Shown here piece after piece: positions 1-42,736 of a DNA stretch of 42,736 nt. The DNA comes from Kordia sp. (lineage in GTDB: Bacteria; Bacteroidota; Bacteroidia; Flavobacteriales; Flavobacteriaceae), in the NCBI RefSeq assembly GCF_022447245.1, contig NZ_JAKVBC010000021.1, positions 1-42,736 of the forward strand. The letters run 5' to 3'. Within the stretch, counting starts at the first letter, position 1. Each line of letters opens with the position of its first letter. The notes under the pieces are model-generated. The model had not been told where the DNA came from. It ran no database searches and saw only the letters and a program-made list of their open reading frames with translations. A program made the translations under genes and the position numbers.

Positions 1-109
1 ATTTGCTTACTAATAGCGGTTTTACATGCATAAATATAGTATTATTTTACTTACCACAATATGTCAAAGATCGTTTTTTCGTTTTTTAGGTATCGGAGAA
101 GCTACAGGT

Positions 110-274
110 TTATAAATAATCTCTTTCTATTAGTTCTGCATCTCCAATTTCGTCAGATATGACTATTACATCTCCAGTATCTAAAAAGGATTGCATTTCT
201 TCAAACTCATCTACTTCATCTCTTCCAGATGTTAATAATTCTACTGCGTATTTTCCGTTTATTATTCTATACAT
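110..274 (-). CDS. Small acidic hypothetical protein, 54 aa
   Basis: A 54-residue ORF starts with MYRIINGKYA and ends ELIERDYL. It is strongly acidic, with many Asp and Glu residues, and has no signal peptide or membrane segment. I recognise no family. It lies wholly inside the 201-bp segment that is present in repeat copy 1 and absent from copy 2, between two AGCTAC hexamers, so gene and insertion appear to be one unit. Size and acidity would fit an immunity or antidote-like protein, but nothing in the sequence proves this. Confidence 0.5.
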   Translation of the reverse strand: MYRIINGKYAVELLTSGRDEVDEFEEMQSFLDTGDVIVISDEIGDAELIERDYL

Positions 275-400
275 ATTTTTCGTTTTTAGCGTAGCGAATT
301 AGCTACTGTTTTTATGACATCATACGATGTCGGTTGATACTTAAATTTTAGACATAAAAAAACACCTTAAATAAGGTGTTTGTGGTAAGTAATTATGTGT

Positions 401-450
401 TTAACGGCTTGGATAAACCATCATTTTAGTTGTGTTTGTTTTAGAGTTAT
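401..450 (-). repeat. attC-like inverted repeat (site 1)
   Basis: TTAACGGCTTGGATAAACC leads into an imperfect hairpin and closes near AGAGTTAT. The layout is the same as the clearer sites at 1881-1930, 2564-2613 and 5481-5530: an AAC end, a stem with a short T-rich loop, and a GTT end. It lies downstream of the 132-aa gene. Resemblance to integron recombination sites is structural only. Confidence 0.45.
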
Positions 451-560
451 ATAGTTAAAGCTAAAAAGAAAGACATCCTTAAAAGCGCTAAGAATGTCTT
501 GTTTTTTTTGGAATTATAGGCTTGTGCAATGGTTACTTTTGTTGTAGCACTTTTATTTAT

Positions 561-959
561 TCATAATTCATTTGAATCAATCCATCCCCTTGATTCTCTC
601 ATAGCCGTTTTTAGCATTTTCATTGCCTCTTCTAACGATTTAGTTGCTCCTTTCACATAAGCATTTTCCCACGGTTGAGAAGATTCAGGAATTAAGTACT
701 CCAAATGATATTCATCATGTCCTGCAATCAGGACAACATAATTTGGAGACGTATAATCATTTTCATTTTGAAGTATCAAATGGTAATGAGAGGTCAACCC
801 CCATATTTCAGTAGTCTTAAATTCTGAATCAATTTCTTTTATCCAATTAATCATTAATTCTCCCAGGTTTGAGGAAAACTGATTGTCACTATTTTTCGCT
901 TCATCATAGAATTGAATCAAAGTCTTACTCTTTTGGTCTGTATTTCGTTTTAATGACAT
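561..959 (-). CDS. Hypothetical protein, 132 aa
   Basis: The ORF encodes a soluble acidic protein without signal peptide or membrane helix. I do not recognise the family. The middle (about residues 50-90) is rich in Tyr, His and hydrophobics (TSHYHLIL, YVVLIAGHDEYHLEYL), which suggests alternating beta strands. The C-terminal part is helical (KSLEEAMKMLKTAM). It sits alone between two repeat sites, an arrangement typical of the single-gene units in this array. SMI1-like immunity proteins have a similar size and feel, but no motif supports that call. Confidence 0.7.
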   Translation of the reverse strand: MSLKRNTDQKSKTLIQFYDEAKNSDNQFSSNLGELMINWIKEIDSEFKTTEIWGLTSHYHLILQNENDYTSPNYVVLIAGHDEYHLEYLIPESSQPWENAYVKGATKSLEEAMKMLKTAMRESRGWIDSNEL

Positions 960-975
960 CTTTGTTTAATGTGCT

Positions 976-1040
976 ACAACGTCTCTTGTATGATGCGTTT
1001 GCATCCCGAAGGGTGCATATGCATTATACAAATTGTTATG
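976..1040 (-). repeat. attC-like inverted repeat (site 2)
   Basis: A long imperfect palindrome with arms TTGTATGATGCGTTTGCATCC and the complement of GGGTGCATATGCATTATACAA encloses CGAA. It is bounded by ACAAC on one side and GTTAT on the other. It separates the 132-aa gene from the HAD-like gene. The AAC and GTT ends and the roughly 65-bp folded length fit an integron attC-type site. Confidence 0.55.
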
Positions 1041-1500
1041 TTCTTTTTTTTATTTTATCAATTGCGAGTTGAAATTTTTCGGTATCAAACCCTTTTTGCA
1101 ATTCAGTTAATATTAGTTTTTCTTTGTAGTTTTCATTTAGACCGTTCAATGATTTATCATCATCAATTATCAAGAAATCCGAAATCTTAAATTCCTCAAT
1201 AAATTGTATTATTTCATCTTTTCTAGTATTACATTCTTGATATTCAGGTAGAAAACCCTTTATCTCTTTTTTAATATGTCGATTTTCAAAAATTTGATTG
1301 AATTCCGTTAATGTCTTAACAGTTCTTCTTGTTGAGCTTAACCAAATTTCGAAATCAGATTGTTCTAAAAGTTTGTTTAGATTATCCACACAATTCATAT
1401 TGAATTTAGAATATCCGTCAACATCTATTTCGTCTGCTTTCCACATAGGAGTTGTGATTAAAACTCCGTCTAAGTCAAGTATTAGAGTTGTTCTACTCAC
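1036..1500 (-). CDS. HAD-like protein, 154 aa
   Basis: The N-terminus reads LILDLDGVL, the DxD nucleophile motif I of the HAD superfamily. LSSTRR near residue 55 is a plausible motif II (Ser/Thr), and FLIIDDDKSL near residue 112 is motif IV with acidic magnesium ligands. The short length and absence of a large cap place it among small HAD hydrolases, some of which act on nucleic acid or nucleotide ends. The start overlaps the stop of the 122-aa gene by 4 bp, so the two are translationally coupled. The substrate is unknown. Confidence 0.75.
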   Translation of the reverse strand: MSRTTLILDLDGVLITTPMWKADEIDVDGYSKFNMNCVDNLNKLLEQSDFEIWLSSTRRTVKTLTEFNQIFENRHIKKEIKGFLPEYQECNTRKDEIIQFIEEFKISDFLIIDDDKSLNGLNENYKEKLILTELQKGFDTEKFQLAIDKIKKRT

Positions 1501-1865
1501 TTTAAATCACTCATTGAAATATTAGAAAGTGCGTTTTCTGACTCAAGTAGTAAATCATCAATCTTCGATTCTATAATTTCAAATTTCCCTTCATTAACTA
1601 AATTATTCATCCATTTAGGTCTGTGAACAGATTTAGCATCGTCATGCCAAGCAATATTTATAAAATTCCATTTACTTGAATCCACCCCTTTACTTTTAAA
1701 AGTAGGTTGAATGATTATTGCTTTAAAAATATCATTATCAATCCAGTCAATCCTTCTTTCCTCAAATCCAGCAGTTGGATCCCAGTCTCTGTCAATCGTA
1801 AGTTTAGCTTCCAGTTTTTGAGATAGCTTCATGAGTTTTGGATCAATTTCTTTAAATCTGCTCAT
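1497..1865 (-). CDS. Hypothetical protein, 122 aa
   Basis: This soluble protein has many Trp residues (DRDWDP, RRIDWIDND, SSKWNFINIAWHDD, RPKWM) and a helical acidic C-terminus. I recognise no family. It is the upstream partner of the HAD-like protein: the two ORFs share ATGA-type overlap at 1497-1500 and probably form one cassette. The attC-like site at 1881-1930 lies just upstream of its start. A toxin-antitoxin or enzyme-partner pair is possible but not shown. Confidence 0.7.
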   Translation of the reverse strand: MSRFKEIDPKLMKLSQKLEAKLTIDRDWDPTAGFEERRIDWIDNDIFKAIIIQPTFKSKGVDSSKWNFINIAWHDDAKSVHRPKWMNNLVNEGKFEIIESKIDDLLLESENALSNISMSDLK

Positions 1866-1880
1866 TCTTTTTTAATTGAA

Positions 1881-1930
1881 CATAACGGTTTGGCTAAGCT
1901 GCGTTTTAATGCAGTTTAGATGGTGTTATA
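1881..1930 (-). repeat. attC-like inverted repeat (site 3)
   Basis: ATAACGGTTTGG leads into arms CTAAGCTGC and GCAGTTTAG around GTTTTAAT, then GGTGTTAT. It is nearly identical to 5481-5530, including the GCGTTTTAATGC core. The outer ends pair (ATAAC with GTTAT). This is the clearest site of the set. Confidence 0.65.
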
Positions 1931-1939
1931 CACTGGCTT

Positions 1940-2278
1940 TTATTTATATTTTTTCGAATTTAAAAAATCAGCATGTTTATTTAATTCATCTGTAATTTTT
2001 ATTTGATTCGGTTTGTTCATGTTTAACATCCAAGCTTTATTTCCTATGTCACTACTTTGAAGAACAATTGTATCTCCAATTTCAGTCCAACCAATTGCCC
2101 ATTTATTCGCATCCCCAGCTCCAGTATTCAATTCAGCTAATTTATTATTTTTCCTTTTTACAGTTGCTTTTATTTTAAAATTACCAGTTGGTGATTTAAT
2201 CAATTCACTTTCATAACCACTAAAAAAGCAACTAGAAAAAGTCAAAGTGAATAATATTAAAGTCAATTTACGTTTCAT
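1940..2278 (-). CDS. Small lipoprotein, 112 aa
   Basis: I place the start at the internal Met giving MKRKLTLILFTLTFSSCFF. This is a lipoprotein signal with lipobox FSSC, so the mature protein would be lipid-anchored and face the periplasm or surface. The longer frame back to 2398 runs into the long repeat and is unlikely. The mature part (SPTGNFKIKATVKRKNN, WAIGWTEIGDTIVLQSSDIG) looks like a beta-rich domain. No enzyme motif is visible and the family is unknown to me. Confidence 0.75.
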   Translation of the reverse strand: MKRKLTLILFTLTFSSCFFSGYESELIKSPTGNFKIKATVKRKNNKLAELNTGAGDANKWAIGWTEIGDTIVLQSSDIGNKAWMLNMNKPNQIKITDELNKHADFLNSKKYK

Positions 2279-2367
2279 TTGGTGGCTTGTGTACAACGTA
2301 TGAATAACAGGAATTCCTGTTATTTCCACTATAACTGGAGTTCCTGTTATTTTTAAATTTTGTAAAT

Positions 2368-2700
2368 ATTTGCTTATTAATAGCGATTTTACATTCATAA
2401 ATATAGTATTATTTTACTTACCACATTATGTCAAAGAACGTTTTCCGTTTTTTAGGTATCGGAGAAGCTACTGTTTTTATAACATCCTATGATGTGGATT
2501 TTAGTTAAATTTTAGACATAAAAACACCTTGAAAAAGGTGTTTGTGGTAAGTATAATTATGTATTTAACGGCTTGGATAAACCATTATTTTAATGGTGTT
2601 TATATAAAGTTAACCCGTAAAATTTAAAAAAAAGACATACTTAAGAACGCCAAGACTGCCTTGTTTTTTGTAAAATTATAGGCTTTTGCAATAGTTACGA
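2368..2700. repeat. Long intergenic repeat, copy 2
   Basis: This is the second copy of the repeat at 1-545 and fills the gap between the 112-aa lipoprotein and the ADP-ribosylglycohydrolase-like gene. Here GAAGCTACTGTTTTTAT is continuous, so it represents the uninterrupted form. It contains the hairpin AACACCTTgaaaAAGGTGTT (about 2524-2543) and an attC-like site (2564-2613). Confidence 0.8.
2564..2613 (-). repeat. attC-like inverted repeat (site 4)
   Basis: TTAACGGCTTGG is followed by the hairpin ATAAACCATTATTTTAATGGTGTTTAT and then AAAGTTAA. Stem arms and the AAC/GTT ends repeat the layout of the other sites. It lies downstream of the 446-aa lipoprotein gene. Confidence 0.5.
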
Positions 2701-2722
2701 TTATTAGCCGCTTTTAAATTTA

Positions 2723-4063
2723 TTAATATTCGATTTTTATTGGGATAATCCATGAATCATTTTCTTGATCAATCATTCCGCCAATTTCTTCAATTACAAC
2801 TCGATCCGTCACAATTAGCCCTCTTTGGGCCATTTTATCAATATAATCGATTCCACCCTCTAAGAAGTTTTGCCTGGTCCTGTGAATATTGAATCGATTA
2901 GAGAATTGTCTATCAAAAGTTTTTTCAATTCCGTTCTTGCCAATCATGAAGCCTATTAAACCGCCCCAAGTTGCGGTTGGATTATCAGAATCCCATCCTG
3001 CCAAAGTTCCTATTTGTATGGTTTTTTTCAAATCACCCTCTCCATAAAACAAGCTTACCAAACTAGATGCAAAGTTTATCCCTGCGGCAAAGCAACCATT
3101 ACAATACAAATTTCTCGATGTAATGTTATATCCATCTTTTTGTTGAACCTGATAACGGTAGTAAATTGAATCTCTGGTTTGTTCCCATGGTATACCTGAC
3201 TCGTATAATTTACGTGAATAATCAAACATTTTTGCCGGATATGAGCTATCAGGTAGTACTTTTCGTGCTTGAGTAGCCATCCAGCGAATGCGCTCATTGA
3301 GGGGCTTATCAGTGTTTAATGAGGCTAGTGAATACATTGTGACATAGAATTTTGAAATGTATTCAGCCTCTCCATGAGCAGTAGTTTTTATTGGAAGATC
3401 GGCAATTTTGATTGCAATATCTGCTCGGCCAGGGGCAAAAAATCCAAAGAGCTCGGTAGTCAATTGTGCATCGATCATGTCATAATGTTCATTCCTCTCA
3501 GGACTGCCGGTTTCTGGGGGTAGAATACCTTGTCTCATAAGGTCAAATGCTTTTTGATTAGACACCCATAAATAGTTTTCTTCTTCGGCTTTTATATGTT
3601 TTAACCAACCCTCCCGTATTTGTTGTGGTGTTAGGCTACTTACCTTGTTTTCGTACATCAGGTTTTGATACATATATTCAATATCTGTATCGTCATCAGC
3701 GCCCCATACCTCCGTGGTGTCCCTGAATACAAAATTAATAGTAGGAGACAGTTCACTTGGAATACCCTGGCCCCAAATACTGGGTTGGTCTGGCTTACCC
3801 CAATCTTCACGGGTATAGAAATCTCCGGTCTTTAGTTCACCAATATTACCAATCTTATCCATCTCGGTGACCAGACCTGTCCAGTTTGCAATGCACTTAC
3901 CTAACCAAAAACCGTATAATTGATTCTGGTAGTCTTTACGGGATAGAACAATACTTTTCTTCTTCTCTTTAATAGAGATTTCCGTAGCTTGATTATTCTT
4001 TATTTCAGTCTTACACGAATAGAGGACTAGAATAAAAAATGTTATTCTAATAAGGGTTTTCAT
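2723..4063 (-). CDS. ADP-ribosylglycohydrolase-like lipoprotein, 446 aa
   Basis: The N-terminus MKTLIRITFFILVLYSCKT is a lipoprotein signal with lipobox LYSC. The body carries hallmarks of the ADP-ribosylglycohydrolase (DraG/ARH) family: WGADDDTDIEYMY near residue 115, an acidic magnesium-binding cluster, and AGWDSDNPTATWGGLIG near residue 355, the second metal-binding Asp motif. Family members remove ADP-ribose from proteins or small molecules. Secreted Bacteroidota members may act on nucleosides or glycans instead, so the substrate is open. Its GC content is visibly higher than its neighbours, which suggests separate origin. Confidence 0.85.
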   Translation of the reverse strand: MKTLIRITFFILVLYSCKTEIKNNQATEISIKEKKKSIVLSRKDYQNQLYGFWLGKCIANWTGLVTEMDKIGNIGELKTGDFYTREDWGKPDQPSIWGQGIPSELSPTINFVFRDTTEVWGADDDTDIEYMYQNLMYENKVSSLTPQQIREGWLKHIKAEEENYLWVSNQKAFDLMRQGILPPETGSPERNEHYDMIDAQLTTELFGFFAPGRADIAIKIADLPIKTTAHGEAEYISKFYVTMYSLASLNTDKPLNERIRWMATQARKVLPDSSYPAKMFDYSRKLYESGIPWEQTRDSIYYRYQVQQKDGYNITSRNLYCNGCFAAGINFASSLVSLFYGEGDLKKTIQIGTLAGWDSDNPTATWGGLIGFMIGKNGIEKTFDRQFSNRFNIHRTRQNFLEGGIDYIDKMAQRGLIVTDRVVIEEIGGMIDQENDSWIIPIKIEY

Positions 4064-4296
4064 AATTTTTGCTAACAGCAGTCTGTCTTAAAACTACCTA
4101 TTAAGTTTCCAATTTACACCAAATTTTAAAACTATGTAGCTATTTTTAAAACTTCTTGATTCTTACAGAATACGAATTTAAATACGCTACTATTACTCTG
4201 ATCATTCCCCAATAATTAGAACAGTATTTAAAATTTAAAAAGTGTTTTCTATCTCTTTAAAATCAGGTTTTTTCATGTCTTTTATTTCAAAGAATT

Positions 4297-4671
4297 TCAA
4301 TAGCATAGCTCATCTTTGTTCAAAAAACTCAATTTTATTAGATTTTTATTTTTTGCGATTTTGGCATTGAATTTTATTTTTTCAAAAAAACTTTGAAGTT
4401 TAATTTTAGTAGACGTTTTAAATTCTATCGCAACGTTTATAGTTATATATCCATTTTTGTTGTTCGTAATCAAAATTACATGTCTTCCTTTATCAAACTT
4501 TTTCTTGAAAGAGTTTATATCATTGATTATATTAAAACCTTTCTGGGTAAAATTATATTCCTTGATTATGTTATTTATCTTTTTCTCTACATTTTTTTTC
4601 TTAAAATAACTTAATATAATTATGATAGTCATCGTAAGAATAAAAATTACACACACAATATAACCTTCCAT
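4297..4671 (-). CDS. Membrane-anchored small protein, 124 aa
   Basis: One N-terminal transmembrane helix (about residues 3-22, IVCVIFILTMTIIIILSYF) is followed by a highly basic, Asn- and Lys-rich soluble part. The helix lacks a lipobox or a cleavage site. The predicted topology puts the basic domain in the cytoplasm. The very low GC content of the reading frame is extreme even for this window. I recognise no family. Confidence 0.6.
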   Translation of the reverse strand: MEGYIVCVIFILTMTIIIILSYFKKKNVEKKINNIIKEYNFTQKGFNIINDINSFKKKFDKGRHVILITNNKNGYITINVAIEFKTSTKIKLQSFFEKIKFNAKIAKNKNLIKLSFLNKDELCY

Positions 4672-4812
4672 TTTCTTTAGTAGTATTTATATTTTTGTGT
4701 CAAAATGCAGATTATGATTCTTGTTTGATTTATTTTTTTAAATTAAAGTTTATTCAAAATATTATATCCATAGTTTCGCTTTCTGATTATGTTTGTGTAA
4801 GCTTCCCCATTT

Positions 4813-5475
4813 TTATTTTAATTCGTAATAATACTCGGTTTCATTATCCCAAAAATCCGTTATTTTCTTTTCTCCGTTGGAGTAATCTAATTCAGCGTTT
4901 TGGTTTTTCTTTAACAATTCTAACAACTGTTTGTCAGATTTTATTTTTTCCTCAATTGCTGGAGTTTGAAGAGTAATTTGTGAATCAGTTAAACCTCTGC
5001 TTTTCAAATTAGCCTTGATTGATTCTATATCTATGCTTAAATAATTTTCCATACTTGAAATTATCCCTTTAAGCATATTATTCTCCATAACCATAAAATC
5101 AAATTTTACAGGAGTTTTGTCTGCTATAATACTTTCATCATAATAGTGTTTTAACTCCGTATTCTGAATCATTTGCTCTTTTGTTAAATTGACTATTCCG
5201 TTCGAGTTTGTCGGAATAAAGCTATAAGTGTAATAGCTCAATGAATCAATATAAATGTTCAGATGACAGAGAACGTTTTCGATTTTTAAATTTTCACCAT
5301 TTTTATCCTTTAACTGGACGCTAATTTTTTTTGGTAAAAGTGGATGTTTTTTATTATGTAATTTGTTTGCGTATTCAGCAAATTTTTCTGGACTATCAAT
5401 TTCCATCGTTTTTTTATTGTTCTCTTTGCAAGAGAAAATTATCATTAGGAGTAATATGTAGATTGGCTTTCTCAA
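4813..5475 (-). CDS. Lipoprotein, 220 aa (TTG start)
   Basis: A TTG at 5473-5475 gives (M)RKPIYILLLMIIFSCKENNKK, a good lipoprotein signal with lipobox IFSC. The open frame continues upstream to 5598 but crosses the attC-like repeat, so the longer version is rejected. The mature protein has a beta-rich first half (KISVQLKDKNGENLKIENV) and an acidic helical C-terminal half ending in ITDFWDNETEYYYELK. No catalytic motif is visible. Its role is unknown; it is a single-gene unit like its neighbours. Confidence 0.65.
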   Translation of the reverse strand: MRKPIYILLLMIIFSCKENNKKTMEIDSPEKFAEYANKLHNKKHPLLPKKISVQLKDKNGENLKIENVLCHLNIYIDSLSYYTYSFIPTNSNGIVNLTKEQMIQNTELKHYYDESIIADKTPVKFDFMVMENNMLKGIISSMENYLSIDIESIKANLKSRGLTDSQITLQTPAIEEKIKSDKQLLELLKKNQNAELDYSNGEKKITDFWDNETEYYYELK

Positions 5476-5480
5476 ATTAT

Positions 5481-5530
5481 AGCTAACGTTTTGGCTAAAC
5501 TGCGTTTTAATGCAGTTTAGGTGTTGTGCT
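5481..5530 (-). repeat. attC-like inverted repeat (site 5)
   Basis: GCTAACGTTTTGGCTAAACTGC, GTTTTAAT and GCAGTTTAGGTGTTG form a hairpin with 9-bp perfect inner arms CTAAACTGC/GCAGTTTAG and AAC/GTT ends. It is nearly identical to 1881-1930. Confidence 0.65.
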
Positions 5531-5574
5531 TGTTGCACAAGTGAAATATATTGAATAATTACGTATCTTAATGT

Positions 5575-5824
5575 ATGCAAGGCAAGAAAATCTATCAAGA
5601 AAAATTATTCAACAATTTTCAATTAATTGATCGTATTCCAAAGGAGAACTTTTATTGTCGTTTTTTAGGTGTTTTGGACTTTGATTATTTATATGAACTT
5701 ACCAAAGTCTATTATGGAAGAAGCGAACAAAGTCATGTATATGGCAGCTATTACTTATAACTTAAAGAAATACCTAAAATTCATTATAAAACAGCAAAAA
5801 GTGGCACAATATCACTTGCTTTGA
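5575..5824 (+). pseudogene. IS1182-type transposase, internally deleted remnant
   Basis: The first 46 residues (MQGKKIYQEKLFNNFQL, RIPKENFYCRFLGVLDF, LTKVYYGRSEQ) match the start of IS1182-family transposases. About 125 bp later, in another frame, KVMYMAAITYNLKKYLKF and a stop at 5822-5824 match the very C-terminus of the same kind of protein. The catalytic core between them is missing, so this is a deletion derivative. It cannot be active. I do not see clear terminal inverted repeats. Confidence 0.8.
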
Positions 5825-5896
5825 TCATTTTCAATATAAAGTCATTATTTGGTAACTATAGCTGGATTTTAAGCGGTGTAAACTTTAGGTTTCAAT

Positions 5897-5990
5897 AGGA
5901 AAACTCAAAAGAAAGGCACTCTTAAAAGTGCTAAGACTACCTTGTTTTTTGTGAAATTCTGGGCTTTTGCAACGGTTACTTTTGTTGTGC
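5897..5990. repeat. Long intergenic repeat, partial copy 3
   Basis: AAAGAAAGGCACTCTTAAAAG and the following block to GGTTACTTTTGTTG repeat the right-hand ends of copies 1 (about 466-545) and 2 (about 2627-2700). Only this end is present here, next to the transposase remnant. Confidence 0.75.
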
Positions 5991-5997
5991 TTTCGTG

Positions 5998-7599
5998 TTA
6001 TTCTATTTTTTCGCCATTGAGAAGTTTTATCAAGTCTGATTTTGTATTTGCGTTTGGTTCAATTTCCTTAAGCTCATTTAATTTAGTTTTAATTTCTTCA
6101 TTCCAATTACTGGAAGTCCAAGATTGAAGAGTTCTTAAAGACATATTTCTATTTCTAGTAACAGGGCTGTCTAATCCGACTAGAATTAATTTTTCTCCCT
6201 TTTTTGGATAGTTTTCTAAAAACGTTATAACACTGTCTAGAGAAGAATACTTTTGATAGTGCTCTCCAATTCCAGCTGAATCTTTTGGTCCAGAACCTAA
6301 AAATTTTAATGGTAAATTCTTTATTGCAAAATCTATGATTTCTTCAACATTATTTTCTTTTGCATTAACAGTGACATCATTCCAAGCTGAACTATCCACT
6401 GGGTTTTGCTTTAGTTTTTGCCAAACCGTATCCCAAAGGTCAATTCCAAGTTTTTGGGCAGCCTGTTTACCATTCCAATATGCAACATTATCAGAGCTTT
6501 TTAAAGCAATTTGTACTTCTGTTGTCCAATCTTTAGAGCTTAATAATTCATTAATATCAATCAAACAATTGGATAAATCGTTTTGATTCCAATTCTTTAG
6601 TATTTCATTTTCTTCAGATGATTCTTCCAAATAATCTTTAATTCTATGAAGTGTTATATAATTTGAAATATTGAGGTTTCGTTTTTTTGAATGTTTAATA
6701 AAGTTTTGAATAGTTTCGCTTGAATGATCATAACCCGACATTCCAATAGCAGGACCTTCATCCATTAATGAAACAATAATATCGCTAGCTGAAGAATAAA
6801 GATTGTCGTCAATAGATTCTGTGTTAAGTTTTTCGTTTAGCATTCCATTTTTAGCACAGGTTAAAGCTAAATACTCATACATTATGTTGTTTTTATAGCC
6901 TTCAAGTACCAACCAATCTCTGATTTGGTTACTTAACTCCATCTCCGCTAATCTATCTACTAGTTGTATTTTCCCCCAACCGTCGACTTGTTTGGCAAGT
7001 TCCCACAAGTCATTAACTAAATTATCAGATAAATTTGAAATAGCGATAGTTGAAAAAACCGTGAACTCATCGTGAAGCCCCAATATTTTAATATCGTCTA
7101 TTGGTTTCTGGTTTTGACATAATCCCAGAATAGCAATTCCAAACTTTACTGTATTTCGATTATTTGTTTTAGTAGCTAGTTTATTTGCATAATTATATAA
7201 GTACGGTTCAATTGGTAATGAACTTTGCATTAATTTTTGTAAAAACTCGTCTATAATCCCAATTACATTTTCACTCTCTGTTACTTCTCTGTAAAAGTCA
7301 AATTCACTTTGGTTATCTCCATTTTTGGCAATTTTTTTAATTAGGTCGGCAAGTTGTTTTATTTTAGATTTTTATTCTTCTGATTCATCAGCTCCAAACA
7401 TTGCATCCATTTAGGCTGGTGCATATTTTATTTCATCATCACCCTTTTTTTCATCTGGCAATTTTTTACCAGTTTCATTCAAAGAACCATCCCCATTAAG
7501 ATTCCTTTTTAGATGCATTAGTATTGAATCATCCGTTTCCCATTCAAGGATTTCTTTTGATTCTTCTTTATTTAATATTTTTTTAATCCAATTTATCAT
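5998..7599 (-). pseudogene. Broken gene (two in-frame TAA), about 530 codons
   Basis: A single reading frame runs from ATG at 7597-7599 to the stop at 5998. It begins MINWIKKILNKEESKEILEW and ends LIKLLNGEKIE. Two TAA codons interrupt it, at 7411-7413 (after KYAPA) and 7372-7374 (after GADESEE). Between and after them the frame still reads as protein (KQLADLIKKIAKNGDNQ, EFDFYREVTESENVIG), so they look like point nonsense mutations and not separate genes. The 410-codon remainder from 7230 is open and could still be translated. It is helical and acidic; I recognise no family. Confidence 0.75.
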
Positions 7600-7622
7600 T
7601 TTTGGGTTTTTCTTGCATGAAG

Positions 7623-7670
7623 CACAACGATTAGAATATGTTGCGTTTTAATGCTATTTATTCTTTTGTA
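7623..7670 (-). repeat. attC-like inverted repeat, degenerate (site 6)
   Basis: ACAACGATTAGAATATG and the GCGTTTTAATGC core, followed by TATTTATTCT, keep the central core and outer arms (AGAATA/TATTCT) of the other sites while the rest has drifted. It lies upstream of the broken 530-codon gene. Confidence 0.4.
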
Positions 7671-7740
7671 ATATATGTTTTTTTGTTCTTAATTGAACTT
7701 AAATACGACTTAAATTCAAGCAAAAAACAGTTGTTCAAAA

Positions 7741-7828
7741 AAACTGCGGAGGTTTTGTGTAAAACCAGCGGAGGAAATGACCAAAACCTGCTGTGGTTTT
7801 GAGGAAAAGCAGCGGAGGTTTTTGGCAA
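7741..7828. repeat. 22-bp tandem repeat, four units
   Basis: Four degenerate 22-bp units follow each other, for example AAACTGCGGAGGTTTTGTG and AAGCAGCGGAGGTTTTTGG, each ending in a short A-rich spacer. An ORF across it on the minus strand (7716-7949) is low-complexity and not a gene. The function is unknown. Confidence 0.7.
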
Positions 7829-7849
7829 ATGCACTCAATGTATTAGAAA

Positions 7850-7882
7850 AACACCACAATTCAGTGTTTGAATTGTGGTGTT
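7850..7882 (-). terminator. Hairpin terminator of the arsenosugar operon
   Basis: A perfect 13-bp stem, AACACCACAATTC paired with GAATTGTGGTGTT around AGTGTTT, is followed on the minus strand by TTTTCTAATAC. It lies downstream of the ArsM stop (8060) and can also act on plus-strand transcripts. Confidence 0.75.
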
Positions 7883-7902
7883 TGTATGTTTTGATTTTGA
7901 AA

Positions 7903-8004
7903 CGTCTTTGCGAGAATTTTGTAAAATTCGTGGCAATCTTATATTTCAAATAACAAAACTGTTATGTGATAAACAGATTACCGCGCTATCGCTCGTAATG
8001 ACGT
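7903..8004. repeat. REP/MITE-like intergenic element
   Basis: CGTCTTTGCGAG at one end and CTCGTAATGACG at the other form imperfect terminal inverted repeats about 100 bp apart. GTGGCAATCTT lies inside one end and ACAGATTACCGC inside the other. This pattern is common in Bacteroidota intergenic spaces. It has no coding capacity. Confidence 0.6.
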
Positions 8005-8059
8005 TTCAGAGCACTTCTCGATTTCAAAATTTCATTCGAAGTGACGTTTTGTATTTTCC

Positions 8060-9040
8060 TTAACAGCATCCGCCACCATCGTAATGGTAGGTAGAGTCTG
8101 AAATAAAGATATCGTCTCTTCCTAAATCCGCTAAGGCTTGTGCCGTTTTATCACAGATAGCAATTGGCTGATTCTTTAATAGAATATGACCTTTTTCGTC
8201 ATCGAAATAATCTTCTGTTCCAAAGTAGATCGCTGCTTTTCCAGTGAAAACACAAGGTCCGTCAGCTGGCATTGGATCTTTGATCGCCGCTACTTCAATA
8301 GATTCTATATAAATTAATTCGTCTGTTGGATAATTTTTAGGATCTAAGATACGGTATGGCTTTCTAGCACGAATTTCTATCGTTCCAAATCCTGCATCTG
8401 TCAACATTTTTACATATTCAGCAATTGGTAAACTTCCACTTAAGCACAATGCACGTAAACGCTCATCGTTACGTAAAGTTTCGTTCATTGGTTGCTCACA
8501 AGTAGGATCACTCATGACCAATTTTCCATGTGGTTTAAGTACACGATACATTTCTGCGATTGCTCTTTTTAAATCTTCTGTTTTAAAGATGTTGAACAAG
8601 CAGTTTTGCGCCGCTACATCAATACTATTATCTTCTACAGGTAAGTTTAATGCATCTCCTTTTCGTAGGTCTACAAATTCACTTTTAAACCAATCATTTA
8701 GTTCCTCTGCTTCGATAAAGTTTTTACGTGAAGCTTCCAACATTTCATCTACGACATCCAATCCAATAACTCCGCCTTTTTGACGATTGAAATATGAGAA
8801 TTGTAATAATTCCATTCCACCACCAACGCCAACATACAGCATTGTTGGATTGTTAGTTAAATCACGCGCATGTACAGTGCTTCCGCAACCATAGTTCATT
8901 TCTTGCATGATTTTAGGAATTTTTAATCCTGGTAATTCCCAAATTGGGTTTGTAGTACAACAAAGTCCAACATCAGGAATGAGTGCTGCTTCTTTGTATA
9001 CGTCGTGTGTAGTTTCTAAATAGCTCATGAATCGTTTCAA
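8060..9040 (-). CDS. arsM: Arsenosugar arsenite methyltransferase ArsM
   Basis: This 326-residue protein has a class I SAM-dependent methyltransferase fold. MLYVGVGGGMELLQF (about residue 67) is the SAM-binding loop, VIGLDVVDEML is motif II, and FVDLRKGDALNLPV is motif III. Cysteines that suit arsenic ligands occur at GLCCTTNPIW (about 26-28), YGCGST (about 51), CEQP and the C-terminal GGGCC. In arsenosugar-producing bacteria this branch of ArsM makes dimethylarsenical for ArsS. It is last in the operon; its start follows the DoxX stop by one base. Confidence 0.9.
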   Translation of the reverse strand: MKRFMSYLETTHDVYKEAALIPDVGLCCTTNPIWELPGLKIPKIMQEMNYGCGSTVHARDLTNNPTMLYVGVGGGMELLQFSYFNRQKGGVIGLDVVDEMLEASRKNFIEAEELNDWFKSEFVDLRKGDALNLPVEDNSIDVAAQNCLFNIFKTEDLKRAIAEMYRVLKPHGKLVMSDPTCEQPMNETLRNDERLRALCLSGSLPIAEYVKMLTDAGFGTIEIRARKPYRILDPKNYPTDELIYIESIEVAAIKDPMPADGPCVFTGKAAIYFGTEDYFDDEKGHILLKNQPIAICDKTAQALADLGRDDIFISDSTYHYDGGGCC

Positions 9041-9041
9041 T

Positions 9042-9455
9042 TTATTTTTTCTTCATTAGTGTGTCTAGTCGATACGCATCCCATTCTTTTGGTAACAGGA
9101 GTAAGGCCAACAATAAAATTGCTCTGTACATCACATGTGATAAATCCCAGATTGGTTCAACCAAACCATGTCCGAAAGTTACAATTATTAATACAGATGC
9201 CAAAGCATACAATGTGTAGTCGCGTTTTAGTCCAATTATTAACAACAAACCTCCTAAAAATTCTACATAGGATGTATAGTATGCAGTTCCTTGCAGTAAA
9301 AAGTCTGGTAAAATACCATCATAGGTTTTTGCAAAAAAGTTGTTGTATACATTGTCTACACCAAATTTGAATATTTTACCAAATCCTTGAAAGAAGAAGA
9401 TAAAACCTAGCAATAGTCTGATGATGAGTAGGGCTATTTTTTTGTTGGGGTTCAT
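9042..9455 (-). CDS. DoxX-family membrane protein, 137 aa
   Basis: Four predicted transmembrane helices (around residues 7-24, 50-75, 77-98 and 105-122) with LLLGFIFFFQGFGKIFKFG at the N-terminus are typical of the small DoxX family. DoxX proteins are often found next to redox or detoxification enzymes. Its position directly upstream of ArsM, within the arsenosugar operon, suggests a membrane role in arsenic handling or redox balance. The precise role is unknown. Confidence 0.85.
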   Translation of the reverse strand: MNPNKKIALLIIRLLLGFIFFFQGFGKIFKFGVDNVYNNFFAKTYDGILPDFLLQGTAYYTSYVEFLGGLLLIIGLKRDYTLYALASVLIIVTFGHGLVEPIWDLSHVMYRAILLLALLLLPKEWDAYRLDTLMKKK

Positions 9456-9601
9456 GTTTTCTTGGGTTTTGGATACTAGCTTTTAGCACGATTCTTATAA
9501 CCTTACCTTTTGCATTTAAAATTTAGCATTTCAAAGTACCGAGTTTTGTCACGAATTCACGAATTTTTTGTTTTACTCACAACTCACAACTCACAACTAT
9601 A

Positions 9602-10414
9602 TCACAATGTTTTAATAAGTTCGCTAAAGAGTGTAATCATTTTTGGTTCAGCTTTTCCTGCAACTGCAATGATGTCTGCAATATCTACAGGTGCTAAATT
9701 ATCAGGATCACATTCGTCTGTAAGCACAGAAACTGCCAAACATGGCAAGCTTAAATGATTTGCCACAATGACTTCAGGAACAGTACTCATTCCAACCGCA
9801 TCAGCACCAATGATTTTGAGCATTCGGTATTCGGCACGTGTTTCCAATTGTGGTCCTACAACACTTGCGTAAACACCTTTTTGAATGTCAATATTTTGAT
9901 CGGCAGCAATTTTTTCAACCGTTGCAATCATGTCTGCATCGTATGGAGCGCTCATGTCCGCAAAACGTTCTCCAAATTCGCTAACTCCTTTGAACGCTAA
10001 TGGCGATCCACCTTGTAGGTTGATATGATCGTCGATGATCATAATATCTCCTTTTTTGTAATCAAGGTTGATAGCTCCAGCAGCATTGGAAACCAATAGT
10101 TTTTGGATTCCTAGTTTATGCATAATTCGAATCGGGTAGGTGATGTCTACAAAATCATAGCCTTCATATAAGTGGAAACGTCCTTGCATCACTACGACTC
10201 TTTTTCCTGCTAAGTGTCCAAAGACAAGTTTTCCGGTGTGGAATTCTACTGTTGCCAATGGGAAGTATGGAATGTTGTTGTAGTGTGCTTCGGTAATGAT
10301 GTCGATATCGTCAATCAATTTTCCTAAACCTGTTCCTAATACGATTCCGATTTCTGGATTGTCAAATCCTTTGTTTATTAAATATTCGGTTGTTTCTGTG
10401 ATGTGTTTTAACAT
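9602..10414 (-). CDS. Purine nucleoside phosphorylase
   Basis: This 270-residue protein is a trimeric-type (PNP family 2) phosphorylase. It shows IGIVLGTGLGKL, VVMQGRFHLYEGY, LVSNAAGAIN with the base-site region, VGPQLETRAEYR and GADAVGMSTVPE. It splits purine ribosides with phosphate. In this operon it most plausibly removes adenine from the 5'-deoxy-5'-dimethylarsinoyl adenosine made by ArsS, giving the ribose phosphate needed for arsenosugar assembly. That substrate is inferred from context; ordinary purine salvage remains possible. Confidence 0.9.
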   Translation of the reverse strand: MLKHITETTEYLINKGFDNPEIGIVLGTGLGKLIDDIDIITEAHYNNIPYFPLATVEFHTGKLVFGHLAGKRVVVMQGRFHLYEGYDFVDITYPIRIMHKLGIQKLLVSNAAGAINLDYKKGDIMIIDDHINLQGGSPLAFKGVSEFGERFADMSAPYDADMIATVEKIAADQNIDIQKGVYASVVGPQLETRAEYRMLKIIGADAVGMSTVPEVIVANHLSLPCLAVSVLTDECDPDNLAPVDIADIIAVAGKAEPKMITLFSELIKTL

Positions 10415-10430
10415 AAATATATATACGTTT

Positions 10431-11162
10431 TTAGCGCTTTATCAATTTTTTGACCGCTCTTTGGTCATTACTTTTTAATTGAACTAAATATACACCAGAA
10501 TTTAAGTTTGCTAAAGAAAACGATTGTTTTTTTACACGCGAAGGTTCTGTAGCAATGACTTTGTTTCCTAAAAAGTCATATACAGCAATAGCTAGTTCGT
10601 TTTGCGAATCGTTTGCCACTTCAAAATAATCATTTGCTGGATTTGGAAATACGTTTACAGCTTTGCTTAAGCTTTTTTCGTTGACGCTTAATAGACTACA
10701 CGTAGCGCCTGAAAATGGCGTAATTTTTCCAAAATCCCAGAATTGATTGAATTGTAAACAGTAGAATAATACTCTATCATATTCAGAAATATCATCTCCT
10801 GAAGGAATTGAAATGGTAAAACTTTTTGCGCCATTTTGGTTTACACTACCAATAGCTCCTACTAAACCAAATTGAAGCGCATCTAAGTTCGCAACTAAAG
10901 AATTCGCTAAAGCGGCATCAGACAAGCCATTAGATTTTACAAAATAGGCTCTGATATCTGGACCAGCTGCCGTCATAAAGTTATCGGCTAAATCTAAAGT
11001 GACAGTATTGTTTGCATTGAGTGTTACAGAAACATCACCGCTAATATTGTATGAGGAAATGTTGGTATTGTTTCCAAAATCAGTGGCGGCTTCTGTACAT
11101 TGGGCATTAATCAGTTGTGCGCTAAAAATAGCGCATAACAATACGAGTAATTTTATTTTCAT
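10431..11162 (-). CDS. Secreted DM13-domain protein with T9SS sorting signal
   Basis: A Sec signal peptide (MKIKLLVLLCAIFSAQLINA) is followed by a DM13-like domain (about 25-155; YNISGDVSVTLNAN, ADNFMTAAGPDIRAYFV, YDRVLFYCLQFNQFWDFG with the typical Cys). A C-terminal type A T9SS sorting domain (about 175-243; NVFPNPANDYFEV, SGVYLVQL, KKLIKR) ends the protein. DM13 domains are proposed to be redox-active through a conserved Cys. The protein would be exported across the outer membrane. Its presence inside an arsenosugar operon is unusual and suggests an extracellular redox or metal step. Confidence 0.85.
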   Translation of the reverse strand: MKIKLLVLLCAIFSAQLINAQCTEAATDFGNNTNISSYNISGDVSVTLNANNTVTLDLADNFMTAAGPDIRAYFVKSNGLSDAALANSLVANLDALQFGLVGAIGSVNQNGAKSFTISIPSGDDISEYDRVLFYCLQFNQFWDFGKITPFSGATCSLLSVNEKSLSKAVNVFPNPANDYFEVANDSQNELAIAVYDFLGNKVIATEPSRVKKQSFSLANLNSGVYLVQLKSNDQRAVKKLIKR

Positions 11163-11212
11163 AGCTTAGCTTTTTTTAATGCATATTTGTAGGAAAAACG
11201 CACATTATGTAG

Positions 11213-11821
11213 TTATTGTAAATAGTTTTTAAAAGCCTCGTATGGTTCTAAATCTTCCGCGTGGTCAATATCGTTTAATGTTTCTAGTAGATGAATGTTT
11301 TGGTTTTCTAGATCTTTCAGTGTGTCAGCCAAAACCGTTTCTGTTCCCCAATTTTTTGGAGCAAATGCTGCTTTGTGTAAGGTGTTCATGCCTAACAAAT
11401 AATAACCACCATCTTGTGCTGGTCCTAAGACAATATCGTTCCTATTTAAAGCTTCAATTGCTTCTTCAATATGTTTGGGTTTTAGATCGTATAAATCGCT
11501 TCCAATAATGATTACTTTTTCGTAATTCTGTTGAAATGCACCTTTAAACGCGTTGAGCATTCGTTCTCCTAAATCGTTACCGAATTGAGCCCTCTTCTGA
11601 TATAAATCATCGGGCCATATATCGTTCTGTCGAACTGAAACCGAATACCATACACATTTATCCGTATTTATTTTTTGAAGAACACTTTCAGTATGTTCTA
11701 AGAGTTTGATATAGACTTCTAAAGCAGCCTTTTCACCAATACCTTTTGCCAAGCGCGTTTTCACTTTTCCCAATTCAGGATTTCGTGTAAACGTCATAAG
11801 AAGCGTTTTACTTGTATGCAT
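11213..11821 (-). CDS. Arsenosugar-type glycosyltransferase (TIGR04282-like)
   Basis: This 202-residue protein belongs to the small GT-A-like glycosyltransferase group found with ArsS. It shows LLMTFTRNPELGKVKTRLAK at the N-terminus (nucleotide-binding start, like MobA/CofC-type folds), VIIIGSDLYDLKP (the acidic metal site) and VLGPAQDGGYYLLGM. It probably joins the arsenoriboside phosphate to an aglycone. The start follows the rhodanese stop by one base, so the genes are coupled. Confidence 0.85.
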   Translation of the reverse strand: MHTSKTLLMTFTRNPELGKVKTRLAKGIGEKAALEVYIKLLEHTESVLQKINTDKCVWYSVSVRQNDIWPDDLYQKRAQFGNDLGERMLNAFKGAFQQNYEKVIIIGSDLYDLKPKHIEEAIEALNRNDIVLGPAQDGGYYLLGMNTLHKAAFAPKNWGTETVLADTLKDLENQNIHLLETLNDIDHAEDLEPYEAFKNYLQ

Positions 11822-11822
11822 T

Positions 11823-12347
11823 TTATTGCTTGTCTTTTTTAGATTTTTTCTTTTCGAAGATTTTTACACCTTTTTTGAGCCAAATACTCCAATCTTCGTT
11901 GAAGGTATGTACATTCTCGGTAGTTTCTCCTTTGTTGTTTACTACTGGCTGATTTTGGTTTTTCCATTCAAAAATTCCGCCATAAAGATTGTATACATTT
12001 TTGTAACCCGCTTTCTTGAGTTTTTCACCGACATCTTCTGAGCGAATTCCTAATGAACAGTAAACGACAATTGGTATATTTTTGTCTTTTGGAAGTATTT
12101 TTTTTATTTTTTTTAATTTGAATTTATCATAACCAACACAAACTGCATTTTCAATATGACTGGTTTCATATTCTATTTTTTCACGACTATCTAACAGAAT
12201 AATATTTTGTTTTTTAGTCAATTCTGCAACTGTAATGTAGGGAACCGTTTCTTTATTCTCTTTTTGTAAGAGACTGTCGAGTGCAGTTTGTCCGTTTGCG
12301 AAAGCAAGAGAAAAAAGAGCAATGATATAAAGAATGTACGTTTTCAT
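11823..12347 (-). CDS. Periplasmic rhodanese-domain protein, 174 aa
   Basis: I take the start at 12345-12347 (MKTYILYIIALFSLAFANGQ), which gives a Sec signal peptide; the longer frame overlaps ArsS. The rhodanese domain (about residues 40-135) holds IILLDSREKIEY and the active-site loop VVYCSLGIRSEDVG with catalytic Cys. The domain would transfer sulfur or bind thiophilic arsenic in the periplasm. Its ATG overlaps the ArsS TAA by one base, a tight operon junction. The arsenic link is inferred from context. Confidence 0.85.
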   Translation of the reverse strand: MKTYILYIIALFSLAFANGQTALDSLLQKENKETVPYITVAELTKKQNIILLDSREKIEYETSHIENAVCVGYDKFKLKKIKKILPKDKNIPIVVYCSLGIRSEDVGEKLKKAGYKNVYNLYGGIFEWKNQNQPVVNNKGETTENVHTFNEDWSIWLKKGVKIFEKKKSKKDKQ

Positions 12348-13402
12348 TATGCAACCGTTCCTTGACAACTACTTCCTGCACCAGCAGTACAACCGTAGCA
12401 ATGCTGTGAGATGATGATATTTCTGTTACTTAGTAATTCTTCGTTGTATTCTGAAATGTGTTTTACTTTGCTCGCCACTTTTAAATCGAGCATTTGGTTA
12501 AAGTCACAGTCGTATAACCAACCATCCCAACTTACGGAGATTGTATTGGTACACATGACATTGGCAACAGCACCTGGGTTGAAGGCTTCTACCAAAGAAT
12601 ACATGTAATCTTCGTAGTTTTCAGAAGCAATTAGATAATCCAAGAAACGGCTTATAGGCAAGTTTGTAATGGCAAATAAGTTGTGAAATTGAATTCCAAA
12701 ATCTTCTATCAATGCTTTTTTGAAATCTTTTTCCATTGCCATTTGATCACTTGGTAAGAACGCTCCTGATGGATTGTATACCAAATCTAAACGTAAATCG
12801 CTATCTGGCATTCCATAGCCAACTGCATTCAACTCTTGTAAGGCTTTGATCGACTTGTCAAAAACTCCATCACCGCGTTGCTTGTCTGTCTTTCCGCGGG
12901 TCCAGTGAGGCATAGACGAAACAACATGTACATTGTGCTTTTTGAAGAATTCAGGTAGATCATAGTATTTTTTATTGGAACGAATAATTGTAAGATTGGA
13001 ACGGACAATAAAATCTTTGACACCAATTTTAGAAGCTTCTTCTACAAACCAGCGGAAATGCGGATTCATTTCAGGAGCTCCACCCGTTAAATCGAGTGTA
13101 TGCGCGCCTGTTTTTTCAATGACGTCTAAACATTGTTGCATGGTTTCGCGCGTCATGATTTCCTTTCGGTCTGGACCTGCATCTACATGACAGTGCGAAC
13201 ATACCTGATTGCACATGTATCCTACATTGATTTGTAAGATTTCAATCTTTTTAGGTTTTAAAGGAAATTGATTTGTTTCTTTTATTTTGTTCGCAAACGT
13301 AGGCAATTCACCACTTTGAAAGATTCCGTTTGATAGGATTTCCAATTGTCGTTGTGTACTTGCTAATTCGCTTTCTCTTTTTTGAAGGGACTTTGTCGCC
13401 AT
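12347..13402 (-). CDS. arsS: Arsenosugar radical SAM protein ArsS
   Basis: This 351-residue radical SAM enzyme has its CxxxCxxC iron-sulfur motif at VGYMCNQVCSHCHVDAG (about 62-78), then LDLTGGAPEMNPHFRW. Further cysteines occur at VMCTNTISVSWDGWLYDCDF and at the C-terminal HCYGCTAGAGSSCQG, fitting an auxiliary cluster. ArsS joins an adenosyl group from SAM to dimethylarsenite, making the arsenosugar precursor. The neighbours ArsM, PNP and glycosyltransferase confirm the pathway. The full family length is present. Confidence 0.93.
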   Translation of the reverse strand: MATKSLQKRESELASTQRQLEILSNGIFQSGELPTFANKIKETNQFPLKPKKIEILQINVGYMCNQVCSHCHVDAGPDRKEIMTRETMQQCLDVIEKTGAHTLDLTGGAPEMNPHFRWFVEEASKIGVKDFIVRSNLTIIRSNKKYYDLPEFFKKHNVHVVSSMPHWTRGKTDKQRGDGVFDKSIKALQELNAVGYGMPDSDLRLDLVYNPSGAFLPSDQMAMEKDFKKALIEDFGIQFHNLFAITNLPISRFLDYLIASENYEDYMYSLVEAFNPGAVANVMCTNTISVSWDGWLYDCDFNQMLDLKVASKVKHISEYNEELLSNRNIIISQHCYGCTAGAGSSCQGTVA

Positions 13403-13539
13403 TGATCAATTTTTTATGAAACTCAATATAGTAATGAGTTGATGAGGTTTTTATACCTTTTTATTTCAATTTATGAGATACTAACTTTCGTCAGTATGAG
13501 TGATTTGTATAGTTTTGCTTTACAAAACTAACAATCTAC

Positions 13540-13875
13540 TCACATATCTAATTTATTTACTTTATTCATCATTTGTACACCATGTACTAAGGTTGCTCCA
13601 CTTTTAATAGCTGAACCTACATGTACGGCTTCCATCATTTCTTCTTTGGTAATTCCACGTTGCAAACCATCTTTTGTATATGCATCTATACAATAAGGAC
13701 ACTGCTCTGTATGCGCCACGGCTAATGCAATTAATGATTTTTCTCGTGGTGTTAGTGCTCCTTCTTCAAATACTTTTCCGTAGTATTCAAAGAATTTATT
13801 TCCAAGTTCTTCACTCCATTCTGTGATTGAACCAAATTTTCTTAAGTCTTTTGGATTGTAATATGATTTATCCAT
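13540..13875 (-). CDS. Arsenosugar-associated AhpD-like peroxidase protein
   Basis: This 111-residue protein is a carboxymuconolactone decarboxylase/AhpD-fold member. The CxxC redox motif with upstream catalytic acid and His appears at ALAVAHTEQCPYCIDAYTKDG (about 57-77). This subgroup is found next to ArsS in arsenosugar operons. It may reduce peroxides or handle the redox state of arsenic. It is the first gene of the operon, with the promoter expected within 13876-13980. Confidence 0.88.
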   Translation of the reverse strand: MDKSYYNPKDLRKFGSITEWSEELGNKFFEYYGKVFEEGALTPREKSLIALAVAHTEQCPYCIDAYTKDGLQRGITKEEMMEAVHVGSAIKSGATLVHGVQMMNKVNKLDM

Positions 13876-13979
13876 GTGTTTTGTATTTGTATTTGAGATT
13901 TGCTAAAATACGCAAAATCAAACAGTCTATAATGAGACGTGATTTTTTTCAAAACTTTACAGGAATCTTATTAAAAAGT

Positions 13980-14009
13980 AAAAATCCCAAGAATACACTT
14001 GGGATTTTT
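13980..14009. terminator. Bidirectional hairpin between operons
   Basis: AAAAATCCCAAG pairs with CTTGGGATTTTT around GAATAC: a 12-bp perfect stem whose arms supply U tracts on either strand. It insulates the lanthipeptide-type operon from the arsenosugar operon. Confidence 0.75.
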
Positions 14010-14223
14010 GGAAGTTCATTGATTTCATGTACCTAACTATCTATGAATGACTACAACCTCTATTCAGAAATACACATGATTTTATCTTTGAACTTTCAAT
14101 AGATAAAAGTACATGCTTCTGAATTTCTATACTCTAGGGAATACCTTAAAAATAAAAGGGAAAAAAACCCTTATTATGAAATTTGGACTGTAAGAATTGA
14201 ATAATTAGCGGTAATCGTTCGGT

Positions 14224-14258
14224 AAAAAATGTCAAAAGCTACCGTATGATAGCTTTTG
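14224..14258 (-). terminator. Terminator of the lanthipeptide-type operon
   Basis: On the minus strand CAAAAGCTA pairs with TAGCTTTTG around TCATACGG and is followed by ACATTTTTTACC. It begins 24 bp after the LanC stop. Confidence 0.8.
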
Positions 14259-14282
14259 ATGTTTTTTTAATGTTATATTTTT

Positions 14283-15548
14283 CTAAGGAACTAATGCAGA
14301 TGGAATATTGATCATATCTGCTAAGCGTAAATAAAACATTCCCGTTCCAGACATTCCTAACATTAAGCCTGCATTTTCGTCTTGCCCAATGGTTTGTCTA
14401 CTAGGATCGTTTACTCCACTTGGAAATACAACTCCTGTAGCGTCGTATTTTGCAATTCCGAAGTCACCAGCATTTCTAGCAATTTGTGCATATTCCGGAT
14501 TCTCTAAAACCTGACTAGCATATAGTAAAATATCAGCATTTCCTGCTAAACCATGACATAGTGAAAAATTCGCTTGTGAGTTTGGATTGGTTTCTTGAAT
14601 CACAGTTCTTTTGGTGGTTTCAATGGCAATTTTAGCTTCTTGTAAAAAGTATTCATGTTTTGTCATTTCATAAGCTTTTAAGTGTGCAATGGCAATTCCA
14701 GCTGCTCCATGACACCACATTACTCCGTAAACGGGTGGTTTTGTACCATCATATTCACGTAAATCTGGCCAATTTTGAGTTTGCTGATTGTACCATTGTT
14801 TTTCATAGTTGTATCCGCCTATAGCAGCATGCCAATATACTTCATCTTTTGTGGTAGCATATAATTCTAACAGTGCAGAGGCAATTCCAGAAGCACCATG
14901 TGAATATCCTGTTAATGCATTGGTTTTATCAACAGTCATCCAAGAATAAATATCTCCTTGCTTCATAGCTTTATTCAATAAAAACTGACCACATTTTTTA
15001 GCAATATCCAAGAAATCTTCATCTTGTTCAGCGTAGTATAATTTTAATAAAACAGAGATAGCACCTGCAGCTCCTGAAATGATATCTATTTCATAATCGG
15101 CAATGTCTTCATCTTTTACCGATTTTACATACGAAAGTGCTCTGTCAACAAGTTCTTTATTTGCTGATTTTTGACCAATTTTCCATAAGGTATATCCAAC
15201 GCCTATTTTTCCAGAGTAATATCCAAAGTTATTTACTTTTTCTCCATCTAAATTAGAATAGATGGTTCTGAGTGCACCGTTTAATGTGTGCAAAATAATA
15301 GGATCTTGTGTTTTGTCGTAGAGCTCTGTTAAGAATAAAGCAATTCCCGTAAGACCGCTATAGAGTTCAATCCCACAAGCTTTGACAACCGTTTGGAATT
15401 TACCATCTACACCAGCTACTTCATGACTAGTCCAGTTACACATATCTTTATACCATAGCGCTTCTTTGGCTAAATATTTACCAATATTATGTGCAGTTTT
15501 TACATACATCTGTACGTCTTTTTTGAGTGTGGTTTCTATATTATTCAT
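14283..15548 (-). CDS. LanC-family lanthionine cyclase, 421 aa
   Basis: This is a full-length LanC-like protein with the alpha-barrel repeats (GLTGIALFLTELY, GKIGVGYTLWKIG, GAAGAISVLLKLYY, GYSHGASGIASALLELY, WCHGAAGIAIAHL, LCHGLAGNADILL, GMSGTGMFYLRLAD). The zinc ligands of nisin cyclase are present: Cys of WCHG (about 278) and Cys-His of SLCHG (about 334-335). The GYSHG His is also kept. Such proteins add Cys thiols to dehydrated Ser or Thr. It is the last gene of the operon and overlaps the HopA1-like gene by 8 bp, so they are coupled. Confidence 0.92.
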   Translation of the reverse strand: MNNIETTLKKDVQMYVKTAHNIGKYLAKEALWYKDMCNWTSHEVAGVDGKFQTVVKACGIELYSGLTGIALFLTELYDKTQDPIILHTLNGALRTIYSNLDGEKVNNFGYYSGKIGVGYTLWKIGQKSANKELVDRALSYVKSVKDEDIADYEIDIISGAAGAISVLLKLYYAEQDEDFLDIAKKCGQFLLNKAMKQGDIYSWMTVDKTNALTGYSHGASGIASALLELYATTKDEVYWHAAIGGYNYEKQWYNQQTQNWPDLREYDGTKPPVYGVMWCHGAAGIAIAHLKAYEMTKHEYFLQEAKIAIETTKRTVIQETNPNSQANFSLCHGLAGNADILLYASQVLENPEYAQIARNAGDFGIAKYDATGVVFPSGVNDPSRQTIGQDENAGLMLGMSGTGMFYLRLADMINIPSALVP

Positions 15549-16596
15549 AAGTAGGGAACGTTGGCGTTAATGCTGTATGTTTGTTTAAGTGTAAACGATC
15601 CAAAGACATTCCTTTTCTAGCTAGAGAATTTACGACAATGTCAAAGGTTTGTTTTGTGTTTTTTTCTTGTTGAAAAGCTTCTACCAAAGCAGCTGCAATG
15701 GTTGCCGATCTACTCATTCCAAAACTTTGCCCTTTCCCTGGATCTTCCGCGTAACTAACTCCTTTGAAAAGTTGTTTGGTAAACATCGGAATTTCGTCTA
15801 CAAGATACGGCTCTAAGTTTGGAATTATACTATTTAAAATTATTGCGACAAGCTGTACATGTTTTTTGTTGATGTATAAAACGGCCGAATCAGATCGAAC
15901 GTAGAGTTCAGGATGATTTAGGCACTTGAATTGGAACGGGATTTTGTAATCATTTAACGTTGTTGTGAGCGCGTTGATCAGTTTGGATGCGCCTTCTGGT
16001 GTAACATTCCAATAAAATCGTCCAATTTCTACTTCTTGTGGAAACATTTCATTGCTAAACGCGTGATAAAATACAGGTTGAATATTTCTGTTTTCTTTTT
16101 GACGTGTTAAGTTTACAAATGTATTTACAGCAGCTTGTTTTTGTTGTGGATTAGCAAATTGATACCCATTTGGTTGTAACCAACGTAACTCACCATTTTT
16201 TTGAATGTATGTGTTTCCTGTTGCTGTGTCTATATTGTAAACTTTCCAATGATAATCTAATCCGCTTACAGAAGCATTTGCTTGAGAGAGTTGATTCATA
16301 AATTCATCACGATCTGCTTTTGGCGGAATCTTGGAAGTATGATCGCCACTTTTAATACTGCAATAAAATTTAGAATATATCGTATTTGTCAATGCATTAA
16401 TCAAGTTGGTGCGTTGTTGTTGTGAGTCCACGGTACTATTGCTTCCAAATGATTTAAAATCTTCAGCAAATGTTTGATACGGCATTTGGTTTTGAACATA
16501 TTCTTCTTGTCCATGTACTTTATAAGTGCTTAAGGAAGTAATTTCAATAGCCTTAATTATTTGCTGTACTTGTTGTGAGTGTATATTGTCTTTCAT
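15541..16596 (-). CDS. HopA1-family lyase (LanY-like), 351 aa
   Basis: The protein resembles the HopA1 effector family: FYWNVTPEGASKLINALTTT, LYVRSDSAVLYINKKH, EIPMFTKQLFKGVSYAEDPG and GQSFGMSRSATIAAALVEAF near the C-terminus. In class V lanthipeptide and thioamitide loci a HopA1-type protein acts with an APH-type kinase, eliminating phosphate from phospho-Ser/Thr. The same kinase-HopA1 pair occurs here, followed by LanC. Assignment to HopA1 is by motif memory and gene order. There is no signal peptide, so it acts in the cytoplasm. Confidence 0.8.
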   Translation of the reverse strand: MKDNIHSQQVQQIIKAIEITSLSTYKVHGQEEYVQNQMPYQTFAEDFKSFGSNSTVDSQQQRTNLINALTNTIYSKFYCSIKSGDHTSKIPPKADRDEFMNQLSQANASVSGLDYHWKVYNIDTATGNTYIQKNGELRWLQPNGYQFANPQQKQAAVNTFVNLTRQKENRNIQPVFYHAFSNEMFPQEVEIGRFYWNVTPEGASKLINALTTTLNDYKIPFQFKCLNHPELYVRSDSAVLYINKKHVQLVAIILNSIIPNLEPYLVDEIPMFTKQLFKGVSYAEDPGKGQSFGMSRSATIAAALVEAFQQEKNTKQTFDIVVNSLARKGMSLDRLHLNKHTALTPTFPTYE

Positions 16597-16600
16597 GATC

Positions 16601-17677
16601 TTACGCTATTAAATTCCATTGTTTAGCAATTCCTTCTACATCTTCAAGTATGTGATTGCAAAATTGTAAAATGCGAACTGAATTTGGGTACATTTGTTTT
16701 TGAGCCATGTTGTTTTCAAAAGCAGTTTGAATCATTCGTGCAGCCATGTATGAGAGTGTTTTGAATAACTTTTCTCTAGCTTCACTTTCAGTAAATTTCT
16801 GTACAGATGCATAGGTGTTCCAAAGTAATTTTACAATAGGAGTTATGGTTTCTATTGATAAAAATTCGGTGCCTTGCATTTGTTTATGTTGCTGAATGCT
16901 TTGATTGTTAAAACTTAAAACCCAAGCACTAAAGTACGATTGAAATATGCCTGCAACATCCCATAAAGGATCGCCTAAATCAGCAATTTCCCAATCGATT
17001 AATTTTACATCTTCGTTATTAGGCATCACAATAAAATTCATCCACTTAATATCGCCATGAATCAAACTCGTAGTTTCCCATTGTGAAGCTACTTTTTCCA
17101 TTCGTTGTACCAAATCTTGATGCTTGTGAATTTCAGCAATTACCGTATTACTGATGCCTTTAGGATTGTTTAATAATTGACCTGTATTTAAGATCCAAGG
17201 AATTTGCTTACTGAAAAATTGCAACGAACTGTTGTTTTTAATTTCATCCGTAATATCAAAATGATACGAAGCTAAAATATGCGCCATTTTTACTGCGTGC
17301 GGTTCTGATAATTTTTTATCTCTATACACAGTTTCGTGTATGTTTTTAGAGTTTGCAAAATATTCTGTTACTAAAATATTGTGATATGGATCGTATCCAT
17401 AATAGTCTGGAATATGTGTTGCGGTTTCTTTATATAAATCTGATTGATGAATTAAATAATGACTTGTAGCATCTTTCTGCATTAAATAACTATTGGTAGG
17501 ATCTTGTGTCATTAGTTGCTTAACAAATAATCCTTTGTCTTGTTGTTGTTGAATTTTAAATACAGAATTTCTGCTTTGTGTTTGTGTAAGCATATAATCT
17601 CCAGACATGAATGAAGTAGGTTCTAAAAAACCTTTATCAAGTAGATAATGAGTGATATTTTTCTTTGTTAAGCGCAT
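16601..17677 (-). CDS. APH-type kinase (LanK-like), 358 aa
   Basis: This is an aminoglycoside-phosphotransferase fold kinase. The catalytic loop is LIHGDIKWMNFIV (about 205-217: His-Gly-Asp with Asn) and the metal-binding motif is VKLIDWEIADLGDPLWDVAG. The N-lobe strands (SVFKIQQQQDKGLFVKQL) carry the ATP-binding Lys. In class V lanthipeptide pathways this kind of protein phosphorylates Ser/Thr of the precursor. It lies 4 bp upstream of the HopA1-like gene and directly after the precursor-like gene. Resistance kinases share this fold, but context argues for peptide modification. Confidence 0.85.
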   Translation of the reverse strand: MRLTKKNITHYLLDKGFLEPTSFMSGDYMLTQTQSRNSVFKIQQQQDKGLFVKQLMTQDPTNSYLMQKDATSHYLIHQSDLYKETATHIPDYYGYDPYHNILVTEYFANSKNIHETVYRDKKLSEPHAVKMAHILASYHFDITDEIKNNSSLQFFSKQIPWILNTGQLLNNPKGISNTVIAEIHKHQDLVQRMEKVASQWETTSLIHGDIKWMNFIVMPNNEDVKLIDWEIADLGDPLWDVAGIFQSYFSAWVLSFNNQSIQQHKQMQGTEFLSIETITPIVKLLWNTYASVQKFTESEAREKLFKTLSYMAARMIQTAFENNMAQKQMYPNSVRILQFCNHILEDVEGIAKQWNLIA

Positions 17678-17695
17678 AATAATTTTTGAGTTTTG

Positions 17696-17723
17696 AAAGC
17701 TGCCTGCATTTACAGGCAGCTTT
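17696..17723 (-). terminator. Intercistronic hairpin after the repeat-protein gene
   Basis: A perfect 11-bp stem (AAAGCTGCCTG/CAGGCAGCTTT, loop of 6) lies between the 282-aa gene and the kinase gene. On the minus strand only CAAAACTC follows, so it is a leaky terminator or an mRNA-stabilising end. Such hairpins let RiPP precursors be made in excess over enzymes. Confidence 0.7.
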
Positions 17724-17767
17724 GTTATAATAATAAAATAGCTGTATTTATTACAAATAAGCTATGA

Positions 17768-18616
17768 TTAACACACTGGCCATGCACCTGTACATGCACG
17801 TGTTGGGATACAGTTCACAACTGGGATACTGTGTACTTGCGCTTGTGCTTCTACATTTGCATCATTGTGACATCCTTCGTACGCAGTACATCCTAGAAGG
17901 CTTGTTTGTCCACATCCAATTTGTGTACATACTGTTGCTACAGTTCCGTTTTGGCCACAGCCTTCATAAGCTGTATGACCAATTGTTTGTGCTTCTGCAT
18001 CACCACCTGGGCAAACAGTCGCAGGACCTGAACCAGTTGGAGGAATACATCCTTCATAACCTGTACATCCAATTAGGTGTGTTGGTTGTGTACATCCTTC
18101 CCATCCAGTTGGGCCAAAATTTTGTGCTTGTGCATCTCCTGTAGGGCATACAGTTGCCAATGAACCTGTTGGAGGATTACATCCTGGTACACGTGTAGGA
18201 GGACAAACTGTTGCAAATGATCCTGTAGGCGCTGTGCATCCTTGTGTTCCAGTTGGGCCATAACAGTGACCAGGTTGTGTACAGCCTTGTGTTCCAGTTG
18301 GGCTATAACAGGGACCATGTTGTGTACAGCCTAGAGTTCCAGTTGGGCCAGAATTTTGCGCTTGAGCATGTGGTACTGTAATTGTACATGCAATTGCTGT
18401 TGCACAGATTGTAGACGGTGGTGGTACAGTTTGCGCTTGTGCATGTCCTCCTTGATTACATGTTAAAGTTACTGGTGGGATACCGCACGTATGGAACCAG
18501 GTTTGCGGGATCGTACAACCCTGCGTACCTGTAGGTCCAACATTTTGTGCATGTGCGCTGCCGGGACACGTTACCGTGATAGGCGGAATTCCACATCCAT
18601 GAAAAAATGTAAACAT
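17768..18616 (-). CDS. Leaderless multi-core Cys/Thr repeat protein, 282 aa (candidate RiPP precursor)
   Basis: The protein begins MFTFFHGCGIPPITVTCPG and is built from short repeats. About eight are (P)TG-x-x-GC units (GPTGTQGCT, GPTGTLGCT, GPTGWEGCT, TAYEGCG); four are TGSxATVCP-like units; two are CGIPPxTxTC units; six are spacers such as HAQAQ, DAQAQ, DAEAQ and EAQAQ. I count 27 Cys, many Thr, only two Arg and no Lys. Thr and Cys spaced two to four residues apart suit lanthionine rings. An in-frame TAA at 18635-18637 rules out an upstream leader. It lies directly before kinase, HopA1 and LanC genes. No relative is known to me. Confidence 0.8.
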   Translation of the reverse strand: MFTFFHGCGIPPITVTCPGSAHAQNVGPTGTQGCTIPQTWFHTCGIPPVTLTCNQGGHAQAQTVPPPSTICATAIACTITVPHAQAQNSGPTGTLGCTQHGPCYSPTGTQGCTQPGHCYGPTGTQGCTAPTGSFATVCPPTRVPGCNPPTGSLATVCPTGDAQAQNFGPTGWEGCTQPTHLIGCTGYEGCIPPTGSGPATVCPGGDAEAQTIGHTAYEGCGQNGTVATVCTQIGCGQTSLLGCTAYEGCHNDANVEAQAQVHSIPVVNCIPTRACTGAWPVC

Positions 18617-18707
18617 AATAATTAAAGTTAAAGGTTAATAATATGATTTTTAAAATCTTACGATTTTATAAATTGATAATTAACTATCAATTTTAGGTTA
18701 GTATTTT

Positions 18708-19130
18708 TTACTGTCCGCATTTCCCGCATCCACAAACTGGTATACGTACTCCTTGTGGTTTTGGTACCGTGTTTCCTTGAACAGTATTTGCGTATTGTTG
18801 GTATATATCTCCTTGAAAAAATTGGGCTGCATTTTGTTGCGTTTGCGCCTGATTTTGAGCTTGATTTCCTTGAGTATAGGAAGCTGCATTTTTGATCCAA
18901 ATTACGGTTCCACCAATTGGATTCTGCGATTTGGTTACTTTTACATGATGTACAATGTCTTCATCTTTTACAATGAATGAAGTCTTCAATGCTGGATCTA
19001 AGTAGAAAGTGATATTATCTTCTTCAGTACCTTCTCCCACAAAACCATATACCATTAATAAATCTTCTACTGTTGCGTCATTTTTCAAAAGACGCTTTGG
19101 TAATTCGTCTAATGCCAATTTTTTAGCCAT
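18708..19130 (-). CDS. 140-aa partner peptide with Cys-rich tail (candidate precursor or trans leader)
   Basis: Residues 1-80 form a globular-looking domain (MAKKLALDELPKRLLKNDA, EDLLMVYGFVGEG, DPALKTSFIVKDEDIVHHV). Next comes a low-complexity Gln/Asn/Ala linker (QGNQAQNQAQTQQNAAQ), then PKPQGVRIPVCGCGKCGQ at the end. The AQ-rich linker recalls the AQAQ spacers in the 282-aa protein. There is no signal peptide. It could be a second precursor with a leader domain, or a carrier whose N-domain docks the enzymes. It lies between the S53 gene and the repeat protein gene. Confidence 0.75.
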   Translation of the reverse strand: MAKKLALDELPKRLLKNDATVEDLLMVYGFVGEGTEEDNITFYLDPALKTSFIVKDEDIVHHVKVTKSQNPIGGTVIWIKNAASYTQGNQAQNQAQTQQNAAQFFQGDIYQQYANTVQGNTVPKPQGVRIPVCGCGKCGQ

Positions 19131-19169
19131 AATTTTAAGTTTTAATGTGATTAATGATTTTGTAAAGTC

Positions 19170-20702
19170 TTATTTTAGACTGTCAATGGCTTGCATTAAT
19201 TCTTTACCATTAGGAGTTCCTAATCCTGTACAAGGATTCCATCTTTCTGAAGCTAGATATAAGTTGTTGTTTCCTTCTACTATTTGATGAAATGAAGAAG
19301 TACCGATCAATTCGTATAGGTATGGATTAATGAATCCTAGTCTATAACCTAAGTTTTGATTCATACGTGCTATTAAAGCTGCCCAAAGTGGAGTTGCTAG
19401 ACTTGTTCCTCCGACTTTTATCCATCTTCCTTGAAAGAAAATTGTATAACCAGAAGCATCAGCAGCATTCGCAGCTATGTCTGGAATTCCTCTTCCTCCA
19501 GCTGCGTAGTATAGTTCAAATTGAGGAAATTTTTCGATGTATTCTTTTGAAGATTTTACTTGGTATTGTTGTTCTGCAATACGTTGACTGAATCCGCCTC
19601 CCGTTGCTACTTGTGATTGTGCAGTAGACTCATTCCATACTACTTCCGCAGCAATTTTATCATCCGTAATGTAGGTTTGTGTTCCGCCACAAGCTAGTAC
19701 GTATGGAGAATTTACAGGGACATTTACGTTTGCATAAGTTTTGTTATTTAAAGCTCCGTTATCACCTGAAGCTCCTACTACGGTAATTCCTTTTAACGTT
19801 GCTTCATGAAATTCACTATTTAATTCAGTAATTTCTTGTTGTGAGTATCCTAATTCTGATCCTGCCCAACTAATTGAGATTACTGACAGTTTATTTTCAG
19901 TATCTGCCAGAGCCATTTTCATAGCATTTAGAATAGAAGTTCCATAATAGATGACAAATTTTGCTTTTGGAGCCAAGATTCCAGCTACTTGTATGTCTGC
20001 AGTTACTTCTACATTGTCGTTTTGAGGTGTTGTTGTTGGCGCACCAACGATTTGAATTTCTGGAACTGATGTGTTGTATTCTTGAAAGAAGTTTTCTAAA
20101 TCATTTTGTTCAAATTGTCCACCTAATTCAATAATCCCTATAGTTTGTCCTTCGCCATCCCCATCAGGGAAGTTGTAGCTCTCTGCAATTTCAAGGACAC
20201 TATATCCTTGAGATGGTTCTTGAATAGGAATTCCATGACCACGACCCACACGTTGTTCAGGATTGTTTTTAATAAAACCTGTTTTTTGAGTAGGATTTGG
20301 AATATCTTCAGGACTCACGTTTGCCTTTTGTTCTTCATCAGCAGCATCCAAGTGAATATCTCCTTGAGAACTTAAAAATACAAGAGGAATAGTTGAAGTG
20401 CCACTTTGTGGTTTGGCAACGTCATCCGAGTTAATTTTGATAGTAATTTCTCGTGCTTTTTCATCAAAACTAACATCCCAATGTTGTGCTTCAGCATGTT
20501 CAATGATGTCATTTGCATCTTGTTTACTTGGCGCAAAGATTTCTGAGTATGCAGAATTTGTCAAGTATTTTCGATTTTTTGGATGTTTAATAATGGCATT
20601 GTCAATCATTCCTTGTTGACGTTCTGTGACTTCATTTATTGGAACATAGACTTTGATTTCAATTGTATCTGACTGTGGCGTATTGTCTTGGGTAGATTCC
20701 AT
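19170..20702 (-). CDS. S53 sedolisin/kumamolisin-like serine peptidase, 510 aa
   Basis: An N-terminal pro-kumamolisin domain (about 12-105; IEIKVYVPINEVTERQQGM, LTNSAYSEIFAPS) is followed by a linker and the S53 catalytic domain. The catalytic set is visible: Glu and Asp in NVEVTADIQVAG (about 230-234), the oxyanion Asp in VVGASGDNGA, and Ser in GGTSLATPLWAAL (about 424). The C-terminal GLGTPNG region fits the calcium site. There is no export signal, which is unusual since S53 enzymes usually work outside the cell at acid pH. As first gene of the operon it is a good candidate for maturing the peptides. Confidence 0.9.
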   Translation of the reverse strand: MESTQDNTPQSDTIEIKVYVPINEVTERQQGMIDNAIIKHPKNRKYLTNSAYSEIFAPSKQDANDIIEHAEAQHWDVSFDEKAREITIKINSDDVAKPQSGTSTIPLVFLSSQGDIHLDAADEEQKANVSPEDIPNPTQKTGFIKNNPEQRVGRGHGIPIQEPSQGYSVLEIAESYNFPDGDGEGQTIGIIELGGQFEQNDLENFFQEYNTSVPEIQIVGAPTTTPQNDNVEVTADIQVAGILAPKAKFVIYYGTSILNAMKMALADTENKLSVISISWAGSELGYSQQEITELNSEFHEATLKGITVVGASGDNGALNNKTYANVNVPVNSPYVLACGGTQTYITDDKIAAEVVWNESTAQSQVATGGGFSQRIAEQQYQVKSSKEYIEKFPQFELYYAAGGRGIPDIAANAADASGYTIFFQGRWIKVGGTSLATPLWAALIARMNQNLGYRLGFINPYLYELIGTSSFHQIVEGNNNLYLASERWNPCTGLGTPNGKELMQAIDSLK

Positions 20703-21073
20703 AAAAATGTAAAGGTTAGTTATGCTTTATCAAAATTCCATAATACACCTATAATTTGGATGCGTAGTTTTACTTAATTTTCAGATTGAGTATTATCACT
20801 TTTTTATCAGAAAAAAACTACTTATTTGTAATTTTAAAACAATTCTCAGGAGATTCTTGTAATTGATTATCAGTTGATTATTAATAAATTTTGATATTTT
20901 GGCAAGAAGGGAATATTCTGGGTAGCAAGTAAGAAAGAACAGTGAAATTATTGAGTGAAATATTGTTGTGATTTTACTTTACAAAAAAGAAAAGTTCCAA
21001 CATTTATATTGATCATAAATGAAGGAACTCGTAAGTTCAAGAAAAGTGTCAGACAAATTAAATATTGCAAGTT
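20703..21073. other. Gene-free 371-bp upstream region
   Basis: No ORF or RNA is visible. It should hold the promoter of the S53-led operon and the 3' end of the AraC-type transcript. I see AT-rich sequence and no confident -33/-7 pair or hairpin. Confidence 0.4.
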
Positions 21074-21520
21074 TTAGTTGCGATTTAATATGTTTAAATA
21101 ATTTGATGGATTCACTCCTGTATGTTTTTTGAATGTTTTTGCAAACGATTCTGTATTTCCAAAACCTAGTTTTTTTGCCAATGCTTTTACAGTATTTTTC
21201 CTCAAAGATGTATCTGTTTCTAGTTCTTTTAACACATAATTAATACGTAGATCATTGATATATGAGCTAAAATTTTTTTCATAATGATTGTTAATAATCC
21301 TAGATAAATACTTTGGGTTTGTTTTTAATTTTTTAGCCAATTTTTGCAATGTCATGGGTTTTAAGTATCCTTGAGTATGTTCAAAATCAGACAGTCTATC
21401 CATAACATTCAAAATAATATCATCACTAATTTTTAGTGATTTTACTTTTGATGTCGACTTCTCTTTTTGGAGAAAAAGCGAGGAGAAAAAGAATGTGATT
21501 TTTTGTAACAATCGTGACAT
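21074..21520 (-). CDS. AraC-type HTH regulator, 148 aa
   Basis: I use the Met giving MSRLLQKITFFFSSLF; the longer frame enters the Y RNA at 21537. The C-terminal 100 residues are a double helix-turn-helix of the AraC/XylS type: YLKPMTLQKLAKKLKTNPKY, SRIINNHYEKNFSSYINDLR, VKALAKKLGFGNTESFAKTF, KKHTGVNPSNYL. The short hydrophobic N-terminus could tether it to the membrane. There is no sensor domain. As the gene next to the S53-led operon and in the same orientation, it may control it; this is positional inference. Confidence 0.85.
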   Translation of the reverse strand: MSRLLQKITFFFSSLFLQKEKSTSKVKSLKISDDIILNVMDRLSDFEHTQGYLKPMTLQKLAKKLKTNPKYLSRIINNHYEKNFSSYINDLRINYVLKELETDTSLRKNTVKALAKKLGFGNTESFAKTFKKHTGVNPSNYLNILNRN

Positions 21521-21536
21521 TTTTAGTTTGATTAAA

Positions 21537-21692
21537 AAAACAAGGCGAAAAGGCAAAAAGTGTTTTTATCTACGTGCTCTAACCAACTGAGCTACTCTCC
21601 TTTATAGTGTGATTTTAGTAGGAGAGGCAGGACTCGAACCTGCGACACCGGCATTCTAGTGCGAAGTATCACTTTTTTACGGCACTTGTTTT
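21537..21692 (-). ncRNA. Y RNA-like RNA Y6 with permuted tRNA module
   Basis: The outer stem is AAAACAAG/CTTGTTTT. Then come the 5' loop TGCCGT, the inner stem AAAAAGTG/CACTTTTT, and ATACTTCG. Inside is a tRNA module in permuted order: T-arm GCAGG-TTCGAGT-CCTGC, acceptor strand CTCTCC, a 20-nt loop, acceptor strand GGAGAG, then D-arm AGCTCAGTTGGTTAGAGC. The Ro-type stem takes the place of the anticodon arm, as in YrlA-type bacterial Y RNAs. The 3' outer strand runs into TTTTTTT, a natural terminator. Confidence 0.8.
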
Positions 21693-21708
21693 ATATTTTA
21701 TATTGAAA

Positions 21709-21815
21709 ATATTAGGTAAAAAACCCAAAGTGTATTTGCCACATCTCATCTTTGAGACGGTTAGGGCTCGAACCTAATTTAAACCTGAAGTAACACTTTA
21801 GTACGACACTAATAT
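21709..21815 (-). ncRNA. Y RNA-like RNA Y5
   Basis: The outer stem ATATTAG/CTAATAT is perfect. Then come loop TGTCGTACT, inner stem AAAGTGT/ACACTTT and TTACTTC. The apical part holds a T-arm-like hairpin TTAGG-TTCGAGC-CCTAA and a capped stem GTCTC/GAGAT, a reduced tRNA-like module. Confidence 0.75.
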
Positions 21816-21833
21816 GTATGTTTTTTATAAAAG

Positions 21834-21905
21834 GAAAAGCAATAAAAACGAATAGGAGTTTAGTGCGATTTAAAGTCGAAGTATTCCTATACTAACGGCA
21901 TTTTC
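21834..21905 (-). ncRNA. Y RNA-like RNA Y4 (minimal)
   Basis: The outer stem is GAAAAtGC/GCTTTTC with a bulged U. Then come the 5' loop CGTTAG, inner stem TATAGGA/TCCTAT(T), and ATACTTCGA. The apical loop is short and has no tRNA module. Confidence 0.65.
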
Positions 21906-21935
21906 CAGAAACTTTATACGATAAAAATGAGAGGT

Positions 21936-22020
21936 AAAAAGTTGAAGTGTTTTTTAAAAGGTTTTTGCAAACCCGCGTGAAATCGCCGAAGTAACACTTG
22001 TGTACGACACTAACATTTTT
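21936..22020 (-). ncRNA. Y RNA-like RNA Y3
   Basis: The outer stem is AAAAAtGTT/AACTTTTT. Then come loop AGTGTCGTACAC, inner stem AAGTGTT/AACACTT, and ACTTCGG. An apical GGTTTGCAAAAACC hairpin resembles a reduced T-arm. Confidence 0.65.
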
Positions 22021-22028
22021 ATTAAAAG

Positions 22029-22096
22029 AAAAGCAATTGAGCGAATAGGAATTGGGTTTCTTTTGGATCGAAGTATTCCTATTCTGACGGCATTTT
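22029..22096 (-). ncRNA. Y RNA-like RNA Y2 (minimal)
   Basis: The outer stem is AAAAtGC/GCTTTT. Then come loop CGTCA, a 10-bp perfect inner stem GAATAGGAAT/ATTCCTATTC, and ACTTCGATCC. It is the shortest of the set at 68 nt. Confidence 0.7.
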
Positions 22097-22104
22097 CTTT
22101 GTTT

Positions 22105-22233
22105 TTATAAGGTGATTTTCAAAAGGACGACTTTTTCTGGGCGGTATTCAAACCGCTTATTTCAAAAAACAAGAATTTCACTTGTAACCAGACGCGTATG
22201 AATCGAAGTATTTCCTTTCTACGACACTTATAA
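22105..22233 (-). ncRNA. Y RNA-like RNA Y1
   Basis: The outer stem is TTATAAG/CTTATAA. Then come loop TGTCGTAG, inner stem AAAGGA/TCCTTT and ATACTTCGA. Apical hairpins are ACAAG/CTTGT, CTGG/CCAG, and a T-arm-like GCGGT-TTGAAT-ACCGC. It is the first Y RNA after tRNA-Gly(TCC), so the two may be cut from one transcript. Confidence 0.7.
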
Positions 22234-22256
22234 TTTTTATTTTCAATGAACTTTTG

Positions 22257-22328
22257 AGCAGATAGCGAGAATCGAACTCGCTCCGATAGAGTGGAAGTCT
22301 ATCATGCAACCAAAAACACTTTATCTGC
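22257..22328 (-). tRNA. tRNA-Gly (TCC)
   Basis: The acceptor GCAGATA/TATCTGC is perfect, with discriminator U. The anticodon stem ATAGA/TCTAT has loop CTTCCAC (TCC), and the T-arm is GCGAG-TTCGATT-CTCGC. The D-arm is weak and CCA is not encoded. It leads the Y1-Y6 cluster, downstream of the shared operator-promoter. Confidence 0.8.
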
Positions 22329-22347
22329 TTGTTTATATTTGATGAAA

Positions 22348-22387
22348 CAAAGGTGGGAAAGTAGTGCGCAATTATTTTACGCACTAC
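22348..22387 (-). promoter_or_regulatory. Shared operator-promoter, site A (tRNA-Gly/Y RNA cluster 1)
   Basis: On the plus strand CAAAGG, 11 nt, then TGCGCAATTATTTTACGCA; that is, -10-like CCTTTG on the minus strand. The inverted repeat GTAGTGCG/CGCACTAC is perfect. Spacing matches sites B, C and D exactly. Confidence 0.75.
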
Positions 22388-22719
22388 TAAAAAAAACTTA
22401 CTGCAACTACTGGAGTACTGAAAAAATGATACTCATTTTATGGTGAAAAATCACGTTTTTTGTAGTAATAAAAAATCAAAAGTCATAAAAGATAATTGAA
22501 GCTTTAAAATCATATTTATGTTGCTGAAAATGGAAATTCAACATAAAAACAAGTTAAAGTTTAACGCTTATTTGTTTTTTACGGCGCTTATAAAATATTT
22601 GAAGGAAGTACTACTCTTTATGTCTATTTTTAAGAAAATATAATCTCCTTCCATACCAAAATATATAGTAATTATCACCTAATCTGAGTAAGCATTGCTT
22701 ATTTGGAAATAGGATAGGT
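22388..22719. other. Gene-free 332-bp stretch
   Basis: AT-rich spacer between the divergent units (operator site A on one side, plus-strand gene at 22720 on the other). I see no ORF, tRNA or strong hairpin. Confidence 0.4.
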
Positions 22720-23124
22720 ATGCCAAATTTTAAATTACACGAAGCGCATCATTTCAAGTTATTAAAAAGGCTTGAGAAAATGGATGAAATGGGAGTCCCT
22801 AGTTTCAGGGAGTTATCAAATACTGCTGATTGTGAATATGAAGATAATTTCAACTACTACAGTGAAATTTATATAAAAAAATTGATAAAAGATCTGAGTA
22901 GTTCTTTTCATTTCAAAAAGGAAAAATTTGATGCGGAAAACTACATCATTAAGAAGAACTATAGAAAGGAAGCTTTAAAAAGTAGCGCAGTAATAAAGGA
23001 TAATATTAGACTTGCTAAAGATAAAATACAGCTTAACAAAGCTCCATTATCTTTGGATAAGTTTTCGAAAGAAATGGAAGATATCTATTATAAAAATTTG
23101 TCTAAAAGTATTGCATTAAAATGA
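22720..23124 (+). CDS. Hypothetical protein, 134 aa
   Basis: A basic, helical, soluble protein with no signal peptide. It begins MPNFKLHEAHHFKLLKRLEK and ends YYKNLSKSIALK. It is one of few plus-strand genes in the window. Its stop overlaps the next start by 4 bp (ATGA), so the two are coupled. They precede an IS66 remnant and could be accessory ORFs of a mobile element, but they do not resemble the usual IS66 TnpA or TnpB. Family unknown. Confidence 0.65.
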   Translation: MPNFKLHEAHHFKLLKRLEKMDEMGVPSFRELSNTADCEYEDNFNYYSEIYIKKLIKDLSSSFHFKKEKFDAENYIIKKNYRKEALKSSAVIKDNIRLAKDKIQLNKAPLSLDKFSKEMEDIYYKNLSKSIALK

Positions 23125-23510
23125 CAAAATGTTACTTGGATAATCATGTTAGTGGAAATAAGTATGATATACAGATAGATACATCAAATGAAACGATTTC
23201 TTATACGTATATAATTCATTTTAAAGGATCGGATAAGCATCCTGCAATACTATTAAGAACAAGTGATGAAAATTTACTTTTCTTCTTCCTACAAAAAGTA
23301 TACGGACAACCTGAGGTTAATAACCTTAAAAAGGCTATATCTAACGAATTTATAAAGGAACTCAAAGATGTTGGTTTTTTTCGAAAAATAAAACCATTGG
23401 TGTTTTTGTACAGTAGTCTACCCACACATATAAAAACAGCTACTACTGAAACGAAAAAAGGTGAAAAGTCCCAAAAAAAATCTCAGAAATCTATGGTTAT
23501 TCAGCCTTGA
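23121..23510 (+). CDS. Hypothetical protein, 129 aa
   Basis: The protein has a beta-rich first half (NKYDIQIDTSNETISYTYII), a mixed middle (LLFFFLQKVYGQPEVNNLKK) and a basic, Lys/Gln/Ser-rich tail (TTETKKGEKSQKKSQKS). No signal peptide or catalytic motif. It is coupled to the gene before it. The basic tail suggests nucleic-acid contact. Family unknown. Confidence 0.65.
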   Translation: MTKCYLDNHVSGNKYDIQIDTSNETISYTYIIHFKGSDKHPAILLRTSDENLLFFFLQKVYGQPEVNNLKKAISNEFIKELKDVGFFRKIKPLVFLYSSLPTHIKTATTETKKGEKSQKKSQKSMVIQP

Positions 23511-23531
23511 TATTTTATCTTGGCATCAGTA

Positions 23532-23930
23532 ATGACATACCAAGAACTACTTACAGAAAATCAGTCACAGAAAGCAAAGATTTTTTCACTCAAAGAGCAA
23601 CTTTCTCAGCTTTATAAATTATTGAGCGGTTTTAAATCTGAATGTTTTGTGGAAAATATAATTGAGGAACAGCTCAATTTATTTTCAGAATCGCATCCAG
23701 AAGCAATTACAGAAATTTCCAAAGAAACGATTACCTATAGTAGAGAAAAGAAAAAACATTGTGGTCGTAATGCATTACCAGGACATCTTCCAGTAAAAGA
23801 GATTGTTATAGAACCCAAAGAAGATATTACTGGATTAAAGAAAATCGGAGAAGAAGTTACAGAAAATCTTAAAAAATTACCTGATTACAATATTCAAAAA
23901 CTAGAAGATTTACTACCTAAATCACTATGA
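23532..23930 (+). pseudogene. IS66 transposase remnant, internally deleted
   Basis: The frame begins MTYQELLTENQSQKAKIFSL, the coiled-coil start of IS66 TnpC, and continues with GRNALPGHLPVKEIVIEPKE and GLKKIGEEVTENL, typical of its early region. It then jumps to KLPDYNIQKLEDLLPKSL, which resembles the extreme C-terminus. The DDE core is absent. The frame stays open, so a 132-residue product could still be made. It overlaps the next gene by 4 bp. Confidence 0.75.
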
Positions 23931-25051
23931 ATCAAGTAAACATTAAAAATTTTAGAACATTTGTAATCTTTTTGTTCTTAAGTACTAGCGTATTAGGACA
24001 AAAAGTAACATACAATCATATCGTTAATCCTAATGATCAAGATACAACTGAAGTAATGACTTTATTTGAAAATTACTTGAGTTCTAAATATAAGAAAATT
24101 GAAAATTCTTCATGGAATTTGGAGGAACTAGAAAAATATGAAAACTATGATTTTTTAGAAAATGAATTTCAACCATCATTATATATGGGATTTCCAGTTC
24201 ATGTTTTAAGCATTAAGTTTAATAAAAATATCTGTGAAATTAAAGCACAATTTTCTTATTGCAAAGATGACGGATCTCCATATATATTAGCAATTGTAAA
24301 CTATTATGCTAAAAAACAAAATGGAATATATAAGCTGTATAATGCTTTAAATATAAATAAATTAGATTGGAATTGCACAACAGTAGGGCTTATAGATTTT
24401 TACTATCCGAAATACCATAAGCTTAATTTTGAAAAAGCATATAAATTAAATGATTTTATAATACAGACCTGTGAGAAATTCAAAGTAAAGCCTAAAACAT
24501 TTGATTATTATCTTGCTGATAGTTATGATGAAATTCAAAAGCTAAAAGGAATAGATTATTATATTGGAATGGGAGGTAAATTGTATCCTAAAGGAGTTAC
24601 TGACACTGTGAATAATAATGTCTATTGTGGCGGTTTGGGAGAATATTATTTGCATGAGGTTTTTCATGTTCAAATAGATCAACACTATCCAAATAAGCAT
24701 TTATGGGTTTCAGAAGGTCTTGCCACATTATTAGGCGGCAGTCGAGGAGAAAACTTAAATTGGCACATTAAACGAACAAATTCTTATCTACAGGATCACC
24801 CTGAGATAAATCTAAATAATATGCTTGCACTAAAAAATTTAGATGACCAAACTACGTATCATTATGTTCTTGGAGGTTTGATAGCAAAAAAAATCCTAGA
24901 AAAAGGAGGATGGAATTTAGTTATAGAATTTATGTCAAGCGGAAAAACTGATGATGACTATTACAACGCTATACAAAAGTATCTCGGAATTAAACGATTA
25001 GACATTAATAACTACTTACGAAAACAACTACTCATAGAATCAAAGTATTAG
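23927..25051 (+). CDS. Secreted gluzincin-like protein, 374 aa
   Basis: An N-terminal signal peptide (residues 1-24, FVIFLFLSTSVLG) is followed by a domain with an HExxH zinc motif in YYLHEVFHVQIDQHYP (about 241-245). LWVSEGLATLLGG follows about 18 residues later and gives the third ligand Glu. This is the gluzincin/peptidase MA arrangement. The protein would act in the periplasm or outside the cell. The substrate is unknown. It lies among mobile remnants within the RNA island and is likely a recent arrival. Confidence 0.75.
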   Translation: MNQVNIKNFRTFVIFLFLSTSVLGQKVTYNHIVNPNDQDTTEVMTLFENYLSSKYKKIENSSWNLEELEKYENYDFLENEFQPSLYMGFPVHVLSIKFNKNICEIKAQFSYCKDDGSPYILAIVNYYAKKQNGIYKLYNALNINKLDWNCTTVGLIDFYYPKYHKLNFEKAYKLNDFIIQTCEKFKVKPKTFDYYLADSYDEIQKLKGIDYYIGMGGKLYPKGVTDTVNNNVYCGGLGEYYLHEVFHVQIDQHYPNKHLWVSEGLATLLGGSRGENLNWHIKRTNSYLQDHPEINLNNMLALKNLDDQTTYHYVLGGLIAKKILEKGGWNLVIEFMSSGKTDDDYYNAIQKYLGIKRLDINNYLRKQLLIESKY

Positions 25052-25405
25052 CATATTACAGTTTAGAAGCGGTTCATATTCCTTAAATTTTGTAAGGTGT
25101 ACTTGCTTGAATGGATACATCCTAAGTTTGAAAAAGTGATGTTTTGAATTTATTAAGTGAATTTTTTTTGAAAATTGACACCCATGAAAAGAGGAAATAT
25201 TGAAGAAAATAGAAAAAAGAAATGAAGAGTTATACCCTCTGATATTTATAAATTATGATACTATGTAAGAATTAAAAGATTAGTCATAAACATATATTTG
25301 ATGAATATTATGGAAATCTCGAAAAAATAAAAAATGAATAAATATTAGTGAATACAAAAGGCTTTCGGTTTTCCGAAAGCCTTCATGTTTATGGGGAGTG
25401 AAAAA
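25052..25405. other. Gene-free 354-bp stretch
   Basis: AT-rich spacer at the convergent end of the plus-strand group and the TROVE gene. It holds the hairpin at 25358-25383. Otherwise I see nothing. Confidence 0.4.
25358..25383 (-). terminator. Terminator after the TROVE gene
   Basis: An 11-bp perfect stem AAGGCTTTCGG/CCGAAAGCCTT with a 4-nt loop, followed on the minus strand by TTGTATTC. It can serve both convergent units. Confidence 0.75.
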
Positions 25406-26932
25406 TTAATCCAACTTCATATTTTTAATTTCTGATAATGCTTTTTTACCATTTCCAATAGCATGCATTACTTCAAAAACTTTGTCACTCCAACCTGCAA
25501 TTAAATGCACGCCGTTTTGTTCGATTCGCAATGGTGCTTGACCATGACCCATCAAGTCAAATAAGTATAATTTGGCATGTGGCGCTACGTTTCGCTTATA
25601 CTTTAACCATTCCTTTTGGATATGATTGTTACCATACGTGCTGTTCCACATTTGTAAATCTGTAAAGAAGAATACTTTGTCCATTACTTTCTTCTTTTGA
25701 TTTAAATACTCAATTACTTTGTAACCATTAGTCGAATAACCTACTTTACCTTCTATTTTTTTCAAAGCAGTTACATTACGTAAAATACCTTTTTTAGGTA
25801 ACGAATACGTCATCCAACGATCACCAAAAATACCTGTAATCGTATTGTTAGAGCGGTTTTGTAATAACATCGCTAATACCAAACCAATATCATAACATTG
25901 TATTTTGCTTTTACCAGAAACTGGACTAAACATAGAACCCGATACGTCACAGGCCATTAATACACGTGTATGAATATCGAAACCTTGAATGTTTTGCGCA
26001 CTAATTTGAATAGCATCTTCCAATGCTTCCAAGATGTACGATGTATATGGAGAGTCTACCAATTGCACTTCATTGTACGCTGACAAGAATCGGAATGGTA
26101 ACTGGCGCGAATTCAACACTGCTTTTTCATTACTCAAATACGCAGCTACTTGCTCCATACACGCTGGAGAAACATCTGCTTGTAAAATGTTACGTAAGTT
26201 TCGCATGATTGCCATATAACCTACTTTTTTACTTTTAATTAAAGTTTCCCAAGTGGCACGGACAGCTTCTTTTTTTGCTGTAATAGAAGCATAGTTTTGC
26301 TGACCAACTTTTGATAATTCAACTTCCCATGTATATGGTGTTTCTAAAGTATCATTTACGATTTTATTAAACAAAAATTGTTGATCCTCATTCGCTGGTT
26401 TTGGATGTGTTAAGAATAACGCATCTTTTAACGTTACTTCACCTTTACGATTATATTTTGCAAACTGATATTCGTCAAACTTTGTAAAAGCCGCAGCAAT
26501 ACCTTTTTGTACTTGTTTTGATAAACGATTCAATTTTTTAACATCATTTCGTTTGTTTGCCAATTGGTAATATGCCAATAATTCTGTGATTTCATCGGCA
26601 CGCTGTATGATATTGTGAATAGTTTTACTTACCAAATTATCGCCTTTATGAATTTTACCCAATTCTACTGCTAATACTACAGGAATTGATCGTAAGTTCA
26701 TTTTTGTACGTGCGTATACAGCTAACTTGGCTACAAATACAGGATCGCAATTTCGAATCAATTTTCGGATTCGTTTCACACGATCGGATGTATTTTCATA
26801 TGTAGTTTTTTCTAAGCTAGTAGTTACTACGGCACTATACAATTCCATTTCTGGAGTCATTTTATAGGCTTTCTCACCTTGATGATTTGTAATGACTTGT
26901 GTACGTTGTTTTGTAAATACATTAAATTTCAT
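25406..26932 (-). CDS. rsr: TROVE-domain Ro60 homologue (Rsr)
   Basis: This 508-residue protein has an N-terminal TROVE HEAT-repeat ring (about 1-330; RIRKLIRNCDPVFVAKLAVY, VGYMAIMRNLRNILQADVSP) and a C-terminal von Willebrand A domain. The MIDAS motif is MACDVSGSMFSPVSG (about 338), with STNGYKVIEYL and VFFFTDLQMW further on. Ro proteins bind Y RNAs on the outer ring surface and misfolded RNA ends in the cavity, aiding RNA quality control. Candidate Y RNAs lie on both sides. The gene has its own operator-promoter (site B). Confidence 0.93.
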   Translation of the reverse strand: MKFNVFTKQRTQVITNHQGEKAYKMTPEMELYSAVVTTSLEKTTYENTSDRVKRIRKLIRNCDPVFVAKLAVYARTKMNLRSIPVVLAVELGKIHKGDNLVSKTIHNIIQRADEITELLAYYQLANKRNDVKKLNRLSKQVQKGIAAAFTKFDEYQFAKYNRKGEVTLKDALFLTHPKPANEDQQFLFNKIVNDTLETPYTWEVELSKVGQQNYASITAKKEAVRATWETLIKSKKVGYMAIMRNLRNILQADVSPACMEQVAAYLSNEKAVLNSRQLPFRFLSAYNEVQLVDSPYTSYILEALEDAIQISAQNIQGFDIHTRVLMACDVSGSMFSPVSGKSKIQCYDIGLVLAMLLQNRSNNTITGIFGDRWMTYSLPKKGILRNVTALKKIEGKVGYSTNGYKVIEYLNQKKKVMDKVFFFTDLQMWNSTYGNNHIQKEWLKYKRNVAPHAKLYLFDLMGHGQAPLRIEQNGVHLIAGWSDKVFEVMHAIGNGKKALSEIKNMKLD

Positions 26933-26978
26933 CGTTCTGTTTTTTAAATTAATAACTACTTGTTTTGTTTTGATGAGA

Positions 26979-27017
26979 CAAATATTTCGTACTACTGCGC
27001 ATTTATTTTGCGTAGTA
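26979..27017 (-). promoter_or_regulatory. Shared operator-promoter, site B (TROVE gene)
   Basis: On the plus strand CAAATA, 11 nt, then TGCGCATTTATTTTGCGTA: -10-like TATTTG and an inverted repeat with arms CTACTGCGCA/TGCGTAG. It lies 46 bp upstream of the TROVE start codon. Confidence 0.8.
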
Positions 27018-27184
27018 TATTTTTCTTTCTAAAAATTTGATTTTAAAGTCAAGCACTTCAGGTTAAAATGTTTATTTATAGTCTTTTAAATACTTTATTC
27101 TGAACTTGATTCAGAATCTCATTAAATTAGTTTAGCACATTACTTTGAATTCGTTTGCTAGACTTCTAAAAATTGAGTTTCATT

Positions 27185-27225
27185 AAAAAAGTCCCAGAAT
27201 CGTTTTGGTAGAACGATCCTGGGAC
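27185..27225 (-). terminator. Terminator after the slipin gene
   Basis: GTCCCAGGATCGTT pairs with AACGATTCTGGGAC on the minus strand (one mismatch) and is followed by TTTTTTAATG. Confidence 0.85.
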
Positions 27226-27262
27226 AGGAATAAAAACATAGTGATTATGTATTTTTTAATAG

Positions 27263-28363
27263 TTACTTGTTGACTGAAAAAATGTCTTTCAATTGCTTCA
27301 CAACGCCACCATTTCCAGCAACGGTAATTTCACCAATTTTATCTGCGATTTTTTCAACATATTCCATTTCTTTCAACTGATATAACATTGCGTTTTCTTC
27401 CATCAATTTTGCCGTGTTTAGTAAACTTCTGGTAGAAGCTGTTTCCTCACGTCTGGTAATAATGTTTGCTTGTGCTTTTTTCTGTGCAATTAAAACCTGA
27501 TTCATGATGTCTTTCATTTCACCTGTTAAAATCACATCTCTAATACCACAATACAATACATGAATACCTAAGTTTGCTACCGTATTTTTTATGTTTTCAA
27601 ATACAGCATTGGCAATGTTTTCTTTTTGATCTAACAATTCATCCAATGTATAGTTTCCAACAAAAGCTCTCAACTTCAACTGCATTGCGATATACAATTG
27701 CTTTTCAAAATCCTTATTGTCTAAAATTGCTTTTTTTATGTCAGTTACTTTATACTGTGTGTAAAAGTTGATACGAATTGCTGCTTTATCTTTGGTCAAT
27801 AATTCTTGACCTGCAATTTCTAGCTGTAATTGACGCATATCGACTTTTGAAATTTTAATACTTGTCGCATTTCTCCAGAAGCGATAGATTCCAGAATCTA
27901 ATATTTTTTCAAATTTATCATCAATTAATAAAATCGCTTTTTCGTATTCTAATACTTCAAAGATTCTGATATACTTTGACAAGTTGTAGTTCCCTAATAA
28001 GTTCTTGTCTTTGATTTCAGTGATCTCGGTTTTACTCAAGTCAACTGGTATAAAAGTTCTTTTTACCAAACCTTTCCAATATAAGTGTTGCCCAGCTTCT
28101 AAAACCGTTTTAAAGTTTCCTTTTTCAAATACTAAAACAATTTCATTGTCTTTAATGTCTAATACTTCCAAGTTGTTTTTCAAGTTTTCATCTTGCAATA
28201 AAATTTCACTAGCAACTGGCGCATGAAACTTTTCTGTAAGATCATATGTAACCACTTTTTGACGTAAGCCTAACCAATAGTTACCTTCTGTAATAACTTT
28301 TTGATAGTTCTCTTTTTTGAAAACCAAACCAATTTTTCCTTTGTTAATTCGTACTTGTTTCAT
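27263..28363 (-). CDS. Slipin/SPFH (Band 7) protein, 366 aa
   Basis: Two beta-rich N-terminal repeats (KIGLVFKKENYQKVITEG, EIVLVFEKGNFKTVLEAG) precede the SPFH domain (about 130-290; YEKAILLIDDKFEKILDSG, DMRQLQLEIAGQELLTKDKA, IRINFYTQYKVTD, LRAFVGNYTLDELL). A coiled coil follows (QKKAQANIITRREETASTRS). No transmembrane helix is visible, unlike most slipins. Band 7 proteins are recurrent partners of Ro and RNA-repair genes in bacteria. It probably assembles into rings or cages, here likely in the cytoplasm. The exact role is unproven. Confidence 0.85.
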   Translation of the reverse strand: MKQVRINKGKIGLVFKKENYQKVITEGNYWLGLRQKVVTYDLTEKFHAPVASEILLQDENLKNNLEVLDIKDNEIVLVFEKGNFKTVLEAGQHLYWKGLVKRTFIPVDLSKTEITEIKDKNLLGNYNLSKYIRIFEVLEYEKAILLIDDKFEKILDSGIYRFWRNATSIKISKVDMRQLQLEIAGQELLTKDKAAIRINFYTQYKVTDIKKAILDNKDFEKQLYIAMQLKLRAFVGNYTLDELLDQKENIANAVFENIKNTVANLGIHVLYCGIRDVILTGEMKDIMNQVLIAQKKAQANIITRREETASTRSLLNTAKLMEENAMLYQLKEMEYVEKIADKIGEITVAGNGGVVKQLKDIFSVNK

Positions 28364-28424
28364 GTCTCTATATTTTTGAGTGCCATTACTGGCGGTTATA
28401 CTATGTTGTAGTGGATTGATGTAG

Positions 28425-28628
28425 TTATGACACTACCCATCTAATTAATAACTTTGCTTCCATTGTATTGCCAAAGTCAGCATCACCCATATCATGTACA
28501 GGTATTTCAAACCATAAATTTTTACCATCTAATTCTGCATGATAATATGCTACACCTTTTCTTATGTAATTAAAAAATGCAGTTGGCTTCTGTCTGTATA
28601 AGGCTTTTTTAATTTCGTTTAATTTCAT
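28425..28628 (-). CDS. Small hypothetical protein, 67 aa
   Basis: It begins MKLNEIKKALYRQKPTAFFN and contains YIRKGVAYYHAELDGKNLWF, EIPVHDMGDADFG, and LLIRWVV at the end. Alternating strands suggest a small beta fold. It sits 61 bp upstream of the slipin gene and probably shares its transcript. I recognise no family. Confidence 0.65.
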   Translation of the reverse strand: MKLNEIKKALYRQKPTAFFNYIRKGVAYYHAELDGKNLWFEIPVHDMGDADFGNTMEAKLLIRWVVS

Positions 28629-28984
28629 TGTTTTGTATTTTTAGTAAAGGTTTGTTTTCAAGTTAAAACCTAAAATAATTTGATCTCGATTATCGAGTAA
28701 AAACGATTCGCATCAATCATTTCTCTTTCACGGAAATAAAAATTTTTACAGCTTTTAAATACATTTTTTTGAAGATGGAATCGCACCAAAACAAAACCAA
28801 TTGCTTTATTTTTAGTTTGAATTGATCTTCAAGAAAAAAGTATTTTCCATCAGTAACTCATTTATATCTCAAGGCGATGTCAAAATTGTTGTTCATTTCG
28901 TGTGAAACTGCAACCGATTGATACGTCATCGTTTTCAATAAAAACAGCTTAAAAGGCTGGGGATTTTTTTAGAAGAAATCTAAC
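28629..28984. other. Gene-free 356-bp stretch upstream of the slipin unit
   Basis: No ORF is seen. It includes a perfect palindrome CTCGAT-t-ATCGAG (28685-28697), which could be the operator of the 67-aa/slipin unit, and the terminator at 28941-28960. The TGCGCA operator of the other units is absent. Confidence 0.45.
28941..28960 (-). terminator. Terminator after the Y RNA/tRNA-like cluster 2
   Basis: CAGCcttttaaGCTG on the minus strand is followed by TTTTTATTG. It ends the transcript that holds Y7, Y8 and the tRNA-derived chain. Confidence 0.6.
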
Positions 28985-29205
28985 TTCATGATCTACATTA
29001 ACAGTGTAGTACTCTACCAATTGAGTTACAATAGCCAACCTTGCGGAGCTACTGACCGGACTCGAACCGGCAACATCCTAAAACGTCGTTCTACCAACTG
29101 AACTATCTCTGTAATCGAGAATGGGAATCGAACCCATGACCTACGTATCCGTGGTGGATTATATTTGGCAATAACCCGAAGCCTCCAAGTCGAGTTGCAT
29201 ATAAA
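28985..29205 (-). ncRNA. Chain of tRNA-derived arms (not canonical tRNAs)
   Basis: In transcript order there are a T-arm ATGGG-TTCGATT-CCCAT, acceptor-like TCTC and GAGA around GATTACA, a D-arm GTTCAGTTGGTAGAAC, a small stem-loop (ACGT/ATGT), T-arm GCCGG-TTCGAGT-CCGGT, a 7-bp stem CAGTAGC/GCTATTG, D-arm ACTCAATTGGTAGAGT, and anticodon arm CTACA-CTGTTAA-TGTAG (GTT, Asn). T-arms precede the acceptor stems and D-arms follow, so the modules are in permuted order. No piece makes a good normal cloverleaf. A decayed tRNA group is the alternative. Confidence 0.6.
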
Positions 29206-29282
29206 AGCATGATACAAATTGTGCAACGTTTTATACAATGGTGCTATACAGAAACACGCAACAAGACTCGCTTGATATTTTG

Positions 29283-29521
29283 AAAAGTAGGGCAACAGGC
29301 AAACAACGAAATTTTCCTTGTGGAAAATCGCTCTTACCCTAACAAGTGACTGTTGTATATGAGCAGTGAGCCGGCAATTTGACATCTACGAGAGACTTAC
29401 TTTTTTACAAAATTTTGCCATGTTGGTTTTTAACCCAACTTCGCTAGCACGGTCGCCCGTGTTACGCTACCTTAGGATCGTTATAGTTACGAAGTAACGC
29501 TGTTTTACGACACCTACTTTT
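29283..29521 (-). ncRNA. Y RNA-like RNA Y8 with 23S rRNA-like insert
   Basis: The outer stem is AAAAGTAGG/CCTACTTTT (9 bp). Then come loop TGTCGT, inner stem AAACAGCG/CGTTGTTT (one G-U), and TTACTTCG. The apical domain begins with a 26-nt segment (29465-29490) that matches bacterial 23S rRNA helix 69-70 with one mismatch, including the whole loop GTAACTATAAC. It goes on with CACGG-GCGA-CCGTG, then TAGCGAAG and GTTGGGTTAAAAACCAAC, reminiscent of helix 71. At 239 nt it is the longest of the set. Confidence 0.7.
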
Positions 29522-29529
29522 ATATTTTT

Positions 29530-29679
29530 AAACAAGGCAAAAAGCAAAAAATGAATTGTACGTGCTCTACCCTCTGAGCTACTTTCCCATGTGTATTTTT
29601 ATTAGTAGGAAAGGCAGGACTCGAACCTGCGACACCGGCATTAAAAGTGCGAAGTAACATTTTTTTACGGCACTTGTTT
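29530..29679 (-). ncRNA. Y RNA-like RNA Y7 with permuted tRNA module
   Basis: The outer stem is AAACAAG/CTTGTTT. Then come loop TGCCGT, inner stem AAAAAATG/CATTTTTT, and TTACTTCGCAC. The permuted tRNA module has T-arm GCAGG-TTCGAGT-CCTGC, acceptor CTTTCC/GGAAAG around a 22-nt loop, and D-arm AGCTCAGAGGGTAGAGC. It is a close paralogue of Y6. Confidence 0.8.
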
Positions 29680-29713
29680 ATATATTTATTTCAATGAACT
29701 TTTTGAGCTAATG

Positions 29714-30013
29714 TTATACAGAAACGCTTAATAGAACTCGTTTGATTTTTTTGATCCTATTTATAAGTTCATTTCTGTTTTCACAGTGATTCCATAAGTA
29801 TATACTAATGGTATTCGATTTTTTCTTTTGTAAAAAAATAATAAGCTCTTCTAAATTTTTTATGATCAACACTGCATTATAAAATTGAATGGTTTCTATT
29901 AAATTTTCATCAGAAAAATCAAAAGCATCTATTCCACAACATTCAGCAACACAATAAGTTTGTAACTCATTCCAAAAGTCTCTATCTCTATTTAAAAATG
30001 TATCTGCTATCAT
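29714..30013 (-). CDS. Hypothetical protein, 99 aa
   Basis: A small soluble protein that begins MIADTFLNRDRDFWNELQTY and contains CVAECCGIDAFDFS and LEELIIFLQKKKSNTISIYL. There is no signal or membrane segment. It lies between operator-promoter site C and the Y7/Y8 cluster, so protein and RNAs probably share a transcript. I recognise no family; the RNA context hints at an RNA-related role. Confidence 0.65.
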   Translation of the reverse strand: MIADTFLNRDRDFWNELQTYCVAECCGIDAFDFSDENLIETIQFYNAVLIIKNLEELIIFLQKKKSNTISIYLWNHCENRNELINRIKKIKRVLLSVSV

Positions 30014-30028
30014 ATTTTCTATTTAAAA

Positions 30029-30055
30029 CCTCGCTACAATCTGCAAGTAGCGAGG
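30029..30055 (-). terminator. Hairpin between promoter C and the 99-aa gene
   Basis: CCTCGCTAC pairs with GTAGCGAGG (9 bp perfect), followed on the minus strand by TTTTAAATAG. It lies downstream of promoter site C and 16 bp before the 99-aa start, so it may terminate the YkuK transcript or act as an attenuator. Confidence 0.65.
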
Positions 30056-30108
30056 ATGACCAACTAAATAAACAGTAATTAATTCGCAACTGTTTTTCTT
30101 TTACAAAG

Positions 30109-30147
30109 CAAATATTTTAGATTACTGCGCATTTATTTTGCGTAGAA
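30109..30147 (-). promoter_or_regulatory. Shared operator-promoter, site C (99-aa gene and Y7/Y8)
   Basis: On the plus strand CAAATA, 11 nt, then TGCGCATTTATTTTGCGTA, the same core as site B. The -10-like element is TATTTG on the minus strand. Confidence 0.78.
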
Positions 30148-30182
30148 TAAATATTAATTAGAAAGTATAAGATAGATACTCG

Positions 30183-30668
30183 TCAAACGATACTATCGGC
30201 ACACGATGAACTTGCAAAAGCATACGGTTTTGCTTTGAATGCAAAGCCCATTCCTAGGATATATCCCATGGCTTCTTTGAGAGCCACATTTGATTTAAAT
30301 TTTGAGTCTGTATTAATATCTGCATGGACTTCCATTTGAATGTTGTACTTTTCCAATAGATTACGAATGCCATAGGCTGTTTCTACGGATAGCGTTACCT
30401 CTCTGAGCATACGTTCTTTAATTCCTATTTTGGTTGTTCCTTTTTCGTTTTTAATGAACATAAAACCACCTTTTCCTTCTCTGAGAATTACGATCACAGT
30501 ACCATAGACAACATGTGTTTTATAGGCCTGTGAATCTGAACCCACATAGATCTTCAATTTATGACCCGCTTTTTGTTCTTTTATAATGGCATTTTCTACA
30601 AGTGTTGTTATGGGTTCATTGAACACTTTACCTGAAAAGTTTCGCCATTTGTTCACTGCTATTTTCAT
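30183..30668 (-). CDS. YkuK-family RNase H-like protein, 161 aa
   Basis: The protein matches the RNase H-like YkuK (DUF458) family: LKIYVGSDSQAYKTHVVYGT near residue 38 (first catalytic Asp region), KERMLREVTLSVETAYGI, MEVHADINTDSKFKSN (about 112-127, further acidic residues) and ALKEAMGYILGMGF. An RNase H fold with these acids suggests a metal-dependent nuclease acting on RNA or RNA-DNA. It sits between RNA ligase and Y RNAs, which supports an RNA-processing role. Confidence 0.85.
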   Translation of the reverse strand: MKIAVNKWRNFSGKVFNEPITTLVENAIIKEQKAGHKLKIYVGSDSQAYKTHVVYGTVIVILREGKGGFMFIKNEKGTTKIGIKERMLREVTLSVETAYGIRNLLEKYNIQMEVHADINTDSKFKSNVALKEAMGYILGMGFAFKAKPYAFASSSCADSIV

Positions 30669-30762
30669 CTGTCTATTTTTATGTCAAAGTAGCCACAGCT
30701 AATAGTTTTGGTTTGTTGCTGTTTCGTTATTTTGAATAAATTACGTTTGTATTTTTTATAAA

Positions 30763-30792
30763 GACTGCCCAAGCCTCCATTCTTGGACAGTC
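30763..30792 (-). terminator. Terminator after the RNA ligase gene
   Basis: GACTGTCCAAG pairs with CTTGGGCAGTC on the minus strand (one mismatch) and is followed by TTTATAAAAAATAC. Confidence 0.75.
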
Positions 30793-30801
30793 GTTTCTAC
30801 A

Positions 30802-31809
30802 TTACTTAAAAAGAAGTTCTTGTTTAACCATAGTAGCTGCTTCTTTATTAAGTATTTTTGTCATTACTTTTTGATGCTGTTTTTCCATGTTGTTCCAATC
30901 ATTTTCATGATCTTTTATGAAATCTTCTAGTGCGTCTTTGGCAAGGAATCCAATCGTTTTTCCCGTTTGTTTTGGAGAAAACTCACCAAGTTTACTTTGT
31001 ACATTCATCAAACGATTTTCGTTTACATAACTTAGAAGTATATCCATCAATTTTTTTTCAGTTTCTGTAAGCTTTTCTGTTGCACTAGGTTTTGAAACTC
31101 TTGAACGCTTTACATGTGACTTTTCAGACCATTTTTCATTTTTGTTTTTAAAAATAACGCGTTGTCCATTTCCAAAACGTTTGCTTATCAATGGTTTAAT
31201 GATAGTTCCTTCACAAATATTATCTTCAATAGTTGGAAGATTTAACCATTCATGTACTTTAGATTCAAAATCATTTGGATATGCCATGCATTCGCTAAAT
31301 GTCCCTACAAAAAGTGTTTTAGCGCAAAACATTCCTGCTTCTTCAAAATATTTGTTAGCAATGGTTACATCTACATACTGTTTCTGATCTAAACAAATAT
31401 CAAAAGCGTAAAAGTCATTTTCAGGACTGTAAAAAACACCTTTTTGAATGCGAACCATTCCATTGATTTTTTCTACAGCAGAATGTTCATAGCTTCCTCC
31501 GAAAATTTCACCAAAAACGGTCATGATTTCTGTTTCAGGGAAATCTTTTTGTATAAGTTTAAAAAGTGCTGCAATTGCTTTTTCATACTTATTTACTACG
31601 TATTTGTAATTGTTAAAGTTTTCATCTTCGGCGATTAAACTCGTACGTTTTGCAACTTGGATTGTATTTCCATCAGTAATGAATGAAAAGTTAGCTCCAT
31701 GTACTTTTTCTTGTACTACGAAAACATCGTTTCCATATCCGTGAAGGTACACTTGTTCAGTTGCCTTTTTACGGTAGGTATTTTCGATACTATTATATTT
31801 ATTGAACAT
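30802..31809 (-). CDS. T4 Rnl2-type RNA ligase, 335 aa
   Basis: The nucleotidyltransferase motifs are in order: motif I FVVQEKVHGANFSFI (adenylated Lys about 34), motif III EIMTVFGEIFGGSYEH (about 97), motif IV ICEGTIIKPL and motif V RVIFKNKNEKWSE. The C-terminal 100 residues form the accessory domain. Rnl2 enzymes seal 3'-OH/5'-phosphate nicks in RNA on a bridging strand, as in a broken anticodon loop. It follows the tRNA array and a 106-aa gene in the same direction, so tRNA repair is the natural role. Confidence 0.93.
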   Translation of the reverse strand: MFNKYNSIENTYRKKATEQVYLHGYGNDVFVVQEKVHGANFSFITDGNTIQVAKRTSLIAEDENFNNYKYVVNKYEKAIAALFKLIQKDFPETEIMTVFGEIFGGSYEHSAVEKINGMVRIQKGVFYSPENDFYAFDICLDQKQYVDVTIANKYFEEAGMFCAKTLFVGTFSECMAYPNDFESKVHEWLNLPTIEDNICEGTIIKPLISKRFGNGQRVIFKNKNEKWSEKSHVKRSRVSKPSATEKLTETEKKLMDILLSYVNENRLMNVQSKLGEFSPKQTGKTIGFLAKDALEDFIKDHENDWNNMEKQHQKVMTKILNKEAATMVKQELLFK

Positions 31810-31845
31810 GATTTCTATATTTTTTTAGAATGATTATTTTATAAA

Positions 31846-32166
31846 TCATTTCATTTTACGTTGTTCATACAATCGATCTCTGCGATCAATTTCTCCTAAA
31901 GGACTTCCTTTAAAAGTGGAGATATTCTGGAATCCATTTTCTGTTGTAATTAGTGAATCTTCAGCCAAAACGGCACCTCTTCTCTTATTTCCATAATCTC
32001 CAGTCAGTTTATTTGTGACAGGATCCATGTCGCCCCATAAATTAGTAAGCTTTCCAGGATCTATCGGTTCCACAAAATAGGTGACTCTAGTGTATTTTGA
32101 AGTCACGAGGAATCTTCCTGAATCTTCAGTTCTATATAAGAACCTTTGTAATACATCTTGTCTCAT
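31846..32166 (-). CDS. Hypothetical protein, 106 aa
   Basis: It begins MRQDVLQRFLYRTEDSGRFL and includes VTYFVEPIDPGKLTNLWGD, GDYGNKRRGAVLAEDSLIT and a basic end (GEIDRRDRLYEQRKMK). There is no signal peptide. Its start is about 100 bp downstream of the last tRNA gene, and the RNA ligase gene begins 36 bp after its stop. I recognise no family. The context suggests a tRNA- or ligase-associated protein. Confidence 0.7.
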   Translation of the reverse strand: MRQDVLQRFLYRTEDSGRFLVTSKYTRVTYFVEPIDPGKLTNLWGDMDPVTNKLTGDYGNKRRGAVLAEDSLITTENGFQNISTFKGSPLGEIDRRDRLYEQRKMK

Positions 32167-32266
32167 GACTATTGTTTTTATTCGTTAATATTTAAGAAAT
32201 GACAAGGTTTTACTTGCATCTTCGAGATAATTGCTCGCTGTTTTACATTAAACTACATTTCTTTTG

Positions 32267-32339
32267 TGGAATAAATAGGATTCGAACCTATATCTCTGGG
32301 ACTTCAATCCAGCGCATTGACCAACTCTGCCATTACTCC
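32267..32339 (-). tRNA. tRNA-Phe (GAA)
   Basis: Acceptor GGAGTAA/TTATTCC, T-arm ATAGG-TTCGAAT-CCTAT, anticodon loop TTGAAGT. The last anticodon-stem pair is an A-C mismatch. No CCA is encoded, as in all tRNAs of this array. Confidence 0.75.
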
Positions 32340-32345
32340 AATTTT

Positions 32346-32418
32346 GGGTGTCATCGGGATTCGAACCCTGTTCTTCTCATTCACAGTGAGGCGTTTTACC
32401 AAATAAACTAAAGACACC
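32346..32418 (-). tRNA. tRNA-His (GTG)
   Basis: Acceptor GGTGTC/GACACC with discriminator C, as expected for His. Anticodon stem CTCA/TGAG with loop CTGTGAA. T-arm CAGGG-TTCGAAT-CCCGA (imperfect). Confidence 0.8.
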
Positions 32419-32424
32419 ATTTTG

Positions 32425-32497
32425 TAGTGATAGAAAGAATCGAACTTTCATCTGCCAACGTATCAGATTGACGCTTTACCAGTTAAGCTATATCACT
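32425..32497 (-). tRNA. tRNA-Ile (GAT)
   Basis: A complete cloverleaf: AGTGATA/TATCACT, D-arm GCTT/AAGC, anticodon stem TCAAT/GTTGG with loop CTGATAC, T-arm GAAAG-TTCGATT-CTTTC. Confidence 0.85.
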
Positions 32498-32505
32498 ATT
32501 TTTAG

Positions 32506-32578
32506 TGGCGATAGAAAGAATCGAACTTTCAACTTCTGGCTTATGAGACCAGTGCTTTGCCAATTAAGCTATATCGCT
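32506..32578 (-). tRNA. tRNA with CAT anticodon (Met or lysidine-modified Ile)
   Basis: Acceptor AGCGATA/TATCGCC (first pair A-C), anticodon stem CTGGT/GCCAG with loop CTCATAA, T-arm GAAAG-TTCGATT-CTTTC. Met and Ile2 cannot be told apart by eye. Confidence 0.8.
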
Positions 32579-32582
32579 ATGG

Positions 32583-32654
32583 TAGATCTGAGAGGAATCG
32601 AACCTCTGCCTCAAGAGTCAAATTCTTGTGTGCTAGCCGTTACACCACAGATCA
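32583..32654 (-). tRNA. tRNA-Gln (TTG)
   Basis: Acceptor GATCTG/CAGATC preceded by U1, typical of Gln. Anticodon stem CAAGA/TCTTG with loop ATTTGAC. T-arm AGAGG-TTCGATT-CCTCT. Confidence 0.85.
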
Positions 32655-32660
32655 ATTTTG

Positions 32661-32732
32661 TAAGTCTAATAGGATTCGAACCCATACTCTTAGCTTCGTA
32701 AACTAATGTGCTATCCATTACACCATAGACTT
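32661..32732 (-). tRNA. tRNA-Arg (ACG)
   Basis: Acceptor AAGTCTA/TAGACTT perfect. Anticodon stem TTAGT/GCTAA with loop TTACGAA; A34 would be read as inosine. T-arm ATGGG-TTCGAAT-CCTAT. Confidence 0.85.
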
Positions 32733-32761
32733 GTTGCAACTCCTTTCTAAGATTGCTTTTG

Positions 32762-32834
32762 TACAGAGAGAGAGACTCGAACTCTCAAAAAACTGCTTCT
32801 AAGACAGCTGCGTATGCCATTCCGCCACCTCTGC
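32762..32834 (-). tRNA. tRNA-Leu (TAG)
   Basis: Acceptor GCAGAGG/TCTCTGT with G-U pairs at both ends. Anticodon loop CTTAGAA, T-arm GAGAG-TTCGAGT-CTCTC. The variable arm is unusually short for Leu. Confidence 0.75.
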
Positions 32835-32840
32835 ATTTCG

Positions 32841-32923
32841 TACCTGCGGTGGGATTCGAACCCACATGTGCTTCGCACAACAGCGTTTAAGACTGTTTTG
32901 TATACCAGTTCCATCACACAGGT
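32841..32923 (-). tRNA. tRNA-Leu (TAA)
   Basis: Acceptor ACCTGTG/CGCAGGT, anticodon stem ACAGT/GCTGT with loop CTTAAAC, class II variable arm TGTGCGAAGCACA, T-arm GTGGG-TTCGAAT-CCCAC. Confidence 0.88.
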
Positions 32924-32929
32924 ATGTTG

Positions 32930-33001
32930 TACTCTGTAGGGGAATCGAACCCCTAATTCTACATAGAAAGTGTAGCGTCTTAACCGTTTGACCAACAGAG
33001 C
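32930..33001 (-). tRNA. tRNA-Glu (TTC)
   Basis: Acceptor GCTCTGT/ACAGAGT, anticodon stem CTACA/TGTAG with loop CTTTCTA, T-arm AGGGG-TTCGATT-CCCCT. Confidence 0.88.
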
Positions 33002-33039
33002 ATTTTATGTTAATAGAAAAGTTTAAATTTTCTATTCTT

Positions 33040-33058
33040 CGTCTGGGAAGCAGGATTC
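33040..33058 (-). repeat. Duplicated 3' end of tRNA-Pro
   Basis: The last T-arm strand and acceptor of tRNA-Pro (plus-strand CGTCTGGGAAGCAGGA) recur here 80 bp further downstream. The T-arm strand now pairs with GCAGGA across loop ACACTTTGTGAA, forming a hairpin without the tRNA body. Confidence 0.65.
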
Positions 33059-33122
33059 ACAAAGTGTTCCTGCTACGCCTCCTTGTAAATCAAATTCAAG
33101 TAAGCTTGCTTTGATTTAGTCG

Positions 33123-33195
33123 TCTGGGAAGCAGGACTCGAACCTACATCCTCTCGCGTCCAAGGCGAGTAAACAGCCAATTGTTCTATTCCCAG
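33123..33195 (-). tRNA. tRNA-Pro (TGG)
   Basis: Acceptor CTGGGAA/TTCCCAG perfect, anticodon stem CTCGC/GCGAG with loop CTTGGAC, T-loop TTCGAGT with an imperfect stem. Confidence 0.85.
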
Positions 33196-33201
33196 ATTTA
33201 G

Positions 33202-33273
33202 CAGTACCGACGGGATTCGAACCCGCAACTTCTCGAGAGACAGTCGAGCACTCTACCGTTGAGTCACGATACT
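33202..33273 (-). tRNA. tRNA-Asp (GTC)
   Basis: Acceptor AGTATCG/CGGTACT with discriminator G, anticodon stem CTCGA/TCGAG with loop CTGTCTC, T-arm GCGGG-TTCGAAT-CCCGT. Confidence 0.88.
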
Positions 33274-33278
33274 ATTTG

Positions 33279-33350
33279 TATAGCTACTAAGAATCGAACT
33301 TAGACTAGGAGATTAGAAATCTCATGTGCTATCCATTACACCATAGCTAT
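33279..33350 (-). tRNA. tRNA-Arg (TCT)
   Basis: Acceptor ATAGCTA/TAGCTAT perfect, anticodon stem GAGA/TCTC with loop TTTCTAA, T-arm CTAAG-TTCGATT-CTTAG. Confidence 0.85.
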
Positions 33351-33356
33351 ATACTG

Positions 33357-33428
33357 CACGCCCGCAAGGATTTGAACCTCAACCGTACGTTTTGGAGACG
33401 TACATGCTACCAGTTACACCACAAGCGT
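33357..33428 (-). tRNA. tRNA-Trp (CCA)
   Basis: Acceptor ACGCTTG/CGGGCGT with discriminator G, anticodon stem TACGT/ACGTA with loop CTCCAAA, T-loop TTCAAAT. Confidence 0.85.
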
Positions 33429-33434
33429 GTGTTG

Positions 33435-33517
33435 TGGAAGTAGTAGGACTCGAACCTACACGCTCTGAAGAGACCAGATTTACAGTCTGGCGAGCCAACC
33501 AATTGCTCAATACTTCC
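33435..33517 (-). tRNA. tRNA-Tyr (GTA)
   Basis: Acceptor GGAAGTA/TACTTCC perfect, anticodon stem CCAGA/TCTGG with loop CTGTAAA, class II variable arm, T-arm GTAGG-TTCGAGT-CCTAC. Confidence 0.9.
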
Positions 33518-33524
33518 TTTTTTA

Positions 33525-33701
33525 GAGACAAGGATGAGATTGCTGCACGCTCTCATCAAGCCACAAATTGGATTCCATTGTATTCAAATAAATTTGATCC
33601 AATGTTATCATTGAGACAAGGATGAGATTGCTGCGCTTTCTCATCAAGTCACAAATTGGATTCCATAGTATTCAAATGAATTTGATCCAATGTTATCATT
33701 G
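33525..33701 (-). repeat. Two 88-bp tandem units derived from the tRNA-Cys 3' end
   Basis: GAGACAAGGATGAGATT (the end of tRNA-Cys) recurs at 33525 and 33613, exactly 88 bp apart, and merges with the real tRNA-Cys at 33701. Each unit has a 7-bp stem GATGAGA/TCTCATC with an 11-nt loop in place of the T-loop, and a second inverted repeat around GGATCAAAT. Confidence 0.8.
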
Positions 33702-33774
33702 AGACAAGGATGAGATTCGAACTCATAAAAAACAGTTTTGCAGACTGTTGCTTTCACCATTCAGCCACCTTGTC
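33702..33774 (-). tRNA. tRNA-Cys (GCA)
   Basis: Acceptor GACAAGG/CCTTGTC with discriminator U, as usual for Cys. Anticodon stem ACAGT/ACTGT with loop CTGCAAA, T-arm ATGAG-TTCGAAT-CTCAT. Confidence 0.9.
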
Positions 33775-33778
33775 ATTG

Positions 33779-33850
33779 CGATACTGGTAGGATTCGAACC
33801 TACAACCTCAGGCTTAACAGGCCTTCGCTCTACCATTGAGCTACAATATC
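33779..33850 (-). tRNA. tRNA-Asn (GTT)
   Basis: Acceptor GATATTG/CAGTATC with discriminator G, anticodon stem AGGC/GCCT with loop CTGTTAA, T-arm GTAGG-TTCGAAT-CCTAC. Confidence 0.87.
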
Positions 33851-33856
33851 CTATTG

Positions 33857-33929
33857 TGGAGATACGGAGACTTGCACTCCGTGCTGCGGGATGCAAACCC
33901 ACTGTTTTGGCTAGGTAAACTATATCCCC
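33857..33929 (-). tRNA. tRNA-Ala (TGC), unusual T-loop
   Basis: Acceptor GGGGATA/TATCTCC, anticodon stem GTGGG/CCCGC with loop TTTGCAT. The T-loop reads TGCAAGT in place of TTCAAGT, so position 55, normally pseudouridine, is G. The first acceptor pair is G-C, and no G3-U70 is seen at its usual place, though a G-U lies in the same pair set. Confidence 0.75.
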
Positions 33930-33938
33930 AATATGTTG

Positions 33939-34025
33939 CGGAGTGCAAAGGAATTGAACCTTCACCGCGGTTAAACGGACTTGATTAGCAGTCAAGCGTA
34001 ACAAACCAATATTTACCTACACTCC
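33939..34025 (-). tRNA. tRNA-Ser (GCT)
   Basis: Acceptor GGAGTGT/GCACTCC, anticodon stem CTTGA/TCAAG with loop CTGCTAA, class II variable arm, T-arm GAAGG-TTCAATT-CCTTT, discriminator G. Confidence 0.88.
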
Positions 34026-34032
34026 ATTTTTG

Positions 34033-34105
34033 TTGACGCAGTGAGATTCGAACTCACGACCTTGACGTTAAAAGCGCCCTGCTCTACCAACTAAGCTATG
34101 CATCA
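34033..34105 (-). tRNA. tRNA-Lys (TTT)
   Basis: Acceptor TGATGCA/TGCGTCA with one T-G pair, D-arm AGCTTAGTTGGTAGAGC, anticodon loop CTTTTAA, T-arm GTGAG-TTCGAAT-CTCAC. Confidence 0.85.
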
Positions 34106-34115
34106 ATTTTATTTG

Positions 34116-34202
34116 TGGAAGAAGTGGGAATCGAACCCACACGAGTCGTTAACTCCGAACGGTTTTCAAGACCGTGGCCACCGCCAATTGGCTTGCTCTT
34201 CC
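34116..34202 (-). tRNA. tRNA-Ser (TGA)
   Basis: Acceptor GGAAGAG/TTCTTCC, anticodon stem ACGGT/ACCGT with loop CTTGAAA, class II variable arm, T-arm GTGGG-TTCGATT-CCCAC. It is the first tRNA of the main array, 14 bp after the terminator. Confidence 0.9.
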
Positions 34203-34216
34203 AAAATATCAACCAT

Positions 34217-34248
34217 AAAAAAAGCATCTCTTTTTCGGGAGATGCTTT
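34217..34248 (-). terminator. Strong terminator upstream of the main tRNA array
   Basis: AAAGCATCTC/GAGATGCTTT (10 bp) is followed on the minus strand by TTTTTTTATGG. It lies between the 46-codon ORF and the first tRNA, so the array needs readthrough or antitermination from the promoter near 34453. Confidence 0.8.
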
Positions 34249-34265
34249 TATAAAGTTTCTATATA

Positions 34266-34282
34266 GTTACTATCATAGTAAC
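34266..34282 (-). promoter_or_regulatory. 17-bp palindrome at the end of the leader ORF
   Basis: GTTACTATGATAGTAAC on the minus strand is a perfect 8+1+8 palindrome over the ORF's TGA. It could form a pause hairpin just ahead of the terminator. Confidence 0.55.
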
Positions 34283-34413
34283 GTATCTTTATAATACTCC
34301 CATTTTTTTCTATACATAAAATCTCCCTTCTGTTCCCAAATAAACAGTCTGCAACTTTCCGGCGATCGGAGAATATTTGCAAAGGCGGATATGTGATGTA
34401 ATGTATAATTCAT
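34273..34413 (-). CDS. 46-aa ORF, possible leader peptide
   Basis: I start at the ATG giving MNYTLHHISAFANILRSPES rather than at the longer frame. The 46 residues use 19 of the 20 amino acids; only Val is missing. Four Leu and three Ser codons appear, among them codons rare in AT-rich genomes (CTC, CTG, TCG, CCG, CGA). It has no signal or domain. Position (promoter-like CATATTTG at 34453-34460 before it, hairpin and terminator after it, tRNA array next) suggests a regulatory leader. It may also be an ordinary small protein. Confidence 0.45.
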   Translation of the reverse strand: MNYTLHHISAFANILRSPESCRLFIWEQKGDFMYRKKWEYYKDTLL

Positions 34414-34452
34414 GATATTCTTTTTGTGATGTCTTTTTTGTTTTTGACGTTG

Positions 34453-34460
34453 CAAATATG
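34453..34460 (-). promoter_or_regulatory. Candidate -10 element of the tRNA array unit
   Basis: CATATTTG on the minus strand matches TAnnTTTG at seven of eight places. A TTTG lies in suitable range near 34482. It follows the terminator at 34670 and precedes the 46-codon ORF. Confidence 0.45.
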
Positions 34461-34978
34461 AAAACGATTTTTTGAATACGCAAATAATTTTTGAATTTAT
34501 TTTATTGAAAATCAGTTAGTTATGTTTGATTTTGGATATAGAAATCCCTGTCCGTTAGTTAACGGATATTGAACTTTTTGACAACTGTCTGTCTCTCAAT
34601 TGTTTCTTGTTTCAATGCGTATTATTTTCTATTTGATTATGCGACTAACATTTTTTTAAATTTTTTCATAAAAAAAGCGCCCAATTTCTTGGACGCTTTA
34701 CTGATTGTATAATTCTAGTGTTATTTCATAGTTTGTTTCACTCATAAAAATCTACATAAAGCGTCTCATTTCGCCAAAATGGTTCAACCATTCCGCGATT
34801 TCTGTCCTGACTTTTCAGGCAAATAGAGGCTGTATGTAAATAATATCTTGTCATTAGTGTGGCAAATATGTGATTTTTATGATGTTTCTTCCAAATTTGG
34901 AGAACTATTTATATTGATTTTAAAGAAATTACTCGATAAAAGGGGGCTATATCTCATAAAAAGTTCATTTAAATAAGC
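34461..34978. other. Gene-free 518-bp stretch between tRNA groups
   Basis: It contains the terminator at 34670-34699, a strong hairpin near 34770-34803 (TCGC and AATGGTT arms around a single G, palindrome AATGGTTCAACCATT at 34778), and the smaller CCTGActttTCAGG (about 34812-34825). The two hairpins may belong to an unrecognised structured RNA. No ORF is seen. Confidence 0.4.
34670..34699 (-). terminator. Terminator after tRNA group 2
   Basis: AAAGCGTCCAA pairs with TTGGGCGCTTT (one mismatch, loop GAAA), followed on the minus strand by a run of seven T. Confidence 0.8.
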
Positions 34979-35050
34979 AACGATAGGCGAGACTCGAACC
35001 CGCAGATCCTGAGTGACGGTCAGGTACTCTTCCAGTTGAGCTACTTCCGC
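34979..35050 (-). tRNA. Asp-like tRNA (GTC), atypical
   Basis: Acceptor GCGGAAG/CTATCGT has one mismatch and G-U pairs. The anticodon loop is CCGTCAC, with C in place of the invariant U33. T-arm GCGGG-TTCGAGT-CTCGC. Discriminator is U, not G as in the Asp tRNA of the main array. It may be decayed or have a special role. Confidence 0.6.
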
Positions 35051-35063
35051 TGCCGTTAATAGA

Positions 35064-35195
35064 GTAAAGGTTGAACGAGATTAGCTCACGACTTAATCAT
35101 TTTTAAAATAATGAGTTCATGAACCGACATTTTGAACTCGTACCTCTTCTGGATATGAGGCCTGGTGTTTTTCCAGTTAAATTAGCAACCTTTAC
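35064..35195 (-). ncRNA. 132-nt tRNA-like RNA closed by a 10-bp stem
   Basis: GTAAAGGTTG pairs perfectly with CAACCTTTAC at the ends. Inside, the first part resembles a D-arm with AACTGGAA; further hairpins include GAGTTC/GAACTC and TCATT/AATGA. No normal T-arm or anticodon arm forms. It sits between tRNA-like genes and may derive from one by expansion. Confidence 0.5.
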
Positions 35196-35214
35196 ATATG
35201 TTTGTATTTTAAAT

Positions 35215-35307
35215 TCATAGACAAAAACTGAGCGAGACTCGAACCCGCACCTCCAGAATAAAATGTCTGTTTACAGGTGTTCTTCCAATTAAACCATCAG
35301 TCTATGC
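35215..35307 (-). tRNA. Atypical tRNA-like gene, anticodon unclear
   Basis: An outer stem CATAGAC/GTCTATG encloses a tRNA-like body: a D-arm with AATTGGAAGAAC, T-arm GCGGG-TTCGAGT-CTCGC, and an elongated middle arm (ACCT/AGGT with ACAGA/TCTGG and loop CATTTTAT). The inner acceptor is only 5 bp (ACTGA/TCAGT). I cannot assign an amino acid. Confidence 0.5.
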
Positions 35308-35339
35308 GTATCAAAATTTCTTATTATTCTTTTAAAAAA

Positions 35340-35413
35340 TACAACAGACGGGACTCCAACCCGCATCCTTCGTTTTGAAGACGATGTTCTTCTCCTTTTG
35401 AAACTACTGCCGC
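35340..35413 (-). tRNA. tRNA-like gene with TCA anticodon (UGA-reading?)
   Basis: Acceptor GCGGCAG/CTGTTGT pairs with wobbles. The anticodon stem TCGT/ACGA carries loop CTTCAAA, giving anticodon TCA, complementary to UGA. The T-loop is TTGGAGT (C56 to G). The D-loop is longer than usual. It may be a suppressor-like or decayed tRNA; the folding alternative would give CAA (Leu) with a worse stem. Confidence 0.5.
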
Positions 35414-35433
35414 ATTTTTAATATTTTAATTTG

Positions 35434-35506
35434 TACAGCAGACGAGATTCGAACTCGCAACCCCATGCGTGGCAGGCATGTATTCTTCCAGTTGAACTAC
35501 TGCTGT
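35434..35506 (-). tRNA. tRNA-Gly (GCC)
   Basis: Acceptor ACAGCAG/CTGCTGT perfect, D-arm AGTTCAACTGGAAGAAT, anticodon stem CATGC/GCATG with loop CTGCCAC, T-arm GCGAG-TTCGAAT-CTCGT. It lies 12 bp after the SDR gene. Confidence 0.82.
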
Positions 35507-35517
35507 TTTGTGCTATT

Positions 35518-36885
35518 TTACCAATCTTCAACAGCGTAGTTTTTTAGTAACTTTCCTGTAAAGATAGTATTGTTTTGTTCATTTTCATAGATAGGATGAA
35601 TGATTCTCGAAGCACCATCCACAGGATCGAGTGGAGGAATGTACCCTTGTTCAAATTGTTTTTTACGCAAGGTTTCGCGTGCACCTGTAGAAACCCAACC
35701 TACATCTACGGCGTTCATATAAATATTTTCTTTTTCATACGTCATAGCAGCCGTACGTGTCATCATATTCAATGCAGCCTTGGTCATGTTTGTATGCGGA
35801 TGAAACATGGTTTTGTTATTATAACTGAATTGCCCTTCTGAAGAAGTCACATTAATGATATGCTTTTTAGGAAAAGACGAGTTTTTCAATAAGGGCAAGA
35901 ATTCTTTAATTAAAAAATATGGAGAAATTTGATTGATTAAATTCACTTCAATTAATTCTTGCATAGAGATTTCTTCTAAAGTTGCATTCCAACTATTTTT
36001 GGTTCTATTATCTATAGGTTGTCCAAAGCGGTTCAATTCTAAATAACTCTTTTCAACATGAGTTTCCAGTAGTTTTACATTAGCTACAGGTGTTTCATTT
36101 GCGATGAAGTTTTGCTGGCCTGAAAAACCTAGTGCTAATTGCTGTTCTTTGGCAATTAATGGCATATAATATTGATCTGTATATTTGATGGTTTGCGCAG
36201 CGTTATTGATCAAAATGTCTAACGATTCATGCTTGCTTTTATAGTTATAAATAAAGTTTTCAACCGATTTTAAATTACGTAAGTCCAATCCGTAAACAAC
36301 TAAATTGTCTTTCCAGCTTTCATAATCTTCTTCTTGACGAAATTGTTCCAAAGCTGTTGCTGGAAAACGCGTTGTAACGGTCAAATGTGCATTGGAACGC
36401 AATATTTTCAAGGCAGTTGCATAGCCAATTTTTACACGTCCGCCAGTGAGAATTACGTTACGACCTGATAAGTTGAGATTTTTGAAACGGTTTTCATAAT
36501 TGAGTTCTGCACATTTTGGACACAATCGATTGTAGAATGAATGTGCTAAAGAGAAGGAAGTATTACAGGAGTAACAGTTTTTCGGAACATTCAATTTTGT
36601 GTATGATTGTGATGTTTCTTGTGCTTCACTATACACTGTCGTATTCTCTAAAGCATTCTTTGAGATTTCACTATTTAAAGTTGTGTGTAAATCTTCTCGT
36701 TTTTTGGTAGCATAGCTTTGCTTTCTATTTGTTTTTTTTGCTTTGGAATGAATCTTTGTGATGAGCGTTCCAAATTGTTGATTATCTGGATTTTCCAAAG
36801 GATTTTTCTTGAGTGCATGTAATACCTTCAGGCATGTTTCCCATTCCTGTTGCGAAAAATTATATGTTTGTTCTTTATTTTCCAT
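35518..36885 (-). CDS. SDR-family oxidoreductase with N-terminal zinc ribbon
   Basis: I prefer the start MENKEQTYNFSQQEW. Residues 1-95 form a helical N-terminal extension. Next comes a CxxC...CxxC zinc ribbon (NCYSCNTSF, about 101-104; LCPKCAEL, about 120-123). The C-terminal 330 residues are a short-chain dehydrogenase: NVILTGGRVKIGYATALKIL (a glycine-rich NAD(P)-binding loop with an atypical GxxxIG), NNAAQTI, and a region ending FSYNNKTMFHPHTNMTKAALN near the active-site Lys. A tyrosine-type catalytic centre is plausible. The RNA-island setting suggests an RNA or nucleotide-linked substrate; unproven. Confidence 0.75.
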   Translation of the reverse strand: MENKEQTYNFSQQEWETCLKVLHALKKNPLENPDNQQFGTLITKIHSKAKKTNRKQSYATKKREDLHTTLNSEISKNALENTTVYSEAQETSQSYTKLNVPKNCYSCNTSFSLAHSFYNRLCPKCAELNYENRFKNLNLSGRNVILTGGRVKIGYATALKILRSNAHLTVTTRFPATALEQFRQEEDYESWKDNLVVYGLDLRNLKSVENFIYNYKSKHESLDILINNAAQTIKYTDQYYMPLIAKEQQLALGFSGQQNFIANETPVANVKLLETHVEKSYLELNRFGQPIDNRTKNSWNATLEEISMQELIEVNLINQISPYFLIKEFLPLLKNSSFPKKHIINVTSSEGQFSYNNKTMFHPHTNMTKAALNMMTRTAAMTYEKENIYMNAVDVGWVSTGARETLRKKQFEQGYIPPLDPVDGASRIIHPIYENEQNNTIFTGKLLKNYAVEDW

Positions 36886-37582
36886 AATCGTAATCTTCAA
36901 AAGGTTCTAAAAATCCAATGAGTTTTAAGGTTGACTTTTTCCAGCGAATTCCATGTCCGCTCGCAATTCGTACTTCATATACAACATCATGTTTGTAATG
37001 TGTAAATACATTCCACCAGGTTTTGTGTTTTAGAATGTGCTTCACCAGTTTCTGTACATTTTGTTCTTTTTCTTGCGAACTTCCTTTTACATTTCCCCAG
37101 AAACTTTCCGTAGAGCGTTGCGCATGTTTTTCCCATGCACGAACCGCTTTTGAAATTTGATCGTTATGTGCTTTAAAACTGTACTTTATCAAATCTTTTT
37201 GCAAAGGCGGAATTCCATTTTCGTCCTGAACACTCGCTGAGGTTAATCGTTGTCCAGAAAGTATCAAAATGTCTTTGAATGCTGTTTTTTCCAACGCCGT
37301 AGCAAACGCTTTTCTTGTCATTACATTATATTCAAAATCGTATTTTTTCAAGACTTTGAATTGCTCTTTAAAGATAGAAAACGCTGCTTTGATATCAGGA
37401 ATGATTTCTTCTTCAAAGTTTGGTTTTCCTTGAATTTTAGTAAAATCATTTCTATATAAAGCATAGACATTTCTTGAAAGCAAAGACAAGTGTTCATTTT
37501 GTAAAAAATCACCAAATTGTGCTTTCCATTCATCTGAAACAAAGCTCTGAATCGAATATGCTATGTCAAGTAAAGCGTTCAC
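36875..37582 (-). CDS. Hypothetical protein, 235 aa
   Basis: A soluble, helical protein (LLDIAYSIQSFVSDEWKAQF, EEEIIPDIKAAFSIFKEQF) with a basic, beta-rich C-terminus (HDVVYEVRIASGHGIRWKKS, TLKLIGFLEPFEDYDYGK). No signal peptide or known motif. It overlaps the nucleotidyltransferase gene by 4 bp and the SDR gene by 11 bp or more, so all three are coupled. Function unknown, likely shared with them. Confidence 0.7.
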   Translation of the reverse strand: MNALLDIAYSIQSFVSDEWKAQFGDFLQNEHLSLLSRNVYALYRNDFTKIQGKPNFEEEIIPDIKAAFSIFKEQFKVLKKYDFEYNVMTRKAFATALEKTAFKDILILSGQRLTSASVQDENGIPPLQKDLIKYSFKAHNDQISKAVRAWEKHAQRSTESFWGNVKGSSQEKEQNVQKLVKHILKHKTWWNVFTHYKHDVVYEVRIASGHGIRWKKSTLKLIGFLEPFEDYDYGK

Positions 37583-38640
37583 GGCAGTTGTTTGTAAAAA
37601 TCGGTTCTAATGTTAATGAGTAATGTATTAATAATTTCTAAATTTGGATGTTCTGGTAATGTTGAATTTGCATATAAGCTTTCTAATTTCGTTTTTAATT
37701 CGGTTGCCCAAGTCACTAATTCATCATATTCATATTTTCCATGTTTTACATCGAGTAAAAAATCACGATCTGGACGTTTTACTTGAATGGTATTTTGGAT
37801 TGCTATTTCTTCAGCCATACGTAATAGCCGAAAGGTATGCATCATATTTTTAGAATCGTAATTTTTTCTATGCGAAACGGTGGTTTTGTAGCGTTCTTCA
37901 TTGCGTTTTTCAACCCAACTCCAGTATTCCTTGTATTTTTTGCAATAGTTAGAATATCCATCTTTGTTAAAGAATAGCATACCAATTGCTTTTTCTTCTT
38001 TTGGAATGCTACTTAATGCCAATTCGTTTGCCAATTCACTTTTGATGATTCCTTTGTAAGGAATATTTTCACTGTGATATACATTATGACAATCTTTTAA
38101 ATGCGGAATGTTTGAGAGTCCACAGTGTTCTTGTTTGATGTTTTTATCAGCCAGAAAATCATGTAAAGGAATAGAAGTTCCGTTTTCATATATAAAACAA
38201 AAATCTAGTACAGATTTACGTTCTTTTTCCATTGGATTGACAATTTTCTTTTCCAGACCACGCGCTTTTTTGATTTGCGTAAATGCATAGTTTGCAAACG
38301 ATTTTTCGCATTGTTTGGATAGAAATATGTCCAGTTTGATTTTGTCAAACAGCGGATCTTTATATAAAACACAATCCTCTGAAACATTTAGTAACTCTAA
38401 GATATTTGGATTGTTTTTGGCGCAGAGTTCTATAAATTTTCGCAATTCATAATACACAATATCATTCGTCTCATTATTGATTTGCCCAACATAATCCAGT
38501 GAATAATACATGGCTTTTGGCAACACAAAAACACCACGAATATCCGTATCGGAAGTCGCTGTGTCCAACCCATACGCGCGACTTCCACTGATACATTCAA
38601 AAATGATATGTCCTGATTTTTTCAGTGTTTCAAGTGTCAT
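37579..38640 (-). CDS. Nucleotidyltransferase-fold protein, 353 aa
   Basis: The polymerase-beta-like nucleotidyltransferase motif is near the N-terminus: FECISGSRAYGLDTATSDTD, followed by IRGVFVLP (GS and DxD carboxylates, about 18-34). YELRKFIELCAKNNPNILEL follows. It resembles the YcgL/COG3541 type. Its C-terminal half is helical. Such enzymes add nucleotides to RNA, proteins or small molecules. It is the third of three NTase-fold genes in this run, and it overlaps the gene on either side. Confidence 0.8.
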   Translation of the reverse strand: MTLETLKKSGHIIFECISGSRAYGLDTATSDTDIRGVFVLPKAMYYSLDYVGQINNETNDIVYYELRKFIELCAKNNPNILELLNVSEDCVLYKDPLFDKIKLDIFLSKQCEKSFANYAFTQIKKARGLEKKIVNPMEKERKSVLDFCFIYENGTSIPLHDFLADKNIKQEHCGLSNIPHLKDCHNVYHSENIPYKGIIKSELANELALSSIPKEEKAIGMLFFNKDGYSNYCKKYKEYWSWVEKRNEERYKTTVSHRKNYDSKNMMHTFRLLRMAEEIAIQNTIQVKRPDRDFLLDVKHGKYEYDELVTWATELKTKLESLYANSTLPEHPNLEIINTLLINIRTDFYKQLP

Positions 38641-39631
38641 TTTCGTTGTTTTTGAAAGTTTTGTAAAACGTTTTTAATTGTTCAATGATTTTACTGGCTG
38701 AACTTTGATACAAATGATGTTCATAGTTGTCAAATTGTGTCTGAAATTGATTGATAAATTTTCCAAGTTTTCTTCCTTTAATTTCAGGAAACAATTCCAT
38801 GATGATTCTTCCATTGTATTTTTCACGAATAGCATTTACATAGTTTTCGCGTTCTTTTTCCGTTTGAATGTTTTGTAAAAGTTCTGCTTCTGGAAAATAC
38901 GCAGCAATCAATTCGATATATGCGTCTTTTTCTAAAAATTCAGGTTCGCGTACAATCTTATGTATTTTTAAATAGTCAATAAACGCTTCCATTGTGGGTC
39001 TTTTTTTGCGTTTGTTGATCGCTTTATTTTCTTCTAAATATGGTTTTGTGGAAAAGTATTTGCTAGCAATTACCCATTCAAAGATTTCTTTTTTTGAAGC
39101 AAAACCTTGTTCCCAAACTGCATAATCTAACGAAAGAAACGCAAATATTTTTTTGAAATCTCTCGTAGTTAAAATGTCTTTTGCATAGTTTTCGTCACTT
39201 GCTCTTCGAAAGACATAATAGAGTCCTTTTTCACCATATTTTAGATTGAAACGTCGAAAGATTCTTCCAATAATATTTCCAACATCGTTAAAACTTAAAA
39301 AGTGAAACGTTGCTAGAAAATGTGTTTCATTTTTGGTGAAATAATCTACTTGCAAGTTTTTATACACTGTGCTAAATACATTTCCAACCGATTTATGCTT
39401 TTCAATTTGTAAATCGGAAATGATTTGTTTTTTCAACGATTCCCAATCCGCCACAGCGGACACATTGACCAAGACATCTAAATCGCCAAAATCTGCTTTA
39501 TCTTCATAATAGCGCGGAATTCGAAAATGAGCCGCACCAATCTTTTCAGAAAGATACACACTGATTTCTTTTTCAATTACCAAATATTCCGCTTTTGGCA
39601 TGCGTCCTAATTTGAATAAATTTCCGCCCAT
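38630..39631 (-). CDS. Nucleotidyltransferase-like protein, 333 aa
   Basis: ADFGDLDVLVNVSA near residue 47 gives the DxD pair of a nucleotidyltransferase fold, preceded by AHFRIPRYYEDK in place of the usual GS motif. The long helical C-terminus (VIASKYFSTKPYLEENKAIN, YLKIHKIVREPEFLEKDAY) recalls the RNA-binding part of CCA-adding and poly(A) enzymes, though I cannot call that family. It overlaps the next NTase gene by 11 bp. Confidence 0.7.
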   Translation of the reverse strand: MGGNLFKLGRMPKAEYLVIEKEISVYLSEKIGAAHFRIPRYYEDKADFGDLDVLVNVSAVADWESLKKQIISDLQIEKHKSVGNVFSTVYKNLQVDYFTKNETHFLATFHFLSFNDVGNIIGRIFRRFNLKYGEKGLYYVFRRASDENYAKDILTTRDFKKIFAFLSLDYAVWEQGFASKKEIFEWVIASKYFSTKPYLEENKAINKRKKRPTMEAFIDYLKIHKIVREPEFLEKDAYIELIAAYFPEAELLQNIQTEKERENYVNAIREKYNGRIIMELFPEIKGRKLGKFINQFQTQFDNYEHHLYQSSASKIIEQLKTFYKTFKNNENDT

Positions 39632-39639
39632 GCGTTCTT

Positions 39640-40548
39640 TTAAAATGAATTAAACTTCTTCTGTTGATCATTAGCTTCGCCATCTTCATCTTCGGCAACA
39701 AATGCTCTTACAATCGGTTGCAAGTAGCTATCCGTTTCGTGTGGATATTTTTTTCCAAAACTTGACCAACCAGAACTCCAATATAAGATCATTTCTTCAA
39801 TTACGGGAATAGATTTGGTTTTCGCTGCTGCAAATTCTTCTTTGTGAATTTGTAGCAATTCTTGTTTGTCTTCTATATACCATTCCTGATCTTCTTCATC
39901 AAATACATCTTCCAGTAGATTTAGCGAATCTTTTAATTCTCGCAACAAGTAATGACGCATATTCCAACCAAGTACAATAATATCAGAACCGTACATTGAC
40001 AGCACAGGATTTTGTGTTTTTGTATGATCGCTCACCACAAATCTGTGTCCGTGAATTGGAATTAGTTGCGGTATTTTTTCAAACCATGCTGAGAATATTT
40101 TTTCTTTTTCTTCATCAGATTTTGGACGAATTGTTCCCCACGATTTTAACCAAACTTTATTCATGCCTGCCACATCTTCCCATATCGTTTGGTATGGCCA
40201 TTTTAAATACGCTTCAATTTCTTCATGATCTTGAAGCCAATTGTAAAAATAGGGGCTTTCTATAATTTCTTCCGAATCATCTTCATCATATTTGTAGATT
40301 ACTTTCCGATCAACTGCATGAAGAATTCTTAGAAACTCTCTGTGTTCTGGCGTAAATTTTATGTTATATTTTCTTTCAGTTTGATCGATTTCCACTTCGG
40401 TCATGCCCAACCATTTTGCACCATACTGCCAATCTTCACAGACAAATTCCGCTTCTGAAGTTTCAGGATTTTCACTCCAAAAAGCCTCGGTAGTTTCCTT
40501 TACCCAATATAAAAATTCAGTATAGTTTTCAGGAATTTCTGGTTTCAT
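39640..40548 (-). CDS. SMI1/KNR4-like protein, 302 aa
   Basis: The middle part (GMTEVEIDQTERKYNIKFTP, EHREFLRILHAVDRK) matches the SMI1/KNR4 (SUKH) fold, whose usual start is an acidic helix followed by P-x-x-Y/F-x-x-F/L. SUKH proteins often act as immunity proteins against nuclease or other toxins. Here it stands between two NTase-fold genes, 8 bp from one, and not next to a visible toxin. Its partner is unknown. Confidence 0.7.
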   Translation of the reverse strand: MKPEIPENYTEFLYWVKETTEAFWSENPETSEAEFVCEDWQYGAKWLGMTEVEIDQTERKYNIKFTPEHREFLRILHAVDRKVIYKYDEDDSEEIIESPYFYNWLQDHEEIEAYLKWPYQTIWEDVAGMNKVWLKSWGTIRPKSDEEKEKIFSAWFEKIPQLIPIHGHRFVVSDHTKTQNPVLSMYGSDIIVLGWNMRHYLLRELKDSLNLLEDVFDEEDQEWYIEDKQELLQIHKEEFAAAKTKSIPVIEEMILYWSSGWSSFGKKYPHETDSYLQPIVRAFVAEDEDGEANDQQKKFNSF

Positions 40549-40606
40549 GATTGATAGTTTTTATAAGTAGTGAGTTAAAATTTCTAAATTTTGAATTCCT
40601 CTTTTT

Positions 40607-41866
40607 TTAACTATCATCACCAAACCAACATACGCCGATTTGCGCTTTTGAGATGACAAATATTCCGTAGTCATACCAGTAATTATGACTGATATTGCTC
40701 CATCCCGTAAGTGATACTTCTTCATCGTATTTTTTGTCTTCTGCAGGTGTTTCTTCCCAGAAAGAGTTGCAATAGATGGCTTCTATATCATTAAAGTTAG
40801 TCAAAAATACGTCTGCAAGTTGTGAAGCTTCGCTATGCTTCATATAATGTTCTTCATATTTACATTCTTTGATGATGGAAGCAATTATAATATTTCTAGC
40901 TCGTTCAATAGTAACGGTTTCAAACGTTTCTTTGTCGATTTTTTGATTGTCAATCAATTCGTTTTGATATAGTTTTTGTATGATGGTTTTAAAATCATCT
41001 TGCGCAAGATTTCGATCGAAAATATCACAAAATACTTGACCGAGTTGTGCGCCATAGCTTGTCACAGATTTTGATTCTATGAGCAACGCAAGATGTTCAA
41101 TGTTCACGTTTAAATCTAAGACGCCAAATTGTTTGCGAAACAGTTTGTTAAAGTCTTCTGGATTGGGTTTTTTATTGTTGAGATTATTTTTGATCGCATC
41201 GTTTTCCGTAATAATGCTTCTTACCAAATCGATCAAACTTTTGTCTATAGGCGCTTTGCTTTTTTCAATTTCTGTACTTTTCAGCAGCATTAATACGTCC
41301 AAACGTTGACACGATTTTTCATCTAAAAGCGGATACAATTCACGAAAAGCTACTGGCGGAATCGTTTCTTTTTTGTAAATCCAATTTGCACACAAAGCGG
41401 TTCGAATTGCATAGAAATAACTTTTTAACGTCATTTGATCAGAACCTAAACTTTCTTCAAAGTTCTTGTTCATACTATGATAATGAAAGAAACCTGTAAC
41501 AGGATTAAAATTCTTTTCAGCGACTACTTTCATTTCTTCTAATAGTGTTCCTGAATTTTTATATACGATAGGAGAGAAGAGCCAACCTAACAAAGAGGCG
41601 TTCGACTTTGCGAGTAGTTTTAATGCTTTACGAATGTCCCAACCTGAACCATCCAAATCGTCTTCAGTCATGAAATCAATGGTATCTTTTTGTTCCCACA
41701 GATTCAAATACCAATCAGCCTTGTGTTTGTACACAAAACGAATATCGTAGTCTGAATCTGGAGAAGCAAAGCCCCAAGCTCTGCTTCCTGATTCGACAGC
41801 GAATAGGATTTCGATATTTCTATCACGTTCTATTTCGTTGAGTTTTTCTAGTATTTTCGTTTTCAT
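40607..41866 (-). CDS. Nucleotidyltransferase-fold protein, 419 aa
   Basis: The N-terminus has ILFAVESGSRAWGFASPDSD and YDIRFVYKHKADWYLNLWEQ: the GSRAWG motif and DxD carboxylates of the YcgL-like (COG3541) nucleotidyltransferases (about 24-42). Most of the rest is helical (FFHYHSMNKNFEESLG, RELYPLLDEK). The final 60 residues (SLTGWSNISHNYWYDYGIFV) are beta-rich. It is a paralogue of the 353-aa protein and belongs to the same operon. Confidence 0.82.
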   Translation of the reverse strand: MKTKILEKLNEIERDRNIEILFAVESGSRAWGFASPDSDYDIRFVYKHKADWYLNLWEQKDTIDFMTEDDLDGSGWDIRKALKLLAKSNASLLGWLFSPIVYKNSGTLLEEMKVVAEKNFNPVTGFFHYHSMNKNFEESLGSDQMTLKSYFYAIRTALCANWIYKKETIPPVAFRELYPLLDEKSCQRLDVLMLLKSTEIEKSKAPIDKSLIDLVRSIITENDAIKNNLNNKKPNPEDFNKLFRKQFGVLDLNVNIEHLALLIESKSVTSYGAQLGQVFCDIFDRNLAQDDFKTIIQKLYQNELIDNQKIDKETFETVTIERARNIIIASIIKECKYEEHYMKHSEASQLADVFLTNFNDIEAIYCNSFWEETPAEDKKYDEEVSLTGWSNISHNYWYDYGIFVISKAQIGVCWFGDDS

Positions 41867-41876
41867 GTTGACTATT

Positions 41877-42104
41877 TTAATAGCAATACCAAAAGAGATT
41901 TTTTTTGGGTATTGGAAATTCTATTTCTTGACCCTGAAGTTTTTTTCTGAGAACAACTTTGGATTTTGTACGATATTCTCTATTTAAACTTCTACGTAAT
42001 TCACTAGAATCGCTTGTCCAAGGATTTCTAGCAGCACGTGCTCTTTTTTTGCGTTTGTGAACTTCTTTAAAATTGTAAAATTTCTTGTTCTTGCATGTTT
42101 TCAT
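41877..42104 (-). CDS. Small very basic protein, 75 aa
   Basis: About a third of the residues are Lys or Arg (YNFKEVHKRKKRARAARNPW, LRRSLNREYRTKSKVVLRKK), so RNA or DNA binding is likely. No family is recognised. It is the first gene after operator-promoter site D and lies 10 bp upstream of the NTase gene, so it begins that operon. Confidence 0.7.
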   Translation of the reverse strand: MKTCKNKKFYNFKEVHKRKKRARAARNPWTSDSSELRRSLNREYRTKSKVVLRKKLQGQEIEFPIPKKNLFWYCY

Positions 42105-42197
42105 TTTGTATTGAATTATTTGTTAATAATATCAATACACGGTGCCTTTTTTAGTTTGCATGATTTTATATGTTTCGTTGTTTTGTATTTCTGAGTT

Positions 42198-42236
42198 CAA
42201 AGATGGAATTTGATTGCGCAATATTTTTGCGTAGTA
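42198..42236 (-). promoter_or_regulatory. Shared operator-promoter, site D (NTase operon)
   Basis: On the plus strand CAAAGA, 11 nt, then TGCGCAATATTTTTGCGTA: -10-like TCTTTG on the minus strand. It lies about 94 bp upstream of the 75-aa gene. Confidence 0.75.
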
Positions 42237-42242
42237 GTTTTC

Positions 42243-42736
42243 TTATTGACATTTTAAACACCAATCAAGAATTTTTGCAATATTTCTAGCATCGTCAATT
42301 CCTCTGTGATGTGTTCCATCAAGTGGAATTTTTAAGATATTTAGCGCGCCTTTCATCCCTACTTTTTTACGCAAGACTTTTACTTCTGTGAACATGGTTT
42401 TTACATTGATATGCTGTTGTCCCATAGGATATTCTGTATTCCTTAGTTTACATTGACGTTTCAACATGTTAAGGTCATATTGACCGTAACTAGCCCAAGT
42501 ATATTGTTTTGGATTGTATTCTACACGAAGTTTGGTGCAAGCTTCTTGAAATGAGATTCCTTCTGTATCAATGAGTTCTTTTGTAATTGTAGTGAGTTCA
42601 GTGCAAAATTCACTGATTTCAGAACGTTCAGGCTTTATAAGAATGCCTTCGTTTTGAGTGATTTCTCCTGTTTCAGTATTTAGAATACAGATGCCAATTT
42701 CTATGATTTCATTGACTTGTCCAGCAGGAATTGGTC
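42243..42736 (-). CDS. DEDDh 3'-5' exonuclease, partial
   Basis: The gene runs off the window's right end; the visible frame reads PIPAGQVNEIIEIGICILN (after the missing motif I), then IKPERSEISEFCTELTTITK, WASYGQYDLNMLKRQCKL (motif II Asp), and GTHHRGIDDARNIAKIL (motif III His and Asp). This is the ERI1/KapD-like branch of DEDDh exonucleases, many of which trim RNA. An internal Met at 42467 is not the real start. It ends just upstream of operator site D and is probably in its own unit. Confidence 0.85.
   Translation of the reverse strand, partial: PIPAGQVNEIIEIGICILNTETGEITQNEGILIKPERSEISEFCTELTTITKELIDTEGISFQEACTKLRVEYNPKQYTWASYGQYDLNMLKRQCKLRNTEYPMGQQHINVKTMFTEVKVLRKKVGMKGALNILKIPLDGTHHRGIDDARNIAKILDWCLKCQ

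What the first reader, a model, noticed from the sequence alone, without database searches (positions are those of the whole stretch)
29283..29521. A Y RNA that copies 23S rRNA helix 69-70
Inside Y8, 26 nt (29465-29490) match the universally conserved 23S segment that also forms the I-CeuI site, with one mismatch, and keep the full helix 69 loop. A GNRA hairpin and a helix 71-like stem follow. Since Y6 and Y7 copy tRNA, Y8 may copy rRNA in the same way, as a decoy or guide for rRNA-modifying enzymes (for example the RluD pseudouridine synthase, which acts on this loop) or for RNA quality control.
Basis: partly seen in the sequence, partly recalled or inferred. Interest (0 to 1): 0.9.

Follow-up and report, generated by a model that had tools for sequence, protein, structure and literature searches.

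The report
Y RNA displaying a ribosome hairpin
A predicted small RNA beside the Ro protein gene of a marine bacterium carries a near-perfect copy of one of the most conserved hairpins of the ribosome, which suggests that Y RNAs can imitate ribosomal RNA as well as transfer RNA.

Summary
Minus strand 29465-29491 matches Kordia 23S rRNA at 26 of 27 bases and is predicted to fold as a helix 69 (H69) hairpin with the exact 7-nt loop; the mismatch lies in a pair that stays paired. The host RNA, Y8 (29283-29521), has the features of a local Y-RNA family: covarying outer stem and UGYCGU motif, clustered only in the 3 of 11 Kordia genomes with Ro. Y8 recurs in one other Kordia with 6 differences, all in 29346-29362, while 26-41% of four-fold sites differ in three nearby genes; but ~60 bases after Y8 are unchanged too, so recent exchange is possible. 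K. algicida has Ro but another RNA in that slot. The helix 71-like stem is not supported. Around 50 Ro loci the only other rRNA-like stretch was a 23S GTPase-centre copy in one viral contig, part of a phage RNA family unannotated in the records seen. Best reading: Y8 displays H69 as bait for an H69-recognising factor, as YrlA is modified by TruB and DusA. Expression, Ro binding and the partner are untested.

The parts
29283..29521 (-). Y8 RNA, outer stem to outer stem (239 nt)
   Evidence: 9-bp outer stem AAAAGUAGG/CCUACUUUU, length 239; fold z-score -2.86, 2 of 200 shuffles as good
29465..29491 (-). 27-nt copy of 23S H69/H70 strand, 26 of 27 identical
   Evidence: unchanged in G001
29478..29492 (-). 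H69 hairpin UCGU-AACUAUA-ACGA
   Evidence: pair probabilities 0.83-0.94; one pair compensated relative to 23S (by eye)
29464..29500 (-). stem GCGUUACU/GGUAGCGU joining the 23S-derived strand to the Y-RNA 5' consensus strand
   Evidence: pair probabilities 0.80-0.95 in Y8, 0.58-0.86 in G001
29506..29512 (-). UGUCGUA motif next to the outer stem, putative Ro site
   Evidence: shared by the Kordia Y family; Ro contact inferred
29529..29680 (-). neighbouring Y RNA with tRNA-like (YrlA) domain
   Evidence: outer stem UAAACAAG/CUUGUUUA, length 152; YrlA E=8.6e-6 at 29559-29638
28964..29147 (-). tRNA/YrlA-like elements between Y8 and the SPFH gene
21537..22233 (-). cluster of further Y RNAs downstream of Ro (5 motif hits, one more at 21787-21808)
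25406..26932 (-). Ro60/TROVE protein, 508 aa
   Evidence: PF05731 E=4.5e-31, vWA_Ro60
27263..28363 (-). SPFH/Band-7 protein
   Evidence: PF01145
30125..30145 (.). inverted-repeat, operator-like element before the slot holding DUF6331 and Y8
   Evidence: function inferred
26995..27015 (.). same element before Ro
29714..30013 (-). DUF6331 protein in the slot
   Evidence: PF19856
30183..30668 (-). RNase H-like protein
   Evidence: PF04308
30802..31809 (-). T4 Rnl2-type RNA ligase
   Evidence: PF09414, PF18043
32266..35506 (-). array of 24 predicted tRNA genes
   Evidence: ARAGORN
40607..41866 (-). RlaP RNA-repair nucleotidyltransferase
   Evidence: PF10127

Best explanation
Y8 is a Y RNA whose lower stem is built to be held by the Ro protein encoded next door and whose upper domain displays the 23S H69 hairpin as bait. 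Most likely steps: (1) the RNA-repair island is switched on through its shared operator-like element (inferred); (2) Ro holds Y8 by the outer stem and the UGUCGUA motif (inferred from family features); [quoted passage not shown] (4) this brings the Ro complex to, or keeps it off, immature or damaged 23S, so that Y8 tunes Ro-linked rRNA maturation or decay (inferred). Shown here: the sequence copy, its predicted H69 fold with a compensated pair, Y-family features, linkage to Ro, and near-identity between two species. The stated confidence is for H69 bait in general; RluD type as the partner is perhaps 0.3.
For: 26 of 27 match, well above the reversed control. H69 stem pair probabilities 0.83-0.94 and a compensated pair. 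Six differences from the G001 copy, all in 29346-29362, against 48/174 (Ro), 38/93 (SPFH) and 25/95 (ligase) changed four-fold sites. Outer stem of at least 6 bp beside the 3' motif in 19 of 21 Y RNAs versus 4.3% of 1200 random places; 7 of 7 stem pairs changed on both sides, 0 of 500 shuffles reaching the covariation score. The 9-spacer motif gives 6, 5 and 5 hits in the three Ro-bearing Kordia, every one in the Ro locus, against 7 scattered hits in the 8 Ro-less ones, whose reversed-pattern control gives 13. PMC8394870 (passages): YrlA is a DusA and TruB substrate; RYPER acts on structured RNAs including rRNAs. PMC4726728 (passages): Rsr in rRNA maturation and decay, Y RNA as tether and gate. 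The genome holds RluA-family synthases: 6 hits, 2 over the curated cut-off.
Against: Only two species are known to have Y8; K. algicida has Ro and 7 motif-defined Y RNAs without it. Window and G001 are also identical over 29281-29222, after Y8, and 93-97% to 29167, so recent exchange could explain part of the identity. The stem alignment was made from 3' strands chosen for pairing, so percent paired is inflated, and one of five measures (further pair types) did not exceed the shuffles (378 of 500). Without the 3' motif the stem test is weaker: 10% of random places reach 8 bp. No Rfam YrlA match to Y8. No expression or binding data. H69 enzymes may need ribosomal particles (recalled).
Confidence: 0.6

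Rival explanations
1. Decoy for a nuclease: the H69 hairpin in Y8 competes with 23S for a ribotoxin that cleaves at H69, as part of an island that repairs and replaces damaged RNAs.
For: The island holds an Rnl2-type ligase, RlaP, Ro and 24 tRNA genes. [quoted passage not shown]
Against: I know of no H69-cleaving enzyme and did not search the genome for one; a literature listing (15 of 175 papers shown, listing only) did not point to one. The 23S identity stops before the UUCCU of H70 that some MazF toxins cut (recalled).
Confidence: 0.15
2. Captured scrap: a 23S fragment was inserted into a Y RNA and kept only because it supplies a stable stem; the H69 identity has no function of its own.
For: One Y RNA in one lineage carries it; the 23S-derived GGUAGCGU strand does serve as a structural strand; the contents of the slot differ between species; identity continues past Y8, as recent exchange would give.
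Against: The loop AACUAUA and the UCCUAA bulge are unchanged while 26-41% of four-fold sites changed nearby. Changes do occur in Y8, but only at 29346-29362.
Confidence: 0.17
3. Ribosome docking: the H69 mimic lets the Ro RNP touch the 30S decoding site or recycling factors that contact H69 in the ribosome (recalled), anchoring it on subunits under stress.
For: Exact loop of the bridge hairpin. For comparison, PMC12286853 (passages) says that bacterial ribosomes bind the phage RNA GOLLD in pull-downs.
Against: Nothing in the sequence separates this from enzyme bait.
Confidence: 0.08
4. Chance match, or a homing-endonuclease target (I-CeuI-like site).
For: The same 23S stretch is a known homing site (recalled).
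Against: Strength of the match; it is placed and folded within a member of an RNA family; Pfam gave no homing endonuclease among the ten island ORFs scanned, three of which had no family at all.
Confidence: 0.02

Closest known systems
Bacterial Y RNA YrlA (Rfam RF02553) with Ro60/Rsr
   Same: Beside a Ro gene in an RNA-repair island; long outer stem as Ro handle; modular effector domain imitating a translation RNA (PMC8394870 passages)
   Different: The recognisable mimic is 23S H69, not tRNA; 239 nt; no RF02553 match to Y8 itself
Deinococcus Y RNA and the RYPER complex
   Same: Y RNA tethers Ro to a nuclease and gates its substrates (PMC4726728 passages)
   Different: No rRNA copy in a Y RNA is described in the passages seen
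RNA-repair systems with TROVE, RNA ligases and RlaP (PMC7824862 passages)
   Same: TROVE, Rnl2-type ligase and RlaP are all in the window
   Different: Adds a Y RNA with an rRNA hairpin, and a 24-tRNA array
Ribosomal-protein leader mimicry (recalled)
   Same: RNA outside the ribosome copies an rRNA site to bind a ribosome-related factor
   Different: cis-acting mRNA leaders, not a Ro RNA; H69 is not a primary r-protein site (recalled)
GOLLD and ROOL phage RNAs near tRNA islands (PMC12286853 passages)
   Same: For the phage GTPase-centre RNA only: large unexplained RNAs near phage tRNA islands
   Different: No Rfam match to these families in the phage loci scanned; the passages seen mention no rRNA copy

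Membership tests
Bacterial Y RNA (Ro-bound) | Gene near a Ro/TROVE gene | tested here: met
   Ro at 25406-26932, about 2.3 kb downstream on the same strand; same order in G001
Bacterial Y RNA (Ro-bound) | Long helix pairing 5' and 3' ends, shared by the local Y RNAs | tested here: met
   9 bp in Y8; 19 of 21 family members; changes on both sides in 7 of 7 pairs (3' strands chosen for pairing)
Bacterial Y RNA (Ro-bound) | Physical binding by Ro | not testable with these tools
   No biochemical data
Bacterial Y RNA (Ro-bound) | RNA is transcribed | not testable with these tools
   No RNA-seq; in G001 Y8 follows the operator-like element and a leader
YrlA (tRNA-mimic subfamily) | Match to RF02553 | tested here: not met
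   No RF02553 match to Y8 at E up to 10; neighbours match below the gathering score
23S rRNA H69 mimic | Exact 7-nt loop closed by a stem | tested here: met
   Sequence; predicted fold
23S rRNA H69 mimic | Recognition by an H69 enzyme or ligand | not testable with these tools
   Needs biochemistry
23S rRNA H69 mimic | Kept in independent lineages | tested here: inconclusive
   Kept in one other Kordia only; the 17-mer ACTTCGTAACTATAACG occurs in 2 of 395 sampled class genomes, the window's own and one unrelated place

The most novel reading that the evidence does not exclude
There is a general class of small RNAs, carried by RNA-repair islands and phage tRNA arrays, that present excised working parts of the large ribosomal subunit (H69 in the Kordia Y8 RNA; the L11/GTPase centre in a phage RNA family) to capture or fool factors that act on the ribosome. 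In Kordia this has been grafted onto the Ro/Y RNA system, making Y RNAs interchangeable mimic platforms for tRNA and rRNA.
Probability: 0.35. Interest if true: 0.92.

Novelty: new variant of a known kind. Interest (0 to 1): 0.72.

Why it matters
Bacterial Y RNAs are known as tRNA mimics that tether and gate Ro. A Y RNA whose effector domain holds a ribosomal hairpin would mean that the mimic module is exchangeable. It would give a handle on how Ro complexes engage 23S rRNA, and would make the question of what the Y RNA effector domain is for testable with a hairpin whose modifying enzymes are known. Together with the phage GTPase-centre RNAs it points to mimicry of rRNA parts as a wider strategy.

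Tried and rejected
Helix 71-like stem: no 23S similarity beyond GUAGCG. Y8 as YrlA: no Rfam match; the only match up to E 10 was a chance-level cis-regulatory family on the other strand. Other H69 copies in viral contigs: the strict pattern hit one contig, a genuine 23S. By eye it follows the 3' end of a gene on the opposite strand, hence is antisense to H69 there; I treat it as a single family and possibly chance. The 17-mer hit in G799 lies in unrelated sequence without UGYCGU at the expected distance (by eye). 16S 3'-end 11-mers in L045 and L046 look like chance. Y8 against phages and plasmids: apart from one weak row in each, every listed row covers only the H69 stretch (15 of 21 and 10 of 519 records listed), presumably 23S genes, not checked record by record. 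A first genus pattern with 10 spacer bases missed most Y RNAs and was replaced. Two of 21 Y motifs (window 22009, L054 14831) gave stems under 6 bp and were left out of alignment A1. The RNase H-like gene gave no alignment in the G001 locus, so it is not among the four-fold counts. No structure prediction of a protein was run. PMC4201824 and PMC3866240 are not held. Literature searches whose listings showed no rRNA-mimicking Y or phage RNA: no papers; 1; 2; 11; the library is open-access only.

Full report
What was checked. The window is contig C14 of a 5.24 Mb genome of the same genus as G009 and G001, whose contig lengths equal those of Kordia algicida OT-1 and an uncultured Kordia. The minus strand holds an RNA-repair island: Ro/TROVE, SPFH, RNase H-like, DUF6331, Rnl2-type ligase and RlaP, 24 tRNA genes at 32266-35506 and several Y-like RNAs.

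The copy. Blastn-short of 29250-29530 against four Kordia rRNA loci gave one strong match, 27 nt with one mismatch, at 29465-29491 minus strand, to 23S H69/H70; the other rows printed (cut at 40) were 9-11 nt words. Kordia 16S and 23S were then compared with 55 sequences: 50 entries with a Ro gene, 2 known duplicates of these and 3 Ro-less Kordia loci (further overlap among the 50 was not checked). Only Y8 in the window and in G001 (46.4 bits; G001 is held twice, L036 and L054) and the viral contig L048 (49.1 bits) rose above the noise; the next match and the best reversed-query match both scored 31.9. So nearly all lineages with Ro lack such a copy near it.

The fold. Folding predicts the H69 hairpin UCGU-AACUAUA-ACGA at pair probabilities 0.83-0.94 and an enclosing stem GCGUUACU/GGUAGCGU at 0.80-0.95 in the window copy (0.79-0.89 and 0.58-0.86 in G001). 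The whole RNA folds better than shuffles, z -2.86, with 2 of 200 shuffles as good. The mismatch against 23S sits in the H69 stem: a C-G pair of 23S is U-A in Y8 (by eye). The U belongs to the ACUUCG that most Kordia Y RNAs show at this point, so the graft appears fitted to the Y-RNA strand. A GNRA hairpin follows; a helix 71-like stem does not.

The family. A regular expression found 21 Y motifs, 7 each in the window, G001 and K. algicida loci; the pattern adds one at window 21787-21808. In 19 of 21 the bases before UGYCGU pair over 6-10 bp with a strand just after a short 3' motif, against 4.3% of 1200 random places. Without the 3' motif the contrast is weaker: mean 7.9 against 5.6 bp. The stems covary: 97.4% of cells paired, 7 of 7 pairs changed on both sides, 0 of 500 shuffles reaching the covariation score; the count of further pair types did not exceed the shuffles (378 of 500), 11 of the 19 rows were distinct, and the 3' strands had been chosen for pairing. 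Ro occurs in 3 of 11 Kordia genomes. With the 9-spacer pattern these three have 6, 5 and 5 matches, each in the Ro locus; the other eight have 7 in total, scattered, and 13 for the reversed control. So these RNAs travel with Ro.

Conservation. Between window and G001, Y8 differs at 6 positions, all within 29346-29362, whereas four-fold sites differ at 48 of 174 in Ro, 38 of 93 in SPFH and 25 of 95 in the ligase. The sequence before Y8 is unrelated from about 29524 on. After Y8 there is no difference from 29281 to 29222; identity is 93-97% to 29167 and then 75-95%. Part of this tail is also kept in Ro-less Kordia. Purifying selection is the simpler reading, but exchange between strains is not excluded.

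The slot. An inverted repeat occurs in the window at 26995 and 30125 and, with up to one mismatch, at four places in the genome, all on this contig. In five Kordia genomes a related element begins a slot that ends in the same tail. The slot holds DUF6331, a Y RNA and Y8 in the window, Y8 in G001, a different RNA in a tRNA-like shell in K. algicida, and no such cargo in G003 and G005, which lack Ro (RNA types judged by eye; G005 also lacks the leader hairpin). Y8 is thus exchangeable cargo in what looks like a regulated island.

Literature. Passages of PMC8394870: YrlA is modified by DusA and TruB, and RYPER directs PNPase to structured RNAs including rRNAs. Passages of PMC4726728: Rsr in rRNA maturation and decay, Y RNA as tether and gate. 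Passages of PMC7790460: YrlA may competitively inhibit an anticodon nuclease. Passages of PMC7824862: TROVE and RlaP in phage RNA repair. None of the passages seen describes an rRNA-mimicking Y RNA, and the searches listed none.

A second rRNA mimic. The L048 match is the L11/GTPase-centre part of 23S. A scan of viral contigs for that segment hit 14 contigs; one is a genuine 23S, L066; the other 13 fall into 8 flank types (by eye). All 13 carry the second half of the centre, GCGUA--AGCACAC, 93-241 nt further on, and so do four named phages, pf16, UNO-G1W1, 4_4572 and XacN1, two of them with GCGCAC. None has an annotated feature under the match; three lie near annotated tRNA genes and XacN1's beside a 2'-5' RNA ligase. 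Changes at the foot of the hairpin keep pairing (by eye). Rfam at gathering score gave only tRNAs in nine of these loci; in pf16 the segment matches archaeal LSU rRNA at E 3.3e-4, below the gathering score. Ro was found in 1 of 13 of these records, some of which may be fragments. So this is not a Ro RNA; it shows that excised rRNA parts are maintained as separate RNAs.

Conclusion. The copy, its predicted fold, the family features and the linkage to Ro are shown. Bait for an H69-recognising factor is the best-supported inference; partner and direction of effect are open.

Noticed in passing
L067-L079; L229 2501-2537, L230 2501-2534, L231 2501-2533, L232 2501-2533: Phage RNA family that copies the two halves of the 23S GTPase centre (L11 site) around a 93-241 nt insert, often in or near tRNA arrays; unannotated in the four named phages; only tRNA matches at Rfam gathering score in the loci scanned.
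   Followed up: partly
L055 11163-11405: K. algicida carries, in the slot equivalent to Y8, an RNA with tRNA-like ends enclosing a long insert of unknown nature (by eye).
   Followed up: no
window 26995-27015, 30125-30145; contig C14 42214, 51607: Inverted repeat CTACGCA-N7-TGCGCAG found only on this contig of the genome at up to one mismatch; probably the operator of the island's regulon.
   Followed up: partly
   Followed up: partly
window 32266-35506: Array of 24 predicted tRNA genes, including a predicted tRNA-SeC and other unusual ones (34977-35414), beside the repair genes.
   Followed up: no
window 28964-29147: YrlA/tRNA-like elements in a row, with similar sequence also in Ro-less Kordia (L056, L057; by eye), so they may not depend on Ro.
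   Followed up: no
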